DNA from: Verrucomicrobiota bacterium
GTDB lineage: Bacteria > Verrucomicrobiota > Verrucomicrobiia > Opitutales > Opitutaceae
DNA: 57,587 bases
Reading direction: 5' to 3'
NCBI GenBank assembly: GCA_947471035.1
Contig: CANIWJ010000007.1
Span: forward strand, 1 to 57,587
Below the pieces are notes generated by a model that was not told where the DNA came from, searched no databases, and saw only the letters and a program-made list of their open reading frames with translations. This document shows, in pieces, positions 1 through 57,587 of the stretch. The translations under genes were made by a program, and so were the position numbers. Positions within the stretch are counted from its first letter, which is position 1. The number at the start of each line of letters is the position of its first letter.

Positions 1-175
1 AATCCTGCGGTCACCGTTTGGTGAAGCGGGCGGGTGCCCGACGATTGTTCTGGTTTCATTCACCTCCAATCACTTCCCAAACGGCGACACCTCTTCAACT
101 GCACGTTTTCGGCTAAGAGCCTATCCGGCTAACCAATGGAGTGGCGTTGCCATGAAATACACTGGAATCGACTAC

Positions 176-645
176 CCTTGCGGCTCATTGAGGCGATGCA
201 GCCGTGCTGAGTGAGGGCCTGTCGATAGGCTGCGCTGGCGTATCGGCAGCCACGATCCGAGTGATGCAGCACTCCGGCACCTGGCCGACGTTGTCGCAGC
301 GCCATCGCTAGAGCCGTTAGTGGTAGCGCGGTTTCCAAGCTAGGACCCATGGCCCAGCCGATCAGTCGGCGGCTATAAAGGTCGAGCACACCGGCCAAAT
401 ACAGCCAGCCTTCTGCGGTTTCGCTGTAGGTGATATCAGTCACCCATATTTGGTCGGGCCGGGTGGGCGCTGGGGCTTCGGCCAAGCGGTTGGGCGCGAT
501 AGGCTGATCGTGGCGGCTGTCGGTGGTTCGCACTCGATAACGGCGCTTTTGCCGACCCTGTAGACCGGCTGAGCGCATCAAACGACCAACCTCCTCTCCT
601 GCCGTTCGTAAAGCGATCACCATGCGCTCACTCCCATACTCAATC
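176..645 (-). mobile_element. IS3-family transposase (OrfB) remnant
   Basis: The minus strand encodes the core of an IS3-type DDE integrase. Visible landmarks are the HTH-like YGSERM segment, the RYRVRTTDSRHDQPIAPN linker, the first catalytic Asp in WVTDITY and the second in HHSDRG. The protein stops matching the family just after SMSRKG, before the stretch that should carry the catalytic Glu, and the roughly 60-70 N-terminal residues are also missing. It is therefore a dead fragment. Boundaries are judged from where family resemblance ends. No terminal inverted repeats or target duplication were found, and the 175 bases to its left show no gene. Confidence 0.85.
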
Positions 646-691
646 GACTTCCCGCTCGCCCAAGCCCGGGATGCCGTTTGCATCGGCACCC

Positions 692-1372
692 ATGCTTCAA
701 GCCATCCGCTACCTGATCGACTTCATTCTCCACATCGACACCCACCTGGCCGAAATCATCGCCCAGTACGGGGCTTGGACCTACGCGGTGCTCTTCGCCA
801 TCATCTTCGTGGAAACCGGCCTGGTCATCATGCCCTTCCTCCCGGGCGACTCCCTGCTCTTCGCCGCCGGTGCCTTCGCCGCCCGCCCCGACACCGGGCT
901 CAACGTCCACCTTCTCGCCCTCCTGCTCTGGGTCGCCGCTGTGATCGGCGATTCCCTCAACTACGCCATCGGCGCCCGCCTCGGCCCCGCCGTGTTTAAC
1001 CGCCCCGACTCCCGCTTCCTCCGCCAGGCCCACTTGCGCCGCGCCCACGAATTCTTTGAACGCTACGGCGGCCGCGCCATCGTGCTCGCCCGCTTCGTGC
1101 CCATCGTACGCACCTTCGTTCCCTTCGTAGCCGGCGTCGGCCAGATGGATTACCGCCGCTTCCTCGCCTTCAACGTCGTCGGCGGCTTCGTTTGGATATT
1201 CGCATTCACTTACCTTGGCTTCGCCTTCGGCAACCAACCCGTCGTGCAACGCAACTTCAAGTTCGTCATCCTCGGCATCATGGTCGTCTCCGTCCTGCCC
1301 ATTGTCATCGAAGTCCTCCGCGCCCGCTTCGCCTCACCCGCCCTTAAGCCCCCCGGCTCTTCCATCGCCTGA
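692..1372 (+). CDS. DedA family inner-membrane protein
   Basis: DedA/SNARE-associated family membrane protein of about 226 residues. These proteins act in undecaprenyl-phosphate or lipid recycling and envelope homeostasis in many bacteria; the substrate here cannot be read from sequence. Family landmarks are the re-entrant segment with ETGLVIMPFLPGDSLLFAAG, the later conserved ARFVPIVRTFVPFVAG motif and a C-terminal hydrophobic helix. The ATG at 692 (MLQAIRYLIDF) fits the usual family N-terminus. An in-frame ATG at 671 would add seven residues. Only about 45 bases separate this gene from the IS3 remnant, so its native promoter may have been displaced. The helicase gene follows after 14 bases. 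Confidence 0.9.
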   Translation: MLQAIRYLIDFILHIDTHLAEIIAQYGAWTYAVLFAIIFVETGLVIMPFLPGDSLLFAAGAFAARPDTGLNVHLLALLLWVAAVIGDSLNYAIGARLGPAVFNRPDSRFLRQAHLRRAHEFFERYGGRAIVLARFVPIVRTFVPFVAGVGQMDYRRFLAFNVVGGFVWIFAFTYLGFAFGNQPVVQRNFKFVILGIMVVSVLPIVIEVLRARFASPALKPPGSSIA

Positions 1373-1386
1373 AGCGCCCTCATCCC

Positions 1387-3405
1387 ATGGATTTCCCCCT
1401 CGATAGCCGTCACTCCCAGCCATTCGAATCTTCCGTCCCATCGATCGACTTTCGCGCCGAGCTCAACGACGAGCAATTCGCCGCCGTCACCGCCGAGCCC
1501 GGTCCGCTCCTCGTCCTCGCCGGCGCCGGCTCGGGCAAGACCCGCACCCTCACCTACCGCGTCGCCTACCTGCTCTCCATGGGTGTGCGTCCGGGCGAAA
1601 TCCTCCTCCTCACCTTCACCAACAAGGCCTCCAAGGAAATGCTCGCCCGCGTCGAGCAACTCACCGGCGTGGAGCCCCGCCGCTTCTGGGGCGGCACCTT
1701 CCACTCCCTCGGCAGCCGCGTCCTGCGGATCTACGGCGACGCCCTCGGACTCCCGAAAAACTTCACCATCCTCGACGCCGACGAAGCCGAATCCCTGCTC
1801 AAAACCGCCGTCGAGTCCGAGGACAAACTCTTTTTCAAGGACAAGACCCACCCCAAGCCCGGCCCCCTCCACAACGTCATCTCCCTCGCGCGCAACACCC
1901 GCCTCGACCTGCTCGAAACCGTCAAACGCAACTTCCCCCAATACGACGAGATCGCCCACCGCCTGCCCGCTTTCGCCGCCGCCTACGCCTCCCGCAAACG
2001 CGAGCAAAACGTACTCGACTACGACGACCTGCTTGAACTCTGGCTCGAACTCCTGATCAAGGCTCCCGACATCGCCGTCTACTTCGCCAACCGCTTCCGC
2101 CACGTCCTGGTGGACGAGTATCAGGATACCAATACACTCCAGTCCGAGATCGTGGACCGCATGGCCGCCCACCACTGCGTCATGGCCGTCGGTGACGACG
2201 CCCAGTGCATCTACTCCTGGCGCGGCGCGAACTTTGAAAACATCATGACCTTCCCCGACCGACACCCGGGCACCGTCATTCACCGCATCGAGACCAACTA
2301 CCGCTCCACCCCGCAGATCCTCGCCCTCGCCAACGGAGTGCTCGAAGCCCAGCCCAAGGGCCGCCACTTCGAGAAGAAACTCATCGCCGCCCGCGCCAAC
2401 TCCACCAAGCCCTACGTCGTCCAGGCCATGGACGACCGCGAACAGGCCGACTTCGTGCTCAAGCGCATCCGCAGCCTCATAGAGGACGACGGCGTCTCCC
2501 CCTCCGAAATCGCCATTCTCTACCGATCCCACTTCGTCGCCCTCGAGATCCAGCTCACCCTCTCCCGCGCCGCCATTCCCTACACCATCACCAGCGGGGT
2601 GAAATTCTTTGAACGCCAGCACGTCCGCGACCTCGTTGGCCTGATCAACTTCGTTTACAACCCCGCCAACACCCTCGCCTGGGAACGCATCGCCATCCTC
2701 CTCCCCAAGGTCGGCGAAAAGGGCGCGGCCAAGATCCACGCCGCCGCCCTCGACCACGCCCGTTTTCTCCAGCAGGACTTCATCGACGCCCTCGCCTCAG
2801 ACGACGTCAAAGCCAAGGTCCCCGCCGCCGCCAAGGACGACTGGACACAGTTCTGCGCCTCCCTCCGCGAGGTCGCCCAAGCCATGCGCGACGAGAAACC
2901 CGCCCGCGCCATCGAGCTCGCCATCGAGGGCTGGTATGGCGACCACATGAAAGGTGCCTACGCCGACTACGTGGACCGCTACGAAGAGCTCAAAGCTCTC
3001 GTCGGCTTCGCCTCCCGCTTCGACGACATGCAAGAAATGCTCGCCCAAATCGTCCTGCTTAATGGCGAGACCAGCGACAAGGAGGTCGCGCCAAGCCAGG
3101 ACGCGATCAAGCTCACCACCGTCCACCAGTCCAAGGGCCTTGAATACGACGCCGTCTTCGTCATCGGCCTGGCCGACGGCATGTTCCCCGGCCGCCGCTC
3201 CATCGAGGACGGCGACGTCGAGGAAGAGCGCCGCCTGTTCTACGTGGCCGTCACCCGGGCCAAAAACGAACTCTACCTTTGTTACCCGAAGATCGCCTCC
3301 CGCGCCGGCCCCGGTGGCATGATGCTCAATCCCAGCCGCTTTATAACCGAGCTCTCGCCCAGCCTCTACGAACCCCTCCGCATCAAACGCCAATTCGGTT
3401 GGTAA
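1387..3405 (+). CDS. UvrD/Rep/PcrA-like ATP-dependent DNA helicase
   Basis: Superfamily 1A 3'-5' DNA helicase, 672 residues, acting in DNA repair or replication restart. All core motifs are visible: Q-motif LNDEQFAAV, Walker A GAGSGKTRTL near residues 46-55, motif II VDEYQDTN near 241-248, motif III GDDAQCIYSWRGA, motif IV NYRST, motif V TTVHQSKGLEYD, and motif VI EERRLFYVAVTRAK near 611-625. The length fits the Rep/PcrA class, slightly short of E. coli UvrD. It starts 14 bases after dedA on the same strand, so co-transcription is likely. I cannot decide between Rep, PcrA or UvrD orthology by eye. Confidence 0.93.
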   Translation: MDFPLDSRHSQPFESSVPSIDFRAELNDEQFAAVTAEPGPLLVLAGAGSGKTRTLTYRVAYLLSMGVRPGEILLLTFTNKASKEMLARVEQLTGVEPRRFWGGTFHSLGSRVLRIYGDALGLPKNFTILDADEAESLLKTAVESEDKLFFKDKTHPKPGPLHNVISLARNTRLDLLETVKRNFPQYDEIAHRLPAFAAAYASRKREQNVLDYDDLLELWLELLIKAPDIAVYFANRFRHVLVDEYQDTNTLQSEIVDRMAAHHCVMAVGDDAQCIYSWRGANFENIMTFPDRHPGTVIHRIETNYRSTPQILALANGVLEAQPKGRHFEKKLIAARANSTKPYVVQAMDDREQADFVLKRIRSLIEDDGVSPSEIAILYRSHFVALEIQLTLSRAAIPYTITSGVKFFERQHVRDLVGLINFVYNPANTLAWERIAILLPKVGEKGAAKIHAAALDHARFLQQDFIDALASDDVKAKVPAAAKDDWTQFCASLREVAQAMRDEKPARAIELAIEGWYGDHMKGAYADYVDRYEELKALVGFASRFDDMQEMLAQIVLLNGETSDKEVAPSQDAIKLTTVHQSKGLEYDAVFVIGLADGMFPGRRSIEDGDVEEERRLFYVAVTRAKNELYLCYPKIASRAGPGGMMLNPSRFITELSPSLYEPLRIKRQFGW

Positions 3406-3540
3406 GCCCTGCGCCTCCTCTCCGTCGATCCCGACAAGCCCAGCGCCGACTTATATCGCCTGGCGATGTTTACATACCTTGTTGCCCTTTTGCTCTATGC
3501 AACCTTGCCGCACCCCAAACTCGCGCCAAGCTTCGCAGGC

Positions 3541-3864
3541 ATGAGCACCCTGACCAAGCCCCGCGCCAAGCCCCTTTCTAAATCCGTTCCAAGGGTGAAA
3601 ACGGTCGCTCGCGCCAAACTCACGCCCCCGCCCGCCACGCCCGCCAAGTTCGCCAGGGAGGTCATGGCCGATTACCCCGCCCCTAAACCCCGCGCTGCCG
3701 CTCCCCTCCGGGTCTCCCGTCCAAACGCGGCCGCTTTACCCCCCCGGCTGGTTCCCCCACCAGGCCGGAAAGCTTCTGAAATCGCCGACTTGCTGCCCCC
3801 ACCAGATAAAAACTTTGACGCCGCATGGGTTGAAAAAATCGTGGCCTGCCGCTCAGACCGGTGA
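3541..3864 (+). CDS. putative antitoxin-like protein, unrecognised family
   Basis: A 107-residue protein with no family I recognise. It has a Lys/Arg/Pro/Ala-rich N-terminal two-thirds (MSTLTKPRAKP onwards, repeated PP and RAAAP runs). The only ordered-looking piece is the C-terminus, with GRKASEIADLLPPPDK followed by FDAAWVEKIV. Its stop overlaps the start of the downstream PIN-domain gene (GTGA), so the two are almost certainly translated together. By position and size it is the presumed antitoxin of that PIN toxin, with a C-terminal toxin-binding tail. That role is inferred from context only. An upstream ATG at 3466 would add a hydrophobic stretch; I prefer 3541. Confidence 0.6.
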   Translation: MSTLTKPRAKPLSKSVPRVKTVARAKLTPPPATPAKFAREVMADYPAPKPRAAAPLRVSRPNAAALPPRLVPPPGRKASEIADLLPPPDKNFDAAWVEKIVACRSDR

Positions 3865-4247
3865 TTTACGACACAAATTTTCTGATTGCGATACAAGGAC
3901 GGCTAAAACGCTTTAGCCGAGCCCAAGCCGTAGCCTGGTTAAAGCGGGAAGACGACGGAAACGCTTACATCCCCCGCATGGTGGAAATTGAATTTCGCGC
4001 CGGATTCCAGACCGACTTAGATGCCGAAGCCCACCTGCGTTTTTTTACGGTTATACCGATAAGCGATCCCCTGATTTCAGAAACCCTGCGCGTCATGCGC
4101 GACCTCCGCCAAACCGGCAAAGGCATCGGCGCTGCCGATTCCATGATAGCCGCCACCGCCCGCCTTTACGGCCTGCCCCTCGTCACCGACAACGCCCGCC
4201 ACTTCGCCCGCGTTCCCGGCTTGGACGTGCGCAGCTACATGGGTTAA
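3861..4247 (+). CDS. PIN-domain ribonuclease, VapC-like toxin
   Basis: A 128-residue PIN domain, the fold of VapC-type Mg-dependent RNases. Acidic active-site candidates are in place: Asp4 in IYDTNFLIA, Glu42/Glu44 in MVEIEF, Asp93 in GAADSMIAA and Asp110 in LVTDNARHF. The order and spacing match VapC proteins. The start is a GTG overlapping the upstream stop by four bases, the usual arrangement of a toxin-antitoxin operon with the antitoxin first. Cellular target (tRNA, rRNA or mRNA) cannot be predicted. The odd feature is that the partner is not a recognisable AbrB, MetJ/Arc, Phd or XRE antitoxin. Confidence 0.85.
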   Translation: MIYDTNFLIAIQGRLKRFSRAQAVAWLKREDDGNAYIPRMVEIEFRAGFQTDLDAEAHLRFFTVIPISDPLISETLRVMRDLRQTGKGIGAADSMIAATARLYGLPLVTDNARHFARVPGLDVRSYMG

Positions 4248-4291
4248 ACTCCGCCCCCCGCGCCGCGCCGCCGCCCGGATCACTTCCCCCC

Positions 4292-4882
4292 ATGCTCAAC
4301 CGCCAAACCTACTTCATCCGCGAACACGTCGGACTCCTGAAACTATTCGATGCGTACGACATCCTCGACCCCGTCTCCAAAGCAAAGATTGGCGAAGCCC
4401 GCGAAGAAATCAGCGGCTTGGTAAAATTCCTCCGCCTCCTCATCGACAAGAAACTCATGCCCACCCGCGTGGCGGTTTACGAAGGTGCCGAACTCACCGC
4501 CAATCGCCGCCTGCTCTTTTCTCTCCGTCGCGGCGTGGCCCTTTTCCGCCCCCGTGTGGACATCCTCGACGCCCACGGGACGTCCCTCGGCTACCTGCAA
4601 GCCAAGGCCTTTTCGCTCGGCGGAGCCTTTAGGGTGTTTACCGCCGACGGCCAGGAAGTCGCCCTCGTGCAAGGCGACTGGAAGGGCTGGAACTTCCGCT
4701 TCCTCAGCGGCCAGACCGAACTCGGCGTTATCACCAAAAAATGGGCCGGCCTTGGCAAAGAGCTCTTCACCACCGCCGACAACTACGTGATCAGCATCAA
4801 CGGCACCCCCGCCCCCGAGATCAACCTACTCCTGCTCGCGGCAGGCCTCGCCATCGACACTGTGCTGAAGGAAAAAGACTGA
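4292..4882 (+). CDS. LURP-one/phospholipid scramblase-like protein
   Basis: A 196-residue protein with the feel of the LURP-one-related/scramblase beta-barrel family. The N-terminal segment MLNRQTYFIREHVG is followed by an alpha region, then beta-strand repeats with DAHGTSLGYLQAKAFSLGG, VALVQGDWKGWNFRF and GVITKKWAGLGKEL, a pattern typical of this fold, and a C-terminal hydrophobic helix EINLLLLAAGLAIDTVLKE. Biochemical function in bacteria is not established. It sits 68 bases before a large AsmA-like gene on the same strand, hinting at a lipid or envelope role. Family assignment is by motif recognition and moderately sure. Confidence 0.7.
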   Translation: MLNRQTYFIREHVGLLKLFDAYDILDPVSKAKIGEAREEISGLVKFLRLLIDKKLMPTRVAVYEGAELTANRRLLFSLRRGVALFRPRVDILDAHGTSLGYLQAKAFSLGGAFRVFTADGQEVALVQGDWKGWNFRFLSGQTELGVITKKWAGLGKELFTTADNYVISINGTPAPEINLLLLAAGLAIDTVLKEKD

Positions 4883-4950
4883 TTCGCGACCGATTTACGA
4901 CCGCCATTCATCGTTGGACAAGCGCCCGGCATCGTTTCCATCCTGCCTTC

Positions 4951-7788
4951 GTGTCTCCCGCCAACGCCAAGCTCGCCCGCCGCTTCTTCGCGGTCATCGG
5001 TAACGGGCTACTCTTTGGCCTCTGGCTAATCCTCCTCGCTACCCTAGCGCTGCAACTCCGCATCGTGGCCGACGGCGGCCTGCGCTTGCCGGAATTCGTG
5101 ATCGAACACCTGACCGCCGATCTCCGCACCCGTGGCCTGGACATTCGGGCGGAAGCGATCTGGCTCGATCCCCAAGGCCGCGTCCTGGTGCGCGCCCCCG
5201 CTCTCGCCCTTGCCGTCCCCGCCGGCAACACCCCCGCTCCCTTCGCCAGCGCCGCCGCCATTTACCTTCAACTCGACCGCGCCGCCCTGCGCTCCGGCAC
5301 CGTCGAAATCAACCGCGCCGAAATTACCGGACTCGCCCTCACCCTGCCCGCGCTGCACTCCCCCACCGGCGCACCGCAAACTCTCCTCAACGCAGGTGAA
5401 TTTCGTCTCACACACGCCACCGGCACCGCCCTCTGGCAACTCGATCAGGCCAGCGCCCGCGTGCTCGACGTGCCCACCGCCTTCTTCGGCGCACTACCCT
5501 CCCGACCCGCCGCCAATTCGACCGCACCCGCCACCGATCTCACTCCCCTGATCAGCCGCAGCCTTATCCAAGCCGGTGCGCTCTACCGCCAGCTCGCCCG
5601 TATGCCCCTTGATTCGATCAAAATCCTTCGCCTCGACCTCGCACCTGATCGCTTCATCGCCTCCGCCGAAATCGCCTCCCTCCTCGTCCCCGCCCACCCT
5701 GCGCTGCCTCCCGCCCTTGTCGGAGCCACCCTTACCACCGCCCGCCTCTCGGCCAGTATTCCCTTCGACGACCCCGCCGGCGAGGAATTGCGCATCCACG
5801 CCGCTCACCTCTCGGTCCCGCCGCCCCTTGCCTTGGAAGTGGAGCAACTAGCCGCCCGACTGCGCCATCCCTCGGGCGGCCCCCTGTTCGCCGATCTCGC
5901 ACTTGGTCGAATCCATAAAATCGATACGGCCGTCCCTCCCGCCCCTTTGGTCGCCACCCTGACCTACGACCCTTCCTCCGGGCTGCTCGGCGGCGACCTC
6001 TCCACCCGCTTGGCCGACGCCCTCTGGTCCCTCGCGATCAACGGCCGACCCGCCCAACGCGCGGGCACCTTGGTCGCCGAGGGCGAACTCACCCCCGCCC
6101 TCTTACCCGTCGTCGCCTCCTACCTGCCGGAGAAAACCCGCCGCATCCTCGAACTCACCGACCCTGTACAACTCGCCTTCCAGACCGAATTCGATCCGGC
6201 ATTCGTTCTCCGCACCGCCCGCGCCCGTGTCACCGGCGGGCGCGCCGTAGCCGGCCACGTCATCTTCCGCGGCGCCACCGCCGAGTTGCTCTACGAACCT
6301 CTGGCCCACCGGTTCACCGCCTTCCCCGTCCTGCTCCACCTGCCGGAAACCTCCGCCTCCGGCAGCTACGAGATGGATACCCAAACCCTCGCCTTTCGCT
6401 TCCTCCTCGGCGGCAGCCTGCGCCCCATGGCCATCGAGGGCTGGTTCACCGATTGGTGGGATCGCCTTTGGGAAGACTTTCACTTCGGCCACGTCCCGCC
6501 CGCCGCCGAAGTGGACATTCAAGGCACTTGGGGCGACCCCGATGACACCACCGTGTTTGTCGGTGCCGCCTCCGGCCCCATGGCCCTGCGCGAACTCGCC
6601 CTCGATACCGTGGCCACCCGCGTGATGGTCCAGCACAACCACATCGACATCCTCGGCTTCCGCATCACCCAAGGCACCCACGCCGCCGACGGCCGCCTCT
6701 CGCGCCGACTCGCGCCCGGCGGTCCCGCCTGGGAACGCCTCGACTTCGACCTGCGCTCCGACCTCCCCATCACCGCCCTTACCGACCTGTTTCGCAACGA
6801 CGGACAGGAAATCGTCGCCCCCTTTGACCTGACCGTCACACCCCGCCTGCGCCTGGTCGGCCAGGCCTTCGGACCCGACGCCGGCGCCCTCGCCGGCTCC
6901 CAACGCTACACCCTCGACCTCGAAGTGCCCGGCTCTCTGCGTTACCACGATTTCCCGTTGGACAACCTGGCCGTTCGCATCCTCCGCCAAGACTCCGAAA
7001 TCCGCTTGGAAAACATGCGCGCCGGTTTCGCCTCCGGCGTCGTCTCCGGCACGGCCACTCTAGACGGCCCCGCCGACGCGCGCCGTCTCGCCTTCGACGC
7101 CGTGGCTACTGATGCCAGCCTCGACCTCGCCCTCGCTAAATGGCGCGAGTTTCAAGCCATTCGCACCCCACCCTCCCCCGCGACCAGCACGCCCGCCAAG
7201 CCCGACACCCGTGAAAAACCCCTGGGCGGCACCGTCCAACTCCGACTCGCCGCCCAAGGCCCCGCCAACGACCCGCTGGGCTTCACCGGCCAGGGCTCCG
7301 CGCTTGTCACCGGGGCCGACCTCGCCCGCATCCGTCTCTTCGGGCTTTTTTCCGAATTACTCAGCGAACTCGGTATCGGCCTCACCACCTTAAAACTCAC
7401 CGACGCAGACGCCCGTTTCACCCTCGACCGGCAACGCCTCGCCTTCTCGGAGCTCAACCTCAAGGGCGCGTCCACTCTGGTCGAAACCCACGGCGACTAC
7501 TATCTCGCTGACGGCAAACTCGCCTTCACCGCCAAAGTCCGCCCCTTTGAACGCAGCGGCAACCTCCTCGGCTCGACCGTGAATCTCGTGCTCAGCCCGC
7601 TCTCCACCGTGCTGGAAGTGGAGCTCGGCGGCACCCTGGAACAACCCGACTGGACCTTCGCCCTCGGCCCCACCCGCCTGCTGCGCCGCATCACCGGCTT
7701 CGGCCCCAAAGCCGCCGAGCCTCCTGCGCCAGTGCCTGCCCCCGCACCCGCCCCGCTTTCCCCTCGCATCGAATCGCCAAACCCCTAG
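4951..7788 (+). CDS. AsmA-like/TamB-YhdP-type envelope protein
   Basis: About 945 residues with one N-terminal membrane helix (FFAVIGNGLLFGLWLILLAT) followed by a very long beta-rich periplasmic region. The last 200 residues carry an AsmA-like C-terminal pattern: GTVQLRLAAQGPANDPLGF, LKLTDADARFTLDRQRLAF, then a strand series ending in PDWTFALGPTRLL and a Pro/Ala tail. Relatives (AsmA, YhdP, TamB, YdbH) bridge inner and outer membranes and move phospholipid in Proteobacteria. The frame is open further upstream into the preceding gene; no ATG exists in the usable interval, and the GTG at 4951 is the best start because it puts the helix near the N-terminus. Confidence 0.75.
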   Translation: MSPANAKLARRFFAVIGNGLLFGLWLILLATLALQLRIVADGGLRLPEFVIEHLTADLRTRGLDIRAEAIWLDPQGRVLVRAPALALAVPAGNTPAPFASAAAIYLQLDRAALRSGTVEINRAEITGLALTLPALHSPTGAPQTLLNAGEFRLTHATGTALWQLDQASARVLDVPTAFFGALPSRPAANSTAPATDLTPLISRSLIQAGALYRQLARMPLDSIKILRLDLAPDRFIASAEIASLLVPAHPALPPALVGATLTTARLSASIPFDDPAGEELRIHAAHLSVPPPLALEVEQLAARLRHPSGGPLFADLALGRIHKIDTAVPPAPLVATLTYDPSSGLLGGDLSTRLADALWSLAINGRPAQRAGTLVAEGELTPALLPVVASYLPEKTRRILELTDPVQLAFQTEFDPAFVLRTARARVTGGRAVAGHVIFRGATAELLYEPLAHRFTAFPVLLHLPETSASGSYEMDTQTLAFRFLLGGSLRPMAIEGWFTDWWDRLWEDFHFGHVPPAAEVDIQGTWGDPDDTTVFVGAASGPMALRELALDTVATRVMVQHNHIDILGFRITQGTHAADGRLSRRLAPGGPAWERLDFDLRSDLPITALTDLFRNDGQEIVAPFDLTVTPRLRLVGQAFGPDAGALAGSQRYTLDLEVPGSLRYHDFPLDNLAVRILRQDSEIRLENMRAGFASGVVSGTATLDGPADARRLAFDAVATDASLDLALAKWREFQAIRTPPSPATSTPAKPDTREKPLGGTVQLRLAAQGPANDPLGFTGQGSALVTGADLARIRLFGLFSELLSELGIGLTTLKLTDADARFTLDRQRLAFSELNLKGASTLVETHGDYYLADGKLAFTAKVRPFERSGNLLGSTVNLVLSPLSTVLEVELGGTLEQPDWTFALGPTRLLRRITGFGPKAAEPPAPVPAPAPAPLSPRIESPNP

Positions 7789-7804
7789 TGCCTTACTTCA
7801 CGAA

Positions 7805-10800
7805 ATGACCCGCGTGCCGCACCCCATTTTGGAGCCGGTCCCCAAGACCCAGCAATTAGCCCTCGGGCTAAGTCACTTCGTCATCATCTGCGGTTGCCTG
7901 GTTTCGATCGGCTGGTGGCTCCGCATGGATACGCTGGTTCAATTCCGCCCCAGTCTCGACCCGGTCAAAGCCAACGCCGCCATCGCTCTCGCCCTTCTGG
8001 GCTTCGCCCTGCGCGCCCTGCTGCTCAGCCCAGGGAGATATTCTTGGCTCGGTCTCCTCCCCGCCTCCATCGGACTTTCCTCTGTCCTGCAGGACTTGCT
8101 GGGCATAAACCTCGGTATCGACGAGCTTCTGGTGCGCGATTACCTCTCCGCCCCCGGCATCGCCAACCCTGGCCGCATGGCTCCCGCCGCCGCCGTCTGC
8201 CTTTTCCTGACCGGCCTCGTACTCACCCCTTTGCTCGGTCGTGGCACCGCCCGCCGCGCCTTGGGACTGGGCCTGGCCGGCTCGCTCGCCGCTGCCATCG
8301 GCACCGCCGCCATTCTAGGCTATCTACTCAATCTTCCCGGCGGCCTCGGCTGGAATGCTGGCGGCAGTCTATCCCCCTTTTCCGGCAGCCTCGCCATCCT
8401 CCTCGGCGTGGCCTTGCTCGTCGCCGCCTGGCGGGTGCACGAAAACACCGACGACACCCCGCCCGTCTGGATGCCCCTGCCCGTCATCGTCGCCTCCTGC
8501 GCCCTCACCCTCATCCTCTACACCGGCCTGCGTGAACGGGAGCGTTACTACGCCGCCGTCACCTCGAAAAACACCCTCGATAGCCTCGGTTCGGCCATCC
8601 ACCTCGAAATCGAGCGCCAGTCCGCCGCCCTCGAACGCATTGCCCGCCGCTGGAGCCTGCTCGAAAGCGCCAGCCCCGTCGTGCGCGAAGCCGACGCCGT
8701 CAACTACCTCAACGAAGCTCCCGGTGCCCGCGCCCTCGCCTGGACCTCCGCCGAGGGCCTCAACCGTTGGCTTTACCCCCTCTCCGGCAACGAGGCGCTC
8801 GACCACTTCGACCACACCCGCGACCCCCTGCGCAACGACGCCATTCTGCGCGCCCGCAGCATCAGCCTGCCCGCCGTATCCGCCACCCTCCAGATTCCCG
8901 GCCTGGGCCAGGGCTTCGCCATCTACGCCCCCATCCTCACCGTCAACGGCTCCGCCGGCTTCGCCACCGCAGACTACGCCTACCCCCGCTTCTTCGCCGC
9001 CCTCGACACCCGCCTGAAACGCAGTACCGAGGGCTACGATTACATCATCGAAATAGGCGGCGTTAATGTCTTCGACTCCCGCGATCCTTTGCTGCGTGAG
9101 GCCGCCCTCCCCAACGCCCTCGAATCCATCTTCCCCATCTTCGAACGTCGCGTCCGCATAACCCTCGCGCCCGTTCCCGACTCCGACACCCTCAACCGCC
9201 GCCGCCTCCCCGAAGTTGCCCTCTTCACCGGCTTTGGCATCACGCTGCTTCTTGGCCTGTCCGTCCACTTCGCTCGCGTCGCCCGCGCCGGTCAGCGCCA
9301 GACCGAAAACACCAACGATAAACTCCGCGCCGAGGTCGAGGACCGCCGCCAGGCCGAGGCCGCCCTCCGCGCCTCCCAGCTCGCCGAACGCAAACTCGGC
9401 CTCGTCGCCGCCCGCACCGACAACCTGGTCATCATCGCCCGCCCCGACGGCGCCATCGAGTGGGTCAACGACGCCTTCACCCGCCTCCTCGAACGCACCC
9501 TCGCCGAGGTCGGAGGCCACCCCGCCCTCGACCTCCTCGGCCAAAGCGACCCCGCCGCCAGCATGCGCCTCCGTCAGGCCCTCGACGCCGGCGACTCCCT
9601 CTCCACCGACCTCTCCTGCCGCTCCCGCTCCGGCCGCCAATACGACCTCTCCCTCGACCTCCAACCCATTTACGGCACCGACGGCCGCCTCGAAAACTAC
9701 ATCTTCCTCGCCGCCGACATCACCCAGCGCGTCGAAACCGAACGCGAACTGCGCCGCGCCAAAATCGAGGCCGACGCCGCCTCCCGCGCCAAAAGCGACT
9801 TCCTCGCCTCCATGTCGCACGAGATCCGCACCCCCATGAATGGCGTCATTGGCATGACCAGCCTCCTCCTCCACTCCCAGCTCAGCCCTGACCAGCGCGA
9901 CTCGGTCAATACCATCCGCCAATCCGGCGAGACCCTCCTCACCATCATCAACGACATCCTCGATTTCTCCAAAATCGAGTCCGGCCAGCTCGAACTCGAA
10001 GCCCTCCCCTTCGACCTCGGTTCGCTCGCCGAGGAGACCCTCGACCTCTTCGCCCCCCTCGCCGCCGCCCGCAGCCTTGACCTCGCCTACCGCATCGACC
10101 CCACCCTGCCTCCCTGGATCGAAGGCGACCCCACCCGCCTGCGCCAAATTTTGGCCAACCTCGTTAACAACGCCATCAAGTTCACCCCCTCCGGCTCCGT
10201 CTCCCTCGAAATCATCCCTGTCGCCCCCCCGCCCTCCGCTCGCCCCACCCACGGCGGCAACGCTCCCCGCTCCATCGAATTCCTCATCCGCGACACCGGC
10301 ATCGGCATCGCCCCCGACCGCGTGGACCGCCTCTTCAAGGCCTTCTCCCAGGTGGACTCCTCCACCACCCGCAAATACGGCGGCACCGGCCTCGGCCTGG
10401 TCATTTGCCAGCGCCTCACCCAGCTCATGGGCGGCCAGATCGAGGTCGATAGCGAAGTCGGACGCGGCTCCACCTTCCGCTTCAGCCTGCCCCTACGCTC
10501 CGCCCCCACCCCCGCCGAATCGCTCCCCCTACTGCCCCCGGCACACCGCCCCGCCGTCCTCCTCCTCGAAACCCATCCCCTCAACCGCCGCCGCCTCGTC
10601 GAGCAAATCTCCGCCCAGTTCGGACCCGTCATCGCCCCGTCCGACCCAGCCGCCCTCGAAACCCTCCTCTCCGGCGCGGCCACCCTAGTGCCCACCCTCA
10701 TCGTGGCCGACGCCGCCTATTTTTTCCCCGACCCCAACCACTCGCTCGCCGCCCGCCTCCGCACCCTCCACCTGCCAGTGCTTTGGCTTCACCCCCCGGG

Positions 10801-11344
10801 CCACCCTTCTACCAACGAATTCCCCCTCGGCCCAGTCCACGCCCACCTCACCCGCCCCGCCCGCACCGCCCAAGTCATCTCCGCCCTCCGCCGTCACCTC
10901 GGCGTGGACGCCCCGCGCACGAGTTCCCGCCCCCCACTCGAAATCGAGCAACTGTCCAGATCCATCCCGCTCTCCATCCTCCTCGTCGAAGACAATCTCG
11001 TTAACCAAAAAGTCGCCCTCCGCTTCCTCGACCGCCTCGGCTACCGCGCCGATGCTGTCGCCAACGGCCTCGAAGCCGTGCGCTCCGTCCAAGACCGTCC
11101 CTACGACCTCGTCTTCATGGACCTGCAAATGCCGGAAATGGACGGCTTCGAAGCCTCCCGTGAGATCCGGCACTCCGTGCCCACCGACCGCCAGCCGCGC
11201 ATCATCGCCCTTACCGCCAACGCCCTCCAAGGCGACCGCGAAGCCTGCCTCGCCGCCGGCATGGACGACTACATCACCAAACCGATCAAACTCCAGGACA
11301 TCGCCGCCAGCATCCAGCGCCAGTTCGCCCCGCCTACGTCATAA
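7805..11344 (+). CDS. membrane hybrid histidine kinase (CHASE-PAS-HisKA-HATPase-REC)
   Basis: A 1179-residue hybrid sensor kinase. The N-terminus has roughly seven hydrophobic helices to about residue 240. A CHASE-type extracytoplasmic domain follows (about 250-440, RERERYYAAVTSKNTL onward), then another helix, a PAS domain (about 530-645, DNLVIIARPDGAIEWVN), HisKA with phospho-acceptor His672 in SMSHEIRTPMNG, HATPase_c with DTGIGI and GGTGLGLVI, a degenerate receiver-like segment (about 910-1040), and an intact C-terminal receiver with Asp1106 in VFMDLQMPEMDG. No separate response regulator or Hpt gene is adjacent. It ends two bases from the convergent antiporter stop. Confidence 0.93.
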   Translation: MTRVPHPILEPVPKTQQLALGLSHFVIICGCLVSIGWWLRMDTLVQFRPSLDPVKANAAIALALLGFALRALLLSPGRYSWLGLLPASIGLSSVLQDLLGINLGIDELLVRDYLSAPGIANPGRMAPAAAVCLFLTGLVLTPLLGRGTARRALGLGLAGSLAAAIGTAAILGYLLNLPGGLGWNAGGSLSPFSGSLAILLGVALLVAAWRVHENTDDTPPVWMPLPVIVASCALTLILYTGLRERERYYAAVTSKNTLDSLGSAIHLEIERQSAALERIARRWSLLESASPVVREADAVNYLNEAPGARALAWTSAEGLNRWLYPLSGNEALDHFDHTRDPLRNDAILRARSISLPAVSATLQIPGLGQGFAIYAPILTVNGSAGFATADYAYPRFFAALDTRLKRSTEGYDYIIEIGGVNVFDSRDPLLREAALPNALESIFPIFERRVRITLAPVPDSDTLNRRRLPEVALFTGFGITLLLGLSVHFARVARAGQRQTENTNDKLRAEVEDRRQAEAALRASQLAERKLGLVAARTDNLVIIARPDGAIEWVNDAFTRLLERTLAEVGGHPALDLLGQSDPAASMRLRQALDAGDSLSTDLSCRSRSGRQYDLSLDLQPIYGTDGRLENYIFLAADITQRVETERELRRAKIEADAASRAKSDFLASMSHEIRTPMNGVIGMTSLLLHSQLSPDQRDSVNTIRQSGETLLTIINDILDFSKIESGQLELEALPFDLGSLAEETLDLFAPLAAARSLDLAYRIDPTLPPWIEGDPTRLRQILANLVNNAIKFTPSGSVSLEIIPVAPPPSARPTHGGNAPRSIEFLIRDTGIGIAPDRVDRLFKAFSQVDSSTTRKYGGTGLGLVICQRLTQLMGGQIEVDSEVGRGSTFRFSLPLRSAPTPAESLPLLPPAHRPAVLLLETHPLNRRRLVEQISAQFGPVIAPSDPAALETLLSGAATLVPTLIVADAAYFFPDPNHSLAARLRTLHLPVLWLHPPGHPSTNEFPLGPVHAHLTRPARTAQVISALRRHLGVDAPRTSSRPPLEIEQLSRSIPLSILLVEDNLVNQKVALRFLDRLGYRADAVANGLEAVRSVQDRPYDLVFMDLQMPEMDGFEASREIRHSVPTDRQPRIIALTANALQGDREACLAAGMDDYITKPIKLQDIAASIQRQFAPPTS

Positions 11345-11346
11345 GG

Positions 11347-13659
11347 CTACACCTCCCGAACCCACGCTTTAAACGCCCTCAGCTTCACCGGCGTGCCAAG
11401 CGCCAGCAACTCGTCGCCCGTCCGCAATAACTCGTCCCCGCCCGGGTTCAAAATCCGCCGGACACCTCGCTTCACCCCCGCGATTTGCACTCCGTGTGTC
11501 GCCGAAGGCGCGAGTGTTGCCAGCGTCACCCCCGCCGCCCGGCTGCCCTGCGGCACCGTCACCGTCTCCAAACCCACCACATCAAAGTCAGAGGTATCCC
11601 CCGCCGCGACCGCGCCCAGCGCCGCCTTCGCCGCCGCCCACTGCTCCGGAGCGCCCAGCAAAAGCACCTTGTCCCGAGGGAACAAGGCCTCCCCCGGCCC
11701 CGGCAGCGTGATCATGCAGCCCTGACGCTCGATCCCCACCACCGTGCACCCAAAACGCAAACGCAGCTCCAGCTGCGCCAGCGTGCGCCCCGAACACGCC
11801 GCCAGATCCGGCAACACGCAATCCGTCACCCCCATCGCCCACTCCTCGTGCTTGGTCCCCGCCCACGGCACCGAGGTCGCACTCATCCGCTGCGCCGCGC
11901 TATCGCTAAGCACATCCTGCAAGCCCACCTCCAGCTCGCTGTGCCAGTAAATCAGCCGCCGACGGAGCAAACCCAACACCGCCGCCACCACCAGCAGACT
12001 TCCGAGCAAGGTCCACCGCGCCGAACCCGTCGGCGCAAACGAGGCCACCCACACCACCAGTGCCACAGTCGCCACCAAGCGAATACCGTTGGCAATCAGC
12101 CCGCGCAGCCGTTCCTGACTGTTCTCCGCCTGCCCTTGGGTGGAAAACTCCGCCACGATCAAGGCCAGCGCGCCCACATTCCTCCACACCGCAAACAGCG
12201 GCACCAGCGCCACCCCCACCAAACCCAGCCAAAACAGCAGCCGCGGCCCGCCCGGGATCAACCAGTTCGCCCCCAGCCACTCCGTCAACGCCGTCTCCAT
12301 TGGCTCGGCAAACACTAGCAAACCCGCCACGAACAGCAGCTCCACCCCTATCTGCATCACACGCTTGCGCATAAGCTTCCACAGCATGCTGCCCGCCTGC
12401 CGCTCCCTCAAGCGCTCCAAACCTTCCTGATACGAGGTCAGCACCGTCACCAACCACTGCGGCCGCCGCCGCAAGATCGCCTCCGAGATCGGTTCGGCCC
12501 GCCGGGTCAAAAACGGCGCGGTCAACGAGGTCATCAACGAGAGCCCCACCGCCAGCGGATAATACACCGCCGGCACCACCGCCGCCGCCACCCCCAGCTG
12601 CGCGATGATAAACGAAAACTCCCCGATCGGCGTCGTCACCAGCCCCGTGCGCAACGCATCCCGGTGCGGCGTCCCGATCAGGGTCAACCCGGTCGAAATC
12701 GCCCCCACCCGCACCACCAAGGTAAACGCGGTCAATCCCAGGATCAGCCACCACGCCTCGCCCAGCGCCTGCACGTCGATTTGCAGCCCTATCGCCACGA
12801 AAAACACCGCGCTAAACACATCCCGCATGCCCTCAAAAATTCGCTCCACCTGATGCCGGTGCGGCGTCTCCGCCACGATGCACCCCAGCAAAAACGCCCC
12901 CAGCGCCAGCGAATACCCCGCCCGATACGCCACGATCGCCAGCCCGAACAGCAACGCCGCCGTCGCCAACGTCTGCAACTCCTCGTCCGCATTGATGCTC
13001 AAAACCCGCAGCAACCACGGCACTATCAGCAACCCCATTACCCCCGCGAACACCACAAACGCCCCGAACCCGCCCAGCGTCGCCCCCAAGCCCGACCCCG
13101 CCGTCGCCGCCCCCTCCACCGCTCCCGAACCCAGCACCACCAACGAGTTCAACACCGTCAACATCACCACCGCCACCACGTCTTCCAACACCGTCACCCC
13201 CATCGCCAGTTGCGAAGACCGCTCATGCCCCGTCCCCGTCTCGTGCAACACCTTCCCGATGATCGCCGACGACGACACCATCAGCATCGCGGCCAAAAAC
13301 AGCGTCTCCGTCCCGTCCAGCCCCACCGCCACCCCCAGCCCGCGCGTGGCGTAGTAAGTCATCACCGCCCCAAGCCCCACCGCCAGCAACAAGCCCGCCC
13401 CCAGACGCTGCAAACGCCGCAGACTCAGCCGCAGCCCGATCGAAAACATCAGGAAAACCAGCCCCACCTGCGCCGCCGTCGCGATGCTCCCATCATCCGT
13501 CACCAACGAAAACGGCGGAGTATAAGGCCCCACCACCATGCCCGCCACCAGGTAGCCCACCACCGCCGACAAACCCGCCCTCTGACACAACCAGCCCAAC
13601 GCGGCCGCCGCCGCCAAGATGATCGCCAAATCCTGAATAAAGATAACGCCAGGCAACAT
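11347..13659 (-). CDS. CPA2-family cation:proton antiporter with two TrkA-C domains
   Basis: A 770-residue Kef/Ybal-type monovalent cation:proton antiporter. The first 400 residues form the Na/H-exchanger domain with many helices (for example IIGKVLHETGTGHERSSQLA and EDVVAVVMLTVLNSLV). A further hydrophobic region follows (about 430-600). The C-terminus has two RCK/TrkA-C-like modules, GRTLAQLELRLRFGCTVVGI with FPRDKVLLLGAPEQ, and GVTLATLAPSATHGVQIAGV with LLRTGDELLALG. There is no full nucleotide-binding TrkA-N domain. A purine-rich GGGGGG element lies just before the ATG. A small membrane-protein gene lies 30 bases upstream on the same strand. Confidence 0.92.
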   Translation of the reverse strand: MLPGVIFIQDLAIILAAAAALGWLCQRAGLSAVVGYLVAGMVVGPYTPPFSLVTDDGSIATAAQVGLVFLMFSIGLRLSLRRLQRLGAGLLLAVGLGAVMTYYATRGLGVAVGLDGTETLFLAAMLMVSSSAIIGKVLHETGTGHERSSQLAMGVTVLEDVVAVVMLTVLNSLVVLGSGAVEGAATAGSGLGATLGGFGAFVVFAGVMGLLIVPWLLRVLSINADEELQTLATAALLFGLAIVAYRAGYSLALGAFLLGCIVAETPHRHQVERIFEGMRDVFSAVFFVAIGLQIDVQALGEAWWLILGLTAFTLVVRVGAISTGLTLIGTPHRDALRTGLVTTPIGEFSFIIAQLGVAAAVVPAVYYPLAVGLSLMTSLTAPFLTRRAEPISEAILRRRPQWLVTVLTSYQEGLERLRERQAGSMLWKLMRKRVMQIGVELLFVAGLLVFAEPMETALTEWLGANWLIPGGPRLLFWLGLVGVALVPLFAVWRNVGALALIVAEFSTQGQAENSQERLRGLIANGIRLVATVALVVWVASFAPTGSARWTLLGSLLVVAAVLGLLRRRLIYWHSELEVGLQDVLSDSAAQRMSATSVPWAGTKHEEWAMGVTDCVLPDLAACSGRTLAQLELRLRFGCTVVGIERQGCMITLPGPGEALFPRDKVLLLGAPEQWAAAKAALGAVAAGDTSDFDVVGLETVTVPQGSRAAGVTLATLAPSATHGVQIAGVKRGVRRILNPGGDELLRTGDELLALGTPVKLRAFKAWVREV

Positions 13660-13689
13660 AGTCCCCCCACCGTAAACGCGTTCTTCGGC

Positions 13690-14046
13690 TTAGCCGAGCC
13701 GCCAATGCGTCGGAATCAAGGATTCGATCCCATGGTTCACCAACCGGTAATACATCCAGAACACCACCGCCCCCAACCCGATCAAAAACCACGCCTCCCC
13801 CGCCCCGCCCGCCTGCGAACGGCTCACCCGCTGCAACCACCGCACAAACGCTTCCAGCGCGGGCGACACCACAAACGCCACCAACGACGACCCGCCCAGC
13901 ACCAGCCCGATCACCACCACCGTGCGCAACCAAGGATCGTCAATCCGTCCGGCCTGATAACCCACGAACGAATTCACCAAATTCAAAAGCAGCAGACAGC
14001 ACGGCAACACATAGTAAACCCGCAGATTAATCAAAGGCTTGGCCAT
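13690..14046 (-). CDS. small three-helix membrane protein, unknown
   Basis: A 118-residue protein I do not recognise. Three hydrophobic segments are visible: VLPCCLLLLNLVNSFVGY, VVVIGLVLGGSSLVAFVV, and WFLIGLGAVVFWMYY near the C-terminus, separated by charged loops. The ATG (MAKPLINLRVYYV) opens the frame and the stop is 30 bases before the antiporter ATG on the same strand, so the two are probably one transcript. It might be an accessory to the antiporter, but nothing in its sequence proves that. Confidence 0.7.
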   Translation of the reverse strand: MAKPLINLRVYYVLPCCLLLLNLVNSFVGYQAGRIDDPWLRTVVVIGLVLGGSSLVAFVVSPALEAFVRWLQRVSRSQAGGAGEAWFLIGLGAVVFWMYYRLVNHGIESLIPTHWRLG

Positions 14047-14182
14047 GCCCCCAACCCAACGCCCCCCGCGCAGATTTCAACCCGGATACCTATTGTTACG
14101 TTTTTATACCTGCCCCGCCGCGCTTAAATAAGGCCCCGTCAGTGCAAATAACCCGTGGTATCGACGTGATCAACGCCAGCCC
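14047..14182. other. non-coding stretch before chemoreceptor remnant
   Basis: This stretch, together with 14318-14449, makes a 403-base gap without an intact gene between the small membrane protein and mreB. The left part is locally A/T-richer (around 14090-14135) and may carry the divergent promoters. I see no tRNA, small RNA or convincing sigma-70 hexamer pair. The words encoding IDVIN just before 14177 could be decayed chemoreceptor sequence in a different frame. Confidence 0.5.
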
Positions 14183-14317
14183 GACCAAGTCACCCAAGAC
14201 ACCGCCGCCCACGCCCAGGAAAGCGCCTGCGCGACCGATGAGCTCCAAACCCAGGCCGAGCAACTCCGCGCCGTATCCACCCAACTCGCCCGCCTCGTCG
14301 GCCTCCGCCTCGCCTGA
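14183..14317 (+). pseudogene. C-terminal remnant of a methyl-accepting chemotaxis protein
   Basis: Read in frame from 14183, the plus strand encodes 44 residues beginning DQVTQDTAAHAQESACATDE, continuing ELQTQAEQLRAV and ending LARLVGLRLA with a TGA stop. This is the familiar C-terminal signature of methyl-accepting chemotaxis proteins (MDQVTQ, AxxAEESAxAxEEL, AEQLRxVV). Nothing upstream encodes the rest, and the upstream frame falls apart at once, so this is a truncated 3' end left by a deletion or rearrangement. No other chemotaxis gene is in the window. Confidence 0.75.
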
Positions 14318-14392
14318 ACTGTCCCGCCCCAGCCAGCGGCTGCATCTTCGGCTTTTACCTTTTGACACCTCTGGGAGCGGCACTTGCAGTAA

Positions 14393-15463
<1,071 letters not shown>

Positions 15464-15515
15464 CCGCCGACGCCCCCCCGCGACGCGATCCGCTCCCCCC
15501 CTCCTCCCGTAGCCC

Positions 15516-16370
15516 GTGCCCCGTCGCTTCGATCAGGCCCGCCCCTTCCTCACGCTCGGGGTCGTGCTACTTGCCTGGCTGCTCCTGCCCGCTCTCTTCA
15601 AACGCTTCGCCCGCCTCAGCCTCTACGAACTCCAGGCCCCGGTCGAAGTCAGCGCCTCCTACGTGCGCGACCTGCAGGAATTCTGGTCCGAAAAAACCCG
15701 CTCCAAAAACGAACTCATCGAGGCCGCCCGCGACCTCTCCCGCCTCAACTCCGCCTACGAACTGCGCCTCGCCGAGGATGGGCGCCTGCGCGCCGAGATC
15801 GACCGCCTCGAAGCCCTCCTCCGCCTCCCTTCCTACGGCGAATTCCGCACTGAACCCGCCCGCGTGGTACGGCGCGATTTCACCGCCTGGTGGCAACGCC
15901 TCGTCGTTCGCAAGGGCAGAAACCACGGCCTGATCGTCGGCTCGCCGGTCATCTACTCCGGCGGCCTCGCCGGACGCATCTCCGAGGTCCATGCCACCAC
16001 CGCCGTCGTCGAACTCATCAGCAGCCCCGGCCTGCGCCTCGCCGCCGTCTTCGAGGGCGACGACCGCCCGGTCAGTTTCCAAGGCGGCGTCAATCCTCCC
16101 CTGCGTCCACCCGAGGGCCTGCTTGAATTTGTCCCCCTCGATATCTTCGCCACCCCCTCCTCGCCCCGCCGCCTGGTGACTTCCGGACTCGGCGGCGTTT
16201 ACCCGCCCGGCCTGGCCGTCGCCGAGGTCTTCCAACTGGAACCCAGCACCGATGGTCTCTTTAAAAGCGGCCGCGCCCGGCTCGACCCCCGCCTCGGCCG
16301 CCTCAGCGAAGTGACGGTTCTGGTCCCGCTCGACGGCGATTTCGAACCGTCCCCCGCCCGCAAGCCATGA
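15516..16370 (+). CDS. mreC: rod shape-determining protein MreC
   Basis: A 284-residue MreC-like elongasome scaffold. It has one N-terminal membrane helix (FLTLGVVLLAWLLLPALF), a coiled-coil stretch (about 50-100, with LIEAARDLSRLNSAYELRL), then the beta-rich periplasmic domain containing RKGRNHGLIVGSPVIYSGGL and the later LVTSGLGGVYPPGLAVAEV motif. MreC joins cytoplasmic MreB to PBP2 and RodA. The start is a GTG at 15516 and I see no better in-frame start. The stop overlaps mreD by four bases (ATGA). Confidence 0.92.
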   Translation: MPRRFDQARPFLTLGVVLLAWLLLPALFKRFARLSLYELQAPVEVSASYVRDLQEFWSEKTRSKNELIEAARDLSRLNSAYELRLAEDGRLRAEIDRLEALLRLPSYGEFRTEPARVVRRDFTAWWQRLVVRKGRNHGLIVGSPVIYSGGLAGRISEVHATTAVVELISSPGLRLAAVFEGDDRPVSFQGGVNPPLRPPEGLLEFVPLDIFATPSSPRRLVTSGLGGVYPPGLAVAEVFQLEPSTDGLFKSGRARLDPRLGRLSEVTVLVPLDGDFEPSPARKP

Positions 16371-16912
16371 GCGCTGCCGCACTCCGCCAAGTCTTCGTCC
16401 TGCTTGCCTGCGCCGGCTGTCTCATCGCCCTCCTTGGCCAGGCCAACCACGAGCTCGCCCCCTTCGCCCTTACCCTCGCCGCCCCGGGCCTGCTGGTGGT
16501 TTACACCGCCCTGCGCCTGCCCTTGGCGCGCGGCCTCGCCGTCACCGGCCTTACCGGCCTGCTCCTCGACGCCGGTGTCCCCGTGCCCTTCGGAAGCCAC
16601 GCACTCCTGCTCGGCCTGGGCTTCTGCGCCCTCCACGGCGTGCGTGCCCGCCTGCCGCGCGAGGAAACCCTGGTCGGCGTCGTTGCCGCGCTTTTCATCA
16701 ATCTTGGCCTCTTCGTCGTGCTCGCCTTCGCCCGCCTGGGTGATCTGCCCGACCCCGGTTCCGCCGCCCTGCGCCTGCTGGCCGATCTACTCGTCTCCCA
16801 ACTCGCCACCGCCCTGCTCGGCCCCTGGTTTCTTGCCCTGCAAAGCCGCGCCCTCGAACTGGCCGGCGTCGCGCCTTCCGCCATGCCCGCCTGGTCGCGT
16901 CGCTTCGGTTAA
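16367..16912 (+). CDS. mreD: rod shape-determining protein MreD
   Basis: A 181-residue polytopic protein between mreC and the PBP2 gene, overlapping mreC by four bases. About five hydrophobic helices are visible, including VFVLLACAGCLIALLGQ, FALTLAAPGLLVVYTALRL and VGVVAALFINLGLFVVLAFA. Sequence identity in MreD is low across bacteria, so the name rests on size, topology and its fixed place in the operon. MreD is the membrane partner of MreC in the elongasome. Confidence 0.88.
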   Translation: MSAAALRQVFVLLACAGCLIALLGQANHELAPFALTLAAPGLLVVYTALRLPLARGLAVTGLTGLLLDAGVPVPFGSHALLLGLGFCALHGVRARLPREETLVGVVAALFINLGLFVVLAFARLGDLPDPGSAALRLLADLLVSQLATALLGPWFLALQSRALELAGVAPSAMPAWSRRFG

Positions 16913-16934
16913 TTTCACCCGCCGCGCCCCCGCC

Positions 16935-18908
16935 ATGGCCTACGCCCCCCACTCTTCCACGCCCGATCGCGCCGGCTCGATGGTGGAGTCCCATCGCGGT
17001 TACGACCCCCGCCTCTGGCTTTTCTACGGCCTCGCCGTACTCCTCCTCGGCGTGCTCGCCGCCGGTCTGGCTTACCAACAACTCGGCCGCACCAATGAAC
17101 ACCGCGAACGCGAAACCGTGCAAAGCCAGCGCCGTGTCGTCATTCCCGGCCCCCGCGGCAACCTCTTCGACCGCGAGGGCCGCCTCCTCGTCGGCAACCG
17201 CCCCCGCTTCGCCGTCACCCTCAATCTCGACGAACTCCGCTCCGAATTCCGCAAGGAATACCTCCGCATCCGGCGCAACTACCGCGACAGCGGCGACAAG
17301 GATCTGCCCACCGCCGCGCAAATGGAACGCATCGCCCGCGTCTCCGTTGTCCAAGGCTACCTCAACATCGTCAACCGCGCCCTCGGCACCCGCCACCGGG
17401 TTGACGACGACGTCCTCGACCGCCACTACCGCCAGGCCCGCATCCTGCCCTACCTCCTCCTCGAAGACATCAGCCCCTCCGATTACGCCCGGCTCCTGGA
17501 ACAACTCCCCGTCACCTCGCCCCTCCAGGTTTACACCGCCAGCACCCGTAACTACCCGCACGGCTCCCTCGCTTCCCACACCCTAGGTTATACCGCTGCG
17601 GACGATGACCTCGCCGTCGGTGCCGACCTGCCCGGCGCCGACCTAACCACCTTCAAAATGCGCGGCAGCATCGGCCGCCAGGGCCTCGAAGCCGCCCTCG
17701 ACGCCCGTCTCCAAGGCCAGGCTGGCGGTGCCATCTACCGCGTCGATCCGGCCGGTTACCGTATCCAGCCTCCGTTACAAAAACGCCGCCCGGTGCAGGG
17801 CGGCGACGTCGTGGTGAGCCTCGACCTCGATCTCCAACGCGCCGCCGAAGCCCAGCTCTCCGAAACCGGCCTGGCCGGCGCCGCCGTCGCCCTCGACATC
17901 GCCACCGGCGAAGTCCTGGCCCTTGTAAGCAAACCCGACTACGACCTCAACGCCTTCACCCCCCGCCTCTCCAACGAGACCGCCGCCGACATCCAGACCC
18001 GCGGTGCCTGGATCAACCGCGCCACCCAGGGCCTTTACCCGCCCGGCTCCACCTTCAAGCTGCTCACCGCCATCGCCGGCCTGCGCAGCGGCCATATCCA
18101 GCCCGACTCCAGCGTCGAATGCACCGGCACCTACCGCGTCGGCGGCCGCATCTTTGTGTGCAACAACCACCGTGACCGCGGCACCGTCACCCTCTCCCAG
18201 GCGATCGAGAAAAGCTGCAACACCTTCTTCTACGACCACGGCCTGAAAACCGGCATCGACGCCATCGCCGCCGAAGCCCGCCGCCACGGCCTCGATGCTC
18301 CCACCGGCCTGGAACTTCCCTTCGAAGCGCGCGGCATGCTCGTCCCCGACCCCGCTTGGAAAGAAACCCGCCGTCAAGAACGCTGGTTCCCGGGCGACAC
18401 CGCCAACGTCTCCATCGGCCAGGGCGACCTCGCCCTCACCCCGCTGCAAATGGCGTGTTTTGTCGCCTCGCTCGCGCGCGGCGAGACCACCACACACCCC
18501 ACCCTCCTTCACCACCCCGATGCCCCGCGCCAGCACAGCGAGCCCGACAGCCTCACCCCCGCGCAACGCGGCGCGATCCTCGCTGGCATGGAAGCCGTGA
18601 CCAACACCGGCACCGGCCGCATCCTGCAAACCCCGCGCTACCGCGTGCCCGGCCTGCGCCTGGCGGGCAAGACCGGCACCGCGCAAAAACGCACCCCGGA
18701 AGGCACGCTCAACTTCGCTTGGTTCGTGGGCTTCCTGCCGATTGACAACCCGCAGATCGCCATCGCAGTGATCGTCGAAGGCGACACCCCCGGTGAAGAT
18801 GTTGCGGGGGGCCGCTACGCCGCCCCGGTGGCAGGCGCGATCATCAAAGCCTGGGCCGACAAATCCGTCCGCTACGCCCCCCTCCCGACCGTAGCCCCCT
18901 CCCCCTGA
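16935..18908 (+). CDS. mrdA: penicillin-binding protein 2 (elongasome transpeptidase)
   Basis: Monofunctional class B PBP of 657 residues, the transpeptidase partner of RodA in lateral wall growth. One membrane anchor lies near residues 32-55 (LWLFYGLAVLLLGVLAAGLAY). A PBP dimerisation domain with RRVVIPGPRGNLFDREGRLL follows, then the catalytic domain with Ser372 in PPGSTFKLLTA, the SxN motif S427-C-N and KTG at 579-581 (AGKTGTAQK). The frame is open upstream inside mreD; the ATG at 16935 fits the family N-terminus and 16980 is an alternative. RodA, often next in this operon, is absent from the window. Confidence 0.94.
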   Translation: MAYAPHSSTPDRAGSMVESHRGYDPRLWLFYGLAVLLLGVLAAGLAYQQLGRTNEHRERETVQSQRRVVIPGPRGNLFDREGRLLVGNRPRFAVTLNLDELRSEFRKEYLRIRRNYRDSGDKDLPTAAQMERIARVSVVQGYLNIVNRALGTRHRVDDDVLDRHYRQARILPYLLLEDISPSDYARLLEQLPVTSPLQVYTASTRNYPHGSLASHTLGYTAADDDLAVGADLPGADLTTFKMRGSIGRQGLEAALDARLQGQAGGAIYRVDPAGYRIQPPLQKRRPVQGGDVVVSLDLDLQRAAEAQLSETGLAGAAVALDIATGEVLALVSKPDYDLNAFTPRLSNETAADIQTRGAWINRATQGLYPPGSTFKLLTAIAGLRSGHIQPDSSVECTGTYRVGGRIFVCNNHRDRGTVTLSQAIEKSCNTFFYDHGLKTGIDAIAAEARRHGLDAPTGLELPFEARGMLVPDPAWKETRRQERWFPGDTANVSIGQGDLALTPLQMACFVASLARGETTTHPTLLHHPDAPRQHSEPDSLTPAQRGAILAGMEAVTNTGTGRILQTPRYRVPGLRLAGKTGTAQKRTPEGTLNFAWFVGFLPIDNPQIAIAVIVEGDTPGEDVAGGRYAAPVAGAIIKAWADKSVRYAPLPTVAPSP

Positions 18909-18942
18909 AATCCCCCCCCCTCGCCCCGCCTCCCCAAACGCG

Positions 18943-18974
18943 CCCAGCATCAAGTAACCTATTAGGTTACTTTG
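18943..18974. repeat. palindromic repeat unit, copy A
   Basis: About 32 bases centred on the dyad AGTAACC-N5-GGTTACT. The same unit, including the flanking CCCAGCATCA on the left, occurs inside the RND pump gene at 30316-30348, and as its reverse complement at 30249-30270. It begins 34 bases after the PBP2 stop and could also form a small stem after that operon, although no U-run follows it. Confidence 0.75.
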
Positions 18975-19128
18975 GGCTTGGGAACAAAAGCCTACCAAGC
19001 GGGCGCGTGGACCGGAATCAGCCAGACCGGATATCCATAAACCCGAAACGCGCTAAAATCCGGGCGGCATCAAAATCGCCCTTGATTCGTGAGATCGAGG
19101 GCGACAGGTTCCGCCCTCCCCGATAGCC

Positions 19129-19205
19129 GGACGCCTAGCTCAGTTGGTTAGAGCACATCCTTCACACGGATGGGGTCACAGGTTCGAGTCCTGTGGCGTC
19201 CACCA
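19129..19205 (+). tRNA. tRNA-Val (CAC)
   Basis: A 77-base cloverleaf. The acceptor stem GGACGCC pairs with GGCGTCC, and the D-arm is GCTCAGTTGGTTAGAGC. The anticodon stem CATCC/GGATG encloses loop TTCACAC with anticodon CAC at 19163-19165. The T-arm is ACAGG-TTCGAGT-CCTGT, discriminator A, and CCA is encoded. It stands alone between the PBP2 gene and the convergent anti-sigma-like gene. A GCCCT/AGGGC stem lies about 25-60 bases upstream. Confidence 0.97.
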
Positions 19206-19239
19206 TTTAACCGCGACGTTTATCGCGCTCAGGCTTATC

Positions 19240-20007
19240 TCAACGCTCGAAGGTAAACGAGGCCGCCGTGGTTTGAAACGCGGACCCGCCCACCCCCAGA
19301 CTGGCACTCGGCGAAGCCCCATAACGCGCCACAGTAGTGGCATCAACGCTCCAAGCCGGCCGGTTCTCACCCCGCGCCCAGGCGGCGGCACGTTCGGCTT
19401 CCTGGGCCGTGGCCTCGTCCAAAACATAGCTCCAACGCGACACCGCCCCGACTTCGTGGCTTTCGTTTGCAATCCCTACTGCCGCCAAGGTCAGACGCGG
19501 GGCCAGCCCGTGCTCCGGCACCAGCGAACCCATGCCCGACGGACGGGCGGCGGGAAACTCCGCCACTTTGGCCAAAATCACCGGCTCCGGCTCGGCATGC
19601 ACCACCGCCGCTGCTTGCTTGGTGGCCGGCGCATCCGCCGCGACACTCATGACCGGAGAACTGACGCGCACCATCAACACCGTAAACAAAGCGGCCGCAC
19701 CGGCCAGACCGCCGCCCGCCGCCCAGTTCCAGTTCCAAGCCCAGCCGCGCGAACGCTCGGGCGCGTTCACCTTGCGATCCGCTTCGCGCAGCGCACGAAG
19801 CATACGCTGCGAAGCTGGAGCCCCGGCCGCCGAACGCCGGAACAATTCCTCGCAACCTCCCTGCATGGCCCGATACATTGCCAGCTCGCGCCGACGCGCG
19901 GGCTCGGCCTGCAAAAGCAGCTCCAGCTCCAAGGCCTCGCCTGCATTCAGCCGGTGGTCGAGGTGGAGGTTTACCAGTTCCCTAAACCTGGGGTCCGAGT
20001 TTTTCAT
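19240..20007 (-). CDS. putative anti-sigma factor (membrane protein)
   Basis: A 255-residue protein whose ATG overlaps the stop of an ECF sigma gene by four bases, the classic sigma/anti-sigma layout. The N-terminal 70 residues are helical and charged (DPRFRELVNLHLDHRLNAGE), as in anti-sigma domains. One membrane helix follows a Trp-rich patch (GGLAGAAALFTVLMV, about 98-112), then a low-complexity Ala-rich periplasmic tail. I do not see the HxxxCxxC zinc motif of ZAS-type anti-sigma factors. The function is inferred from context. Confidence 0.7.
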   Translation of the reverse strand: MKNSDPRFRELVNLHLDHRLNAGEALELELLLQAEPARRRELAMYRAMQGGCEELFRRSAAGAPASQRMLRALREADRKVNAPERSRGWAWNWNWAAGGGLAGAAALFTVLMVRVSSPVMSVAADAPATKQAAAVVHAEPEPVILAKVAEFPAARPSGMGSLVPEHGLAPRLTLAAVGIANESHEVGAVSRWSYVLDEATAQEAERAAAWARGENRPAWSVDATTVARYGASPSASLGVGGSAFQTTAASFTFER

Positions 20008-20735
20008 TGATCATCCTTTCCGATTAACTCCCGGAGGCTGTCGCGAGCGCGGGCGATCCGGCTTTTGACCGTTCCCACCGAGATACCCAAAATCACGGCA
20101 ATCTCTTCGTAAGAGAGGTTCTTAACGTTTCTTAAAATCAAAATCTCCCGGTGGCGGGCACTGAGCTTTTCCATCCCCACCGCGATGCGGTCCACCAGTT
20201 CCTGCGTGACCGTGAGGTCTCCCGGCGACTCGGCGTCACCGGCAAACACTTCGGCAAACGTCGTGGTGTTGTCCTCCCCCACCGGCTGATCGAAGGAGAC
20301 GGTGTGGTCGCGTTTGCGCCGCCACCAATACCAGTAACGGTTTCGCGCCAAATTGGTCGCGATCTGGTAAAGCCAGGTGGAAAAAGCCGAATCGCCGCGA
20401 AAGTTGGCCAGGCCGCGATGCGCGCGGATAAAGGCGTCCTGCGTCACTTCCTCAGCGTCCTGCGGATTTCGAAGCAACTGGTGCACCATGGCGTAGATGC
20501 GATCCCAATGCCGGTTAACCATTTCCTCGAAGGCGGCGGCGTCGCCATTGCGAAAGCGATCCACCAGAATTCGGTCGAGAGCTACTTCTTGGGCGCGGGC
20601 AGACATATGTTGGTCCGCACTCTGACGCGCTTCCTCGGCGAATGTTCCCTCGGTTTTTTTCGGTGCCGTAACCATCGCCGGAACTAGCGCGGCGGGAGCG
20701 GCCGCCAGAGGTAACGTTTGCGGCAAGGTGCTCAT
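20004..20735 (-). CDS. ECF-family RNA polymerase sigma factor
   Basis: Sigma-70 family ECF factor of 243 residues. Region 2 runs from DRFRNGDAAAFEEMVNRHWD through DAEEVTQDAFIRAHRGL and FRGDSAFSTWLYQIATNLAR. Region 4 has LSARHREILILRNVKNLSYE and LGISVGTVKSRIARARDSL, a normal HTH. The first 50 residues are low complexity and may not be translated; ATGs at residues 21 and 44 are alternatives, the latter (MSARAQEVALDRIL) closest to the family start. A 27-base palindrome sits five bases before the first ATG. It is followed by the anti-sigma-like gene with a four-base overlap. Confidence 0.9.
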   Translation of the reverse strand: MSTLPQTLPLAAAPAALVPAMVTAPKKTEGTFAEEARQSADQHMSARAQEVALDRILVDRFRNGDAAAFEEMVNRHWDRIYAMVHQLLRNPQDAEEVTQDAFIRAHRGLANFRGDSAFSTWLYQIATNLARNRYWYWWRRKRDHTVSFDQPVGEDNTTTFAEVFAGDAESPGDLTVTQELVDRIAVGMEKLSARHREILILRNVKNLSYEEIAVILGISVGTVKSRIARARDSLRELIGKDDQ

Positions 20736-20739
20736 CGAA

Positions 20740-20766
20740 GGGCCCTAAAAGCCGCTTTTGGGGCCC
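20740..20766 (-). promoter_or_regulatory. 27-base palindrome before the ECF sigma start
   Basis: Thirteen-base arms (GGGCCCTAAAAGC and its partner GCTTTTGGGGCCC) flank a single central base, with one T/G position that pairs as G-U in RNA. It begins five bases upstream of the first ATG of the sigma gene on the minus strand. It could be an operator for autoregulation or an mRNA hairpin hiding the initiation region. The role is inferred; the symmetry is directly visible. Confidence 0.5.
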
Positions 20767-20855
20767 CTCTGTCAACCGGCTTGTCCCGGGCTTCGGCAAA
20801 AAACCCTTGCCAACGTCCGCCGTGAAATCATCCAAAGCACCCTCACAGCGCACGG

Positions 20856-20930
20856 GGGTCGATAGCTCAATGGTAGAGCAGCATCCTTTTAAGTTGTTGG
20901 TTCCGGGTTCGAATCCCGGTCGACCCACCA
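20856..20930 (+). tRNA. tRNA-Lys (UUU)
   Basis: A 75-base cloverleaf. The acceptor stem GGGTCGA pairs with TCGACCC, the D-arm is GCTCAATGGTAGAGC, loop CTTTTAA carries anticodon TTT at 20888-20890, the T-arm is CCGGG-TTCGAAT-CCCGG, discriminator A, CCA encoded. The anticodon stem is GCATC against GTTGT, leaving a T-T mismatch at the fourth pair and a G-T pair at its base. This is weaker than the usual GCAGC/GCTGT pairing of close relatives of this tRNA. Confidence 0.96.
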
Positions 20931-20952
20931 AGCGCTGGCCCCGGCCGGGAGC

Positions 20953-22290
20953 TCAAAAATCCTGCAAGCGCTGCTCTCCCGCCCCTCTGTCCGGCTCCAG
21001 CCGGGCCAGCACTTCGCCAAGCAGGTAAATCGAGCCGGTCACCACCAGCACATCCTCCGGCCCGCCCGCCGCGCACACGCCCGGACCCGGGAAAAGCCCT
21101 TCCACCGTCGCGCGGTGAATTTGTCCTCCGCCAGTCGCTGCGCGCGAAAAAAACTCCGCCGGCACCAAGGCCTCCAACTCCTCAAAGGTGCTCGCCCTCG
21201 CCTGCTGCGGTCGAGCGAGGTGGATTTCTCGCGCATGCCGTCCCACCACCGCCAGTAGCGGCGCGGCGCGGCTCACCCCCAGCACGCCGGTGATCACGAT
21301 CGGGCGACGGCCGGTCTCTTTGACCAGCTTACCCAGCAAATCATCCAACACCGCCGCCCCCTCGGGGTTGTGCGAGGCGTCGAGCACCAGCAATCGGCCA
21401 TCGGCCAGCCGCGTGCGTTGCCAGCGCCCCGGCCAGCTCACGTTGGCCAAACCGGTTTGGAGGTGCGTATCCGTAATCCCCAAACGCCCGGCCAGCAGTC
21501 GGACCACCAAGGTCGCGGTGGCGGCATTGAGGCGTTGATAATCGCCCTCCAGACCGGCGCGCGGATACGCCGCGATGCCTTCGCCAAACACCTCGCGCAC
21601 GCTGGTCAGCGGCGCGCCGCGTTCAGCCGCGATGGCCCGCACCACCGCCTCGGCCTCCAGCGGCAACCGCCCCATGACCACGGGCACGCCCGGCTTGATG
21701 ATCCCGGCCTTTTCCGCCGCGATTTTCTCCAGCGTGTCGCCCAGCAGCTCGCAGTGGTCCAGCCCGATGCTGGTGATCACGCTCACCTCGGGGCGGATGA
21801 TATTGGTTGCGTCCAGCCGCCCGCCCAGCCCGACCTCGATAATCGCCACGTCGCAAGCGCGGCGGGCAAACTGCAAAAACGCCATCGCGGTCATTAACTC
21901 GAAGAAACTCGGTGCCTCCCCCGGCGCGTCGCGCTCCAAGCCCGCGACCACAGGCGCCAATTCTCCGTAATAGGCCACGATCTCCGCCTCCGAGAGCGCC
22001 ACGCCGTCCACCTGCACGCGTTCGCCGAGGCGCACCAGGTGCGGCGAGGTGTAGAGCCCGGTGCGCCGCCCGGCCGCGCGCAGGATGCTCGCCAGCATGG
22101 CCGAGACCGAGCCTTTGCCATTAGTGCCCGCGACGTGGATCAGCGGCAGCGCCCGTTCCGGCTCACCCAGCAGCCGGGTAAACGCCAACATGCGATCAAT
22201 GCCGAACGACACCCCGCGCGCCTTCAGCGCATAAAGCCGCTCGCAGACGGCGGCGTATTCGGCCGGGGAGACTGGGGAAACGCTGCTCAA
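20953..22290 (-). CDS. folC: folylpolyglutamate/dihydrofolate synthase
   Basis: Mur-ligase family FolC of about 445 residues. It adds glutamate to folates and, in bifunctional forms, makes dihydrofolate from dihydropteroate. The ATP-binding loop HVAGTNGKGSVSAML, the TSPHLVRLGERVQVDG segment, EVGLGGRLDATN, the TSIGLDHCELLGDT stretch and the C-terminal LDASHNPEGA are all typical. The frame is open to a GTG at 22359 inside accD; I prefer the TTG at 22290, which begins just before the conserved SPAEYAAVCERLYAL. Neither has a good ribosome-binding site, so the start is uncertain. It follows accD on the same strand. Confidence 0.92.
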   Translation of the reverse strand: MSSVSPVSPAEYAAVCERLYALKARGVSFGIDRMLAFTRLLGEPERALPLIHVAGTNGKGSVSAMLASILRAAGRRTGLYTSPHLVRLGERVQVDGVALSEAEIVAYYGELAPVVAGLERDAPGEAPSFFELMTAMAFLQFARRACDVAIIEVGLGGRLDATNIIRPEVSVITSIGLDHCELLGDTLEKIAAEKAGIIKPGVPVVMGRLPLEAEAVVRAIAAERGAPLTSVREVFGEGIAAYPRAGLEGDYQRLNAATATLVVRLLAGRLGITDTHLQTGLANVSWPGRWQRTRLADGRLLVLDASHNPEGAAVLDDLLGKLVKETGRRPIVITGVLGVSRAAPLLAVVGRHAREIHLARPQQARASTFEELEALVPAEFFSRAATGGGQIHRATVEGLFPGPGVCAAGGPEDVLVVTGSIYLLGEVLARLEPDRGAGEQRLQDF

Positions 22291-22319
22291 AAACGGAATA
22301 GCCCAGAACTCGCGCGCCC

Positions 22320-23180
22320 TCAGGCCGCCGCCGGGGCCTTGCGCGTGTGCAGCGCGCACAGGACGCCGCGCAGGGTGTCACGCATTTCCAGACGCGGCAC
22401 GATCAGATCAATCAAGCCCTTCTTTTGCAGGAATTCAGCGGTTTGAAACCCGGGAGGCAGGGTCTGCTTGACCGTGTCCTTGATCACGCGCGCCCCGGCA
22501 AAGCCGATCAAGGCACCGGGCTCGGCGATGTTCACATCGCCCAATACCGCGAAACTGGCGGTCACGCCACCCATGGTCGGATGGGTCAACACCGAGATAT
22601 AGGGCAGCTTGGCCTCGGCCAGACGCCCCAGCGCCGCGCTCGTTTTGGCCATTTGCATGAGCGAGAAAATCCCTTCCTGCATGCGCGCGCCGCCCGAAGC
22701 GGAAAAGATGATGCAGGGAATTTTCTCCGCCATCGCGCGCTCGATCGCGCGGGTGATCTTTTCGCCGGCGGCCGAACCCATGGCCCCGCCGCAAAACCGG
22801 AAATCCATCACCGCGACCGACACCGTAATGCCGTGAATGGCCCCGACGCCGCAAATCACCGCTTCGGGCAAGCCGCTGTCTTTTTCGTATTTCTTAATGC
22901 GCTCAGGATAAGGCGCGGAGTCCACGAACTTCAGCGGATCGGCCGAACGCACCGACGCGTCGTGCTCGACGAACGTATCCGCATCAAACAGCCCCTCGAT
23001 CCGGGCCCGGGCCCCGATCGGGAAATGGTAGCCGCTCTTGGCCACGACCATCTGGTTGGCCGCGAGTTCCTGATTGAAAACGACTTCGCCCGAGATCGGG
23101 CACTTCGTGTAAAGGCCCTTGGGGATGTCCTTCTTTTTGACCACTACGGTGGAATACTTGGGCGTGCTGAAAAGCGACAT
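22320..23180 (-). CDS. accD: acetyl-CoA carboxylase carboxyltransferase subunit beta, zinc-ribbon residues lost
   Basis: A 286-residue AccD, which with AccA transfers the carboxyl group from biotin to acetyl-CoA in fatty acid synthesis. The crotonase-like core is strongly conserved: [49 protein letters not shown] and GFAGARVI. The N-terminal zinc ribbon is not intact: of the four ligand cysteines (27, 30, 46, 49 in E. coli), only Cys27 remains (TKCPISGE), the others being Ser30, Val46 and Ser49. I start at the ATG at 23180, two codons inside a GTG. folC lies downstream and comF upstream on the same strand. Confidence 0.94.
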
Positions 23181-23217
23181 AGTCACGTAAGGGGATGAAT
23201 TAATGAGAGAAATGCGT

Positions 23218-24009
23218 TTAACCGTGGCCGAAAGTGCAGACGTCCACTTTCAGCGCGCCCGCCCGCCGCAGCACGGCCGCGCAGGCATTGAGAGTGGAAC
23301 CCGTGGTGAAGACATCGTCGATGAGCACATACCGAAGCTCGGGGTTAATGCCGACCCCGGGGGCGAGGGCAAACGCGTTTTTGAGGTTAGACTGCCGCTG
23401 CGCGCGATCGAGACTGGTTTGCGTTTGGGTATCAATGACCCGCGCCAGCACCGCCGAGCAACGCGTCCCGCCACCAAGCTCGCGCACCAAGGCCTGCGCA
23501 TACTCGCTCGCCTGGTTGTAACCGCGCTCTCGCTCCTTGCGCCCGTGCAAGGGCACCGGCACCAACACCGCCCCGCGCAGGAACTCCGCCACGTGGGGAT
23601 TGGCCGCGACGATCGTTGCCATATCGCCCAGCACGTGCAGGCCCTGCCGGTATTTTAAAATATGCACCAGCGACCGCGCCGGGCCGCGAAACAGCACCGC
23701 CGTGCGCCCTTCGCCAAACTCCGGCCGCAATCCCTCGCAGTGCACGCACAGTCGCTCCCCCGAGGCCTCGCCAAAAAACGGATGCCCGCAACTCGGGCAA
23801 CATGGCGGCTCCACCCGCACCAGCAAGGGCACGCAGGCCGCGCAGACCATCCGCAACGGACTCGCCTCGATCAGGTCGCCGCAATGCACGCACGATGGCG
23901 GAAACACCAAATCCGCCGCCACCCGCGCCCACGCCCTCCAACTGCCCGCCGCCGCCACGTCTGCCGGGGCTGCCGGGGCCGCTGTGCCTGTGTCTTCTAG
24001 CGGTTCCAT
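23218..24009 (-). CDS. ComF-family phosphoribosyltransferase-like protein
   Basis: A 263-residue ComF/GntX-type protein. The N-terminal zinc-ribbon-like region has paired cysteines (CVHCG, CAAC, CCPSCG, CVHC, about residues 40-92). The C-terminal type I phosphoribosyltransferase domain contains [17 protein letters not shown] and the PRPP loop [13 protein letters not shown]. In naturally competent bacteria ComF is needed for DNA uptake, but members occur widely without competence and the substrate is unknown. The start overlaps the 3' end of truA by 13 bases, indicating one transcript. Confidence 0.9.
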
Positions 24010-24773
24010 GGCGCCGGATAGTGCACTCGCTCCAAAAACAAGCCCTGCGGCGGCGCGGTCTCCACCTCGGCGGTGCGTTCCCGGCTGGCCAGCAACGCCG
24101 TGATGCGCTCCGCCGAGAGTTTACCCATACCGGCATAAACCAGCGCGCCGACCAGGCTGCGCACCATTTTGTAGAGAAACCCCTCCGCCTCCGCCTCGAT
24201 CCGCAGCCGATTGCCGTCCTCGATCAAATCCAGCCGCGCCAGAGTGCGCACGGTGTTTTCCCGCTCCTCGCCGCCGAAGGCCGAAAACGCCCGGAAATCA
24301 TGCCGCCCGCGCAGGACCGCCGCCGCCGCGCGCATCGCCGCCACGTCGAGTGCCTTCGGCACCGACCACGCATAGGCCTGGGTAAACGGATCCGCCCACC
24401 CGCCATGCACGAGGTGGTAATGGTAGGTTTTGCCCACGGCGGAAAACCGCGCGTGAAACTCCGGCCCCACCGGCTCAGCCGCCCGCACTTGAATCGCCGT
24501 CGGCAAGCCTCCCCGCAAAGCCGCCAGCAACCGCTCCGGCCCGTGCCGCCAGCCGCCCTCGAAGTGAAAAACCTGCCCGCGCGCATGCACCCCCGCATCG
24601 GTGCGCCCGCTCCCGTGGATGCGCATATCCGGCGTTTGCAAAAGCTCGCCCAAGCGCCGCTCCAGATGGTCCTGGACCGCATTCTTGTCCGGCTGGCTTT
24701 GCCACCCCGAAAACGCCGTGCCATCGTAGGCCACCAGACACTTCCACCGCGAAATTGCCGCCGCGTCCGCCAT
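23997..24773 (-). CDS. truA: tRNA pseudouridine synthase A
   Basis: TruA, 258 residues, makes pseudouridine at positions 38-40 of the tRNA anticodon arm. The catalytic Asp59 lies in GSGRTDAGVHARGQV. Other family landmarks are the N-terminal VAYDGTAFSGWQ and the late FLYKMVRSLVGAL, with LERVHYP at the end. The ATG at 24773 (MADAAAISRWK) gives the normal length. It sits nine bases after the yqgF stop and overlaps comF at its 3' end. Confidence 0.95.
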   Translation of the reverse strand: MADAAAISRWKCLVAYDGTAFSGWQSQPDKNAVQDHLERRLGELLQTPDMRIHGSGRTDAGVHARGQVFHFEGGWRHGPERLLAALRGGLPTAIQVRAAEPVGPEFHARFSAVGKTYHYHLVHGGWADPFTQAYAWSVPKALDVAAMRAAAAVLRGRHDFRAFSAFGGEERENTVRTLARLDLIEDGNRLRIEAEAEGFLYKMVRSLVGALVYAGMGKLSAERITALLASRERTAEVETAPPQGLFLERVHYPAPWNR

Positions 24774-24782
24774 GAGGAAAAC

Positions 24783-25229
24783 CTAAGCGCCCTCCCTGTC
24801 GTCGGCGGCGGGCAGCCCCGGCGGGAAGCGTTGATCCAAATAATCCTGTAAAATCACCGCCGCCGCCCGCGAATCGACGATGCCCTTGGCCCGGATTTCC
24901 CGGAGTTGTTTTTGGTTCATGCCCTGCTCGGCCATGTGCGAGGTCAGCCGCTCGTCCACCAGATGCACCGGCAGACCGAATTCGGCGCGCAGCTCCGCCG
25001 CCAAAGCCTCCATTTCCTTCGCCTTGAAGCCGGCCGAACCATCCATGTTCAACGGATAACCCAGCACGATCTCGTCGATGCGCCGCTGCCGGATCACCTC
25101 CGCCAAGGCCCGCCGCCGTCCCGCCAGCTCCGCCACCACCAAGGCAGGCAAGGGCGTGGCGATTCCCAGTTCGTCTCCCCCGGCCAACCCAATGCGCCGG
25201 GTGCCGTAGTCGATGCCGAGGAAACGCAT
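24783..25229 (-). CDS. ruvX: YqgF/RuvX-type pre-16S rRNA nuclease-like protein
   Basis: A 148-residue RNase H-fold protein of the YqgF family, implicated in 16S rRNA 5'-end maturation. The N-terminal FLGIDYGTRRIGLAGGD carries the first catalytic Asp; VLGYPLNMDGSAG, LVDERLTSHMAEQ and VDSRAAAVILQDYL follow in the expected order. The ATG at 25229 is the family start, although the frame is open further upstream. It lies between truA and the GDP-mannose precursor gene, all on the minus strand. Confidence 0.93.
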   Translation of the reverse strand: MRFLGIDYGTRRIGLAGGDELGIATPLPALVVAELAGRRRALAEVIRQRRIDEIVLGYPLNMDGSAGFKAKEMEALAAELRAEFGLPVHLVDERLTSHMAEQGMNQKQLREIRAKGIVDSRAAAVILQDYLDQRFPPGLPAADDREGA

Positions 25230-25296
25230 GGGAAATAAAAGGAAGCGGAATAACGCAGCGGTAAGCCTTAGAGGCGAACCCGCCGACTCAGCCGAC

Positions 25297-26424
25297 TCAG
25301 AGCCGCTTCGCCGCGTCCTTGCGCAGGCCGACTTTGGCGAGCAAAGCCTTGATGTCCTGCGCCCGCGCCTTCGGCATGACGAGAGTAGCGTCCGCCGTGT
25401 GCACCACGACCAGATCATCGACCCCGAGCAGGGTCACCAGATGGCCGCCCTCGCCAAAAACCAGATTCCCCCGCCCCTGCTCCACGATCACCTCGCCCCG
25501 GGCCACGTTGCCAGCCGCGTCGGCCTTAAAATGCTTCGCCACCGCCGGCCACGCCCCGACATCGTCCCAATCAAAGGACGCCGGCAGCATCACCACGTTG
25601 GTCGATTTCTCCAGCAACGCGTAGTCCACCGAGATACGCACCAGAGTCGGGTAAACCCGCTTCAACACCGCCGCCAACGGTGACTTTTTCCGCAACGCCA
25701 CGCGGATTTTCTTCAAGCCCGCGTCGAGCTCCGGCGCGTAAGCCGCGAACGCCGCCTCCACCACCGGCACGCTCCAGACAAACATGCCCGCGTTCCATAC
25801 GTAATCGCCGGATTTGAGATACGCCTCGGCCAACTCCAGTTTCGGCTTCTCCACGAAACGCTTCACCGCAAACACCGTGCGCGCGGTCTTACCCGCGCCC
25901 ACCCGGCCCCACTCCTCGCCGCGCTGGATGTAGCCAAACCCCGTCGCCGGCTCGTTCGGCGGGATGCCGATCGTCACCATAACATCCGCCGCCCCCGCCG
26001 CCGCGAACGCCGCGCGCAGGTCGATTTGATACGCCTTAATGTCGTGAATGACATGGTCGGCCGGAAGCACCGCGAATACCCCATTGGGATCGCGCGCCCC
26101 CACCAAAGCCGCCGCCAACCCGACCGCCGCCGCCGTGTCGCGCCCGACAGGCTCGGCCACGATGTTCGCCGCCGGGATCAGGCCACGGCAGACCTTCGCC
26201 ACCTCGCGCGCCTGCACCGCGCTGGTGATCACGAAAGTGTTTTTCGCCGGCACGATGCCCTTAACGCGCTCCAAAGTCTGCGCCAGCAGCGGAGTCTGCC
26301 CGACCACCGGCAGCAAGTGCTTCGGGCGGGCGGTCCGGCTCTGCGGCCAGAAACGCTCCCCCTTGCCGCCGGCAATGATCACAACATACGGTGCGGACGA
26401 ATTAGACGCGGTAGTTTTGGCCAT
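25297..26424 (-). CDS. manC: mannose-1-phosphate guanylyltransferase
   Basis: A 375-residue nucleotidyltransferase making GDP-mannose from mannose-1-phosphate and GTP, for glycans or glycolipids. Landmarks are the signature loop AGGKGERFWPQSRTARPKHL, VAEPVGRDTAAAVGLAA, LPADHVIHD, VEKPKLELAEAYLKSGDYVW and DWDDVGAW. It is the short form without the C-terminal phosphomannose isomerase domain. It is transcribed away from the rhodanese gene, with 83 bases between. Confidence 0.94.
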   Translation of the reverse strand: MAKTTASNSSAPYVVIIAGGKGERFWPQSRTARPKHLLPVVGQTPLLAQTLERVKGIVPAKNTFVITSAVQAREVAKVCRGLIPAANIVAEPVGRDTAAAVGLAAALVGARDPNGVFAVLPADHVIHDIKAYQIDLRAAFAAAGAADVMVTIGIPPNEPATGFGYIQRGEEWGRVGAGKTARTVFAVKRFVEKPKLELAEAYLKSGDYVWNAGMFVWSVPVVEAAFAAYAPELDAGLKKIRVALRKKSPLAAVLKRVYPTLVRISVDYALLEKSTNVVMLPASFDWDDVGAWPAVAKHFKADAAGNVARGEVIVEQGRGNLVFGEGGHLVTLLGVDDLVVVHTADATLVMPKARAQDIKALLAKVGLRKDAAKRL

Positions 26425-26507
26425 AAATCAGGCGAAATACGCCGCGCCCGACCGGACGATGCAACGCCGGAGTTGCCCGCCGGAATTTTACTCTTTCAGC
26501 TCCCATC

Positions 26508-26852
26508 ATGTCCACCCCCGCCGCCGAATTCCCGCTCGAAGTCACCGTCGAACACGCCCGCGACCTGCTCGCCCAAGGCGGAAATCAAGTCGTGCTCATC
26601 GACGTGCGCGAACCCTCCGAATACGAGACCGCCCGCATCGCCGGAGCGAAACTCATCCCCATGGGCCAGATCCCGGAAAACCTCCCCCAGTTACCCGCCG
26701 ACAAACACCTGCTCATCCACTGCCACCACGGCGGCCGCAGCCTGCGCGTCACCCAATTCCTGCGCGCCCAAGGCCTCACCCGGGTTACCAACATCGCCGG
26801 CGGCATCCACGCCTGGAGCCAGCGCATCGACCCGAGTATACCGACTTACTAG
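26508..26852 (+). CDS. single-domain rhodanese (GlpE-like sulfurtransferase)
   Basis: A 114-residue rhodanese domain. The active-site loop HCHHGGRSL has Cys72 as the persulfide-carrying cysteine, and the IDVREPSEYETARI and NIAGGIHAW motifs flank it. It probably moves sulfane sulfur in the cytoplasm; no signal peptide is visible. Its TAG stop codon is made from the first bases of the foldback element that begins at 26849. The ArsR gene is convergent on the other side of that element. Confidence 0.92.
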   Translation: MSTPAAEFPLEVTVEHARDLLAQGGNQVVLIDVREPSEYETARIAGAKLIPMGQIPENLPQLPADKHLLIHCHHGGRSLRVTQFLRAQGLTRVTNIAGGIHAWSQRIDPSIPTY

Positions 26853-27013
26853 TGCTTGATTGCGGGTATAAGCGATAGAATGGAGGGGTGGTTTGGCTGC
26901 GGCCAAGGCGACGGAAAGGAAGGTATGCCAGCGGCACGTGTCCTTTCCGGCAACGACGGTCCCAGCCCAAAGCGCCCGCTAGGCTATCGCTTATTTCTGC
27001 AACCAAGCACTAG
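26849..27013. repeat. 165-base foldback (MITE-like) element
   Basis: The outer 30 bases at each end (26849-26878 and 26984-27013) are inverted repeats matching at about 25 of 30 positions, both with CTAGTGCTTG at the tip. Weaker complementarity continues inward and includes CGGAAAGGA against TCCTTTCCG. No reading frame of note is present. It lies exactly between the convergent rhodanese and arsR genes, with the rhodanese stop inside its left tip and the arsR stop one base beyond its right tip. It could be a non-autonomous transposon or a bidirectional terminator. Confidence 0.8.
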
Positions 27014-27014
27014 A

Positions 27015-27350
27015 TCAGCTTCCCAGCGCGTCCGCCCGCGCCTGCAAGTGCTTGCCCACGCTCCCGCACACCAGCTCGCACAACGCAAAAATCGACGGAT
27101 CCGCGATCGCGTAAAACACCTGCAAACCCTCCTTGCGGCGGCTCACCAACCCCGCCTCCGCCAGCGTCTGCAAATGCCGCGATACATTCGCGTGAGTCCC
27201 CCCCGTCGCCTCGGCCAAGGCCCCGACCGATAACTCGCCGTCAAAGAGCGCCTGCAACAACCGCAGCCGCATCGGCTCCGCCAGCACCGCAAAGCGCCGC
27301 GCCACCAACTGCAGCGCCTCGTCATTCATGGGTCGTTTCGTCTTTGGCAT
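27015..27350 (-). CDS. ArsR/SmtB-family transcriptional repressor
   Basis: A 111-residue winged-helix repressor. The HTH is clear (LSVGALAEATGGTHANVSRHL, about 40-60), followed by the wing AGLVSRRKEGLQVFYAI. The metal motif ELCVCDL of classical ArsR is absent. Two cysteines, Cys91 and Cys95, lie in the last helix (FALCELVCG). Thiol sensing or a C-terminal metal site are both possible. The ATG at 27350 has GGTGAG a few bases upstream; an ATG at 27383 is less likely. It is divergent from the DUF2892-RND operon and probably represses it. Confidence 0.9.
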   Translation of the reverse strand: MPKTKRPMNDEALQLVARRFAVLAEPMRLRLLQALFDGELSVGALAEATGGTHANVSRHLQTLAEAGLVSRRKEGLQVFYAIADPSIFALCELVCGSVGKHLQARADALGS

Positions 27351-27370
27351 GAACTCACCAAAACAGATGC

Positions 27371-27402
27371 TTGACCATAGCACAAGTATTCAATTATATA
27401 CT
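27371..27402 (+). promoter_or_regulatory. promoter and likely ArsR operator of the RND operon
   Basis: TTGACC at 27371-27376 and TTATAT at 27394-27399 are spaced by 17 bases, a good sigma-70-type pair pointing at the ATG at 27416. Overlapping the -10 is the dyad AGTAT-N8-ATACT (27385-27402). The interval is sharply A/T-rich in an otherwise GC-rich region and is shared with the divergent arsR gene, so an ArsR operator here would control both directions. Confidence 0.5.
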
Positions 27403-27415
27403 CATATACTAAAAC

Positions 27416-27631
27416 ATGACCTCCGACGCTTTTATCCGTATCCTCGCTGGCGGCATGATTCTGCTCAGCCTCGCCCTCGCCCAATGGGTGGATGAGCGCT
27501 GGTTGTTTTTCACCGCCTTCATCGCCCTCAACTTGATCCAGTCCGCCTTCACCGGCTTCTGCCCGCCCGAGTGGCTGGCCCGCAAACTAGGCTGGGTAAA
27601 ACGCACCGGCACTCCGGCACCCAGCTCATGA
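27416..27631 (+). CDS. DUF2892 (YgaP-type membrane domain) protein
   Basis: A 71-residue two-helix protein (FIRILAGGMILLSLALAQWV and WLFFTAFIALNLIQSAFTG) with the FCPPEWLARKLG segment typical of DUF2892. This domain is fused to a rhodanese in E. coli YgaP, which handles sulfane sulfur at the membrane. It is first in the run controlled from 27371, and its stop overlaps the adaptor gene (ATGA). A second DUF2892 gene lies at 32146. Confidence 0.87.
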   Translation: MTSDAFIRILAGGMILLSLALAQWVDERWLFFTAFIALNLIQSAFTGFCPPEWLARKLGWVKRTGTPAPSS

Positions 27632-28659
27632 AACCGCGCCTCTCCGCCGCGCTGCGCACCAGCGCCGCCGCTATAACCCTCGCCTTCGCCGCCTGCCGCC
27701 CGACCACGCCGGGCCCGGGCAGCGCCACCCTTGCACCGATGGCCGTCACTACCGCCCCCGTGCGCGCCACCACCGAGACCCGCACCCAGTCGCTGGCCGG
27801 CACCGTCCGCCCGCTCCACCAAGCCCTCGTCGCCGCCCGCATTCTTGGCACCGTGACCCGCGCCGACCTGGCCATCGGCCAGCGCGTATCCGCCGGGCAA
27901 CTGCTCGTGACTCTCGACGCCGCCGAGCTGGCCGCGCGCGTCACCCAGGCCGAGGCCGCCCTCGCCCAGGTCGTCGCCGACCACGCCCGCGAGCTCGCCC
28001 TCCTTGCCAAGGGTGCGACCCCCGCCGCCACCGTCAGCACCCTCGGCGACCGCCGCCATGCCGCCGAGGCCGCCCTCGCCGAGGCCCGTGCCCTGCTTGG
28101 CTACACCGAGATTCGCGCCCCTTTCGCCGGTTCCATCTCCCGCCGCTACATCGATCTAGGCGACCTCGCCGCCCCCGGCACCCCGCTCTTTGCACTCTCC
28201 GGTGACACCGAACTGCGCGCCGAAATCGAGATACCCGCCACGCTCGCCCTGCCCTCCCTCGGCGCCCCCATAAGGCTCACCCTGTCCGGCGGCACCGTCA
28301 CCGGCGCGCTCGCAGAACTCGCCACCGCCTCCGATCCGCACACCCGCACCCGCCTGGCCAAGATCGCCCTACCAACCGAGGCGGCCGCCCGCGCAGGCGA
28401 CTTCGTAAAAGCCGCTTGGCCCGCCGGTTCCAGCGCCACGCTCACCCTTCCCGCCACCGCCCTGAGCCCGCTCGGCCAGATGGAACGCGTCTTTGTGGTT
28501 CAAGCTGGCCTCGCCCGTCTGCGCCTCATCAAAACCGCCGGCCCCTCGGCCGATCCCACCCAAGTTAATGTAGCCGCCGGTCTCGAAGCGGGCGAAATCG
28601 TTATCCTCGCCCCCTCCCCCGCCCTGCGCGACGGACAACCTGTAAGCCTCCTGCCGTGA
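27628..28659 (+). CDS. RND efflux periplasmic adaptor (MFP/HlyD family) lipoprotein
   Basis: A 343-residue membrane-fusion protein. The N-terminus is a lipoprotein signal with Cys in LAFAACRPT. The lipoyl half-motifs are LAGTVRPLHQALVAARILG and YTEIRAPFAGSISRRYIDLG, split by an Ala-rich helical hairpin (about 95-150). Beta-barrel and membrane-proximal domains follow. It joins the inner-membrane pump to an outer-membrane channel, but no TolC-like gene is in the window. The ATG at 27628 overlaps the upstream stop, and its own stop overlaps the pump GTG, so coupling is tight. Confidence 0.92.
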   Translation: MKPRLSAALRTSAAAITLAFAACRPTTPGPGSATLAPMAVTTAPVRATTETRTQSLAGTVRPLHQALVAARILGTVTRADLAIGQRVSAGQLLVTLDAAELAARVTQAEAALAQVVADHARELALLAKGATPAATVSTLGDRRHAAEAALAEARALLGYTEIRAPFAGSISRRYIDLGDLAAPGTPLFALSGDTELRAEIEIPATLALPSLGAPIRLTLSGGTVTGALAELATASDPHTRTRLAKIALPTEAAARAGDFVKAAWPAGSSATLTLPATALSPLGQMERVFVVQAGLARLRLIKTAGPSADPTQVNVAAGLEAGEIVILAPSPALRDGQPVSLLP

Positions 28660-31600
28660 ACCCGCCCGTGCCCCACGCCTACGGTCTGGCCGGACGCCTC
28701 GCCGGCATCGCCGTCAGCTCCAAGCTCATCCTTATCGCGGTCATCGCCTCGATGTTACTCGGGCTTTTCGCCGTCATCCAGTTACCCCGCGAAGAGGAGC
28801 CGCAAATCAAGGTGCCCATGGTCGATGTCTTTGTCGGCCTGCCCGGAGCCACGCCCGCCGAGGTGGAAAACCGCCTCACCCGCCCGCTGGAAAAACTGCT
28901 CTGGGAAATCCCCGGCGTGGAGTATCTCTACACCACCTCTTCGCCCAGCCAGGCCTTGATCATCGTGCGCTTCGTGGTCGGCACCGACCTCGAAGCCGCG
29001 CTCGTCCGCCTAAATCAAAAACTGGCGATGCACGCCGACCGCACACCGCTCGGCGCCACGCCCCCCTTGGTCAGGCCCCGCACCATTGACGACGTCCCCA
29101 TCCTCGCACTCACCCTGCACAGCCGGGTGCACGACCACCTCACGCTGCGTCGCCTCGCAGCTCAAATGGACGACGCGATCAAGTCCGTGCCCCAAGTTGC
29201 CGAAACCACCCTCATCGGCGGCACCCACCGCGCGCTGCGTGTCACCCTCGCCCCCGCCGCCCTCACCGCGCGCGGCCTCACCGTCGCCGACATCGCACCC
29301 GCTCTCCAAGCCGCCAACCGCCCCGTCTCCGCCGGTTCTCGACCCTTCGCCAATCAGGAAATCCTGCTCGAAGCGGGTAACTTCCTCGCCGACGCCAGCG
29401 AGGCCGGCGCGGTCATCCTAGGAGTTTTCGCCGACCGCCCCATCTACCTGCGCGACGTCGCCACCCTGGCCGACACCGCCACCGAACCCGCCGACTACGT
29501 TCTCCACGGCGACGCCTCCGGTGAACTCGAAGCCGCCGTGACCCTCAGCGTCGCCAAGCGCCCCGGGGCCAACGCCATCACCGTAGTCGAGCAGGTCCTA
29601 TCAAAAGTCGAGGCCCTACGCGGCACCCTGCTTCCCTCCGACGTCACTCTCACCATCACCCGCGACTACGGCCATACCGCCGCCGAAAAAAGCGACGAAC
29701 TCCTGTTCCACATGGGCATCGCCGTTTTCGGCGTAGCCGTGCTCATCCTGCTCTTCCTCGGCTGGCGCGAATCCCTCGTCGTGCCACTCGCCATTCCCAC
29801 CACCCTCGCGCTCACCCTGTTCGTTTTTTACCTCTACGGCTACACTCTCAATCGCATAACGCTCTTCGCGCTGATTTTCTCCATCGGCATCCTGGTGGAT
29901 GACGCCATCGTGGTGGTGGAAAACATCGTCCGCCATCTGCGCCTGCCCGGCGGCGAAAAAAAATCCCTCGGCCAGATCGCCCTCGAAGCGGTGGACGAAG
30001 TCGGCAACCCCACCATCCTCGCCACCTGGGCGGTTATTGCCGCCATCCTGCCCATGGCCTTCGTCGGCGGCCTCATGGGCCCCTACATGCGCCCCATCCC
30101 CATCGGCTCGACCGCCGCGATGCTCTTCTCCCTGGCCATCGCCTTCACCATAACGCCTTGGGCCGCCGTACGAGTCCTCCGCCGCCGCGCCGCCTCCCTC
30201 GTCCCCTCGCTCGCGACTCTCCCCGCCGCCCCCACCCCACCCCCAGCCCAAAGTAACCCAATAGGTTACTCGACGTCGGAGCCACCCCCGACGCACCTCT
30301 TAAAAACACCGACTACCCCAGCATCAAGTAACCTATTGGGTTACTTTGCTCCGGGGGCTGGCGCGTCTGCGGTCGCGTCTCCTGCGGGTGTTCCATCAGG
30401 CTTAACGGCCCCCATATCCGCAGCCTCCGACGCCCGCGATCACGACCACGCGCCGTCCGATTGGTTCACCTGCCTCTACCACCGTGCCATGGACCCGCTG
30501 CTCGACCGTCCGCGCGTTCGCTGGGCCTTCCTCGGCGGCATCTTCGCCCTGCTCCTCGTTGCCATCGGCTTCGTTCTCACCGGCGCGGTCACGATCAAAA
30601 TGCTGCCCTTCGACAATAAGTCGGAGTTCCAAATCGTGCTCAACACCCCCGAGGGCACCACCATCGAACACACCACCCGCATCGCCACCGAAATGGCCGC
30701 CGCCCTCCGCACCCAGCCCGAGGTACGCGACTATCAGATCTACGCCGGCACCTCCGCCCCGTTTAATTTCAACGGCCTCGTCCGCCACTATTTCCTGCGT
30801 CGCGGTCCCAACGTCGCCGACATCCAGGTTAACCTCGTCCCCAAACACGAACGCGCCGACCAGAGTCACGCCATCGCCAAACGCACCCGCGAGCTCGTCG
30901 CCCCCATCGCTGCCCGCTACGGGGCCGCCGTCGCCGTGGCCGAGGTGCCGCCCGGCCCTCCCGTGCTCCAATCCCTCGTCGCCGAAATCTACGGCCCCGA
31001 CGAATCCCAACGCCTCGCACTCGCCCGCGAAGTCCGCGACCGCCTGGCCAAAGCCCCCGGCGTCGTGGACCTCGATTGGTATGTCGAAGCCGACCAGACC
31101 AAGGTGCGCTACGTGATCGACCGCGAAAAAGCCGCCCGCCACGGCATCACCGCCGACGACATCGCCCGCACCCTCGTCCTCGGCGCCCAAGGCGCGACCA
31201 TCGACCGCCTCCGCCTGCCCGACGAACGCGAGGACGTGCCCATCATCCTCGAACTTTCTCCCGCCGACCGCGCCGACCCCACCACCGTGCTGGCCCTGCC
31301 GATACGCTCCGCCCGCGATTCCTCCGCTCCCGCGATCCCGCTCTCCGAGCTGGTCAGCCTGCGCACCGAGACCGGCTCGCGCTCGCTTTATCGCAAAAAC
31401 CTCAAACCCGTCACCTACGTCACCGCCGATGTCGCCGGCGCGGTCGAGAGTCCCGCCTACGCCCTCCTCCCGCTGCACTTCGCACTCTCCGAGATCGACG
31501 CCCGCCTCTTCGGAGGCACCGAGGCGCGCCTGCCCATCTACCACCTCAACCTGCCCCCCGCCGACCAAGGGCCCGCGCTGAAATGGGACGGCGAATGGCA

Positions 31601-32117
31601 CATCACTCTGGAGGTGTTTCGCGACCTCGGCCTGGCCTTCGTCGCCGTGCTCATTCTCATCGCCATGCTCATGGTTGGCTGGTTCAAGAGCTACGTCACC
31701 CCGCTGGTCGTCATGGCCGCCATTCCGTTTTCGCTCATCGGCATCCTGCCAGCCCACTGGGCGCTGGGGGCATTTTTCACCGCCACCTCGATGATCGGCT
31801 TCATGGCCGGCGCGGGCATCGTGGTGCGCAACTCGATTATCCTGGTAGATTTTATCGAACTGCGCCGCTCCCACGGCCTGAGCTTGCGCGACGCCGTGGT
31901 CGAGGCCGGCGCGGTTCGCTTCCGTCCCATGCTTCTGACCGCTTTGGCGGTCATCGTCGGGGCCAGCGTGATCCTCGCCGACCCCATTTTCCAAGGCCTC
32001 GCGATCAGCCTCATGTTTGGCGAGATCGCCTCGCTCCTCATCAGCCGCATGGCCGTGCCCGTGCTCTACTACATGGCCAACTCCCGATCCACAACGCCCG
32101 CCGCAAGCGCCACCTAA
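28656..32117 (+). CDS. RND efflux pump inner-membrane subunit with in-frame repeat insertion
   Basis: A 1153-residue resistance-nodulation-division permease. Landmarks are the first helix LILIAVIASMLLGLFAVI, porter-domain NRLTRPLEKLLWEIPGV, the helix-4 segment GILVDDAIVVVENIVRH whose acidic residues carry protons, and a matching second half with GFMAGAGIVVRNSIILVDF. It is about 100 residues longer than AcrB. The extra length falls in the central cytoplasmic linker (about residues 515-590), is Pro/Ala/Ser-rich, and contains a pair of palindromic repeats at residues 532-565. It starts with GTG overlapping the adaptor stop. The substrate is unknown. Confidence 0.93.
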   Translation: MNPPVPHAYGLAGRLAGIAVSSKLILIAVIASMLLGLFAVIQLPREEEPQIKVPMVDVFVGLPGATPAEVENRLTRPLEKLLWEIPGVEYLYTTSSPSQALIIVRFVVGTDLEAALVRLNQKLAMHADRTPLGATPPLVRPRTIDDVPILALTLHSRVHDHLTLRRLAAQMDDAIKSVPQVAETTLIGGTHRALRVTLAPAALTARGLTVADIAPALQAANRPVSAGSRPFANQEILLEAGNFLADASEAGAVILGVFADRPIYLRDVATLADTATEPADYVLHGDASGELEAAVTLSVAKRPGANAITVVEQVLSKVEALRGTLLPSDVTLTITRDYGHTAAEKSDELLFHMGIAVFGVAVLILLFLGWRESLVVPLAIPTTLALTLFVFYLYGYTLNRITLFALIFSIGILVDDAIVVVENIVRHLRLPGGEKKSLGQIALEAVDEVGNPTILATWAVIAAILPMAFVGGLMGPYMRPIPIGSTAAMLFSLAIAFTITPWAAVRVLRRRAASLVPSLATLPAAPTPPPAQSNPIGYSTSEPPPTHLLKTPTTPASSNLLGYFAPGAGASAVASPAGVPSGLTAPISAASDARDHDHAPSDWFTCLYHRAMDPLLDRPRVRWAFLGGIFALLLVAIGFVLTGAVTIKMLPFDNKSEFQIVLNTPEGTTIEHTTRIATEMAAALRTQPEVRDYQIYAGTSAPFNFNGLVRHYFLRRGPNVADIQVNLVPKHERADQSHAIAKRTRELVAPIAARYGAAVAVAEVPPGPPVLQSLVAEIYGPDESQRLALAREVRDRLAKAPGVVDLDWYVEADQTKVRYVIDREKAARHGITADDIARTLVLGAQGATIDRLRLPDEREDVPIILELSPADRADPTTVLALPIRSARDSSAPAIPLSELVSLRTETGSRSLYRKNLKPVTYVTADVAGAVESPAYALLPLHFALSEIDARLFGGTEARLPIYHLNLPPADQGPALKWDGEWHITLEVFRDLGLAFVAVLILIAMLMVGWFKSYVTPLVVMAAIPFSLIGILPAHWALGAFFTATSMIGFMAGAGIVVRNSIILVDFIELRRSHGLSLRDAVVEAGAVRFRPMLLTALAVIVGASVILADPIFQGLAISLMFGEIASLLISRMAVPVLYYMANSRSTTPAASAT
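30249..30348. repeat. paired inverted palindromic repeats inside the RND gene
   Basis: Two 22-base arms, 30249-30270 and 30327-30348, are exact reverse complements, separated by 56 bases. Each arm is itself a near-palindrome with core AGTAACC-N5-GGTTACT. The right copy with its left flank CCCAGCATCA matches the intergenic copy at 18943. The layout resembles a REPIN: two inverted REP-like units moving together. The block stays in frame and encodes part of the pump's central linker. Confidence 0.85.
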
Positions 32118-32145
32118 ACACGCCTCTACTTTCCCCCTGACCAAC

Positions 32146-32343
32146 ATGAAAACCAACATCGGCTCCCTCGACCGCATCCTCCGCATCATCATCGGCCTCG
32201 CCCTTCTAGGCGCGGGTCTCGCCGTCCACTCCTGGTGGGGCCTCGTCGGCCTCGTCCCCCTGCTCACCGCCGCCGTGCGCTTTTGTCCGGCCTACTTGCC
32301 CCTCGGCCTGAGCACCTGTACCCGCCCTAAAACGGACAAATAA
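32146..32343 (+). CDS. DUF2892 (YgaP-type membrane domain) protein, second copy
   Basis: A 65-residue protein, MKTNIGSLDRILRIIIGLAL at the N-terminus and VRFCPAYLPLGLSTC near the end, the standard DUF2892 pattern with two short membrane helices and a conserved Cys after the second. It starts 28 bases after the pump stop and 28 bases before the membrane rhodanese, so it belongs to the same run. A frame open further upstream is not used. Confidence 0.88.
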   Translation: MKTNIGSLDRILRIIIGLALLGAGLAVHSWWGLVGLVPLLTAAVRFCPAYLPLGLSTCTRPKTDK

Positions 32344-32371
32344 CCCACGCCACCCGCCTGATCTCGCACCC

Positions 32372-32761
32372 ATGAAAACCGCCCTCCTGTTCGTCGCCGT
32401 ATGTGTGGTGTTCTTCATCGCGCAGAGGCTGCTCGCGGGCGAAATCATCAAGCCGACGGAGGCGGCCCGTCGCGTCGCCGCCGGCACCGCCATTCTGATC
32501 GACGTGCGAGAACCTGGCGAATGGCGCTCCGGCGTGGTCCAGAGGGCACTGCTCCTCCCATTGAGTGATCTGCAAGGCCCGCGCACCCAATGGAACGAGA
32601 TTCTCAAAACTTATCTGGCCAAGGAGTTTCTCCTCTACTGCCGTTCCGGAAACCGCTCCGGCATCGCCTGCCGCATCCTTTCCGCCGAGGGTTTCACCAC
32701 CGCCAACGCCGGCGGTTTCTCTACCTGGAAAAACTCCGGGCAACCCGTCAAGTCGCCCTGA
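32372..32761 (+). CDS. membrane-anchored or secreted rhodanese-like protein
   Basis: A 129-residue protein. The N-terminal helix (LLFVAVCVVFFIAQRLL) acts as signal or anchor, followed by a rhodanese domain with IDVREPGEWRSGVV and an active-site loop LLYCRSGNRSG whose Cys90 would carry persulfide. The domain probably faces the periplasm. Next to DUF2892 it recreates, as two genes, the parts of E. coli YgaP. Confidence 0.9.
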   Translation: MKTALLFVAVCVVFFIAQRLLAGEIIKPTEAARRVAAGTAILIDVREPGEWRSGVVQRALLLPLSDLQGPRTQWNEILKTYLAKEFLLYCRSGNRSGIACRILSAEGFTTANAGGFSTWKNSGQPVKSP

Positions 32762-32849
32762 GTGCACCGAGGAAAACCCAACCGGCTTAGACGCAAACCC
32801 GGTCGCGTGTCCCCTAGATTTCCCCCCCCAAAAACCAACCCCTAGCACC

Positions 32850-33161
32850 ATGAACACCCGCCGCTCCTTCCTGAAACTCCTCCCCGCCGCCTTCGGTGCC
32901 TGCGCCCTGGCACCCTCGCTCCTCGCCCAGACCGGCGAAAAAGCCACCGAGTCCGACCCCGCCGCCGCCGCTCTCGGCTACAAACAAGACGCCACCAAGA
33001 CCGACCCCACGAAATACCCCCAGTACAAAGCTGGCTCGGTCTGCGCCAACTGCGCCCTCTATGCCGGCAAACCCGGCGACTCATCCGGCCCCTGCATGGC
33101 CCTGGCCAACAAGGTAGTGGACGCCAAGGGCTGGTGCATGGTTTACGCAAAAAAACCCTGA
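32850..33161 (+). CDS. high-potential iron-sulfur protein (HiPIP)
   Basis: A 103-residue secreted electron carrier. The N-terminus has a twin-arginine signal (NTRRSFLKLLPAAFG), as needed for export of a folded Fe-S protein. The mature part has the four cluster ligands Cys65 and Cys68 (SVCANCALY), Cys82 (GPCMALA) and Cys96 (GWCMVYAKK), the HiPIP pattern. It follows the rhodanese gene by 88 bases on the same strand and may supply or take electrons in periplasmic sulfur chemistry; that link is contextual. Confidence 0.93.
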   Translation: MNTRRSFLKLLPAAFGACALAPSLLAQTGEKATESDPAAAALGYKQDATKTDPTKYPQYKAGSVCANCALYAGKPGDSSGPCMALANKVVDAKGWCMVYAKKP

Positions 33162-33214
33162 GCCGCGTCTGCCGCGTCTAGTCACGACATCCGCCGCTGC
33201 GCCCGCACCCGCCC

Positions 33215-33451
33215 ATGAGTTTCGCATGTCCCCACTTCGAGCCTGACACCGACACCTGCCAGCGGGTGCGCTGCGAATGCGTGCCCGGCCGCCCCGGCTG
33301 CGGCATCTCCAAAAGCTCCGTCTTTGCCGTTCCGTGGGAGGAACGGCTTAAAGCCAAGCTGGAAGAAAAACGCCTCGCCGCGCTCGCGTCCGATCACCCC
33401 ATCACGCCCTCTGCCAAAAGCCCACAAGCCAACGCGAACCAGACACGCTAA
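33215..33451 (+). CDS. small cysteine-rich conserved protein
   Basis: A 78-residue protein with five cysteines in the first 30 residues (Cys5, 15, 20, 22, 29), in a pattern [19 protein letters not shown] that I recognise as a recurring uncharacterised bacterial motif. The rest is a charged helix. The cysteines suggest metal or Fe-S binding or a redox role, but no function is established. It lies 53 bases after the HiPIP gene, and its stop overlaps by four bases the stop of the convergent DUF2200 gene. Confidence 0.7.
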
Positions 33452-33804
33452 GCCGTTCTCAGCACCTTCGCCAGCGACCAACCCTTGGCTAACTCATCCA
33501 CCAATTTATCGAGGTAACGAATTTCCCGCATCGTTGGGTCCTGCACTTCCTCAACTCGCACCCCGCAAACCACGCCTTTGATCAACAAGCGCTGCGGATT
33601 TAGAGCCGGGGCTTCGCGGAAAAACGTCTCCATATCCGTCGCTTTACGGAGCAGGGTTTCCAGTTGTTTCTGACTGCAACCGGTCAACCAGCAGATCACG
33701 GCATCGACCTCGGCTTTGGTCCGCCCCTTTTTCTCCGCCTTGGCGACGTAGAGGGGATAAACTTGGGCAAAACTCGTGGTAAAAATTCGGTGTTTCTCGG
33801 GCAT
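33448..33804 (-). CDS. DUF2200 domain protein
   Basis: A 118-residue DUF2200 protein, essentially the whole domain: [38 protein letters not shown], then [20 protein letters not shown] and [12 protein letters not shown]. It is a small cytosolic protein widespread in bacteria with no known role. It is convergent with the Cys-rich gene, with stops overlapping, and co-directional with but 101 bases downstream of the thioredoxin-like gene. Confidence 0.93.
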
Positions 33805-33905
33805 CGGTATTCGTAGTCATACACCGCCAAGCACGATCCGTGACAAACCGCCTGCGCCCCCCGAAGTCATGGGGGCGCAGGCGACGCGCGTAAGCAAAGG
33901 AAGTG

Positions 33906-35138
33906 TTACAGGCTGACGGTGACCTTGGGCGCAGACTCGGCCAGAAGTTTTTCGATGGTCGCGATAAAGTCGCGACGCAGCTCCTGGTGCAGCTCGCCGG
34001 TGGCGGGCGCGGCGAAACCGGCATGGGTGGCGCGCACCCGGCCGTCGCGGCCGAGCACGAAGGAGGCGGGCCAGACATTGAGATTTTCCACCTGCGGCAG
34101 CTTGGCGTTCACTTCTTTGCGGTCGCCACCGAGCAGATAGGTGAAGTTGAGGTCATACTTCTTGATGTAAGCGCGCAGACGCTTGGCCTCGGGCAACTGG
34201 GCGGCCTCCTCGAACGAGAACGACACCACCTCCAGACCGAGCGCGCGATACTTGGCATAAATCTCCTTCAAAAACGGAGCTTCGTCGTGGCAGTTCGGGC
34301 ACCAGCTGCCGCCGACCGCGATCACCACCACCTTGCCTTGGAAACGCGGGTCGTCGTTGCTCACGATTTTGCCATTCAAATCGGGGAAACTGAACCGAAA
34401 GGGCTCGTCGGGATTTTTGATGCGCAGATGATTCAGCGGATCGTTCGGGGGAGGCAGACCGCGACTGGTCGCGACCTCGGGCCGCAGGGCGGTGAGCTTG
34501 GAAGCCGGGCGGGTGGCGGAGGAACGCAGGGCGAGCGCGAGCGATCCGTCGGCCGCCGGGGTGATGTCGAGAGTGTAGCCGCGCGCGCCATCGAACTTTT
34601 GCAACGCGAAGCGCTCGCCCGTCCAGATGCCGTCGATGCTGCCGGTGTCGCCGTCGATGCGGTTGATGGCGGCGAAGACCTTGCCGCCCTCCTGGCGCAC
34701 GATCAGGCTCCAGGCCTTTTCACCCTTTTCGGATTCAGTGGGAATGGTCCACACCCCGCCGATCTGGGGCGGATTGGGCGCGGGCGCGACCTGCGGGCGG
34801 GCCTCGAAAGGTTTGAAGCCGCGCTGCTCGTTGCCGTAGCTGCCCTTGAGCACGCCATTCTCCAAGGTGGCCTTGAGCGTGTTGCCGTAGTGGGCGAACT
34901 CGAGTTGGAGTTGGTTGTCCTTCAGCGAACCGCCGGTCGAGGAAACGGGGATTTCGCCGTTAAAAAAGCTGCCGGCCACCGCGTCGCCGTCACCGGTGAC
35001 TTCAAAGGGGAAGGCGAGTTCATAGTTTTCGCCCTGCACGATTTTGGCGTCCCAACGGACGGTGGGCAGCGCGGCGGCGAGCGAAGAAACCCAGGCGGCC
35101 AGCGCCGCGCAGGTGACGAAGAAGTGAGGTGTTTTCAT
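33906..35138 (-). CDS. secreted thioredoxin-like (TlpA/AhpC-TSA) protein
   Basis: A 410-residue exported protein. A signal peptide (FFVTCAALAAWVSSLAAA) leads a 220-residue beta-rich region without a named domain, then a C-terminal thioredoxin fold of the TlpA/ResA kind with redox pair Cys280-Pro-Asn-Cys283 in GGSWCPNCHDEAPFL and the cis-Pro region WPASFVLGRDGRV. It probably reduces or transfers disulfides in the periplasm. The ATG at 35138 is chosen because it starts the signal peptide, although the frame is open upstream. Confidence 0.88.
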   Translation of the reverse strand: MKTPHFFVTCAALAAWVSSLAAALPTVRWDAKIVQGENYELAFPFEVTGDGDAVAGSFFNGEIPVSSTGGSLKDNQLQLEFAHYGNTLKATLENGVLKGSYGNEQRGFKPFEARPQVAPAPNPPQIGGVWTIPTESEKGEKAWSLIVRQEGGKVFAAINRIDGDTGSIDGIWTGERFALQKFDGARGYTLDITPAADGSLALALRSSATRPASKLTALRPEVATSRGLPPPNDPLNHLRIKNPDEPFRFSFPDLNGKIVSNDDPRFQGKVVVIAVGGSWCPNCHDEAPFLKEIYAKYRALGLEVVSFSFEEAAQLPEAKRLRAYIKKYDLNFTYLLGGDRKEVNAKLPQVENLNVWPASFVLGRDGRVRATHAGFAAPATGELHQELRRDFIATIEKLLAESAPKVTVSL

Positions 35139-35479
35139 GGTGCGGTTCGGAAAAAAGACAAAGAGGCCGACAACCCGTCGTCGCGCAGGACGAACGGCAC
35201 AACGCGCTTCCAGAGGACTGGTCAGTGCGTCGCGTTTGGCAGGGTCAGGCAAAGAAATCTAGCGCCCGGTTCAATCAAAATCAGACTGAACTAGTGTGAA
35301 TTAAATTCAGCAGTCGTATCGTTGCTTCGAGACAGGGTTTTGCTGGAAGAAACGATTGGTGCGGCGCAGTCCAATCTGGACGTATTCACCGAGCGTTCGG
35401 CGGGAGTAGTGGCCGCGAGAGTGGCGAATCCCTGAATAGGGAAAAGCGAGGGCCAAAGTTTAGTGCCCCATAAAAAACT
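35139..35479. other. intergenic region with no recognised gene
   Basis: About 340 bases between the thioredoxin-like gene and tRNA-Cys. It should hold the promoter of the minus-strand thioredoxin-like gene. The stretch 35270-35320 is relatively A/T-rich. I see no protein with family character, no further tRNA and no strong terminator. Open frames across it overlap the tRNA and look spurious. Confidence 0.5.
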
Positions 35480-35554
35480 TGGAGGCGGGGGTTGGAGTCG
35501 AACCAACTCATGAGGCGATTGCGGCGCCTGGCCTTCCCACTTGGCTACCCCGCC
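35480..35554 (-). tRNA. tRNA-Cys (GCA)
   Basis: A 75-base cloverleaf on the minus strand. The acceptor GGCGGGG pairs with CCCCGCC, the D-stem is GCC/GGC, anticodon stem AGGCG/CGCCT encloses loop CCGCAAT with anticodon GCA (35520-35522), the T-arm is GTTGG-TTCGACT-CCAAC, discriminator is T as required for cysteine, and CCA is encoded. It lies just beyond the end of the cysteine-biosynthesis operon. Confidence 0.96.
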
Positions 35555-35576
35555 GGAAAGATAAGAGAAATCAGAT

Positions 35577-35706
35577 AACGCAAAGTCGCGAAGACGCAAC
35601 GAACCAGCCAATTTTAACGCAAAGTCGCCAAGTCGCGAAGTTCGCAAAGACCCGGAAATGATGATTTATTTGAACCTCTCTGCGCCCTTGCGCCTTTGCG
35701 TTAAAA
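35577..35706. repeat. AACGCAAAG-type foldback repeat
   Basis: Two left-hand units (AACGCAAAGTCGCGAAGACG at 35577 and TTTTAACGCAAAGTCGCC at 35612) are followed by an inverted partner ending GCGCCTTTGCGTTAAAA at 35706. The second left unit and the right unit form a dyad over 35612-35706. It ends 20 bases from the cysK stop and may also act as the 3' end structure of that operon. Such AACGCAAAG words recur in verrucomicrobial intergenic DNA from my general knowledge, but only this cluster is in the window. Confidence 0.65.
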
Positions 35707-35725
35707 GGTCTGAATCCGATCAGTT

Positions 35726-36703
35726 TCAGGCCTTGGTGAAGAGGTCGGAGATGTCGTCCGACTCGGCGCTCACATCGGCGAAGAGCCAGGTGGAGAGGTA
35801 GCGTTCGCTGGAGGACGGAATGATCGCGACGATGGTCTTGCCGGCGTTTTCCGGGCGCTTGGAGAGCTGGATCGCCGCCCAGGTGATCGCACCCGAGCTG
35901 ATGCCGATGGGCACGCCGTCGAGGGTGTTGACCTGCTTGGAAACGGGGCCGGAGTCGGCCTCGGCCACCTGGATAATCTCGTCGATCACGCTCTTGTTGA
36001 GTACGGCGGGCACGAAGCCGGCCCCGATGCCTTGCAGCTTGTGCGGGCCGGGCTGGCCGCCGGAGAGCACGGGCGAACCGGCGGGCTCGACCGCGACGAT
36101 CTTCACGCCGGGCTTCTTTTGTTTCAGCACTTCGCCGACGCCGGTGATGGTGCCGCCGGTGCCGACGCCGGCCACGACGATATCCACCGCGCCGTCGGTA
36201 TCACGCCAGATTTCCTCGGCGGTGGTGCGGCGGTGCACGGCGGGATTATCGGGATTGGCGAACTGTTGGAGAATCACGCTGCCGGGGATCTTGGCCTGGA
36301 GCTCCTCGGCGCGGGCGATGGCACCCTTCATGCCCTTGGTGCCTTCGGTCAGGACGAGTTTGGCTCCGAGGATTTTGAGGAGCTTGCGACGCTCAAGACT
36401 CATGGTCTCGGGCATGGTGAGAATGAGCTTGAGGCCCTTGGCGGCGGCGACGAAGGCGAGGGCGATGCCGGTGTTGCCCGAAGTGGGCTCGATGAGGACG
36501 GTCGAGGGCGTGATACGACCGGATTTTAGCGCCTCGTCGATCATGGCGAAGCCGATGCGATCCTTCACGCTGGAGAGCGGGTTGAAGAATTCCAGCTTGA
36601 GCAGGATGGTGGCTTGGGCGCCATGGGCGGCGGCGGTGCGGTTGAGGCGGACCAAGGGGGTGTTGCCGATGGTCTCGGTGATGTCGTTGTAGATGCGGGA
36701 CAT
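35726..36703 (-). CDS. cysK: cysteine synthase A (O-acetylserine sulfhydrylase)
   Basis: PLP enzyme of 325 residues joining sulfide and O-acetylserine to make cysteine. The PLP lysine is Lys47 in [11 protein letters not shown]. Other landmarks are [17 protein letters not shown], the phosphate-binding [13 protein letters not shown], and the C-terminal [10 protein letters not shown]. It is the last gene of the sulfate-assimilation run, 24 bases after cysA. Confidence 0.97.
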
Positions 36704-36727
36704 GGTGGGTGAGGGAAATGGGTGGGT

Positions 36728-37816
36728 TTAGATGTCTCGGCCAGCGTCCACTACGGCGGGCGTGGCGTCGTCGGCGGCGACATCGCGCTCAACGAAGGCC
36801 CCGGCGGGGAAAAGGCGGATATGGCGGAAAACCACGAATGCCTCGTCGCCGGCGGCGAGGCCGAGCTCGGTCAGGCGCACGCGAGAAAGCTCGGCGTCGA
36901 TGGTGTCGCCGTTGTCGATGCGCACGAGGGCGATGCGGCCGTAGTTACCGGCCGAGAACACGTGCTGCACCCGCACCCGCACGCCGTGTTCGCCTTCGTA
37001 ATGGCGCTGGATGTCCACGTCGTGCGGGCGAACATAGATCACATCCGGACCGGCGCCGCGCAGCGGATGGCCGAGGGCGGCGAAGCGGTTCACGTTGCCC
37101 AGAAACTCGATCACGAAAGGCGAGGCGGGCTGGTCGTAAACCTCCTGCGGGGTGCCGACCTGTTCGATCTTGGCGTTGTTCATGACCACGACCTGGTCGG
37201 CCAGCTCCAAGGCCTCCTCCTGATCGTGGGTCACGAAGACGGTGGTGATGCCGATCTCACGCTGGAACTGGCGCAGCCAGCGGCGGAGGTCCTTGCGCAC
37301 CCGGGCGTCGAGCGCGCCGAAAGGTTCGTCGAGCAGGAGCACCTTTGGCTGCACGGCGAGGGCGCGGGCGAGGGCGACGCGCTGGCGCTGGCCGCCGGAG
37401 AGCTGGGCGGGGTAACGCGCGCCGAGGTCGTCGAGCTGGATGAGTTTCAGGAGCTCTTTGACGCGGGCCTGGATCTGGGCGGCGGACTGGCGTTCGCGGC
37501 GGGGCTGGACGGTGAGGCCGAAGGCGATGTTTTGCGCCACCGTCATGTGACGGAAGAGCGCGTAGTGCTGGAACACGAAGCCGACGCCGCGCTTGCCGGC
37601 GGAGATGTCGGTGACGTCGGTGCCATGGAAGTCGATGCGACCGCTGCCGGGGTCGGAAAACTCAAGCCCGGCGATGATGCGCAGCAGGGTGGTTTTGCCC
37701 GAGCCGGAAGGCCCGAGCAGGGCCACCAGCTTGCCCTCGGGCACGTCGAGACTGACGTCGTTGAGCGCGGTGTAAGCGCCGAAGGTTTTGGTGATGTTGC
37801 GGGCGATGATGGACAT
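36728..37816 (-). CDS. cysA: sulfate/thiosulfate ABC transporter ATP-binding protein
   Basis: A 362-residue ATPase of the sulfate importer. Walker A is [13 protein letters not shown], the signature [16 protein letters not shown], and Walker [16 protein letters not shown] with the switch His in [14 protein letters not shown]. The C-terminal third is the TOBE-like regulatory region ([12 protein letters not shown]). It powers CysT/CysW, whose genes are immediately upstream on the same strand. Confidence 0.96.
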
Positions 37817-37857
37817 GGCGGAAAGGGGGCTGGATGCTAGTTTCTAGTGGCTAGGAG

Positions 37858-38772
37858 CTAGGCGGTGCGGCGGGCGTGGGCCCACTCGACCAGCGATTTG
37901 AGGACGAGGGTGACGAGGGCAAGCAGGGCGAGCACGGAGGCGGCGGCGAAGGCCCCGACGAACTGGTATTCGTTGTAGAGAATTTCCACGTGCAGCGGGA
38001 GGGTATTAGTCTGGCCGCGGATGTGGCCGGAGACGACGGACACGGCCCCGAATTCGCCCATGGCGCGGGCATTGCAGAGGATAACACCGTAGAAAAGGCC
38101 CCACTTGATGTTGGGCAGGGTGACGTTCCAGAAAGTCTGCCAGCCGCTCGCGCCGAGGGTGATGGCGGCGTATTCCTCGTCGTTGCCCTGCTGCTGCATG
38201 AGCGGGATGAGCTCGCGGGCGACAAACGGAAACGTGACGAACACGGTGGCGAGCACGATGCCGGGGACTGCGAAGATTATTTTAAAGTCCTGCTCGATGA
38301 GCCAGGCCTGCAAGACCGGGAACCACGGATCGTCGGCCCTCAGGTAATGCCCATACCAACCCTGCGCACCGAAGAGCAAAACGTAGATGAGGCCCGAGAT
38401 CACCGGGGAAACCGCGAAGGGCAGGTCGATGAGGGTAATCAGCAGACTTTTTCCCGTGAAGGTGAACTTGGCGATGCACCACGCCGCGGCCACGCCGAAG
38501 ACTAGATTGGCCGGAACGGCGAGCGCCGCCGTAATCAAGGTAAGCTTGAGCGCGTGCAGCCCGTCGGGGTCCTTAAGCGCCTCGAAATAGGCTCCCAGCC
38601 CGCGTCGCAGCGCCTCGGTAAACACCGCGACCAAGGGTAAGAGCAGGAATAAGGCGAGGAACCCAAGGGCAAGCGCGGTGAGCCCGTAGCGCACCCAGGC
38701 CGCATCGCGGGTGGCAAGGGGCCGCACGGCGGAGCCGGAAGTGCGGGAGAGAGAGGATACGGAGGAAGCCAT
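37858..38772 (-). CDS. cysW: sulfate ABC transporter permease CysW
   Basis: A 304-residue inner-membrane permease with about six helices. The EAA loop facing CysA is in EEYAAITLGASGWQTFWNV, followed by ARAMGEFGAVSVVSGHI, which is diagnostic of CysW. The ATG at 38772 (MASSVSSLSRTSGS) is the first start after the upstream cysT stop; the frame is open far upstream but that part is antisense-like noise within cysT. It lies 26 bases after cysT and 41 before cysA. Confidence 0.95.
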   Translation of the reverse strand: MASSVSSLSRTSGSAVRPLATRDAAWVRYGLTALALGFLALFLLLPLVAVFTEALRRGLGAYFEALKDPDGLHALKLTLITAALAVPANLVFGVAAAWCIAKFTFTGKSLLITLIDLPFAVSPVISGLIYVLLFGAQGWYGHYLRADDPWFPVLQAWLIEQDFKIIFAVPGIVLATVFVTFPFVARELIPLMQQQGNDEEYAAITLGASGWQTFWNVTLPNIKWGLFYGVILCNARAMGEFGAVSVVSGHIRGQTNTLPLHVEILYNEYQFVGAFAAASVLALLALVTLVLKSLVEWAHARRTA

Positions 38773-38798
38773 GGCGTTTAACGGGTCGAGGGGGGGCC

Positions 38799-39626
38799 TT
38801 AAACGGCGTGGTGGCGGCGACTCCACTTTTGGAGCAGGTTGATGATCAGCAGCAGGGTGAACGAGGCGACCAGCATGACGACCGCGATGGCGGTGGCCCC
38901 GGCGTAGTCGTATTGCTCCAGCTTGGTGATTATGAGCAGCGGGGTAATTTCCGTGCGCATGGGCATGTTGCCCGAGATGAAGACGACCGAGCCGTATTCG
39001 CCGAGGGCGCGGGCGAAGGCCATGGCGAAACCGGTGATCAGCGCGGGCAAAAGCTGCGGGAAAATGACGCGGGAAATGGTCTGCCAGCGATTCGCTCCGA
39101 GCGAGGAGGAGGCTTCCTCGAACTCCGGCTCCAGCTCCTCGATGATGGGCTGCAAGGTGCGCACCACAAAAGGCAGGCCGATGAAGGTGAGGGCGATGAA
39201 GATGCCGATCTCGGAAAAGGCGATTTTGATGCCGTAGGGTTCGAAAAGTTGACCGATCCAGCCGTTGGGCGCGTAGAGCGCGGTAAGCGCGATGCCGGCC
39301 ACGGCGGTGGGCAACGCAAAAGGCAGATCGACCAAGGCATCGACCACCCGGCGGCCGGGAAACGGGTAACGCACCAGAACCCACGCGACGATCAAACCAA
39401 AGACGCAGTTGAGCGAGGCGGCCGCAAAGGAAGCCAGAAAGCTGATGCGGTAAGAAGCCAGCACGCGGGGCGAAAACACCGCGGTTTTGAACTCTTCCCA
39501 CGTGAGACCCGACGTCTTGATGAACGCGGCGGATAGCGGCAGCAGGACGATCAGACTCAGATAAGTGATCGTGAGGCCGAGCGACAATCCGAAGCCGGGT
39601 ATGACGGAGCGGTGGGAGCGGGACAT
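38799..39626 (-). CDS. cysT: sulfate ABC transporter permease CysT
   Basis: A 275-residue partner permease of CysW. The EAA loop is [20 protein letters not shown] and the typical [19 protein letters not shown] motif follows. About six helices are visible, starting with [19 protein letters not shown]. The ATG at 39626 ([13 protein letters not shown]) matches the family start; a start 13 codons upstream is possible. The metallo-hydrolase gene lies 66 bases upstream. Confidence 0.95.
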
Positions 39627-39692
39627 GAAGAGCTTAGAGCGAGGAGCTAGAACGGCAGAGCACAAGCCGGGAATGCCGGAGCTACACCGGAG

Positions 39693-40505
39693 TTAAAGAT
39701 TGGGAGCGTAGGCAAGGAAGGCACGGTATTCGTCGAGAATGGTGTCGAGTGCGGTGGTGGCGGCCTCGACCTGGCCGTCGATCGGGGCGAGGGCGGGGGT
39801 TTCAAAAATCAGGTCAAAGGGACGCGGGCGTTGTCCAGCCGGCGCGGATAATACGCCCTCAAAGCAGGCCTCGATCTTGGCGTCGCGCGCCTCCCAACCG
39901 TCGATTTTAGGGCGGGGATCGCGCGGCAGGATGTAGCTGGCGGAGCGGAGCGCGGGCTCAAGCAGGGCCTCGTTCAAAACGTGTCCCCGGGTGTAGCCGT
40001 AAATACCCTCGGCGGTATCGTCGGCATGCAGAGTAATCAGACCATGGAAACGGTTGACCGATAACTCGTGTTCCAGTGCGCGAATTTCCGGCTGAGTGGA
40101 GTCGCGCCAGAATTCCCGATTGAGATCAAGCCCGGCGCCATTGTGGCGGGTATCGCGGGCGTAACCGACGGGATTGCAGAGCGGGTAAACGGCGAGCTCA
40201 TAGCCGGTGGCGCGGGCCGGATCGGCGGCGAGTCGTTCCAAAAAGGCCACGGGGGCGAGCACGCTGGCCGGTTCGTCGCCGTGCAAGCCGCCGAAGATGG
40301 CGAGGCGGATCGGATCGTAGGCGGCGGGCGGCCCGGTGAGGACGATGCGGGGGATGGAGTACGGCACCCCCTCATGGTCGAAAGCGCCAACCATCGTGGT
40401 TTGCAGAGCCGGATGCAGCTCGCTCGCGAGCACGATAGGATCAAGCAACGCGTGGAGATCGCGAAACGCTGGGATACTGCACGAAGCGTGGGCGAGCTGC
40501 ACCAT
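39693..40505 (-). CDS. M14/AstE-AspA-type zinc metallo-hydrolase in the sulfate operon
   Basis: A 270-residue zinc carboxypeptidase/deacylase-like protein. The zinc motif HxxE is His75-Gly-Asp-Glu78 in FGGLHGDEPAS, with the third ligand His160 in GLITLHADD and substrate-binding GLDLNREFW between. Family members remove acyl or C-terminal residues from small molecules or peptides. No signal peptide is visible. Lying between the sulfate-binding protein and cysT genes is unusual; it could process an acylated or peptide sulfur compound, but that is speculation. Confidence 0.82.
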   Translation of the reverse strand: MVQLAHASCSIPAFRDLHALLDPIVLASELHPALQTTMVGAFDHEGVPYSIPRIVLTGPPAAYDPIRLAIFGGLHGDEPASVLAPVAFLERLAADPARATGYELAVYPLCNPVGYARDTRHNGAGLDLNREFWRDSTQPEIRALEHELSVNRFHGLITLHADDTAEGIYGYTRGHVLNEALLEPALRSASYILPRDPRPKIDGWEARDAKIEACFEGVLSAPAGQRPRPFDLIFETPALAPIDGQVEAATTALDTILDEYRAFLAYAPNL

Positions 40506-40523
40506 GGCGGGAGGCGAGAGGTA

Positions 40524-41534
40524 TTACTTCTTCAGGTAGATTTGATCGAAGAAACCACCGTCGTCGAAGTGAGCTTTCTGGACCTTGGTCCAGCCGCCGA
40601 AAGCTTCGTCGATGGTGAAGAGCGTAACCTGGGCGAACTGACCGGCGTATTTGGCGGCGACGGCCGGATCGATCGGGCGGTAGAAATTTTTGCCTGCGAT
40701 ATTCTGACCCTCTTCGGAATAGAGGTGCTCCAAGTAAGCCTTGGCGACTTCGGCGCTGCCCTTTTTCTTGGCCACCTTGTCCACTATGGTAACCGGAGGC
40801 TCGGCTAGGATGCTCAGGGAGGGAGTGACGATTTCGAACTTGTCGCCACCAAATTCCTTGATCGCGAGGTAGGCCTCGTTTTCCCAAGCGAGGAGAACGT
40901 CGCCGATGCCACGCTGCACGAAGGTGGTGGTGGAACCACGGGCACCGGAGTCGAGCACGGGCACGTTCTTGAAGAGCTTGGCTACGAAGTCCTGCGCGGC
41001 GGCATCGGAGCCGTATTTGCGTTTACCAAATTCCCAGGCGGCGAGGTAGTTCCAGCGCGCGCCACCGGAGGTCTTGGGGTTGGGGGTGATGACGGAAACA
41101 CCAGGTTTCACGATGTCATCCCAATCCTTGATACCCTGGGGGTTGCCCTTGCGGACCAAAAAAACGATGGTCGAGGTGTAGGGCGAGGAGTTGTGCGGGA
41201 GGCGCTTTTGCCAGTCAGCCGGGAAAAGACCGGCGTTCTTGGCGATGGCGTCGATGTCGCCGGCGAGTGCCAGGGTAACGACGTCGGCTGAGAGGCCGTC
41301 GATGACCGAGCGCGCCTGTTTGCCCGATCCGCCGTGGGATTGTTTGACGACGACGTCGTCGCCGGTCTTGGCCTTCCAGTATTTGGCGAAGGCGGCGTTG
41401 TATTCGACGTAGAGCTCGCGGGTCGGATCGTAGGAGACGTTGAGCAGTTCGACCGACTTGGCGAAGGCCGAACCGGTGAGAGCCAAGGCCAGCACGGAGG
41501 CGGCGAGGCGGGTGAGAATGCGGGAGGTTTTCAT
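40524..41534 (-). CDS. sbp: periplasmic sulfate-binding protein
   Basis: A 336-residue substrate-binding protein of the CysP/Sbp type with a clear signal peptide ([16 protein letters not shown]). Typical segments are [49 protein letters not shown], and [18 protein letters not shown]. It feeds CysT/CysW/CysA. The gene lies 24 bases after the porin and 18 bases before the metallo-hydrolase, so these are one transcript. Confidence 0.95.
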
Positions 41535-41558
41535 GTTTTAGGCAGGAGCAAATTCGAA

Positions 41559-43013
41559 TTAGAAAGAGACTTGAACGCGGCCGACGACAGCCTGTTCGTT
41601 TTCGGAGATGACGGCGCCCTTGGCCGGCTTAGCCCCGGGAGCCAGATCGTAGTCGGCGACGAAGTAGTTCAGGCCGACGCGCACCGCCTTGGCGGGATAC
41701 CAATTCAGGCCGAGGCCGTAGGTGGTCACGCCGGAGGCGCTCACATCGGGATTAGCAAGGCGGCGGGCGGCCAACTGGGTGGCTTTGGCGGCAGGAGTGC
41801 CGGTGGTGGCGGGCAAGGCGGTGAAGACGGTGTCGTCGATGTCGAGCGCAGCGATGCGAGCGACGACTTCAAACGCGCCCCAAGTGCCGGCGGAGGGGTT
41901 AAACACGGTCTTGGGCGTCACGCCCTTGTAGCTGGCGTCCTCGCCGGTGAGCACGTAGCCGGCGGAGAGATTCCAACCCACGTTCTCAACCTCCCGGACG
42001 GGCAGCGCGGCGGAGCGGCGCACGTCGGTTGAAGAGGCGACGTATTCAGCCAAGATACCCAATGGACCGTAGTAGTAATAAGCCTGGGGCGAGATCGTGA
42101 TGCCCTTGCCATCGGCCAGCACGGTGCTCTCGTAGCTGAAAAAGGTCTGCTGGCCGTCGGTGCGGTAGCCGCTGGCGCGAGCGCTGGTTCCGTCGTAGTA
42201 ACCTTGGCTGGCGGCGAGACCGAAACCGAGGCCCTTGAGCACGGACTCCTTATCGTTGACGAAAGGCGTGGCGAAGAGGCGGGCGGCAACCGTCTTCTGG
42301 TTGTCGAAGTCCTGGGTGCTCTGCTGGGCGTTGCCGGCGTCGGGCACGCCGTTAAACACGCCGAGCTGGTAGGAGAGCGTATTGGTGGCAAAGGCACCTT
42401 CGAGTTGCACGCCGACGTCGCGGTTAGGGGTCAAGTTGGTGGCCACCGAGCGCTCGTTAAAGAAGGCGACCGGATCGGACTGAAGCTGCTCCAGGCCGAT
42501 GGGCGTCTTGAAACGACCGACGCGTACGTTGAAGGCGGGGTTGATCGCGGTCACGACGTTGGCGTCCAGTATGGAGACGGCGCTGCCGGCGAACTCGGTC
42601 TGCACGGTGTAGGCGAAGATGTTGTTAAACTTGCCCTCGAAGGCGAGACGGGCGCGGCGGAGCAGGAAGGTGTCGGTGGTGGCGTTGGTGCCGTCCACGT
42701 AGTAGCGACCGTCGGCCTGGACCAGACCACGCAGACGAATGGAGTTGGCCCCATCGGCGGAAGTCAGTTCGAAGCGGCCATCGCCAAGCGCGAGCTTGGG
42801 CTGGGCCTTGGCGGCGGCGGTGGCGGTTTCGTCTTTGAGTTCCAAATTCCGCTCAAGCACGCGGAGTTTTTGGTCGAGCTGGCGGATCTGCTCGCGCAAG
42901 GCTGCGACATCGTCCGGAGCGGTAGTTTGGGCCTGGGCGGTAAAAGGCGCGAAGGCGATGACAGTAAACGCAGCCGCGTAGGCGGCGGCGCGGGTGATGG
43001 TTGGGTTCCTCAT
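41559..43013 (-). CDS. OprP/OprO-like outer-membrane porin
   Basis: A 484-residue outer-membrane protein. A signal peptide (to TAQAQ) is followed by a short coiled coil (AALREQIRQLDQKLRVLERN), as in phosphate-selective porins, then a beta-barrel with LVQADGRYYVDG, FLLRRARLAFEGKF and RVGRFKTPIGLEQLQSD, the OprP/OprO pattern. It ends in VQVSF, with the terminal Phe used by the BAM machinery. Its place ahead of the sulfate-binding protein suggests anion (sulfate) entry across the outer membrane. The specificity is inferred. Confidence 0.88.
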   Translation of the reverse strand: MRNPTITRAAAYAAAFTVIAFAPFTAQAQTTAPDDVAALREQIRQLDQKLRVLERNLELKDETATAAAKAQPKLALGDGRFELTSADGANSIRLRGLVQADGRYYVDGTNATTDTFLLRRARLAFEGKFNNIFAYTVQTEFAGSAVSILDANVVTAINPAFNVRVGRFKTPIGLEQLQSDPVAFFNERSVATNLTPNRDVGVQLEGAFATNTLSYQLGVFNGVPDAGNAQQSTQDFDNQKTVAARLFATPFVNDKESVLKGLGFGLAASQGYYDGTSARASGYRTDGQQTFFSYESTVLADGKGITISPQAYYYYGPLGILAEYVASSTDVRRSAALPVREVENVGWNLSAGYVLTGEDASYKGVTPKTVFNPSAGTWGAFEVVARIAALDIDDTVFTALPATTGTPAAKATQLAARRLANPDVSASGVTTYGLGLNWYPAKAVRVGLNYFVADYDLAPGAKPAKGAVISENEQAVVGRVQVSF

Positions 43014-43016
43014 GGT

Positions 43017-43030
43017 AATACGATGGTATT
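43017..43030 (-). promoter_or_regulatory. possible operator at the porin start
   Basis: An inverted repeat AATAC-N4-GTATT lies four bases before the porin ATG, where a bound protein would block initiation. A second perfect dyad, GGGAACTTCCC, is at 43043-43053. The Rrf2-type regulator encoded upstream is the natural candidate binder of one of them. This is an inference from position and symmetry. Confidence 0.3.
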
Positions 43031-43154
43031 GGTTTGGTGCATGGGAACTTCCCGTGGACGGGTCAGTTACGTGAATGACAGACAGTAAGGTAAAAAATCC
43101 TCCGCGGGTGGCGGTGGGGAAAGGGGGGAAGGCCGAAACGCGAAAACGGGCGGC

Positions 43155-43343
43155 TTACTCGTCGCGAGCGCCGGAACCGCCGAGGCGGGTTTTTTCCGTG
43201 CGTTCGATTTGGGTGACTTTACCGTCGTGGACGACGATCTGCACCACGCCGAAACGCAGGCCCTCGACTTTGGTGCGCACGATGGCGAGCCAATCAGGCA
43301 GGCTGTTGGAAGAAGTGGGGGAAGAAGCGGAAAGTGAGCTCAT
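43155..43343 (-). CDS. YezD-like (DUF2292) small protein
   Basis: A 62-residue protein. The second half, LRFGVVQIVVHDGKVTQIER followed by TEKTRL, is the DUF2292/YezD pattern, a small family repeatedly found beside sulfate-assimilation genes. Function unknown. It lies between the Rrf2 regulator (36 bases upstream) and the porin (141 bases downstream), on the same strand. Confidence 0.87.
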   Translation of the reverse strand: MSSLSASSPTSSNSLPDWLAIVRTKVEGLRFGVVQIVVHDGKVTQIERTEKTRLGGSGARDE

Positions 43344-43379
43344 GTTTAGGATGACCGGGAGTGGCCGACAGGCGGGGAA

Positions 43380-43970
43380 TCAAATGGCGTAATCAGGCAG
43401 GAGTTCAGACAAAAGGCCCTCGACCGGTGCCAGGCGGCGGGCGGACGAGGCCGAGCGACGGGGAACCGCCACGCGCTTGACCCGCACACCAGGCGCGGGC
43501 CGGGCGGCGGCAAAGGGCAGCGGGAGCGAGTCGCGGCGCAGCTTGCGGAGGGTCACCTCCACAACATCGGCGAGGGTGTAGCGGTCAAGGATGCCGGCGA
43601 TGGCGTTGCGCACATCCAGCATGAGCATCCGCAAACCGCAGTGCTCCTCGTCGGGACAACTACACTTTTCGTAGGCGGTGTGGCTCACGCAACCGATGGG
43701 AGCGAGCGGACCATCTACAAAACGCACCACCGCACCGATGGTGATTTCGGCGGCGGGCCGGGCCAGCCGATAGCCGCCGAACTTGCCGCGCTGCGCAATC
43801 ACGAAACCAGCGGCCTTCAACTCCTGCATGATCTGCTCCAGAAACTTGGCGGGGATCAGTTCCTTGTCCGATAGCTCGGTGACCTGCACCAGCTCGCGGC
43901 CCACCTCACCGGCTATGCCGAGGTCGATCAAAGCGCGAAGGGCGTATTCACCTTTTTTGGAAAGCTTCAT
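43380..43970 (-). CDS. Rrf2-family regulator (CymR/IscR-like) of the sulfur operon
   Basis: A 196-residue winged-helix regulator. MKLSKKGEYALRALIDLG at the N-terminus, the HTH around IPAKFLEQIMQELKAAGFV and the wing RGKFGGYRLARP are canonical. Cysteines 94, 103, 105 and 111 (IGCVSHTAY, EKCSCPDEEHCG) are placed like the Fe-S ligands of IscR/NsrR, though a CymR-type role responding to cysteine metabolism would fit the neighbours better. About 60 C-terminal residues are basic and low complexity. The ATG at 43970 is chosen by family start. It probably controls the genes downstream. Confidence 0.92.
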   Translation of the reverse strand: MKLSKKGEYALRALIDLGIAGEVGRELVQVTELSDKELIPAKFLEQIMQELKAAGFVIAQRGKFGGYRLARPAAEITIGAVVRFVDGPLAPIGCVSHTAYEKCSCPDEEHCGLRMLMLDVRNAIAGILDRYTLADVVEVTLRKLRRDSLPLPFAAARPAPGVRVKRVAVPRRSASSARRLAPVEGLLSELLPDYAI

Positions 43971-44054
43971 GGGTGCGGATTTAATCCACACCAAAAGCAC
44001 TGGGTTTAAACCTGCAAGCTCTTTTTCCTACTATTCAGATAGGGTTTAGGGTGA

Positions 44055-44837
44055 TTAAAGTATTTTACGCCACCCATCATACACAAAGCCATTTATTGCA
44101 GGCATTAGTGAATCACCGTAAACATGATTAACGGCGTGTGCGATGTGGGTCAAATAGCTCTCCCGTGCACTAATCTGCGCTGCTTCCGCCTGCGCTTCGG
44201 AGATACTCAGGTGGGTGGCATGGGGCTTGGGACGCAGACCATCGAGGATGAGCAAATCAGCACCGTGAGCGAGCTGGCGGGCGGCGGGCGGCACGGTTTT
44301 GCAATCGGTGTAGTAAGCGAAACGCGCGCCCGTGCTGCGCTCGGTGAACACCAGCCCAAGCGTCTCCACCCGACCGTGCGGCAAGAGGGTGCTTTCGATG
44401 GTGCCTTGAGGTAATTCGAGTCGCGCCGGCATGGGAAGAAGATCGAAGCGGGCGTAGCCGTCGGGTTTTTCGCCACGCGGGGTGAGGGCATAGGGATAGA
44501 CGGCGCGGATGCGTGCCTCCCCTTCCCCGTTGCAGTAAACCGGCAAGGTGCCGTCGGCGCGCAAATCGCAATAGCGGCGCAGGTCATCCATCCCGAGCAT
44601 GTGGTCGGCGTGGCCGTGGGTAAGGATAAACAGGTCTATGGCCGGGATGCGCTCGCGCAGGACCTGCAGGCGAAACTCTGGAGTCGCGTCCACCTGGATA
44701 CGCAGCCCGTCCATTACCACATGGATGGATGCCCGGGTGCGTTGGTCACGAGGGTCGTTCGAGGTGCAAACCGCGCAATCGCACGCGATCATGGGCACGC
44801 CATGCGAGGTGCCGGAGCCGAGGACGATGATTTCCAT
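44055..44837 (-). CDS. MBL-fold metallo-hydrolase, PhnP-like
   Basis: A 260-residue metallo-beta-lactamase-fold phosphodiesterase of the PhnP type. The metal motif HxHxDH is in LTHGHADHMLGMDDLRRYC, with further ligands in STLLPHGRVETLG and AYYTDCKTVP, and the family N-terminus MEIIVLGSGTSHGVPMIACD. PhnP cleaves cyclic phosphodiesters; the substrate here may differ. The ATG at 44837 is the family start, avoiding overlap with the upstream kinase gene. Confidence 0.92.
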   Translation of the reverse strand: MEIIVLGSGTSHGVPMIACDCAVCTSNDPRDQRTRASIHVVMDGLRIQVDATPEFRLQVLRERIPAIDLFILTHGHADHMLGMDDLRRYCDLRADGTLPVYCNGEGEARIRAVYPYALTPRGEKPDGYARFDLLPMPARLELPQGTIESTLLPHGRVETLGLVFTERSTGARFAYYTDCKTVPPAARQLAHGADLLILDGLRPKPHATHLSISEAQAEAAQISARESYLTHIAHAVNHVYGDSLMPAINGFVYDGWRKIL

Positions 44838-44910
44838 CCCGCCAGAGGGCCAAATTCCCGCACGCTCGGCCACGGGAAAATAAATTGACGAGCAAGGCAG
44901 TGGATTTGCC

Positions 44911-46230
44911 CTAAGTTCCTTGCTCCGACTCACCGTAGTCCATGGGAAACACGACGCGAAACGTAGTGCCGGATTCCGTCGAGGTGGCTATCTCCAAGCT
45001 CGCATTTAACAGCTCGCACAAGCGTTTCACGATCGAGAGCCCGATGCCTTCGCCCGGTTGGTGCGGAGAAGATATTGCCGCGCCTTCGGGAAGTTCCGGC
45101 GGCGGCAACACCTTCGAAGGCGGCGCACCGGGAGCGGACGATTTCTCATCCGAATCCTTAGCGCTGGCGGTCGCCTCCTGCAGGCCGGTCACCAGCGGAG
45201 CGTTGGCCTTGGACATGAGACCGGGACCGGTGTCCTTGACCATCAGCCACCAGTTAGCCTTTTCGACGCCCCAGCTTACCGAGACGCCACCGACCTCGGT
45301 ATAGCGCACGGCGTTGGTCAGCAGGTTTTGCAACACCCGGCTGATCTTGTCGGCGTCACCTTCGATCCATAGCTCGTCTGCTCCCTCGACGGTCAAGAAT
45401 AGCCCGCGTTCACGTGCTTGCGCTTGGTAAACATCGCAGCGCGCTCGAATTATCTTCGCGGCATCGAGTTGGTTGATCCGGCGCTGGTCTTGTCCGGCCT
45501 CCAGCCGGGCCAGATCCATCAGCTCCTCCAACATGCAGGTAAGCCCGCTTACCCCCTTGTGCAGCAGGTTGGCGAACTCCGCCCGGTTGGTCTCGGCCAC
45601 ATCGGGCTGGCCGATCAGCAGTGCGGAAAAATGCACGCCCGCAACATCGTTGCGCAGGTCATGCACCGCTTGGTGGTAGAGCTTGGAGCGACTGCGCTCG
45701 ATTTCGCGAACACCGGCCAAGGCGACCCTCAAGTCGCCCACGTGCCCGGCGGCTTCCGCTTGCTGCATGCGTTCGTATTGGGCAGCGCTCTCGCAAATCG
45801 TATCGTTGATCAAAGCCAAAACCTGCCGGTTCGCTTCGAGTAAAACCGAGCTTTCATACTCGGGGTGGGCTTGGGCGATCAGAAACAACTCCTCGAATAG
45901 ACAGGCCTGAAGCAGTCCGCACTCACTGATAAGCTCCTTCAAGCGGTAGCCTTGCTGCCAGCGATGCAGGCCATGCTTAACGCCCTCGAGCTTTTTGCTG
46001 GCATCGGCGGCGCGCGCGTCCTCGCCATCGCGGCGAGAACGTAGCCGTAACTCGAAGGCATCAAGAATCTCCGGGATGTGATCGAGCAATTGCCCGACGG
46101 ACAGAGAACGCGCAGTAGTTTGCTCGACATCGGCCCCCGCCGCCCTGCGCCACGCGAGCAAAAGCGCCGGGCGGCGCGCGGCCAGATGATCGGCGAGGCC
46201 GCTGAATTGTTCCGATGGAGAAAGCGTCAT
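44911..46230 (-). CDS. soluble histidine kinase with RsbRD-like N-terminal domain
   Basis: A 439-residue cytosolic histidine kinase without membrane helices. Residues 1-160 are helical and resemble the RsbRD N-terminal domain. The HisKA box has His190 in YHQAVHDLRNDVAG. The ATPase domain shows LLTNAVRYTEVGG, VKDTGPGL and GEGIGLSIVKRL, with an unusually long Pro/Ser/Ala-rich ATP-lid (about 348-395). No response regulator gene is next to it. It is co-directional with the MBL gene, 73 bases apart. Confidence 0.88.
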   Translation of the reverse strand: MTLSPSEQFSGLADHLAARRPALLLAWRRAAGADVEQTTARSLSVGQLLDHIPEILDAFELRLRSRRDGEDARAADASKKLEGVKHGLHRWQQGYRLKELISECGLLQACLFEELFLIAQAHPEYESSVLLEANRQVLALINDTICESAAQYERMQQAEAAGHVGDLRVALAGVREIERSRSKLYHQAVHDLRNDVAGVHFSALLIGQPDVAETNRAEFANLLHKGVSGLTCMLEELMDLARLEAGQDQRRINQLDAAKIIRARCDVYQAQARERGLFLTVEGADELWIEGDADKISRVLQNLLTNAVRYTEVGGVSVSWGVEKANWWLMVKDTGPGLMSKANAPLVTGLQEATASAKDSDEKSSAPGAPPSKVLPPPELPEGAAISSPHQPGEGIGLSIVKRLCELLNASLEIATSTESGTTFRVVFPMDYGESEQGT

Positions 46231-46369
46231 TAAGGACTATCCTAAAAATCCCTCTGCGTGATAGCCATCGCTGATAAAGTGTGTTTCGGCGGTGGACGCA
46301 TGCAGTCCTAAACCCGAAATCCGAAATGGGAATCGGCCCTCCACGGGAGGCACGTATGCCGACTGCGCT

Positions 46370-47203
46370 CTATTTTAACCTGCGCTGCAAGGCCGCGAGG
46401 GCCTCATCCAGCGCCGTGGCCTGCCGCCGCAGGGTCGCGATGTCGTCGTTCAGGGTCGTCTCACCGGTGGCTGAAAGGTGACGCTCCCGGGCATCGTTAT
46501 CCATTTCCTGCCGAGCTTCGTCCATGCCGTTGACGATCACGCCGATCAACAAATTGAGCGTGATCATGGTGCCCAGCAGAATGAACGAAACGAAATAGGT
46601 AATCGACGCCGCCGCACCCGCCGGGCCCGCGATCTGGGTGCGCATAATATCCGCCCACCCCTCCAGCGTAACCACCTGGAAAAGCGTGAGCGCCGCCGCG
46701 CCCAAAGTGCCGAAATGCTCCGCGTCCGTGCGCCCGAAGAGCGATACGCCCAGCACCGCGTAAACGTAGAACAACACACTCAGCAACAGCGCCACATAAG
46801 TCATTGAGGGGATGCTTTTGAGCAACGCCCCGACCAGAATCTGCAAACGCGGCACCGCCGTGATCAGTCGCAATACGCGCAAGACCCGCGCCAAGCGCAG
46901 CACCGCGACAAACTCCGCATGCACCGGCAGCAGGCACACCGCCACGACCAAAAAATCGAAAATATTCCACCCATCACGAAAGAAGCGCCAGGGCCGCGCC
47001 CCGCACGCGCCGATCCGCAGCACCAGCTCGCCCACGAAGAGCGCCAGCACCACCCGGTCGATGGCGTGCAGGAGCCCTCCGGCACGCTCCATCAGCGTCG
47101 CGCTCGTCTCCACGCCGACCAACACCGCCGCAAAGAGGATAAGTCCCAAGACCGCGCGCTGAAACCCTTTCGCCTCAATGATCCGTTGACAGAAAAGTTG
47201 CAT
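46370..47203 (-). CDS. NavBac-type voltage-gated ion channel
   Basis: A 277-residue six-helix channel of the bacterial voltage-gated sodium channel type. The S4 voltage sensor has arginines at 103, 106, 109 and 112 (LRLARVLRVLRLI). The pore helix and filter are FQVVTLEGWADIMRTQI with TLEGWAD at residues 179-185, where NaChBac has TLESWAS. S6 is LLGTMITLNLLIGVIVNGM, followed by a C-terminal coiled coil typical of the tetramers. Ion preference needs measurement. The TerB-like gene lies 12 bases upstream. Confidence 0.92.
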   Translation of the reverse strand: MQLFCQRIIEAKGFQRAVLGLILFAAVLVGVETSATLMERAGGLLHAIDRVVLALFVGELVLRIGACGARPWRFFRDGWNIFDFLVVAVCLLPVHAEFVAVLRLARVLRVLRLITAVPRLQILVGALLKSIPSMTYVALLLSVLFYVYAVLGVSLFGRTDAEHFGTLGAAALTLFQVVTLEGWADIMRTQIAGPAGAAASITYFVSFILLGTMITLNLLIGVIVNGMDEARQEMDNDARERHLSATGETTLNDDIATLRRQATALDEALAALQRRLK

Positions 47204-47215
47204 AATGGGCGTGCA

Positions 47216-48154
47216 CTAAACGCCCCGAATCAAGCTAGGCAATTCCGCAAGATTTAGGCTACCCGCGCGCGTTCGCATCTCAGGCAGAAAGCGTTCGCCC
47301 TGGGCCTTCGCCGAGCCAACCAGTTGCTGGAAGGTCTCTTTTAACTGCAAGGCCGAGAGGGTGCGCCCGCCGCCGTAATAGCGCTGGGCCAGCTGGCCGA
47401 GCGCATAGGTCGTAGCAAAGGTGATGACCGGGCCGGTCGCGGCCGAAGTCAAGGAGCCAGCCAGGCCGCCGCCCGCGCGCTTCACCAGCCCACCGAGAAA
47501 TTTCCGCGCCATGCCTTCAAAGGCCTGCGAGGCGAGGCCCAGCCCGAGCACGCCCAAAAACTCCTTCACGTGGCCCGCATCCAGGGTGTAGCCGTGTGCT
47601 TTGCCCACTCGATAAACGAGGTGGGTCTGAAGCGGCAGCACGGCGAGTGTCGCCACCGATTGCGGCAGCAACTCCAACGCGCCGGCGAGTATCGCGGTTT
47701 TACGAATCGTGGGTTCCAAGTCGCGCACGGGCGCGAGTGCGGCGGCAGGTGGGGCGGAAACTGCGGACGCGATGGCGGGTAAGGCCCCGGCCGCGGCGAC
47801 AGCATCGGCCGCTTCCAGGGTTTGGCGCGACTCGGCCGAAGGCAGCGCGAGCAAGTCGCCCAAACGCGTGAGAAAGCGCGTTTCCTCTGCGTTGCGATGG
47901 CCGTCAGCCTCCACAATGCAGACGGCCATTTCGTAGGCCAAGGCGCGCGACTCCGGGCTGACCAAGGCTGCCGTGGTGGTTTCAAGCGGCGCTTTGTTGA
48001 GAAGCACGCGCGGCACCAGGCTGGCCGCATTGGGTAGTTCAAGGTTGCCCAGCAACTCGCGGATGCGGTCGCGTTCCTCCTCGGATTTTCGGCCGTCGCA
48101 AAACGCTGCGGCCACTGCAATCAAAGCCACATTTTCTTTTTCCTGAATGGTCAT
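47216..48154 (-). CDS. TerB-like protein with DUF697-like membrane-associated C-terminus
   Basis: A 312-residue protein. The first 130 residues are a TerB-like helical domain (ALIAVAAAFCDGRKSEEERD and MAVCIVEADGHRNAEETRFL, two acidic repeats). An Ala/Pro linker follows, then a C-terminal region with VYRVGKAHGYTLDAGHVKEF and GPVITFATTYALGQLAQRYY, resembling the DUF697 domain often attached to GTPases; no GTPase is present. It starts at the ATG at 48154 and precedes the ion-channel gene by 12 bases. Function unknown. Confidence 0.75.
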   Translation of the reverse strand: MTIQEKENVALIAVAAAFCDGRKSEEERDRIRELLGNLELPNAASLVPRVLLNKAPLETTTAALVSPESRALAYEMAVCIVEADGHRNAEETRFLTRLGDLLALPSAESRQTLEAADAVAAAGALPAIASAVSAPPAAALAPVRDLEPTIRKTAILAGALELLPQSVATLAVLPLQTHLVYRVGKAHGYTLDAGHVKEFLGVLGLGLASQAFEGMARKFLGGLVKRAGGGLAGSLTSAATGPVITFATTYALGQLAQRYYGGGRTLSALQLKETFQQLVGSAKAQGERFLPEMRTRAGSLNLAELPSLIRGV

Positions 48155-48387
48155 TCGCGGACCAAGATAACTTTCCCGCTCAGTCGCAAACCGGACTTGC
48201 GCGTTTGGAATCAGCCCGGCGATTTCCAATCCCCGGGCCCGGACCTCGTAATCTACCGCACCAAGTCGCAGGCGCCGCCAGCGCAGGCTACGTGGTCCTT
48301 CAAGTTGATCTCATCGCCGCGCTAGGGTTTCGCCCCATCGCTAAAACACGGCCCTCTGCAGTATCTTCACCTCTTTATAAAAACACG

Positions 48388-48561
48388 ATGAAAGCCACCC
48401 CCATTCCTAGCCCGGCGAAGAAGTTCGACCACGATTTGAAGTTGTTCGCGAAGCTGCCCGAAAAAACCAAAGAGTTAAGTGCGCTCATGGAGCAATCGGA
48501 GAAGTCGATCGGTAAAGAAAGAGCCGTTGTTACCAAACACATCCAGGAAAAATCCAAGTAG
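48388..48561 (+). CDS. small charged helical protein, hypothetical
   Basis: A 57-residue Lys/Glu-rich frame (MKATPIPSPAKKFDHDLKLF to IQEKSK) with an alpha-helical look in the middle (AKLPEKTKELSALMEQSEKS). It has no match I recognise. Size, codon use and a free position between divergent neighbours make it plausible but unproven. No ribosome-binding site is evident. Confidence 0.4.
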   Translation: MKATPIPSPAKKFDHDLKLFAKLPEKTKELSALMEQSEKSIGKERAVVTKHIQEKSK

Positions 48562-48746
48562 GGCTTTCTCCAAGCTCACTGACGGCTGATTCCCGTTCGC
48601 TTTCAAACTTAGCCGGATTTCAGCGACCATGGTTCCCCCTAGGGTTTAACCCCATTGGGATTTCCAGTCTTTCGGCTACTCTCGCCGCGAACGGACCCAG
48701 CAGGCCGTTTTTCCAAAACCCAATTTCGTCGAGCGGCTGATATAAT

Positions 48747-50459
48747 ATGAATCACGGATGCATCGCCTACTTCTCGATGGAGATCGCCCTAGATCCCAGT
48801 ATGCCAACCTACAGCGGCGGCTTGGGCGTGCTCGCGGGCGATACGCTGCGCTCCGCTGCCGACCTCAAACTGCCGATGCTCGCGGTGACCTTGTTGCATA
48901 GCAAAGGCTACTTTCGGCAGAGCTTAGACCCTAGTGGCTGGCAGACGGAGGAAGCGACCGAGTGGGACGTCCCAAAGTTTTGCGAGGCCTTACCAACACG
49001 CGTACAAGTGACCATAGAAGGCCGTACGGTTCAGGTGCGCGCGTGGCGCTACACGGTCAACAGCATCGGCGAACATGGCGTGCCGGTTTTTCTTTTAGAC
49101 ACCGATCTACCGGAAAACTCGGCGTGGGATCGAACACTTACCCATCAGCTCTACGGCGGTAATTTCCACTATCGGCTTTGTCAGGAAATCATTCTGGGCA
49201 TAGGCGGAGTGCGCATGCTCCGCGCCCTCGGCTATCACGACGTGAGCAGGTTCCACATGAACGAGGGCCACGCGGCCTTGCTGGGACTGGAGCTGTTGGA
49301 CGAAAGCGCGCGCTGGTTCCAGCGAACTTCGTTTAATGAAGAGGATGTGCAGGCCGTGCGCGCGCAGTGCGTATTCACCACCCACACGCCCATCCCGGCC
49401 GGGCACGATAAATTCCCATTAGACCATGTGGCCCGCGTGCTGGGACGCTCGGATGTGTTCACGATGCGCGATGTGTTCTGTTGCGACGACCAGTTGAACA
49501 TGACCTACCTCGCGCTGAATCTCAGCCACTACGTCAACGGCGTGGCCAAAAAGCATGGCGAGGTCGCCCGCCGGATGCTCACGCCGCGCGACGCGAGGCA
49601 TTCTTACCAAATCGATCACATCACGAACGGGGTGCATCTGACCACTTGGGCCTCGCCCTCGTTCGCTGAACTATTCGACCGCCACGTACCCGGCTGGAGA
49701 GAGGACAATACCCTCCTGCGCGCGATGGCTAACGCACCAAAGGAGGCGGTGTGGCATGCGCACCAGTTAGCGAAGTCCCTCGCGATCGGAGAGATCAATC
49801 GCCGGACCAACGCGAACTTGGACCTCGCGACCCTCACCATCGGTTTCGCCCGCCGATTCACGGCCTACAAGCGCGCCGACCTGCTGCTCAACGATATTAC
49901 GCGATTGAGGGAAATCGCCGCCCGCGTCGGTCGTCTGCAAATCGTCTATGGCGGTAAGGCGCATCCCGGCGACGAACAGGGCAAGCGCATCATACAGCAC
50001 ATCGCGCAGACTCGCAACACACTCGGGCCGGAGGTGCGTCTCGTGTATTTGGAGAATTACGACTGGGAGATGGGCCGCCTCCTCACCTCCGGCGTGGACG
50101 TATGGCTCAACACTCCGCTGCCTCCCTTGGAAGCGAGCGGCACGAGTGGCATGAAAGCCGCCCTGAACGGCGTGCCCAGCCTCAGCATTCTTGACGGCTG
50201 GTGGCTTGAAGGTTGCGTCGAAGGTGTCACGGGTTGGGCGGTTGATGGCGCGGCTGGCGGGAAGGAACTCACCTCCGAGAATCAAACCCCTCTGGATGCG
50301 GCCTCGCTCTACCACCAACTGGAGCACGTTGTTGTCCCGCTTTATTACGGCAATCGCCCAGGATTCATTGAGGTCATGCGTCAGGCCATAGCGCACAACG
50401 CGTCGCAGTTTAACACCCAGCGGATGCTTAAGGAATACATCGCGAAAGCGTATTCCTGA
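48747..50459 (+). CDS. glgP: alpha-glucan phosphorylase, short form
   Basis: A 570-residue GT35 alpha-glucan phosphorylase of the short type, releasing glucose-1-phosphate from glycogen or maltodextrins. The start AYFSMEIALDPSMPTYSGGLG is diagnostic. RFHMNEGHAALLGLELLD, FTTHTPIPAGHDKF and TNGVHLTTWAS follow, and the PLP lysine is Lys470 in SGTSGMKAALNG. It is shorter than E. coli GlgP and lacks its regulatory N-terminus. It lies 54 bases before the cation ATPase gene and is likely co-transcribed with it. Confidence 0.95.
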   Translation: MNHGCIAYFSMEIALDPSMPTYSGGLGVLAGDTLRSAADLKLPMLAVTLLHSKGYFRQSLDPSGWQTEEATEWDVPKFCEALPTRVQVTIEGRTVQVRAWRYTVNSIGEHGVPVFLLDTDLPENSAWDRTLTHQLYGGNFHYRLCQEIILGIGGVRMLRALGYHDVSRFHMNEGHAALLGLELLDESARWFQRTSFNEEDVQAVRAQCVFTTHTPIPAGHDKFPLDHVARVLGRSDVFTMRDVFCCDDQLNMTYLALNLSHYVNGVAKKHGEVARRMLTPRDARHSYQIDHITNGVHLTTWASPSFAELFDRHVPGWREDNTLLRAMANAPKEAVWHAHQLAKSLAIGEINRRTNANLDLATLTIGFARRFTAYKRADLLLNDITRLREIAARVGRLQIVYGGKAHPGDEQGKRIIQHIAQTRNTLGPEVRLVYLENYDWEMGRLLTSGVDVWLNTPLPPLEASGTSGMKAALNGVPSLSILDGWWLEGCVEGVTGWAVDGAAGGKELTSENQTPLDAASLYHQLEHVVVPLYYGNRPGFIEVMRQAIAHNASQFNTQRMLKEYIAKAYS

Positions 50460-50513
50460 CCGTCGCCACGGCTGCGAGCCCGCGGCTTCAGTCAATGCTG
50501 CCCCAACTCAACT

Positions 50514-53447
50514 ATGTTTCCCCCAAAAAACTCCGATAAAGCCAAGCCGTCTAAGGATGACGTCGCGAAGCGGGCCTACGCCATCTACGAAAAGGAAGGG
50601 CGTCCGGAAGGTCATGACGTGCAGAATTGGCTGGAGGCCGAAGGTAAGAAGCCGCTCGCCGATAAGGCACCACCAGCGGGTGAGGCAGGAAAGATCAGTG
50701 CCACCGATAAAGTGTGGCATAACCTGCCAGCCGATGAGGTCGCACGGACACTCAACGTTACTTTATCCACCGGCCTTTCGGCGGATGAAGTGGCCAAGCG
50801 TCAGAAGGAATCCGGACCGAACCGCGTCGCCGCGCGGCGCGGCACGCCGCTGTGGCGCAAGTTTCTCCAGCAATTCAACCAGCCCCTGGTTTATATTTTG
50901 CTCGTCGCCGTCGCGGTAACGGCCGCGCTCGGCGAATGGGCGGATGCGGCGGTGATCTTTGTTATCGTGCTCTTTAATGCGGTCGTCGGCTTTCTTCAGG
51001 AATCCAAGGCCGAGACGGCGATTGAAGCGCTCGCCAAAATGGTCGTCACCGAGGCGACCGTGCGCCGTGACAACCAAAAGCTACGCGTGCCCTCCGAGTC
51101 GCTCGTCTCCGGAGACATCGTATTGCTACAATCCGGCGACCTCGTGCCCGCCGACCTGCGGCTTATCCACGCCAATAATCTACAGGTGGATGAGTCGGCG
51201 CTCACCGGCGAATCCCTGCCGGTGACCAAGCAGCCCGACCCACTGCCGCCGGAGACCATGCTGGCCGAGCGCAAGAACCTCGCGTTCGCCGGGACTTTTG
51301 TGACGAGCGGTCAGGCGGAGGGTGTCGTGTGCGCCATCGGAGACCAGACCGAGACCGGCCGCATCGCCGGGATGATCGCAGGTGCGGCGGAGTTAGATAC
51401 ACCCCTGACGAAACAGATCGCGCAGTTCAGCAAGCTCGTGCTCTGGATCATTCTTGGGCTGGCGGCGGCCACCTTCGCAATGGGTGTCGTGCGCGGCGAA
51501 AAGCCGGCCGACATGTTTATGGCCGCCGTGTCGCTCGCGGTCGGCGCGATTCCTGAAGGCCTGCCCGCCGCCGTCACCATCGTGCTCGCCATCGGCGTCT
51601 CGCGCATGGCGAAACGCCAGGCCATCATTCGTAAGTTACCCGCCGTCGAAACGCTCGGAAGCACCACGGTGATCTGCTCGGACAAGACCGGCACACTCAC
51701 CGAAAACCAGATGACCGTGCGGGAAATTCTCTCGGACGGAAAACTCTACGAAGTCACCGGCGCGGGCTACGAGCCTGGCGGCGAAATAAAACTCGAGGGC
51801 GCAGGAGTGAAGTTAGCCGAACATCCCGCGCTCGCCGAGTGCTTGCGCGCCGGCTTGCTCTGCAACGATTCCAAAATCGTAAGCGAGGACGGACGGCCCA
51901 AGGTGCAGGGCGATCCCACTGAGGCCGCGCTAATAATCGCCGCCGATAAGAGCGGACTAAAACACGACGACGTCCATCGCGAGTCGCCGCGCGTAGACAT
52001 GATTCCCTTCGAATCCGAACACAGGTTCCGCGCCACGCTGCACGATGCGGGCGGGGGCCGCGTCATCTACTTGGTCGGAGCGCTCGAAGTGCTGCTTGAT
52101 CGCTGCACCGACGCGCGTGGCGACGCCAACGCCGTAGGCGCGCTCGACAAAGAAGCCGTGCAGCGCGCCGCCGAGACGATGGCCGCGCGCGGCCTTCGCG
52201 TGCTGGCCATCGCACGCCGGTCGGTGGACAAGCAGCACGCAAAGCTCGAGCACGCCCATGTCGCCGCGGACCTCACCTTTCTCGGACTGCAAGGCATGAT
52301 CGATCCGCCGCGGGATGCGGCCATAGCCGCCATCGGACAATTCGCTCGCGCGGGCATCGCGGTAAAAATGATCACGGGCGACCACCTCGTAACTGCCCGC
52401 GCCATCGCCGATCAAATTGGGCTCAAGGGCCAGGACGAGCATGCGCCGCTCGTCGCGCTCGCTGGCGATGATTTGGAGAAAATTTCCGACGGCGATCTGC
52501 CCGAGGTGGCCGAACAAACCACGGTATTCGCCCGGGTCGCGCCCGAGCAAAAACTTCGGTTGGTGAAAGCGCTTCAGTCACGCGGGCACGTGGTGGCGAT
52601 GACCGGCGACGGCGTAAACGACGCCCCCGCGCTCAAGCAGGCCGACATCGGCATCGCCATGGGCATCAGCGGCACGGACGTGGCGAAAGGCGCGGCCGCG
52701 ATGATCCTTACCGACGATAACTTCGCCAGCATCGAGGCCGCCGTGGAGGAAGGCCGGGGCGTGTTCGACAACCTCACCAAGTTCATCGTCTGGATAATAC
52801 CGACGAATCTAGGCGAGTCGCTCATGCTTTTGAGCGCCATCGTGCTCGGGTTACCCCTGCCCCTGCTCCCGCTTCAACTGCTCTGGATCAATCTCACCGA
52901 CACGCTCCTCGGCCTCTCGCTGGCGTTCGAGCCCAAGGAGGGCGACGTGATGAGCCGCCCACCACGCCCACCGAAACAGCCCTTGCTACCGAAGACACTC
53001 GTGCGGCGTGCCGCACTCGTTTCCTTCATCATGGTGGGCGGCGGGCTCGGTTTGTTTCTGTGGGAACTAAGGGTGGCGCAAACCGGAGAGGCCGTGGCCC
53101 GCACGGTGGCGGTCAATGTCATCGTCTTGATCCAGATATTATATCTCTTCAATTGCCGCTCGCTGAAACGCACCGCCTTCGCCCTCGGTTTATTTACCAA
53201 CCGCTGGGTTATCGCCGGTTCGCTTGGGATGTTGGGCGCGCAAATGCTCTTCACTTACCTGCCGTTAATGAACCGGCTCTTCCATAGCGCCCCGATCTCG
53301 CTCGGGGCGTGGCTACGGGTGGTCGGAGTCGCAGCAGTGGCCTATGGTGCGGTGGAATTCGAAAAATGGCTCCGTTTTCGTCGCGATGACGACACACGAG
53401 CTGCCTCAGAAAACACTACCGCCACCTTGGGTGTGTCTGGTAAATAA
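50514..53447 (+). CDS. DUF2934-fused P2A-type cation-transporting ATPase
   Basis: A 977-residue P-type ATPase. Residues 13-45 are a DUF2934-like module (AKRAYAIYEKEGRPEGHDVQ), not usual in this family, joined by a linker to a complete pump: cation ATPase N-terminal domain, TGES at about 233, phospho-Asp390 in CSDKTGTLTEN, GDGVNDAPALKQADIGIAMG and ten helices with a long C-terminal set. Helix 4 PEGLPAAVTIVLA is of the Ca2+/Na+ class. The last six codons and the TAA lie inside the foldback element that starts at 53426. Confidence 0.94.
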   Translation: MFPPKNSDKAKPSKDDVAKRAYAIYEKEGRPEGHDVQNWLEAEGKKPLADKAPPAGEAGKISATDKVWHNLPADEVARTLNVTLSTGLSADEVAKRQKESGPNRVAARRGTPLWRKFLQQFNQPLVYILLVAVAVTAALGEWADAAVIFVIVLFNAVVGFLQESKAETAIEALAKMVVTEATVRRDNQKLRVPSESLVSGDIVLLQSGDLVPADLRLIHANNLQVDESALTGESLPVTKQPDPLPPETMLAERKNLAFAGTFVTSGQAEGVVCAIGDQTETGRIAGMIAGAAELDTPLTKQIAQFSKLVLWIILGLAAATFAMGVVRGEKPADMFMAAVSLAVGAIPEGLPAAVTIVLAIGVSRMAKRQAIIRKLPAVETLGSTTVICSDKTGTLTENQMTVREILSDGKLYEVTGAGYEPGGEIKLEGAGVKLAEHPALAECLRAGLLCNDSKIVSEDGRPKVQGDPTEAALIIAADKSGLKHDDVHRESPRVDMIPFESEHRFRATLHDAGGGRVIYLVGALEVLLDRCTDARGDANAVGALDKEAVQRAAETMAARGLRVLAIARRSVDKQHAKLEHAHVAADLTFLGLQGMIDPPRDAAIAAIGQFARAGIAVKMITGDHLVTARAIADQIGLKGQDEHAPLVALAGDDLEKISDGDLPEVAEQTTVFARVAPEQKLRLVKALQSRGHVVAMTGDGVNDAPALKQADIGIAMGISGTDVAKGAAAMILTDDNFASIEAAVEEGRGVFDNLTKFIVWIIPTNLGESLMLLSAIVLGLPLPLLPLQLLWINLTDTLLGLSLAFEPKEGDVMSRPPRPPKQPLLPKTLVRRAALVSFIMVGGGLGLFLWELRVAQTGEAVARTVAVNVIVLIQILYLFNCRSLKRTAFALGLFTNRWVIAGSLGMLGAQMLFTYLPLMNRLFHSAPISLGAWLRVVGVAAVAYGAVEFEKWLRFRRDDDTRAASENTTATLGVSGK

Positions 53448-53599
53448 ACTCATCCTGCGCGCAAACCAGAGGAGAAACCCGCTGGGCCAGCGTTGCCCTC
53501 GGCGGCATGGACCGCTGGTCCACCTCCGCCTTGGTCGCCTTGGCCGAGCGAGTTTCTCCTCTGGCGCACGACGAGTTTATTTCCCACACGCACCCTAAG
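53426..53599. repeat. 174-base foldback element
   Basis: The arms are imperfect inverted repeats of about 60 bases. The left, from CTTGGGTGTG at 53426, includes AAATAAACTC and CCAGAGGAGAAAC; the right ends in GCACCCTAAG at 53599 and contains GTTTCTCCTCTGG and GAGTTTATTTCCC. The centre has further stems such as GGACCGCTGGTCC. It overlaps the end of the ATPase gene and stops 23 bases before the nrdJ stop, which is convergent. It is MITE-like in form but has no detected target duplication. Confidence 0.8.
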
Positions 53600-53621
53600 C
53601 TCCGGCGCCCTTTACGACGCT

Positions 53622-55664
53622 CTAACGCACGAGTTCGCACGCGCCGCCGGCGCAGGCGACTTGTTCCTTGAGGTTGGTCTCGTCGCTGTGCTCGCGCATG
53701 TGGGTGTAGTCCACTTTGCGCGGTTTTAAGGTGTTCCACTTGGCGACGTCGCCTTCGGTCGAAACCTCTTCGCGCGGAGCTTGGAGGTAGGCCTTGTCAC
53801 CCGCGTCCTGGAGCAGGGAAATACCGGTGAAAAAGCGGCGGTTGGCCCAGATAAACTCGGAGACCTCGTCCCACTCCTCGGGGCGCACGGTGCAGGTGTT
53901 GGAGACGTTGTGATGCAAGTTTGGCGAACGCGATTGGGGGTCGCCGCCGGGGATGACCCACGACTGCTGCACGAGTTTTACCAGCTCCAGGAACTGAATC
54001 GCGTTAATGTCTTTGCGCAGGATGGCGTGTTCGGGGGCCTCGACCGGGAAGCTGATCACGTCGTCGGTATCGGGGTTGTAAACCGACACCTCGGTCATGT
54101 GGGCGTTCACGGTTTTAAAGAACGCGTAGATGGGCTCCTTGCGGTTGGCCTGCACGCGGCGGAAGTAGCGGCGAGCGTGGTGCGGGTGAATGCCGGAGGC
54201 GGCGTTGAGCAGGAGCGACGCGGTGCCCTCGGGCTTGCAAGTGGAGAGTTTGGCGGCCGGGCGGATGTCGATGAGGTCGGCCACCCAGCGGTTGGCGGCG
54301 CGGCAGAGCAAGGCACCCCGAGTGAGCACGGCCTGGTCGAAGAGGATTTCGGGGTTGTCCATGAACCCGCAGATCGAGACACCGAGCAGGGCGTCGTGCT
54401 CGTTGATGAGTTTGGTGATCGGCCCGAGGTAGGGCATATCGGTGTAGGCGGCCTGGAGGGTGCCGATGGCGGTGGCGGTGATGCAGGCGCGGTAAAAGTC
54501 CTCGGTGGTCTGCACGGCGCGACCGTTGATGGTGGTCAGATTGCAGTGCTGGAAACCGGAGAGACGGGTGGTGCCGGGCAGGTCGCCGCGGTAGCCGTTA
54601 GCGTAGAGTTTTTCGACCTCGTCGGAGCTGAGTTCCCAGTCCACCACGGGCAGGAGGGCGATCTCGGCGCAGGGGTTGCAGCCGGCCTCGGGGTTGTCGC
54701 AGAAGTAGAAACCGGGTTCGCCGAATTCCTTCTGGGCTTTGAAGAGTTTTTTAAACTGCTCGGCGTAGTTGTCGCTGCGGGGCACCACGGCGGAGTTGTT
54801 GGAGGCGGCGCGCTGGGCGTTTTTCTCGAACCAGTTGCCGGTCTTGGCATTGATCATCTCCTCGTCGTCGGGCGAGAACAGGCAGATGGTAGCCGAGCGG
54901 CGGATACCGCCGGCGAGCACGGCCTTGGCGATAAACATATTGATGTCATAGACCTCGATCGGACGCAGGGAGCGACCGGCGGCGTGTTCTAGGATGTGCT
55001 CGACCTTGTGCAGGGCCTTTTTGAGCGGGAGGTGGCCGGGAGCCTTGCCGCCGGAGGTGCGCAGCGGAGCGCCGCGATGGCGGATGACCGAGTAATCGAA
55101 CTCAATTTTTTTGCCCTCGTAATGGGAGAGAAAGAGCGCGTGCAGCGAATCGGCCCAGCCTTCGATGGTATCGACGATGCGGTAATGCCAGACCGGCAGG
55201 TCGTTTTCCGCGCCGCGGGAAGGCAGGGGCGGGAGCATGGCGATATGGTGTTTTTGGACCGAGAAACCGACGCCGCAGCCGCTGAGCAGGAGGTAGAAAT
55301 ACTCGCGGAAAAACTCCACCCGATCGACGTTGGAGTAGCTGCAATTAAACATGCGGCTGTGGTTGGTGAGGATGGCTTTGCCGCCGAACTGCATGGAGCG
55401 CATGCTGGGCAACACGTTTTTGACCGCCACCTGGCGAAAGGCTTCGGTGATGATCTTGCGCAGGTCGCGCCCGCCTAAGGCGGAGGCGAGCAGGGCGGCG
55501 TTGTCACCGGCTAATTCGGCTACGGCGGCGGGTAAATCGGTGGGGAGAGCGCGGTCGAGTTTATCGGCGAAAAAGCTGAAGTGCATGTCGCGCACGCGCT
55601 CGACGCCCTCGTGGAAGACCTCGCGACGGCCGAGCTCGGGGCGGTAGCGGGCGTATTTGGCCAT
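53622..55664 (-). CDS. nrdJ: adenosylcobalamin-dependent ribonucleotide reductase, catalytic part (frameshifted)
   Basis: The catalytic region of a class II, RTPR-like ribonucleotide reductase that converts ribonucleotides to deoxyribonucleotides with coenzyme B12. The active-site set is complete: MFNCSYSN, the thiyl-radical loop GCNPCAEIALLP with its Asn, Cys and Glu, and FQHCNLTTINGR. A C-terminal dithiol pair CAGGAC regenerates the enzyme. The frame joins the upstream ATP-cone only after a one-base shift near 55670. Read alone, its first good start is the ATG at 55664 (MAKYARYRPELGRR). Corrected across the shift, the protein would be about 843 residues. Confidence 0.9.
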   Translation of the reverse strand: MAKYARYRPELGRREVFHEGVERVRDMHFSFFADKLDRALPTDLPAAVAELAGDNAALLASALGGRDLRKIITEAFRQVAVKNVLPSMRSMQFGGKAILTNHSRMFNCSYSNVDRVEFFREYFYLLLSGCGVGFSVQKHHIAMLPPLPSRGAENDLPVWHYRIVDTIEGWADSLHALFLSHYEGKKIEFDYSVIRHRGAPLRTSGGKAPGHLPLKKALHKVEHILEHAAGRSLRPIEVYDINMFIAKAVLAGGIRRSATICLFSPDDEEMINAKTGNWFEKNAQRAASNNSAVVPRSDNYAEQFKKLFKAQKEFGEPGFYFCDNPEAGCNPCAEIALLPVVDWELSSDEVEKLYANGYRGDLPGTTRLSGFQHCNLTTINGRAVQTTEDFYRACITATAIGTLQAAYTDMPYLGPITKLINEHDALLGVSICGFMDNPEILFDQAVLTRGALLCRAANRWVADLIDIRPAAKLSTCKPEGTASLLLNAASGIHPHHARRYFRRVQANRKEPIYAFFKTVNAHMTEVSVYNPDTDDVISFPVEAPEHAILRKDINAIQFLELVKLVQQSWVIPGGDPQSRSPNLHHNVSNTCTVRPEEWDEVSEFIWANRRFFTGISLLQDAGDKAYLQAPREEVSTEGDVAKWNTLKPRKVDYTHMREHSDETNLKEQVACAGGACELVR

Positions 55665-56152
55665 GGCGAGTAGTCGGCCAGGCCGTTGTCGTCGTAACGG
55701 GCGAGGCGGCGTTCGGCGTGACGGGCGCGGTAGAGAATGTAGGCGCGGGCCACATCCCAACGGCCGGCGGCGGCGATGGCTTTTTCGACACCGTCCTGCA
55801 CCTGGTCGATGGAGGGATGTTTGCCGTCGCGGTAGAACAGCTCGAGCATGAGCGAAGCGCCCTCGGCGATCTTGGTGACCTCGATGAAGGTGTCGCTGTC
55901 GAGGCCGAAGCAGGCCAGGATGTCGTCGCGATAGGGATTATCCGCGCCTTTGGTGGCGACCTCGTAGAAGGCGAGGGCGACGGCGCGGGTGATCTTGTTG
56001 AGATCGAAGCGGGCGCGGGTGCCGTCGCGTTTTACGACCATGCGCGCATCCTGCGGAATGGCGCGGTTGAGTAGGCCCTCGTTTTTGGGCCGCCCGAACA
56101 AGCCGGGCAGGAGAATTTCGGTGGGAGCGGGGGAAGTGAACGGCGTGGCCAT
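55520..56152 (-). pseudogene. nrdJ: nrdJ N-terminal ATP-cone segment, split off by a frameshift
   Basis: The N-terminal part of the same reductase. The ATP-cone is clear: MVVKRDGTRARFDLNKITRA, then EVTKIAEGASLMLELFYRDG and the helix ending RHAERRLARYDDNGLADY. After that Tyr codon near 55671 the frame leaves the family sequence and runs on as junk to 55520. The other frame resumes exactly with MAKYARYRP, so one base (the A of an Ile-like ATC codon) seems to be missing. Either the enzyme is truly split or this is a sequencing error. The ATG at 56152 is the chosen start. Confidence 0.85.
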
Positions 56153-56213
56153 AAGAGTGAAACGAAAGAGAGGAAATCGGTACGACTGCCGCCAGGCGGC
56201 GACAGCAAGGACC

Positions 56214-56228
56214 ACAACATATTGTTGT
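56214..56228 (-). promoter_or_regulatory. ACAACA-N3-TGTTGT palindrome upstream of nrdJ
   Basis: A perfect six-base dyad with a three-base centre, 62 bases upstream of the nrdJ ATG. Its A/T-rich centre and the ACA/TGT ends recall NrdR boxes, which regulate ribonucleotide reductase genes. NrdR sites usually occur as pairs and no second copy was found at the usual spacing. A cobalamin riboswitch was looked for in the 260-base gap and not recognised. Confidence 0.35.
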
Positions 56229-56414
56229 CATAACCAGATCAAAGCACGACCTGTAGTGGACCCCAAGTTATTACGAATCATCATACCCTTCCCAGAAAAC
56301 TAGGCGAAACCTGTGCAGTTTCTGACCAAAACACGGGGGCTTCGGGCCAAATTACCACGGCAACCAAACGCTGAGACGATCTATAACAAAAACCGCCCCT
56401 AAAACTCCAAAAGC

Positions 56415-56444
56415 AAAAAACCGGCGCCCTGTGAAGGGCGCCGG
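56415..56444 (-). terminator. Rho-independent terminator of groEL
   Basis: A ten-base-pair perfect stem CCGGCGCCCT / AGGGCGCCGG (56421-56430 and 56435-56444) with a four-base loop. On the minus strand it is followed by a run of six T. It lies 44 bases after the groEL stop. The plus-strand side also ends in TTTT, so it could act both ways. Confidence 0.93.
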
Positions 56445-56488
56445 TTTTGATTATGGCGAAGCGTTTAGAAACGCGGGAAAGCGCGGAC

Positions 56489-57587
56489 TTAGTAGTCCAT
56501 GCCACCCATGCCGCCGCCGTGGCCGCCGGCAGGAGCGGCGGGCTTATCCTTCTCGGGGGCATCGGTGATGATGCACTCGGTGGTGAGGAGAAGACCGGCG
56601 ATGGACGCGGCGTTCTGGAGGGCGGTGCGAGTCACCTTGGTAGGATCGACGACGCCAGCCTTGACGAGGTCTTCATAAGCACCGGTAGCTACGTTGTAAC
56701 CGTTGGCGCCCTTGGAGGCGAGGACGGCTTGAACGACGACCGCACCTTCGACGCCGGCATTGAAGCACAGCTGCTTGAGCGGGGCTTCGACGGCGCGACG
56801 GATGATCTGGGCACCGAGCTTCTCGTCGCCTTCGAGGGCGGCGATGGCGGCGTCAACGGCCTTGGCGGTGCGCAGGAGGGCGACACCACCACCGGAAACG
56901 ATGCCCTCGGCCACGGCGGCGCGGGTGGCGTGCAGGGCGTCTTCCACGCGCTGCTTCTTTTCCTTCATCTCGGACTCGGTGGTGGCACCGACGTTGATGA
57001 CGGCGACGCCGCCGGCGAGCTTGGCGAGACGCTCCTGGAGCTTCTCCTTGTCGTAGTCGCTGGTGGTTTCTTCGATCTGGCGGCGGATGAGCTTCACGCG
57101 GCCCTGGATGTCGGAGCCCTTGCCGGCGCCTTCGATGATGGTGGTGTTTTCCTTGTCCACCACGATGCGCTTGGCGCGGCCGAGGTCGGCCACGGTGACG
57201 TTCTCGAGCTTGATGCCGAGGTCTTCGGAGAGCAGGCGGCCGCCGGTGAGGACGGCGAGATCTTCGAGGATGGCCTTGCGGCGGTCGCCGAAGCCGGGGG
57301 CCTTGACGGCGCACACGTTGAGGGTGCCGCGGATCTTGTTAACAACGAGCGCGGCGAGGGCCTCGCCCTCGACTTCTTCGGCGATGATGAGGAGGGGCTT
57401 GCCGGTCTTGGCGGCGGCCTGGAGGATAGGGAGGAACTCCTGGAGATTGGAGATCTTTTTCTCGTGGATGAGGATGTAGGCGTCCTCAAGGATGGCTTCC
57501 TGGCTCTCCTGGTTGGTGGAGAAATAGGCGGAGAGGTATCCCTTGTCGAACTGCATGCCTTCGACGACGTCGAGGGTGGTCTCGATG
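56489..57587 (-). CDS. groL: chaperonin GroEL, C-terminal two-thirds (runs off the window)
   Basis: The last 365 or so residues of GroEL, entering the window in [19 protein letters not shown], corresponding to about residue 185 of E. coli GroEL. Visible parts are the apical domain ([41 protein letters not shown]), intermediate domain and the ATP-binding equatorial segments ([50 protein letters not shown]). The tail is Gly/Met-rich, ending GGGMGGMDY. It folds cytosolic proteins with GroES. The 5' end lies beyond the window edge and is not seen. Confidence 0.97.

Follow-up and report, generated by a model that had tools for sequence, protein, structure and literature searches.

Short hairpin-forming palindromes dispersed in Opitutaceae and occasionally placed in frame within genes

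Introduction

Among the repeats that most resemble the one considered here are the Rickettsia palindromic elements (RPEs), reportedly described by Ogata in 2000. According to the available excerpts of two accounts (PMC10969869, PMC2229807), RPEs are palindromic sequences of 105-150 bp that occur in many copies, both between genes and in frame inside unrelated conserved genes. A second precedent is provided by intragenic REPs of the GTAG and CGTC types, short hairpins that lie inside open reading frames, including both uvrA genes of Opitutus terrae (Di Nocera 2013, PMC3733652). In the excerpts available of that study, in-gene REPs of the GTAG type are most often reported in O. terrae, REP ends can provide stop codons, and two Xanthomonas species carry different REPs at about the same recB site.

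The present unit, built around the motif AGTAACC-N5-GGTTACT, was encountered twice inside an RND pump gene in a stretch of 57,587 nucleotides from an Opitutaceae genome (GCA_947471035.1, here G000); this whole stretch is referred to as the window. By analogy of behavior, rather than by sequence comparison, the unit can be called RPE-like: both are palindromic, multicopy, intergenic and in frame, and no transposase is named for RPEs in the excerpts cited above. RPEs differ, as described there, in their length and in belonging to another phylum, whereas the AGTAACC unit spans an estimated ~33-45 bp with a core of 19 bp and has dialects that interchange at orthologous sites. Literature searches, figures and supplements aside, returned no published account of the AGTAACC family. 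In-gene palindromic repeats are thus already known from RPEs and O. terrae REPs and, as far as these partial sources go, it is the exchange of dialects at fixed sites that is new, for which the Xanthomonas recB REPs may offer a hint of precedent. The reading favored here, to which a probability of roughly 70% is attached, is that the unit represents an Opitutaceae family of short hairpin-forming, REP-like palindromes that are dispersed, mostly intergenic and occasionally in frame in genes.

An inverted pair of units in the linker of an RND pump

The features of the window discussed below are as follows.

18953..18971, plus strand: third copy of the unit, centre TATTA, intergenic, with the foot CCCAGCATCA upstream
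28656..32117, plus strand: RND efflux permease gene, host of two units; 1153 aa, open reading frame open throughout
30186..30446, plus strand: expanded linker joining the two pump halves, residues 511-597, compared with five orthologues
30240..30357, no strand: the entire inverted pair; arms of 34 nt, 88% complementary, separated by 50 nt
30249..30270, minus strand: unit copy 1 in the pump, core AGTAACC-CAATA-GGTTACT at 30252-30270
30327..30348, plus strand: unit copy 2 in the pump, core AGTAACC-TATTG-GGTTACT at 30327-30345

The host is an RND permease. Pfam ACR_tran (PF00873) scores 498.5 bits over two stretches, the best of which, and the sole one located, covers residues 25-512, and the best PDB relative, MdtB (9lyq), aligns at 21-511 and, over the second half of the pump, at 791-1140. 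A preliminary description of this DNA had put the pump at about 100 residues longer than AcrB; this is correct, since the PDB listing gives AcrB chains of 1033 to 1057 residues (1049 in 1oy6) compared to 1153 here. Because the first-half alignments stop near residue 512 (512 in Pfam, 506-517 in the listed PDB relatives) and the second half restarts further on, the insert lies where it had been placed, in the linker that joins the halves. From VRVLRR to HAPSDW this Pro-, Ala- and Ser-rich linker measures 87 residues, as derived from positions, against 44 in G007, 37 in G010, 30 in L219, 20 in G008 and 13 in G006. It is therefore 67-74 residues longer than the linkers of G008 and G006, homologues in which the linker is short and no unit is found.

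Within the linker, the two exact 22-base inverted copies originally reported are indeed in frame: the reverse complement of CAAAGTAACCCAATAGGTTACT (30249-30270) recurs without a mismatch at 30327-30348, and no stop interrupts the reading frame from 28656 to 32117. Read in frame 0, the core of copy 1 encodes SNPIGYS and has a C-rich foot, CCCCAGC, immediately upstream, while the core of copy 2 encodes SNLLGYF and has the foot CCCCAGCATCA at 30316-30326. As expected of an inverted pair, the two copies fold as one hairpin: the DNA fold of 30236-30362 has an energy of -32.3 kcal/mol (z -8.5), with a single long hairpin predicted. Probably, either an inverted doublet was inserted as such or a second copy joined an older one, and the insert may be tolerated as additional linker.

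A linker shared with homologues in distant taxa had been regarded beforehand as evidence against an insertion. Such sharing is seen only within the family, where the unit or a decayed form of it occupies the same linker in L219, G007, G003 and G010. This suggests that the site is old or has been used repeatedly, and does not speak against insertion.

Copies in the window and in the genome

A scan of the window with the 19-base pattern, allowing up to two mismatches, returned three matches, all of them exact, where shuffled sequences lead one to expect 0.05. The third copy had rightly been described as intergenic, although its core lies at 18953-18971 and not at 18943; it is found 44 bases past a gene end at 18908 and ahead of a tRNA at 19129. 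Repetition extends well beyond these three, as AGTAACC-N5-GGTTACT occurs in 75 exact copies in G000 compared with none for a reversed-pattern control. A chance palindrome in an ordinary low-complexity Pro/Ala linker, a notion to which the abundance of Pro, Ala and Ser lends some color, is refuted by these two counts, as well as by the presence of the same core in the linker of L219. When up to two mismatches are allowed, G000 yields 79 matches; decayed copies are not in excess, because the mismatches add 4 while the control gives 13.

Seventy-four of the 75 copies could be located in fetched stretches, and the counts by kind of position rest on these and on genes called by a home-made codon-usage caller. 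Thirty-six copies lie between tandem genes, 15 between divergent and 6 between convergent ones, 4 are at edges and 13 overlap a gene. Of the last, 8 are inside (at 7 genes) and 5 provide a TAA stop, each ending the preceding called gene (C1:32893, C3:11731, C13:25171, C65:1391 and C66:16424; the gene called before the C3:11731 copy is short and weakly scored). With 81% of the window called as coding, the unit is strongly under-represented inside genes. The orientation of neighboring genes does not differ significantly from that around copy-free intergenic DNA (p 0.12), and a terminator or promoter role was set aside on this ground.

Anatomy of the unit

The complete unit would consist of a GTAACC-N5-GGTTAC core, a symmetric extension that varies between species and, in most G000 copies, a C-rich foot. 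The core is strictly conserved in G000, with seven-base arms that are invariant in all 74 copies and a centre that is TATTR or its complement in 72. Fifty-two of the 74 copies carry a CCCMRGC foot on one side or both, and 22 carry it on both, compared to 5.8% and 0.2%, respectively, of 1464 shifted control positions. Averaged by position over all G000 copies, arm complementarity is close to the shuffled control, yet 15/74 copies have perfectly complementary but differing arms of at least 9 bp, where 2000 shuffles give 0.85 on average and never more than 4; complementarity is thus a property of a subset of copies. Orthologous arms can also change jointly, for instance at C1:79581 in G000 and G004. 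Such covarying arms fit hairpin formation, whether through selection or template switching.

Among the three centres tested, one codon phase is open for all (SN-xx-GY), one is open for TATTG only (VTYWVT) and one is a stop. Since the open phases read so differently, no single peptide is conserved while the DNA is, and constraint may act on the nucleic acid rather than on the peptide.

Two dialects of the core recur in what follows. Type A is AGTAACC-YAWTR-GGTTACT; type B is GTGTAACC-N5-GGTTACAC, two mismatches from A. Type B numbers 24 copies in G007, 21 in G004, 4 in G003 and 1 in G001, and none in G000, G008, G010, G017 or G024.

Relation to RAYT genes and to other hairpins

The preliminary description had proposed a REPIN-like mobile unit that became protein-coding and had suggested a search of the genome for a RAYT gene. 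One is present on contig C33 of G000 (L118:2769-3269(-); NCBIfam NF047646, 91.9 bits against a cut-off of 80), while the other of the two Y1 transposase proteins scores 57.6, below that cut-off. Together with this gene, the palindromic and repeated nature of the unit, the hairpin-folding inverted doublet in the pump and at least 4 spaced doublets of ~45 bp in G017 would agree with a REPIN mobilized by RAYT and turned coding. The RAYT gene, however, is flanked on both sides by a different hairpin, the GTAG-tagged GTGTAGCG-TTGGCCGTCCCCGGCCAA. With up to two mismatches this family gives 87 hits, 60 of which form 30 inverted pairs with starts 44-76 bp apart, and the TTGGCCGTCCCCGGCCAA family fits the expected profile of the REPIN population of G000.

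The AGTAACC unit differs from the RAYT-flanking family in pairing, tag and neighborhood. Only 14/74 copies, forming 7 pairs, lie within 300 nt of each other; the remaining 60 are outside such pairs. No copies flank the RAYT gene, and no GTAACC-N3..7-GGTTAC core was found in 31 loci around PF01797 matches (2 in G000, 29 in relatives), these being the only hits given a locus; linkage of the unit to RAYT was rejected accordingly. Nor is there a fixed terminal GTAG tag: GTAG or CTAC falls within 20 nt of the core in 8/74 copies, at no repeated offset, and CGTC or GACG is near it in 17/74, counted irrespective of offset. A RAYT-driven origin is consequently judged quite improbable. What survives of the initial proposal is that the unit is repeated (75 copies), in frame and coding; as a REPIN in the strict sense it fails on pairing and on RAYT linkage.

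Set beside the published descriptions, the pump pair resembles a REPIN, as portrayed in the excerpts of PMC3116915, in being an inverted doublet that folds as a hairpin, whereas the unit at large consists mostly of singlets with no RAYT link found. Its likeness to the GTAG and CGTC REPs of PMC3733652, again in excerpt, lies in hairpin repeats within open reading frames, including uvrA, and in repeat-supplied stops; it differs in having no fixed tag, no convergent enrichment, a C-rich foot instead and no link to a Y1 gene among the loci searched. With the REP families of O. terrae the comparison is one of description, not of the sequences in Figure 1 of that paper.

Other mobilizers fared no better. 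Phage origin was discarded, as neither A nor B had an exact match in viral_contigs, and so was an autonomous element enclosed by near copies, the six genes between them being unlike transposases by eye. An Rfam scan of 12 sources yielded nothing that attained the gathering score other than the two tRNAs of the window. Neither a transposase nor an intermediate nor a target-site duplication was found for the unit, so we infer its mobility from presence and absence. Some factor, not obviously the RAYT of G000, would then spread it.

Two further observations concern Y1 loci of relatives. On contig C1 of G010, at 723729-725730, there are three consecutive, equal-scoring Y1 transposase matches in steps of 836 bases. 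Separately, a locus of G004 cut around a Y1 gene (L135, 1359-1388) contains a hairpin that starts with TGTAG and has a stem of 13 bp; it may represent another GTAG REP family.

Taxonomic distribution

The exact A pattern is present in 6 of 38 searched genomes, G000 included, and was found 0 times in G002, G003, G005, G006, G008, G009 and G011-G014; G003, G006 and G008 nevertheless carry other dialects. A wider scan took in 84,980 species, with one genome apiece. The matches listed include 80 loci, from at least 101 stretches, and all 80 cluster taxonomically, being titled Opitutaceae, Opitutus, Opitutia, Rariglobus, Cephaloticoccus, Verrucomicrobia or Verrucomicrobiota.

Host genes and their orthologues

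In G000 the in-frame hosts are the RND pump (twice), TatD, an asparagine synthase, UvrA, an SNF2 helicase and a CysJ-like flavoprotein. Orthologues were taken from 8 genomes of the genus, and for the pump also from L219 (titled Opitutus sp. GAS368; aligned) and other loci; row counts include G000. States were read from protein alignments, and for CysJ in G004 from a DNA alignment.

RND pump, 7 rows: G000 has two A copies and L219 one A-like copy within a long palindrome; G007 and G003 have B and G010 a decayed copy; G008 and G006 have none
TatD, 9 rows: G000 has A, G004 and G007 have B, the copy of G008 is decayed, and five rows lack the unit
AsnB, 5 rows: two have A and three lack the unit
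UvrA, 7 rows: one has A, G004 has three B copies, and five lack the unit
SNF2, 4 rows: one has A and three lack the unit
CysJ, 5 rows: G000 has A, G004 has B and G006 a different core; G013 and G008 have no exact core

Unit-free orthologous states were found for every in-frame host, least clearly for CysJ. The unit thereby behaves as a protein-coding palindromic element, being both intergenic and in frame in conserved genes of which unit-free orthologues exist, and the family would occasionally insert in frame at permissive places of genes. An exact core is also found in a CzcA-like gene (C3:29584); its centre is odd, it lacks a clear foot, and it was not counted as an insertion.

Across the named genomes (L208-L287), 15 of 99 cores are inside open reading frames and 8 at gene ends; the 99 include records of G004, G007 and G010, and some of the inside cases are at an open reading frame edge that is itself open (L254, L279). 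By eye, the same sites are used elsewhere, namely UvrA in L242, SRAP in L233 and L249, and a glycoside hydrolase 2 in L215, L241 and L283. In-frame unit doublets, 78 bases apart, were also noted in other genomes, at L264:6460-6554 and L281:6461-6555. L189, from the isolate IMCC26134, likewise has two copies in frame, predicted to read SNLIGYF and SNLLGYF.

Dialects at orthologous sites

Core uniformity is not general. With up to two mismatches, G004 gives 82 matches, 74 of which are exact A (53) or B (21), against 8 for the control. In G007 there are 47 matches, comprising 11 exact A, 24 B and 12 beyond these (control 6), and some of its copies are decayed; G010 has 22 matches, 12 exact and several with one mismatch (control 13); G017 has 24, 13 of them exact (control 6), with mixed flanks and centres. 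Copies in G007, G010 and G017 are, in short, mixed, decayed or one mismatch away. G008 carries 15 GTAACC-N5-GGTTAC palindromes, and 5 of the 8 examined have TTT..AAA flanks.

Forty-four G000 copies could be bridged to G004 (mean flank identity 91%), and there the core is again strictly conserved: 37 sites have an exact A core, 4 a B core, 2 an A core split by an insert, and 1 is empty. The shared fraction is biased upwards, because the stretches of G004, G007 and G010 were chosen for carrying copies. The split type A cores, at two loci of G004 (L157 and L171), contain a nearly identical insert of ~130 bp that may be a miniature element targeting the palindrome.

Differing dialects occupy the same orthologous site in at least 7 cases, and the sites with other dialects in relatives include the pump linker, TatD, UvrA and CysJ. 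Such cases are what independent insertions of two unrelated repeat families at common hot spots would produce, but this explanation seems unlikely. A and B copies share the outer arms CCCCCCGGC and GCCGG at TatD, where their apex differs, and they have one outer arm, GCTTRGGG, in common at CysJ. Moreover, one family is suggested by the cores themselves, since a symmetric lengthening by two bases and another centre separate A from B.

Selection, re-copying and the dearth of decayed copies

Within one dispersed family, the factor that spreads the unit may also re-copy it, so that an existing site changes dialect. The dearth of decayed copies in G000 is equally compatible with such re-copying and with purifying selection on a useful site. 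Indeed, it is quite conceivable, though we lean somewhat against it, that the palindrome is a functional site of old spread rather than a selfish one, under purifying selection for binding a dimeric protein, organizing the chromosome or forming an RNA hairpin. The core is the same at 37/44 bridged G004 sites while intergenic flanks diverge, dialect differences are symmetric and keep the dyad, and arms covary, all of which would be expected of such a site. Its difficulty is that, within one genus, some genomes have exact A copies and others do not, that the unit is read in two frames of unrelated housekeeping proteins, that promoter or gene-end bias is not significant and that single sites differ in dialect.

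A more doubtful proposal is overwriting at fixed addresses, whereby a non-RAYT factor would re-copy the current dialect into existing sites, those in housekeeping genes included. One or two apex dialects would then prevail wherever the factor is active (A in G000; A and B in G004), and the outer stem and reading frame would be kept, in a gene-conversion-like drive acting on units of ~20-25 bp. Counting against it are the mixed or decayed copies in G007, G010 and G017. A dispersed Opitutaceae family that occasionally enters genes in frame remains the preferred reading.

Implications

Two families of hairpins can be told apart in a single genome, one of which flanks a RAYT gene while the other has no known mobilizer. 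One route by which proteins acquire new segments is through palindromic repeats inside their genes. Across species of one genus, addresses that include some in UvrA, TatD, CysJ and an RND pump are found without the unit, with a decayed copy, or with two or more dialects; since these states occur at the same addresses, the gain, exchange and loss of such segments can be ordered on a tree.
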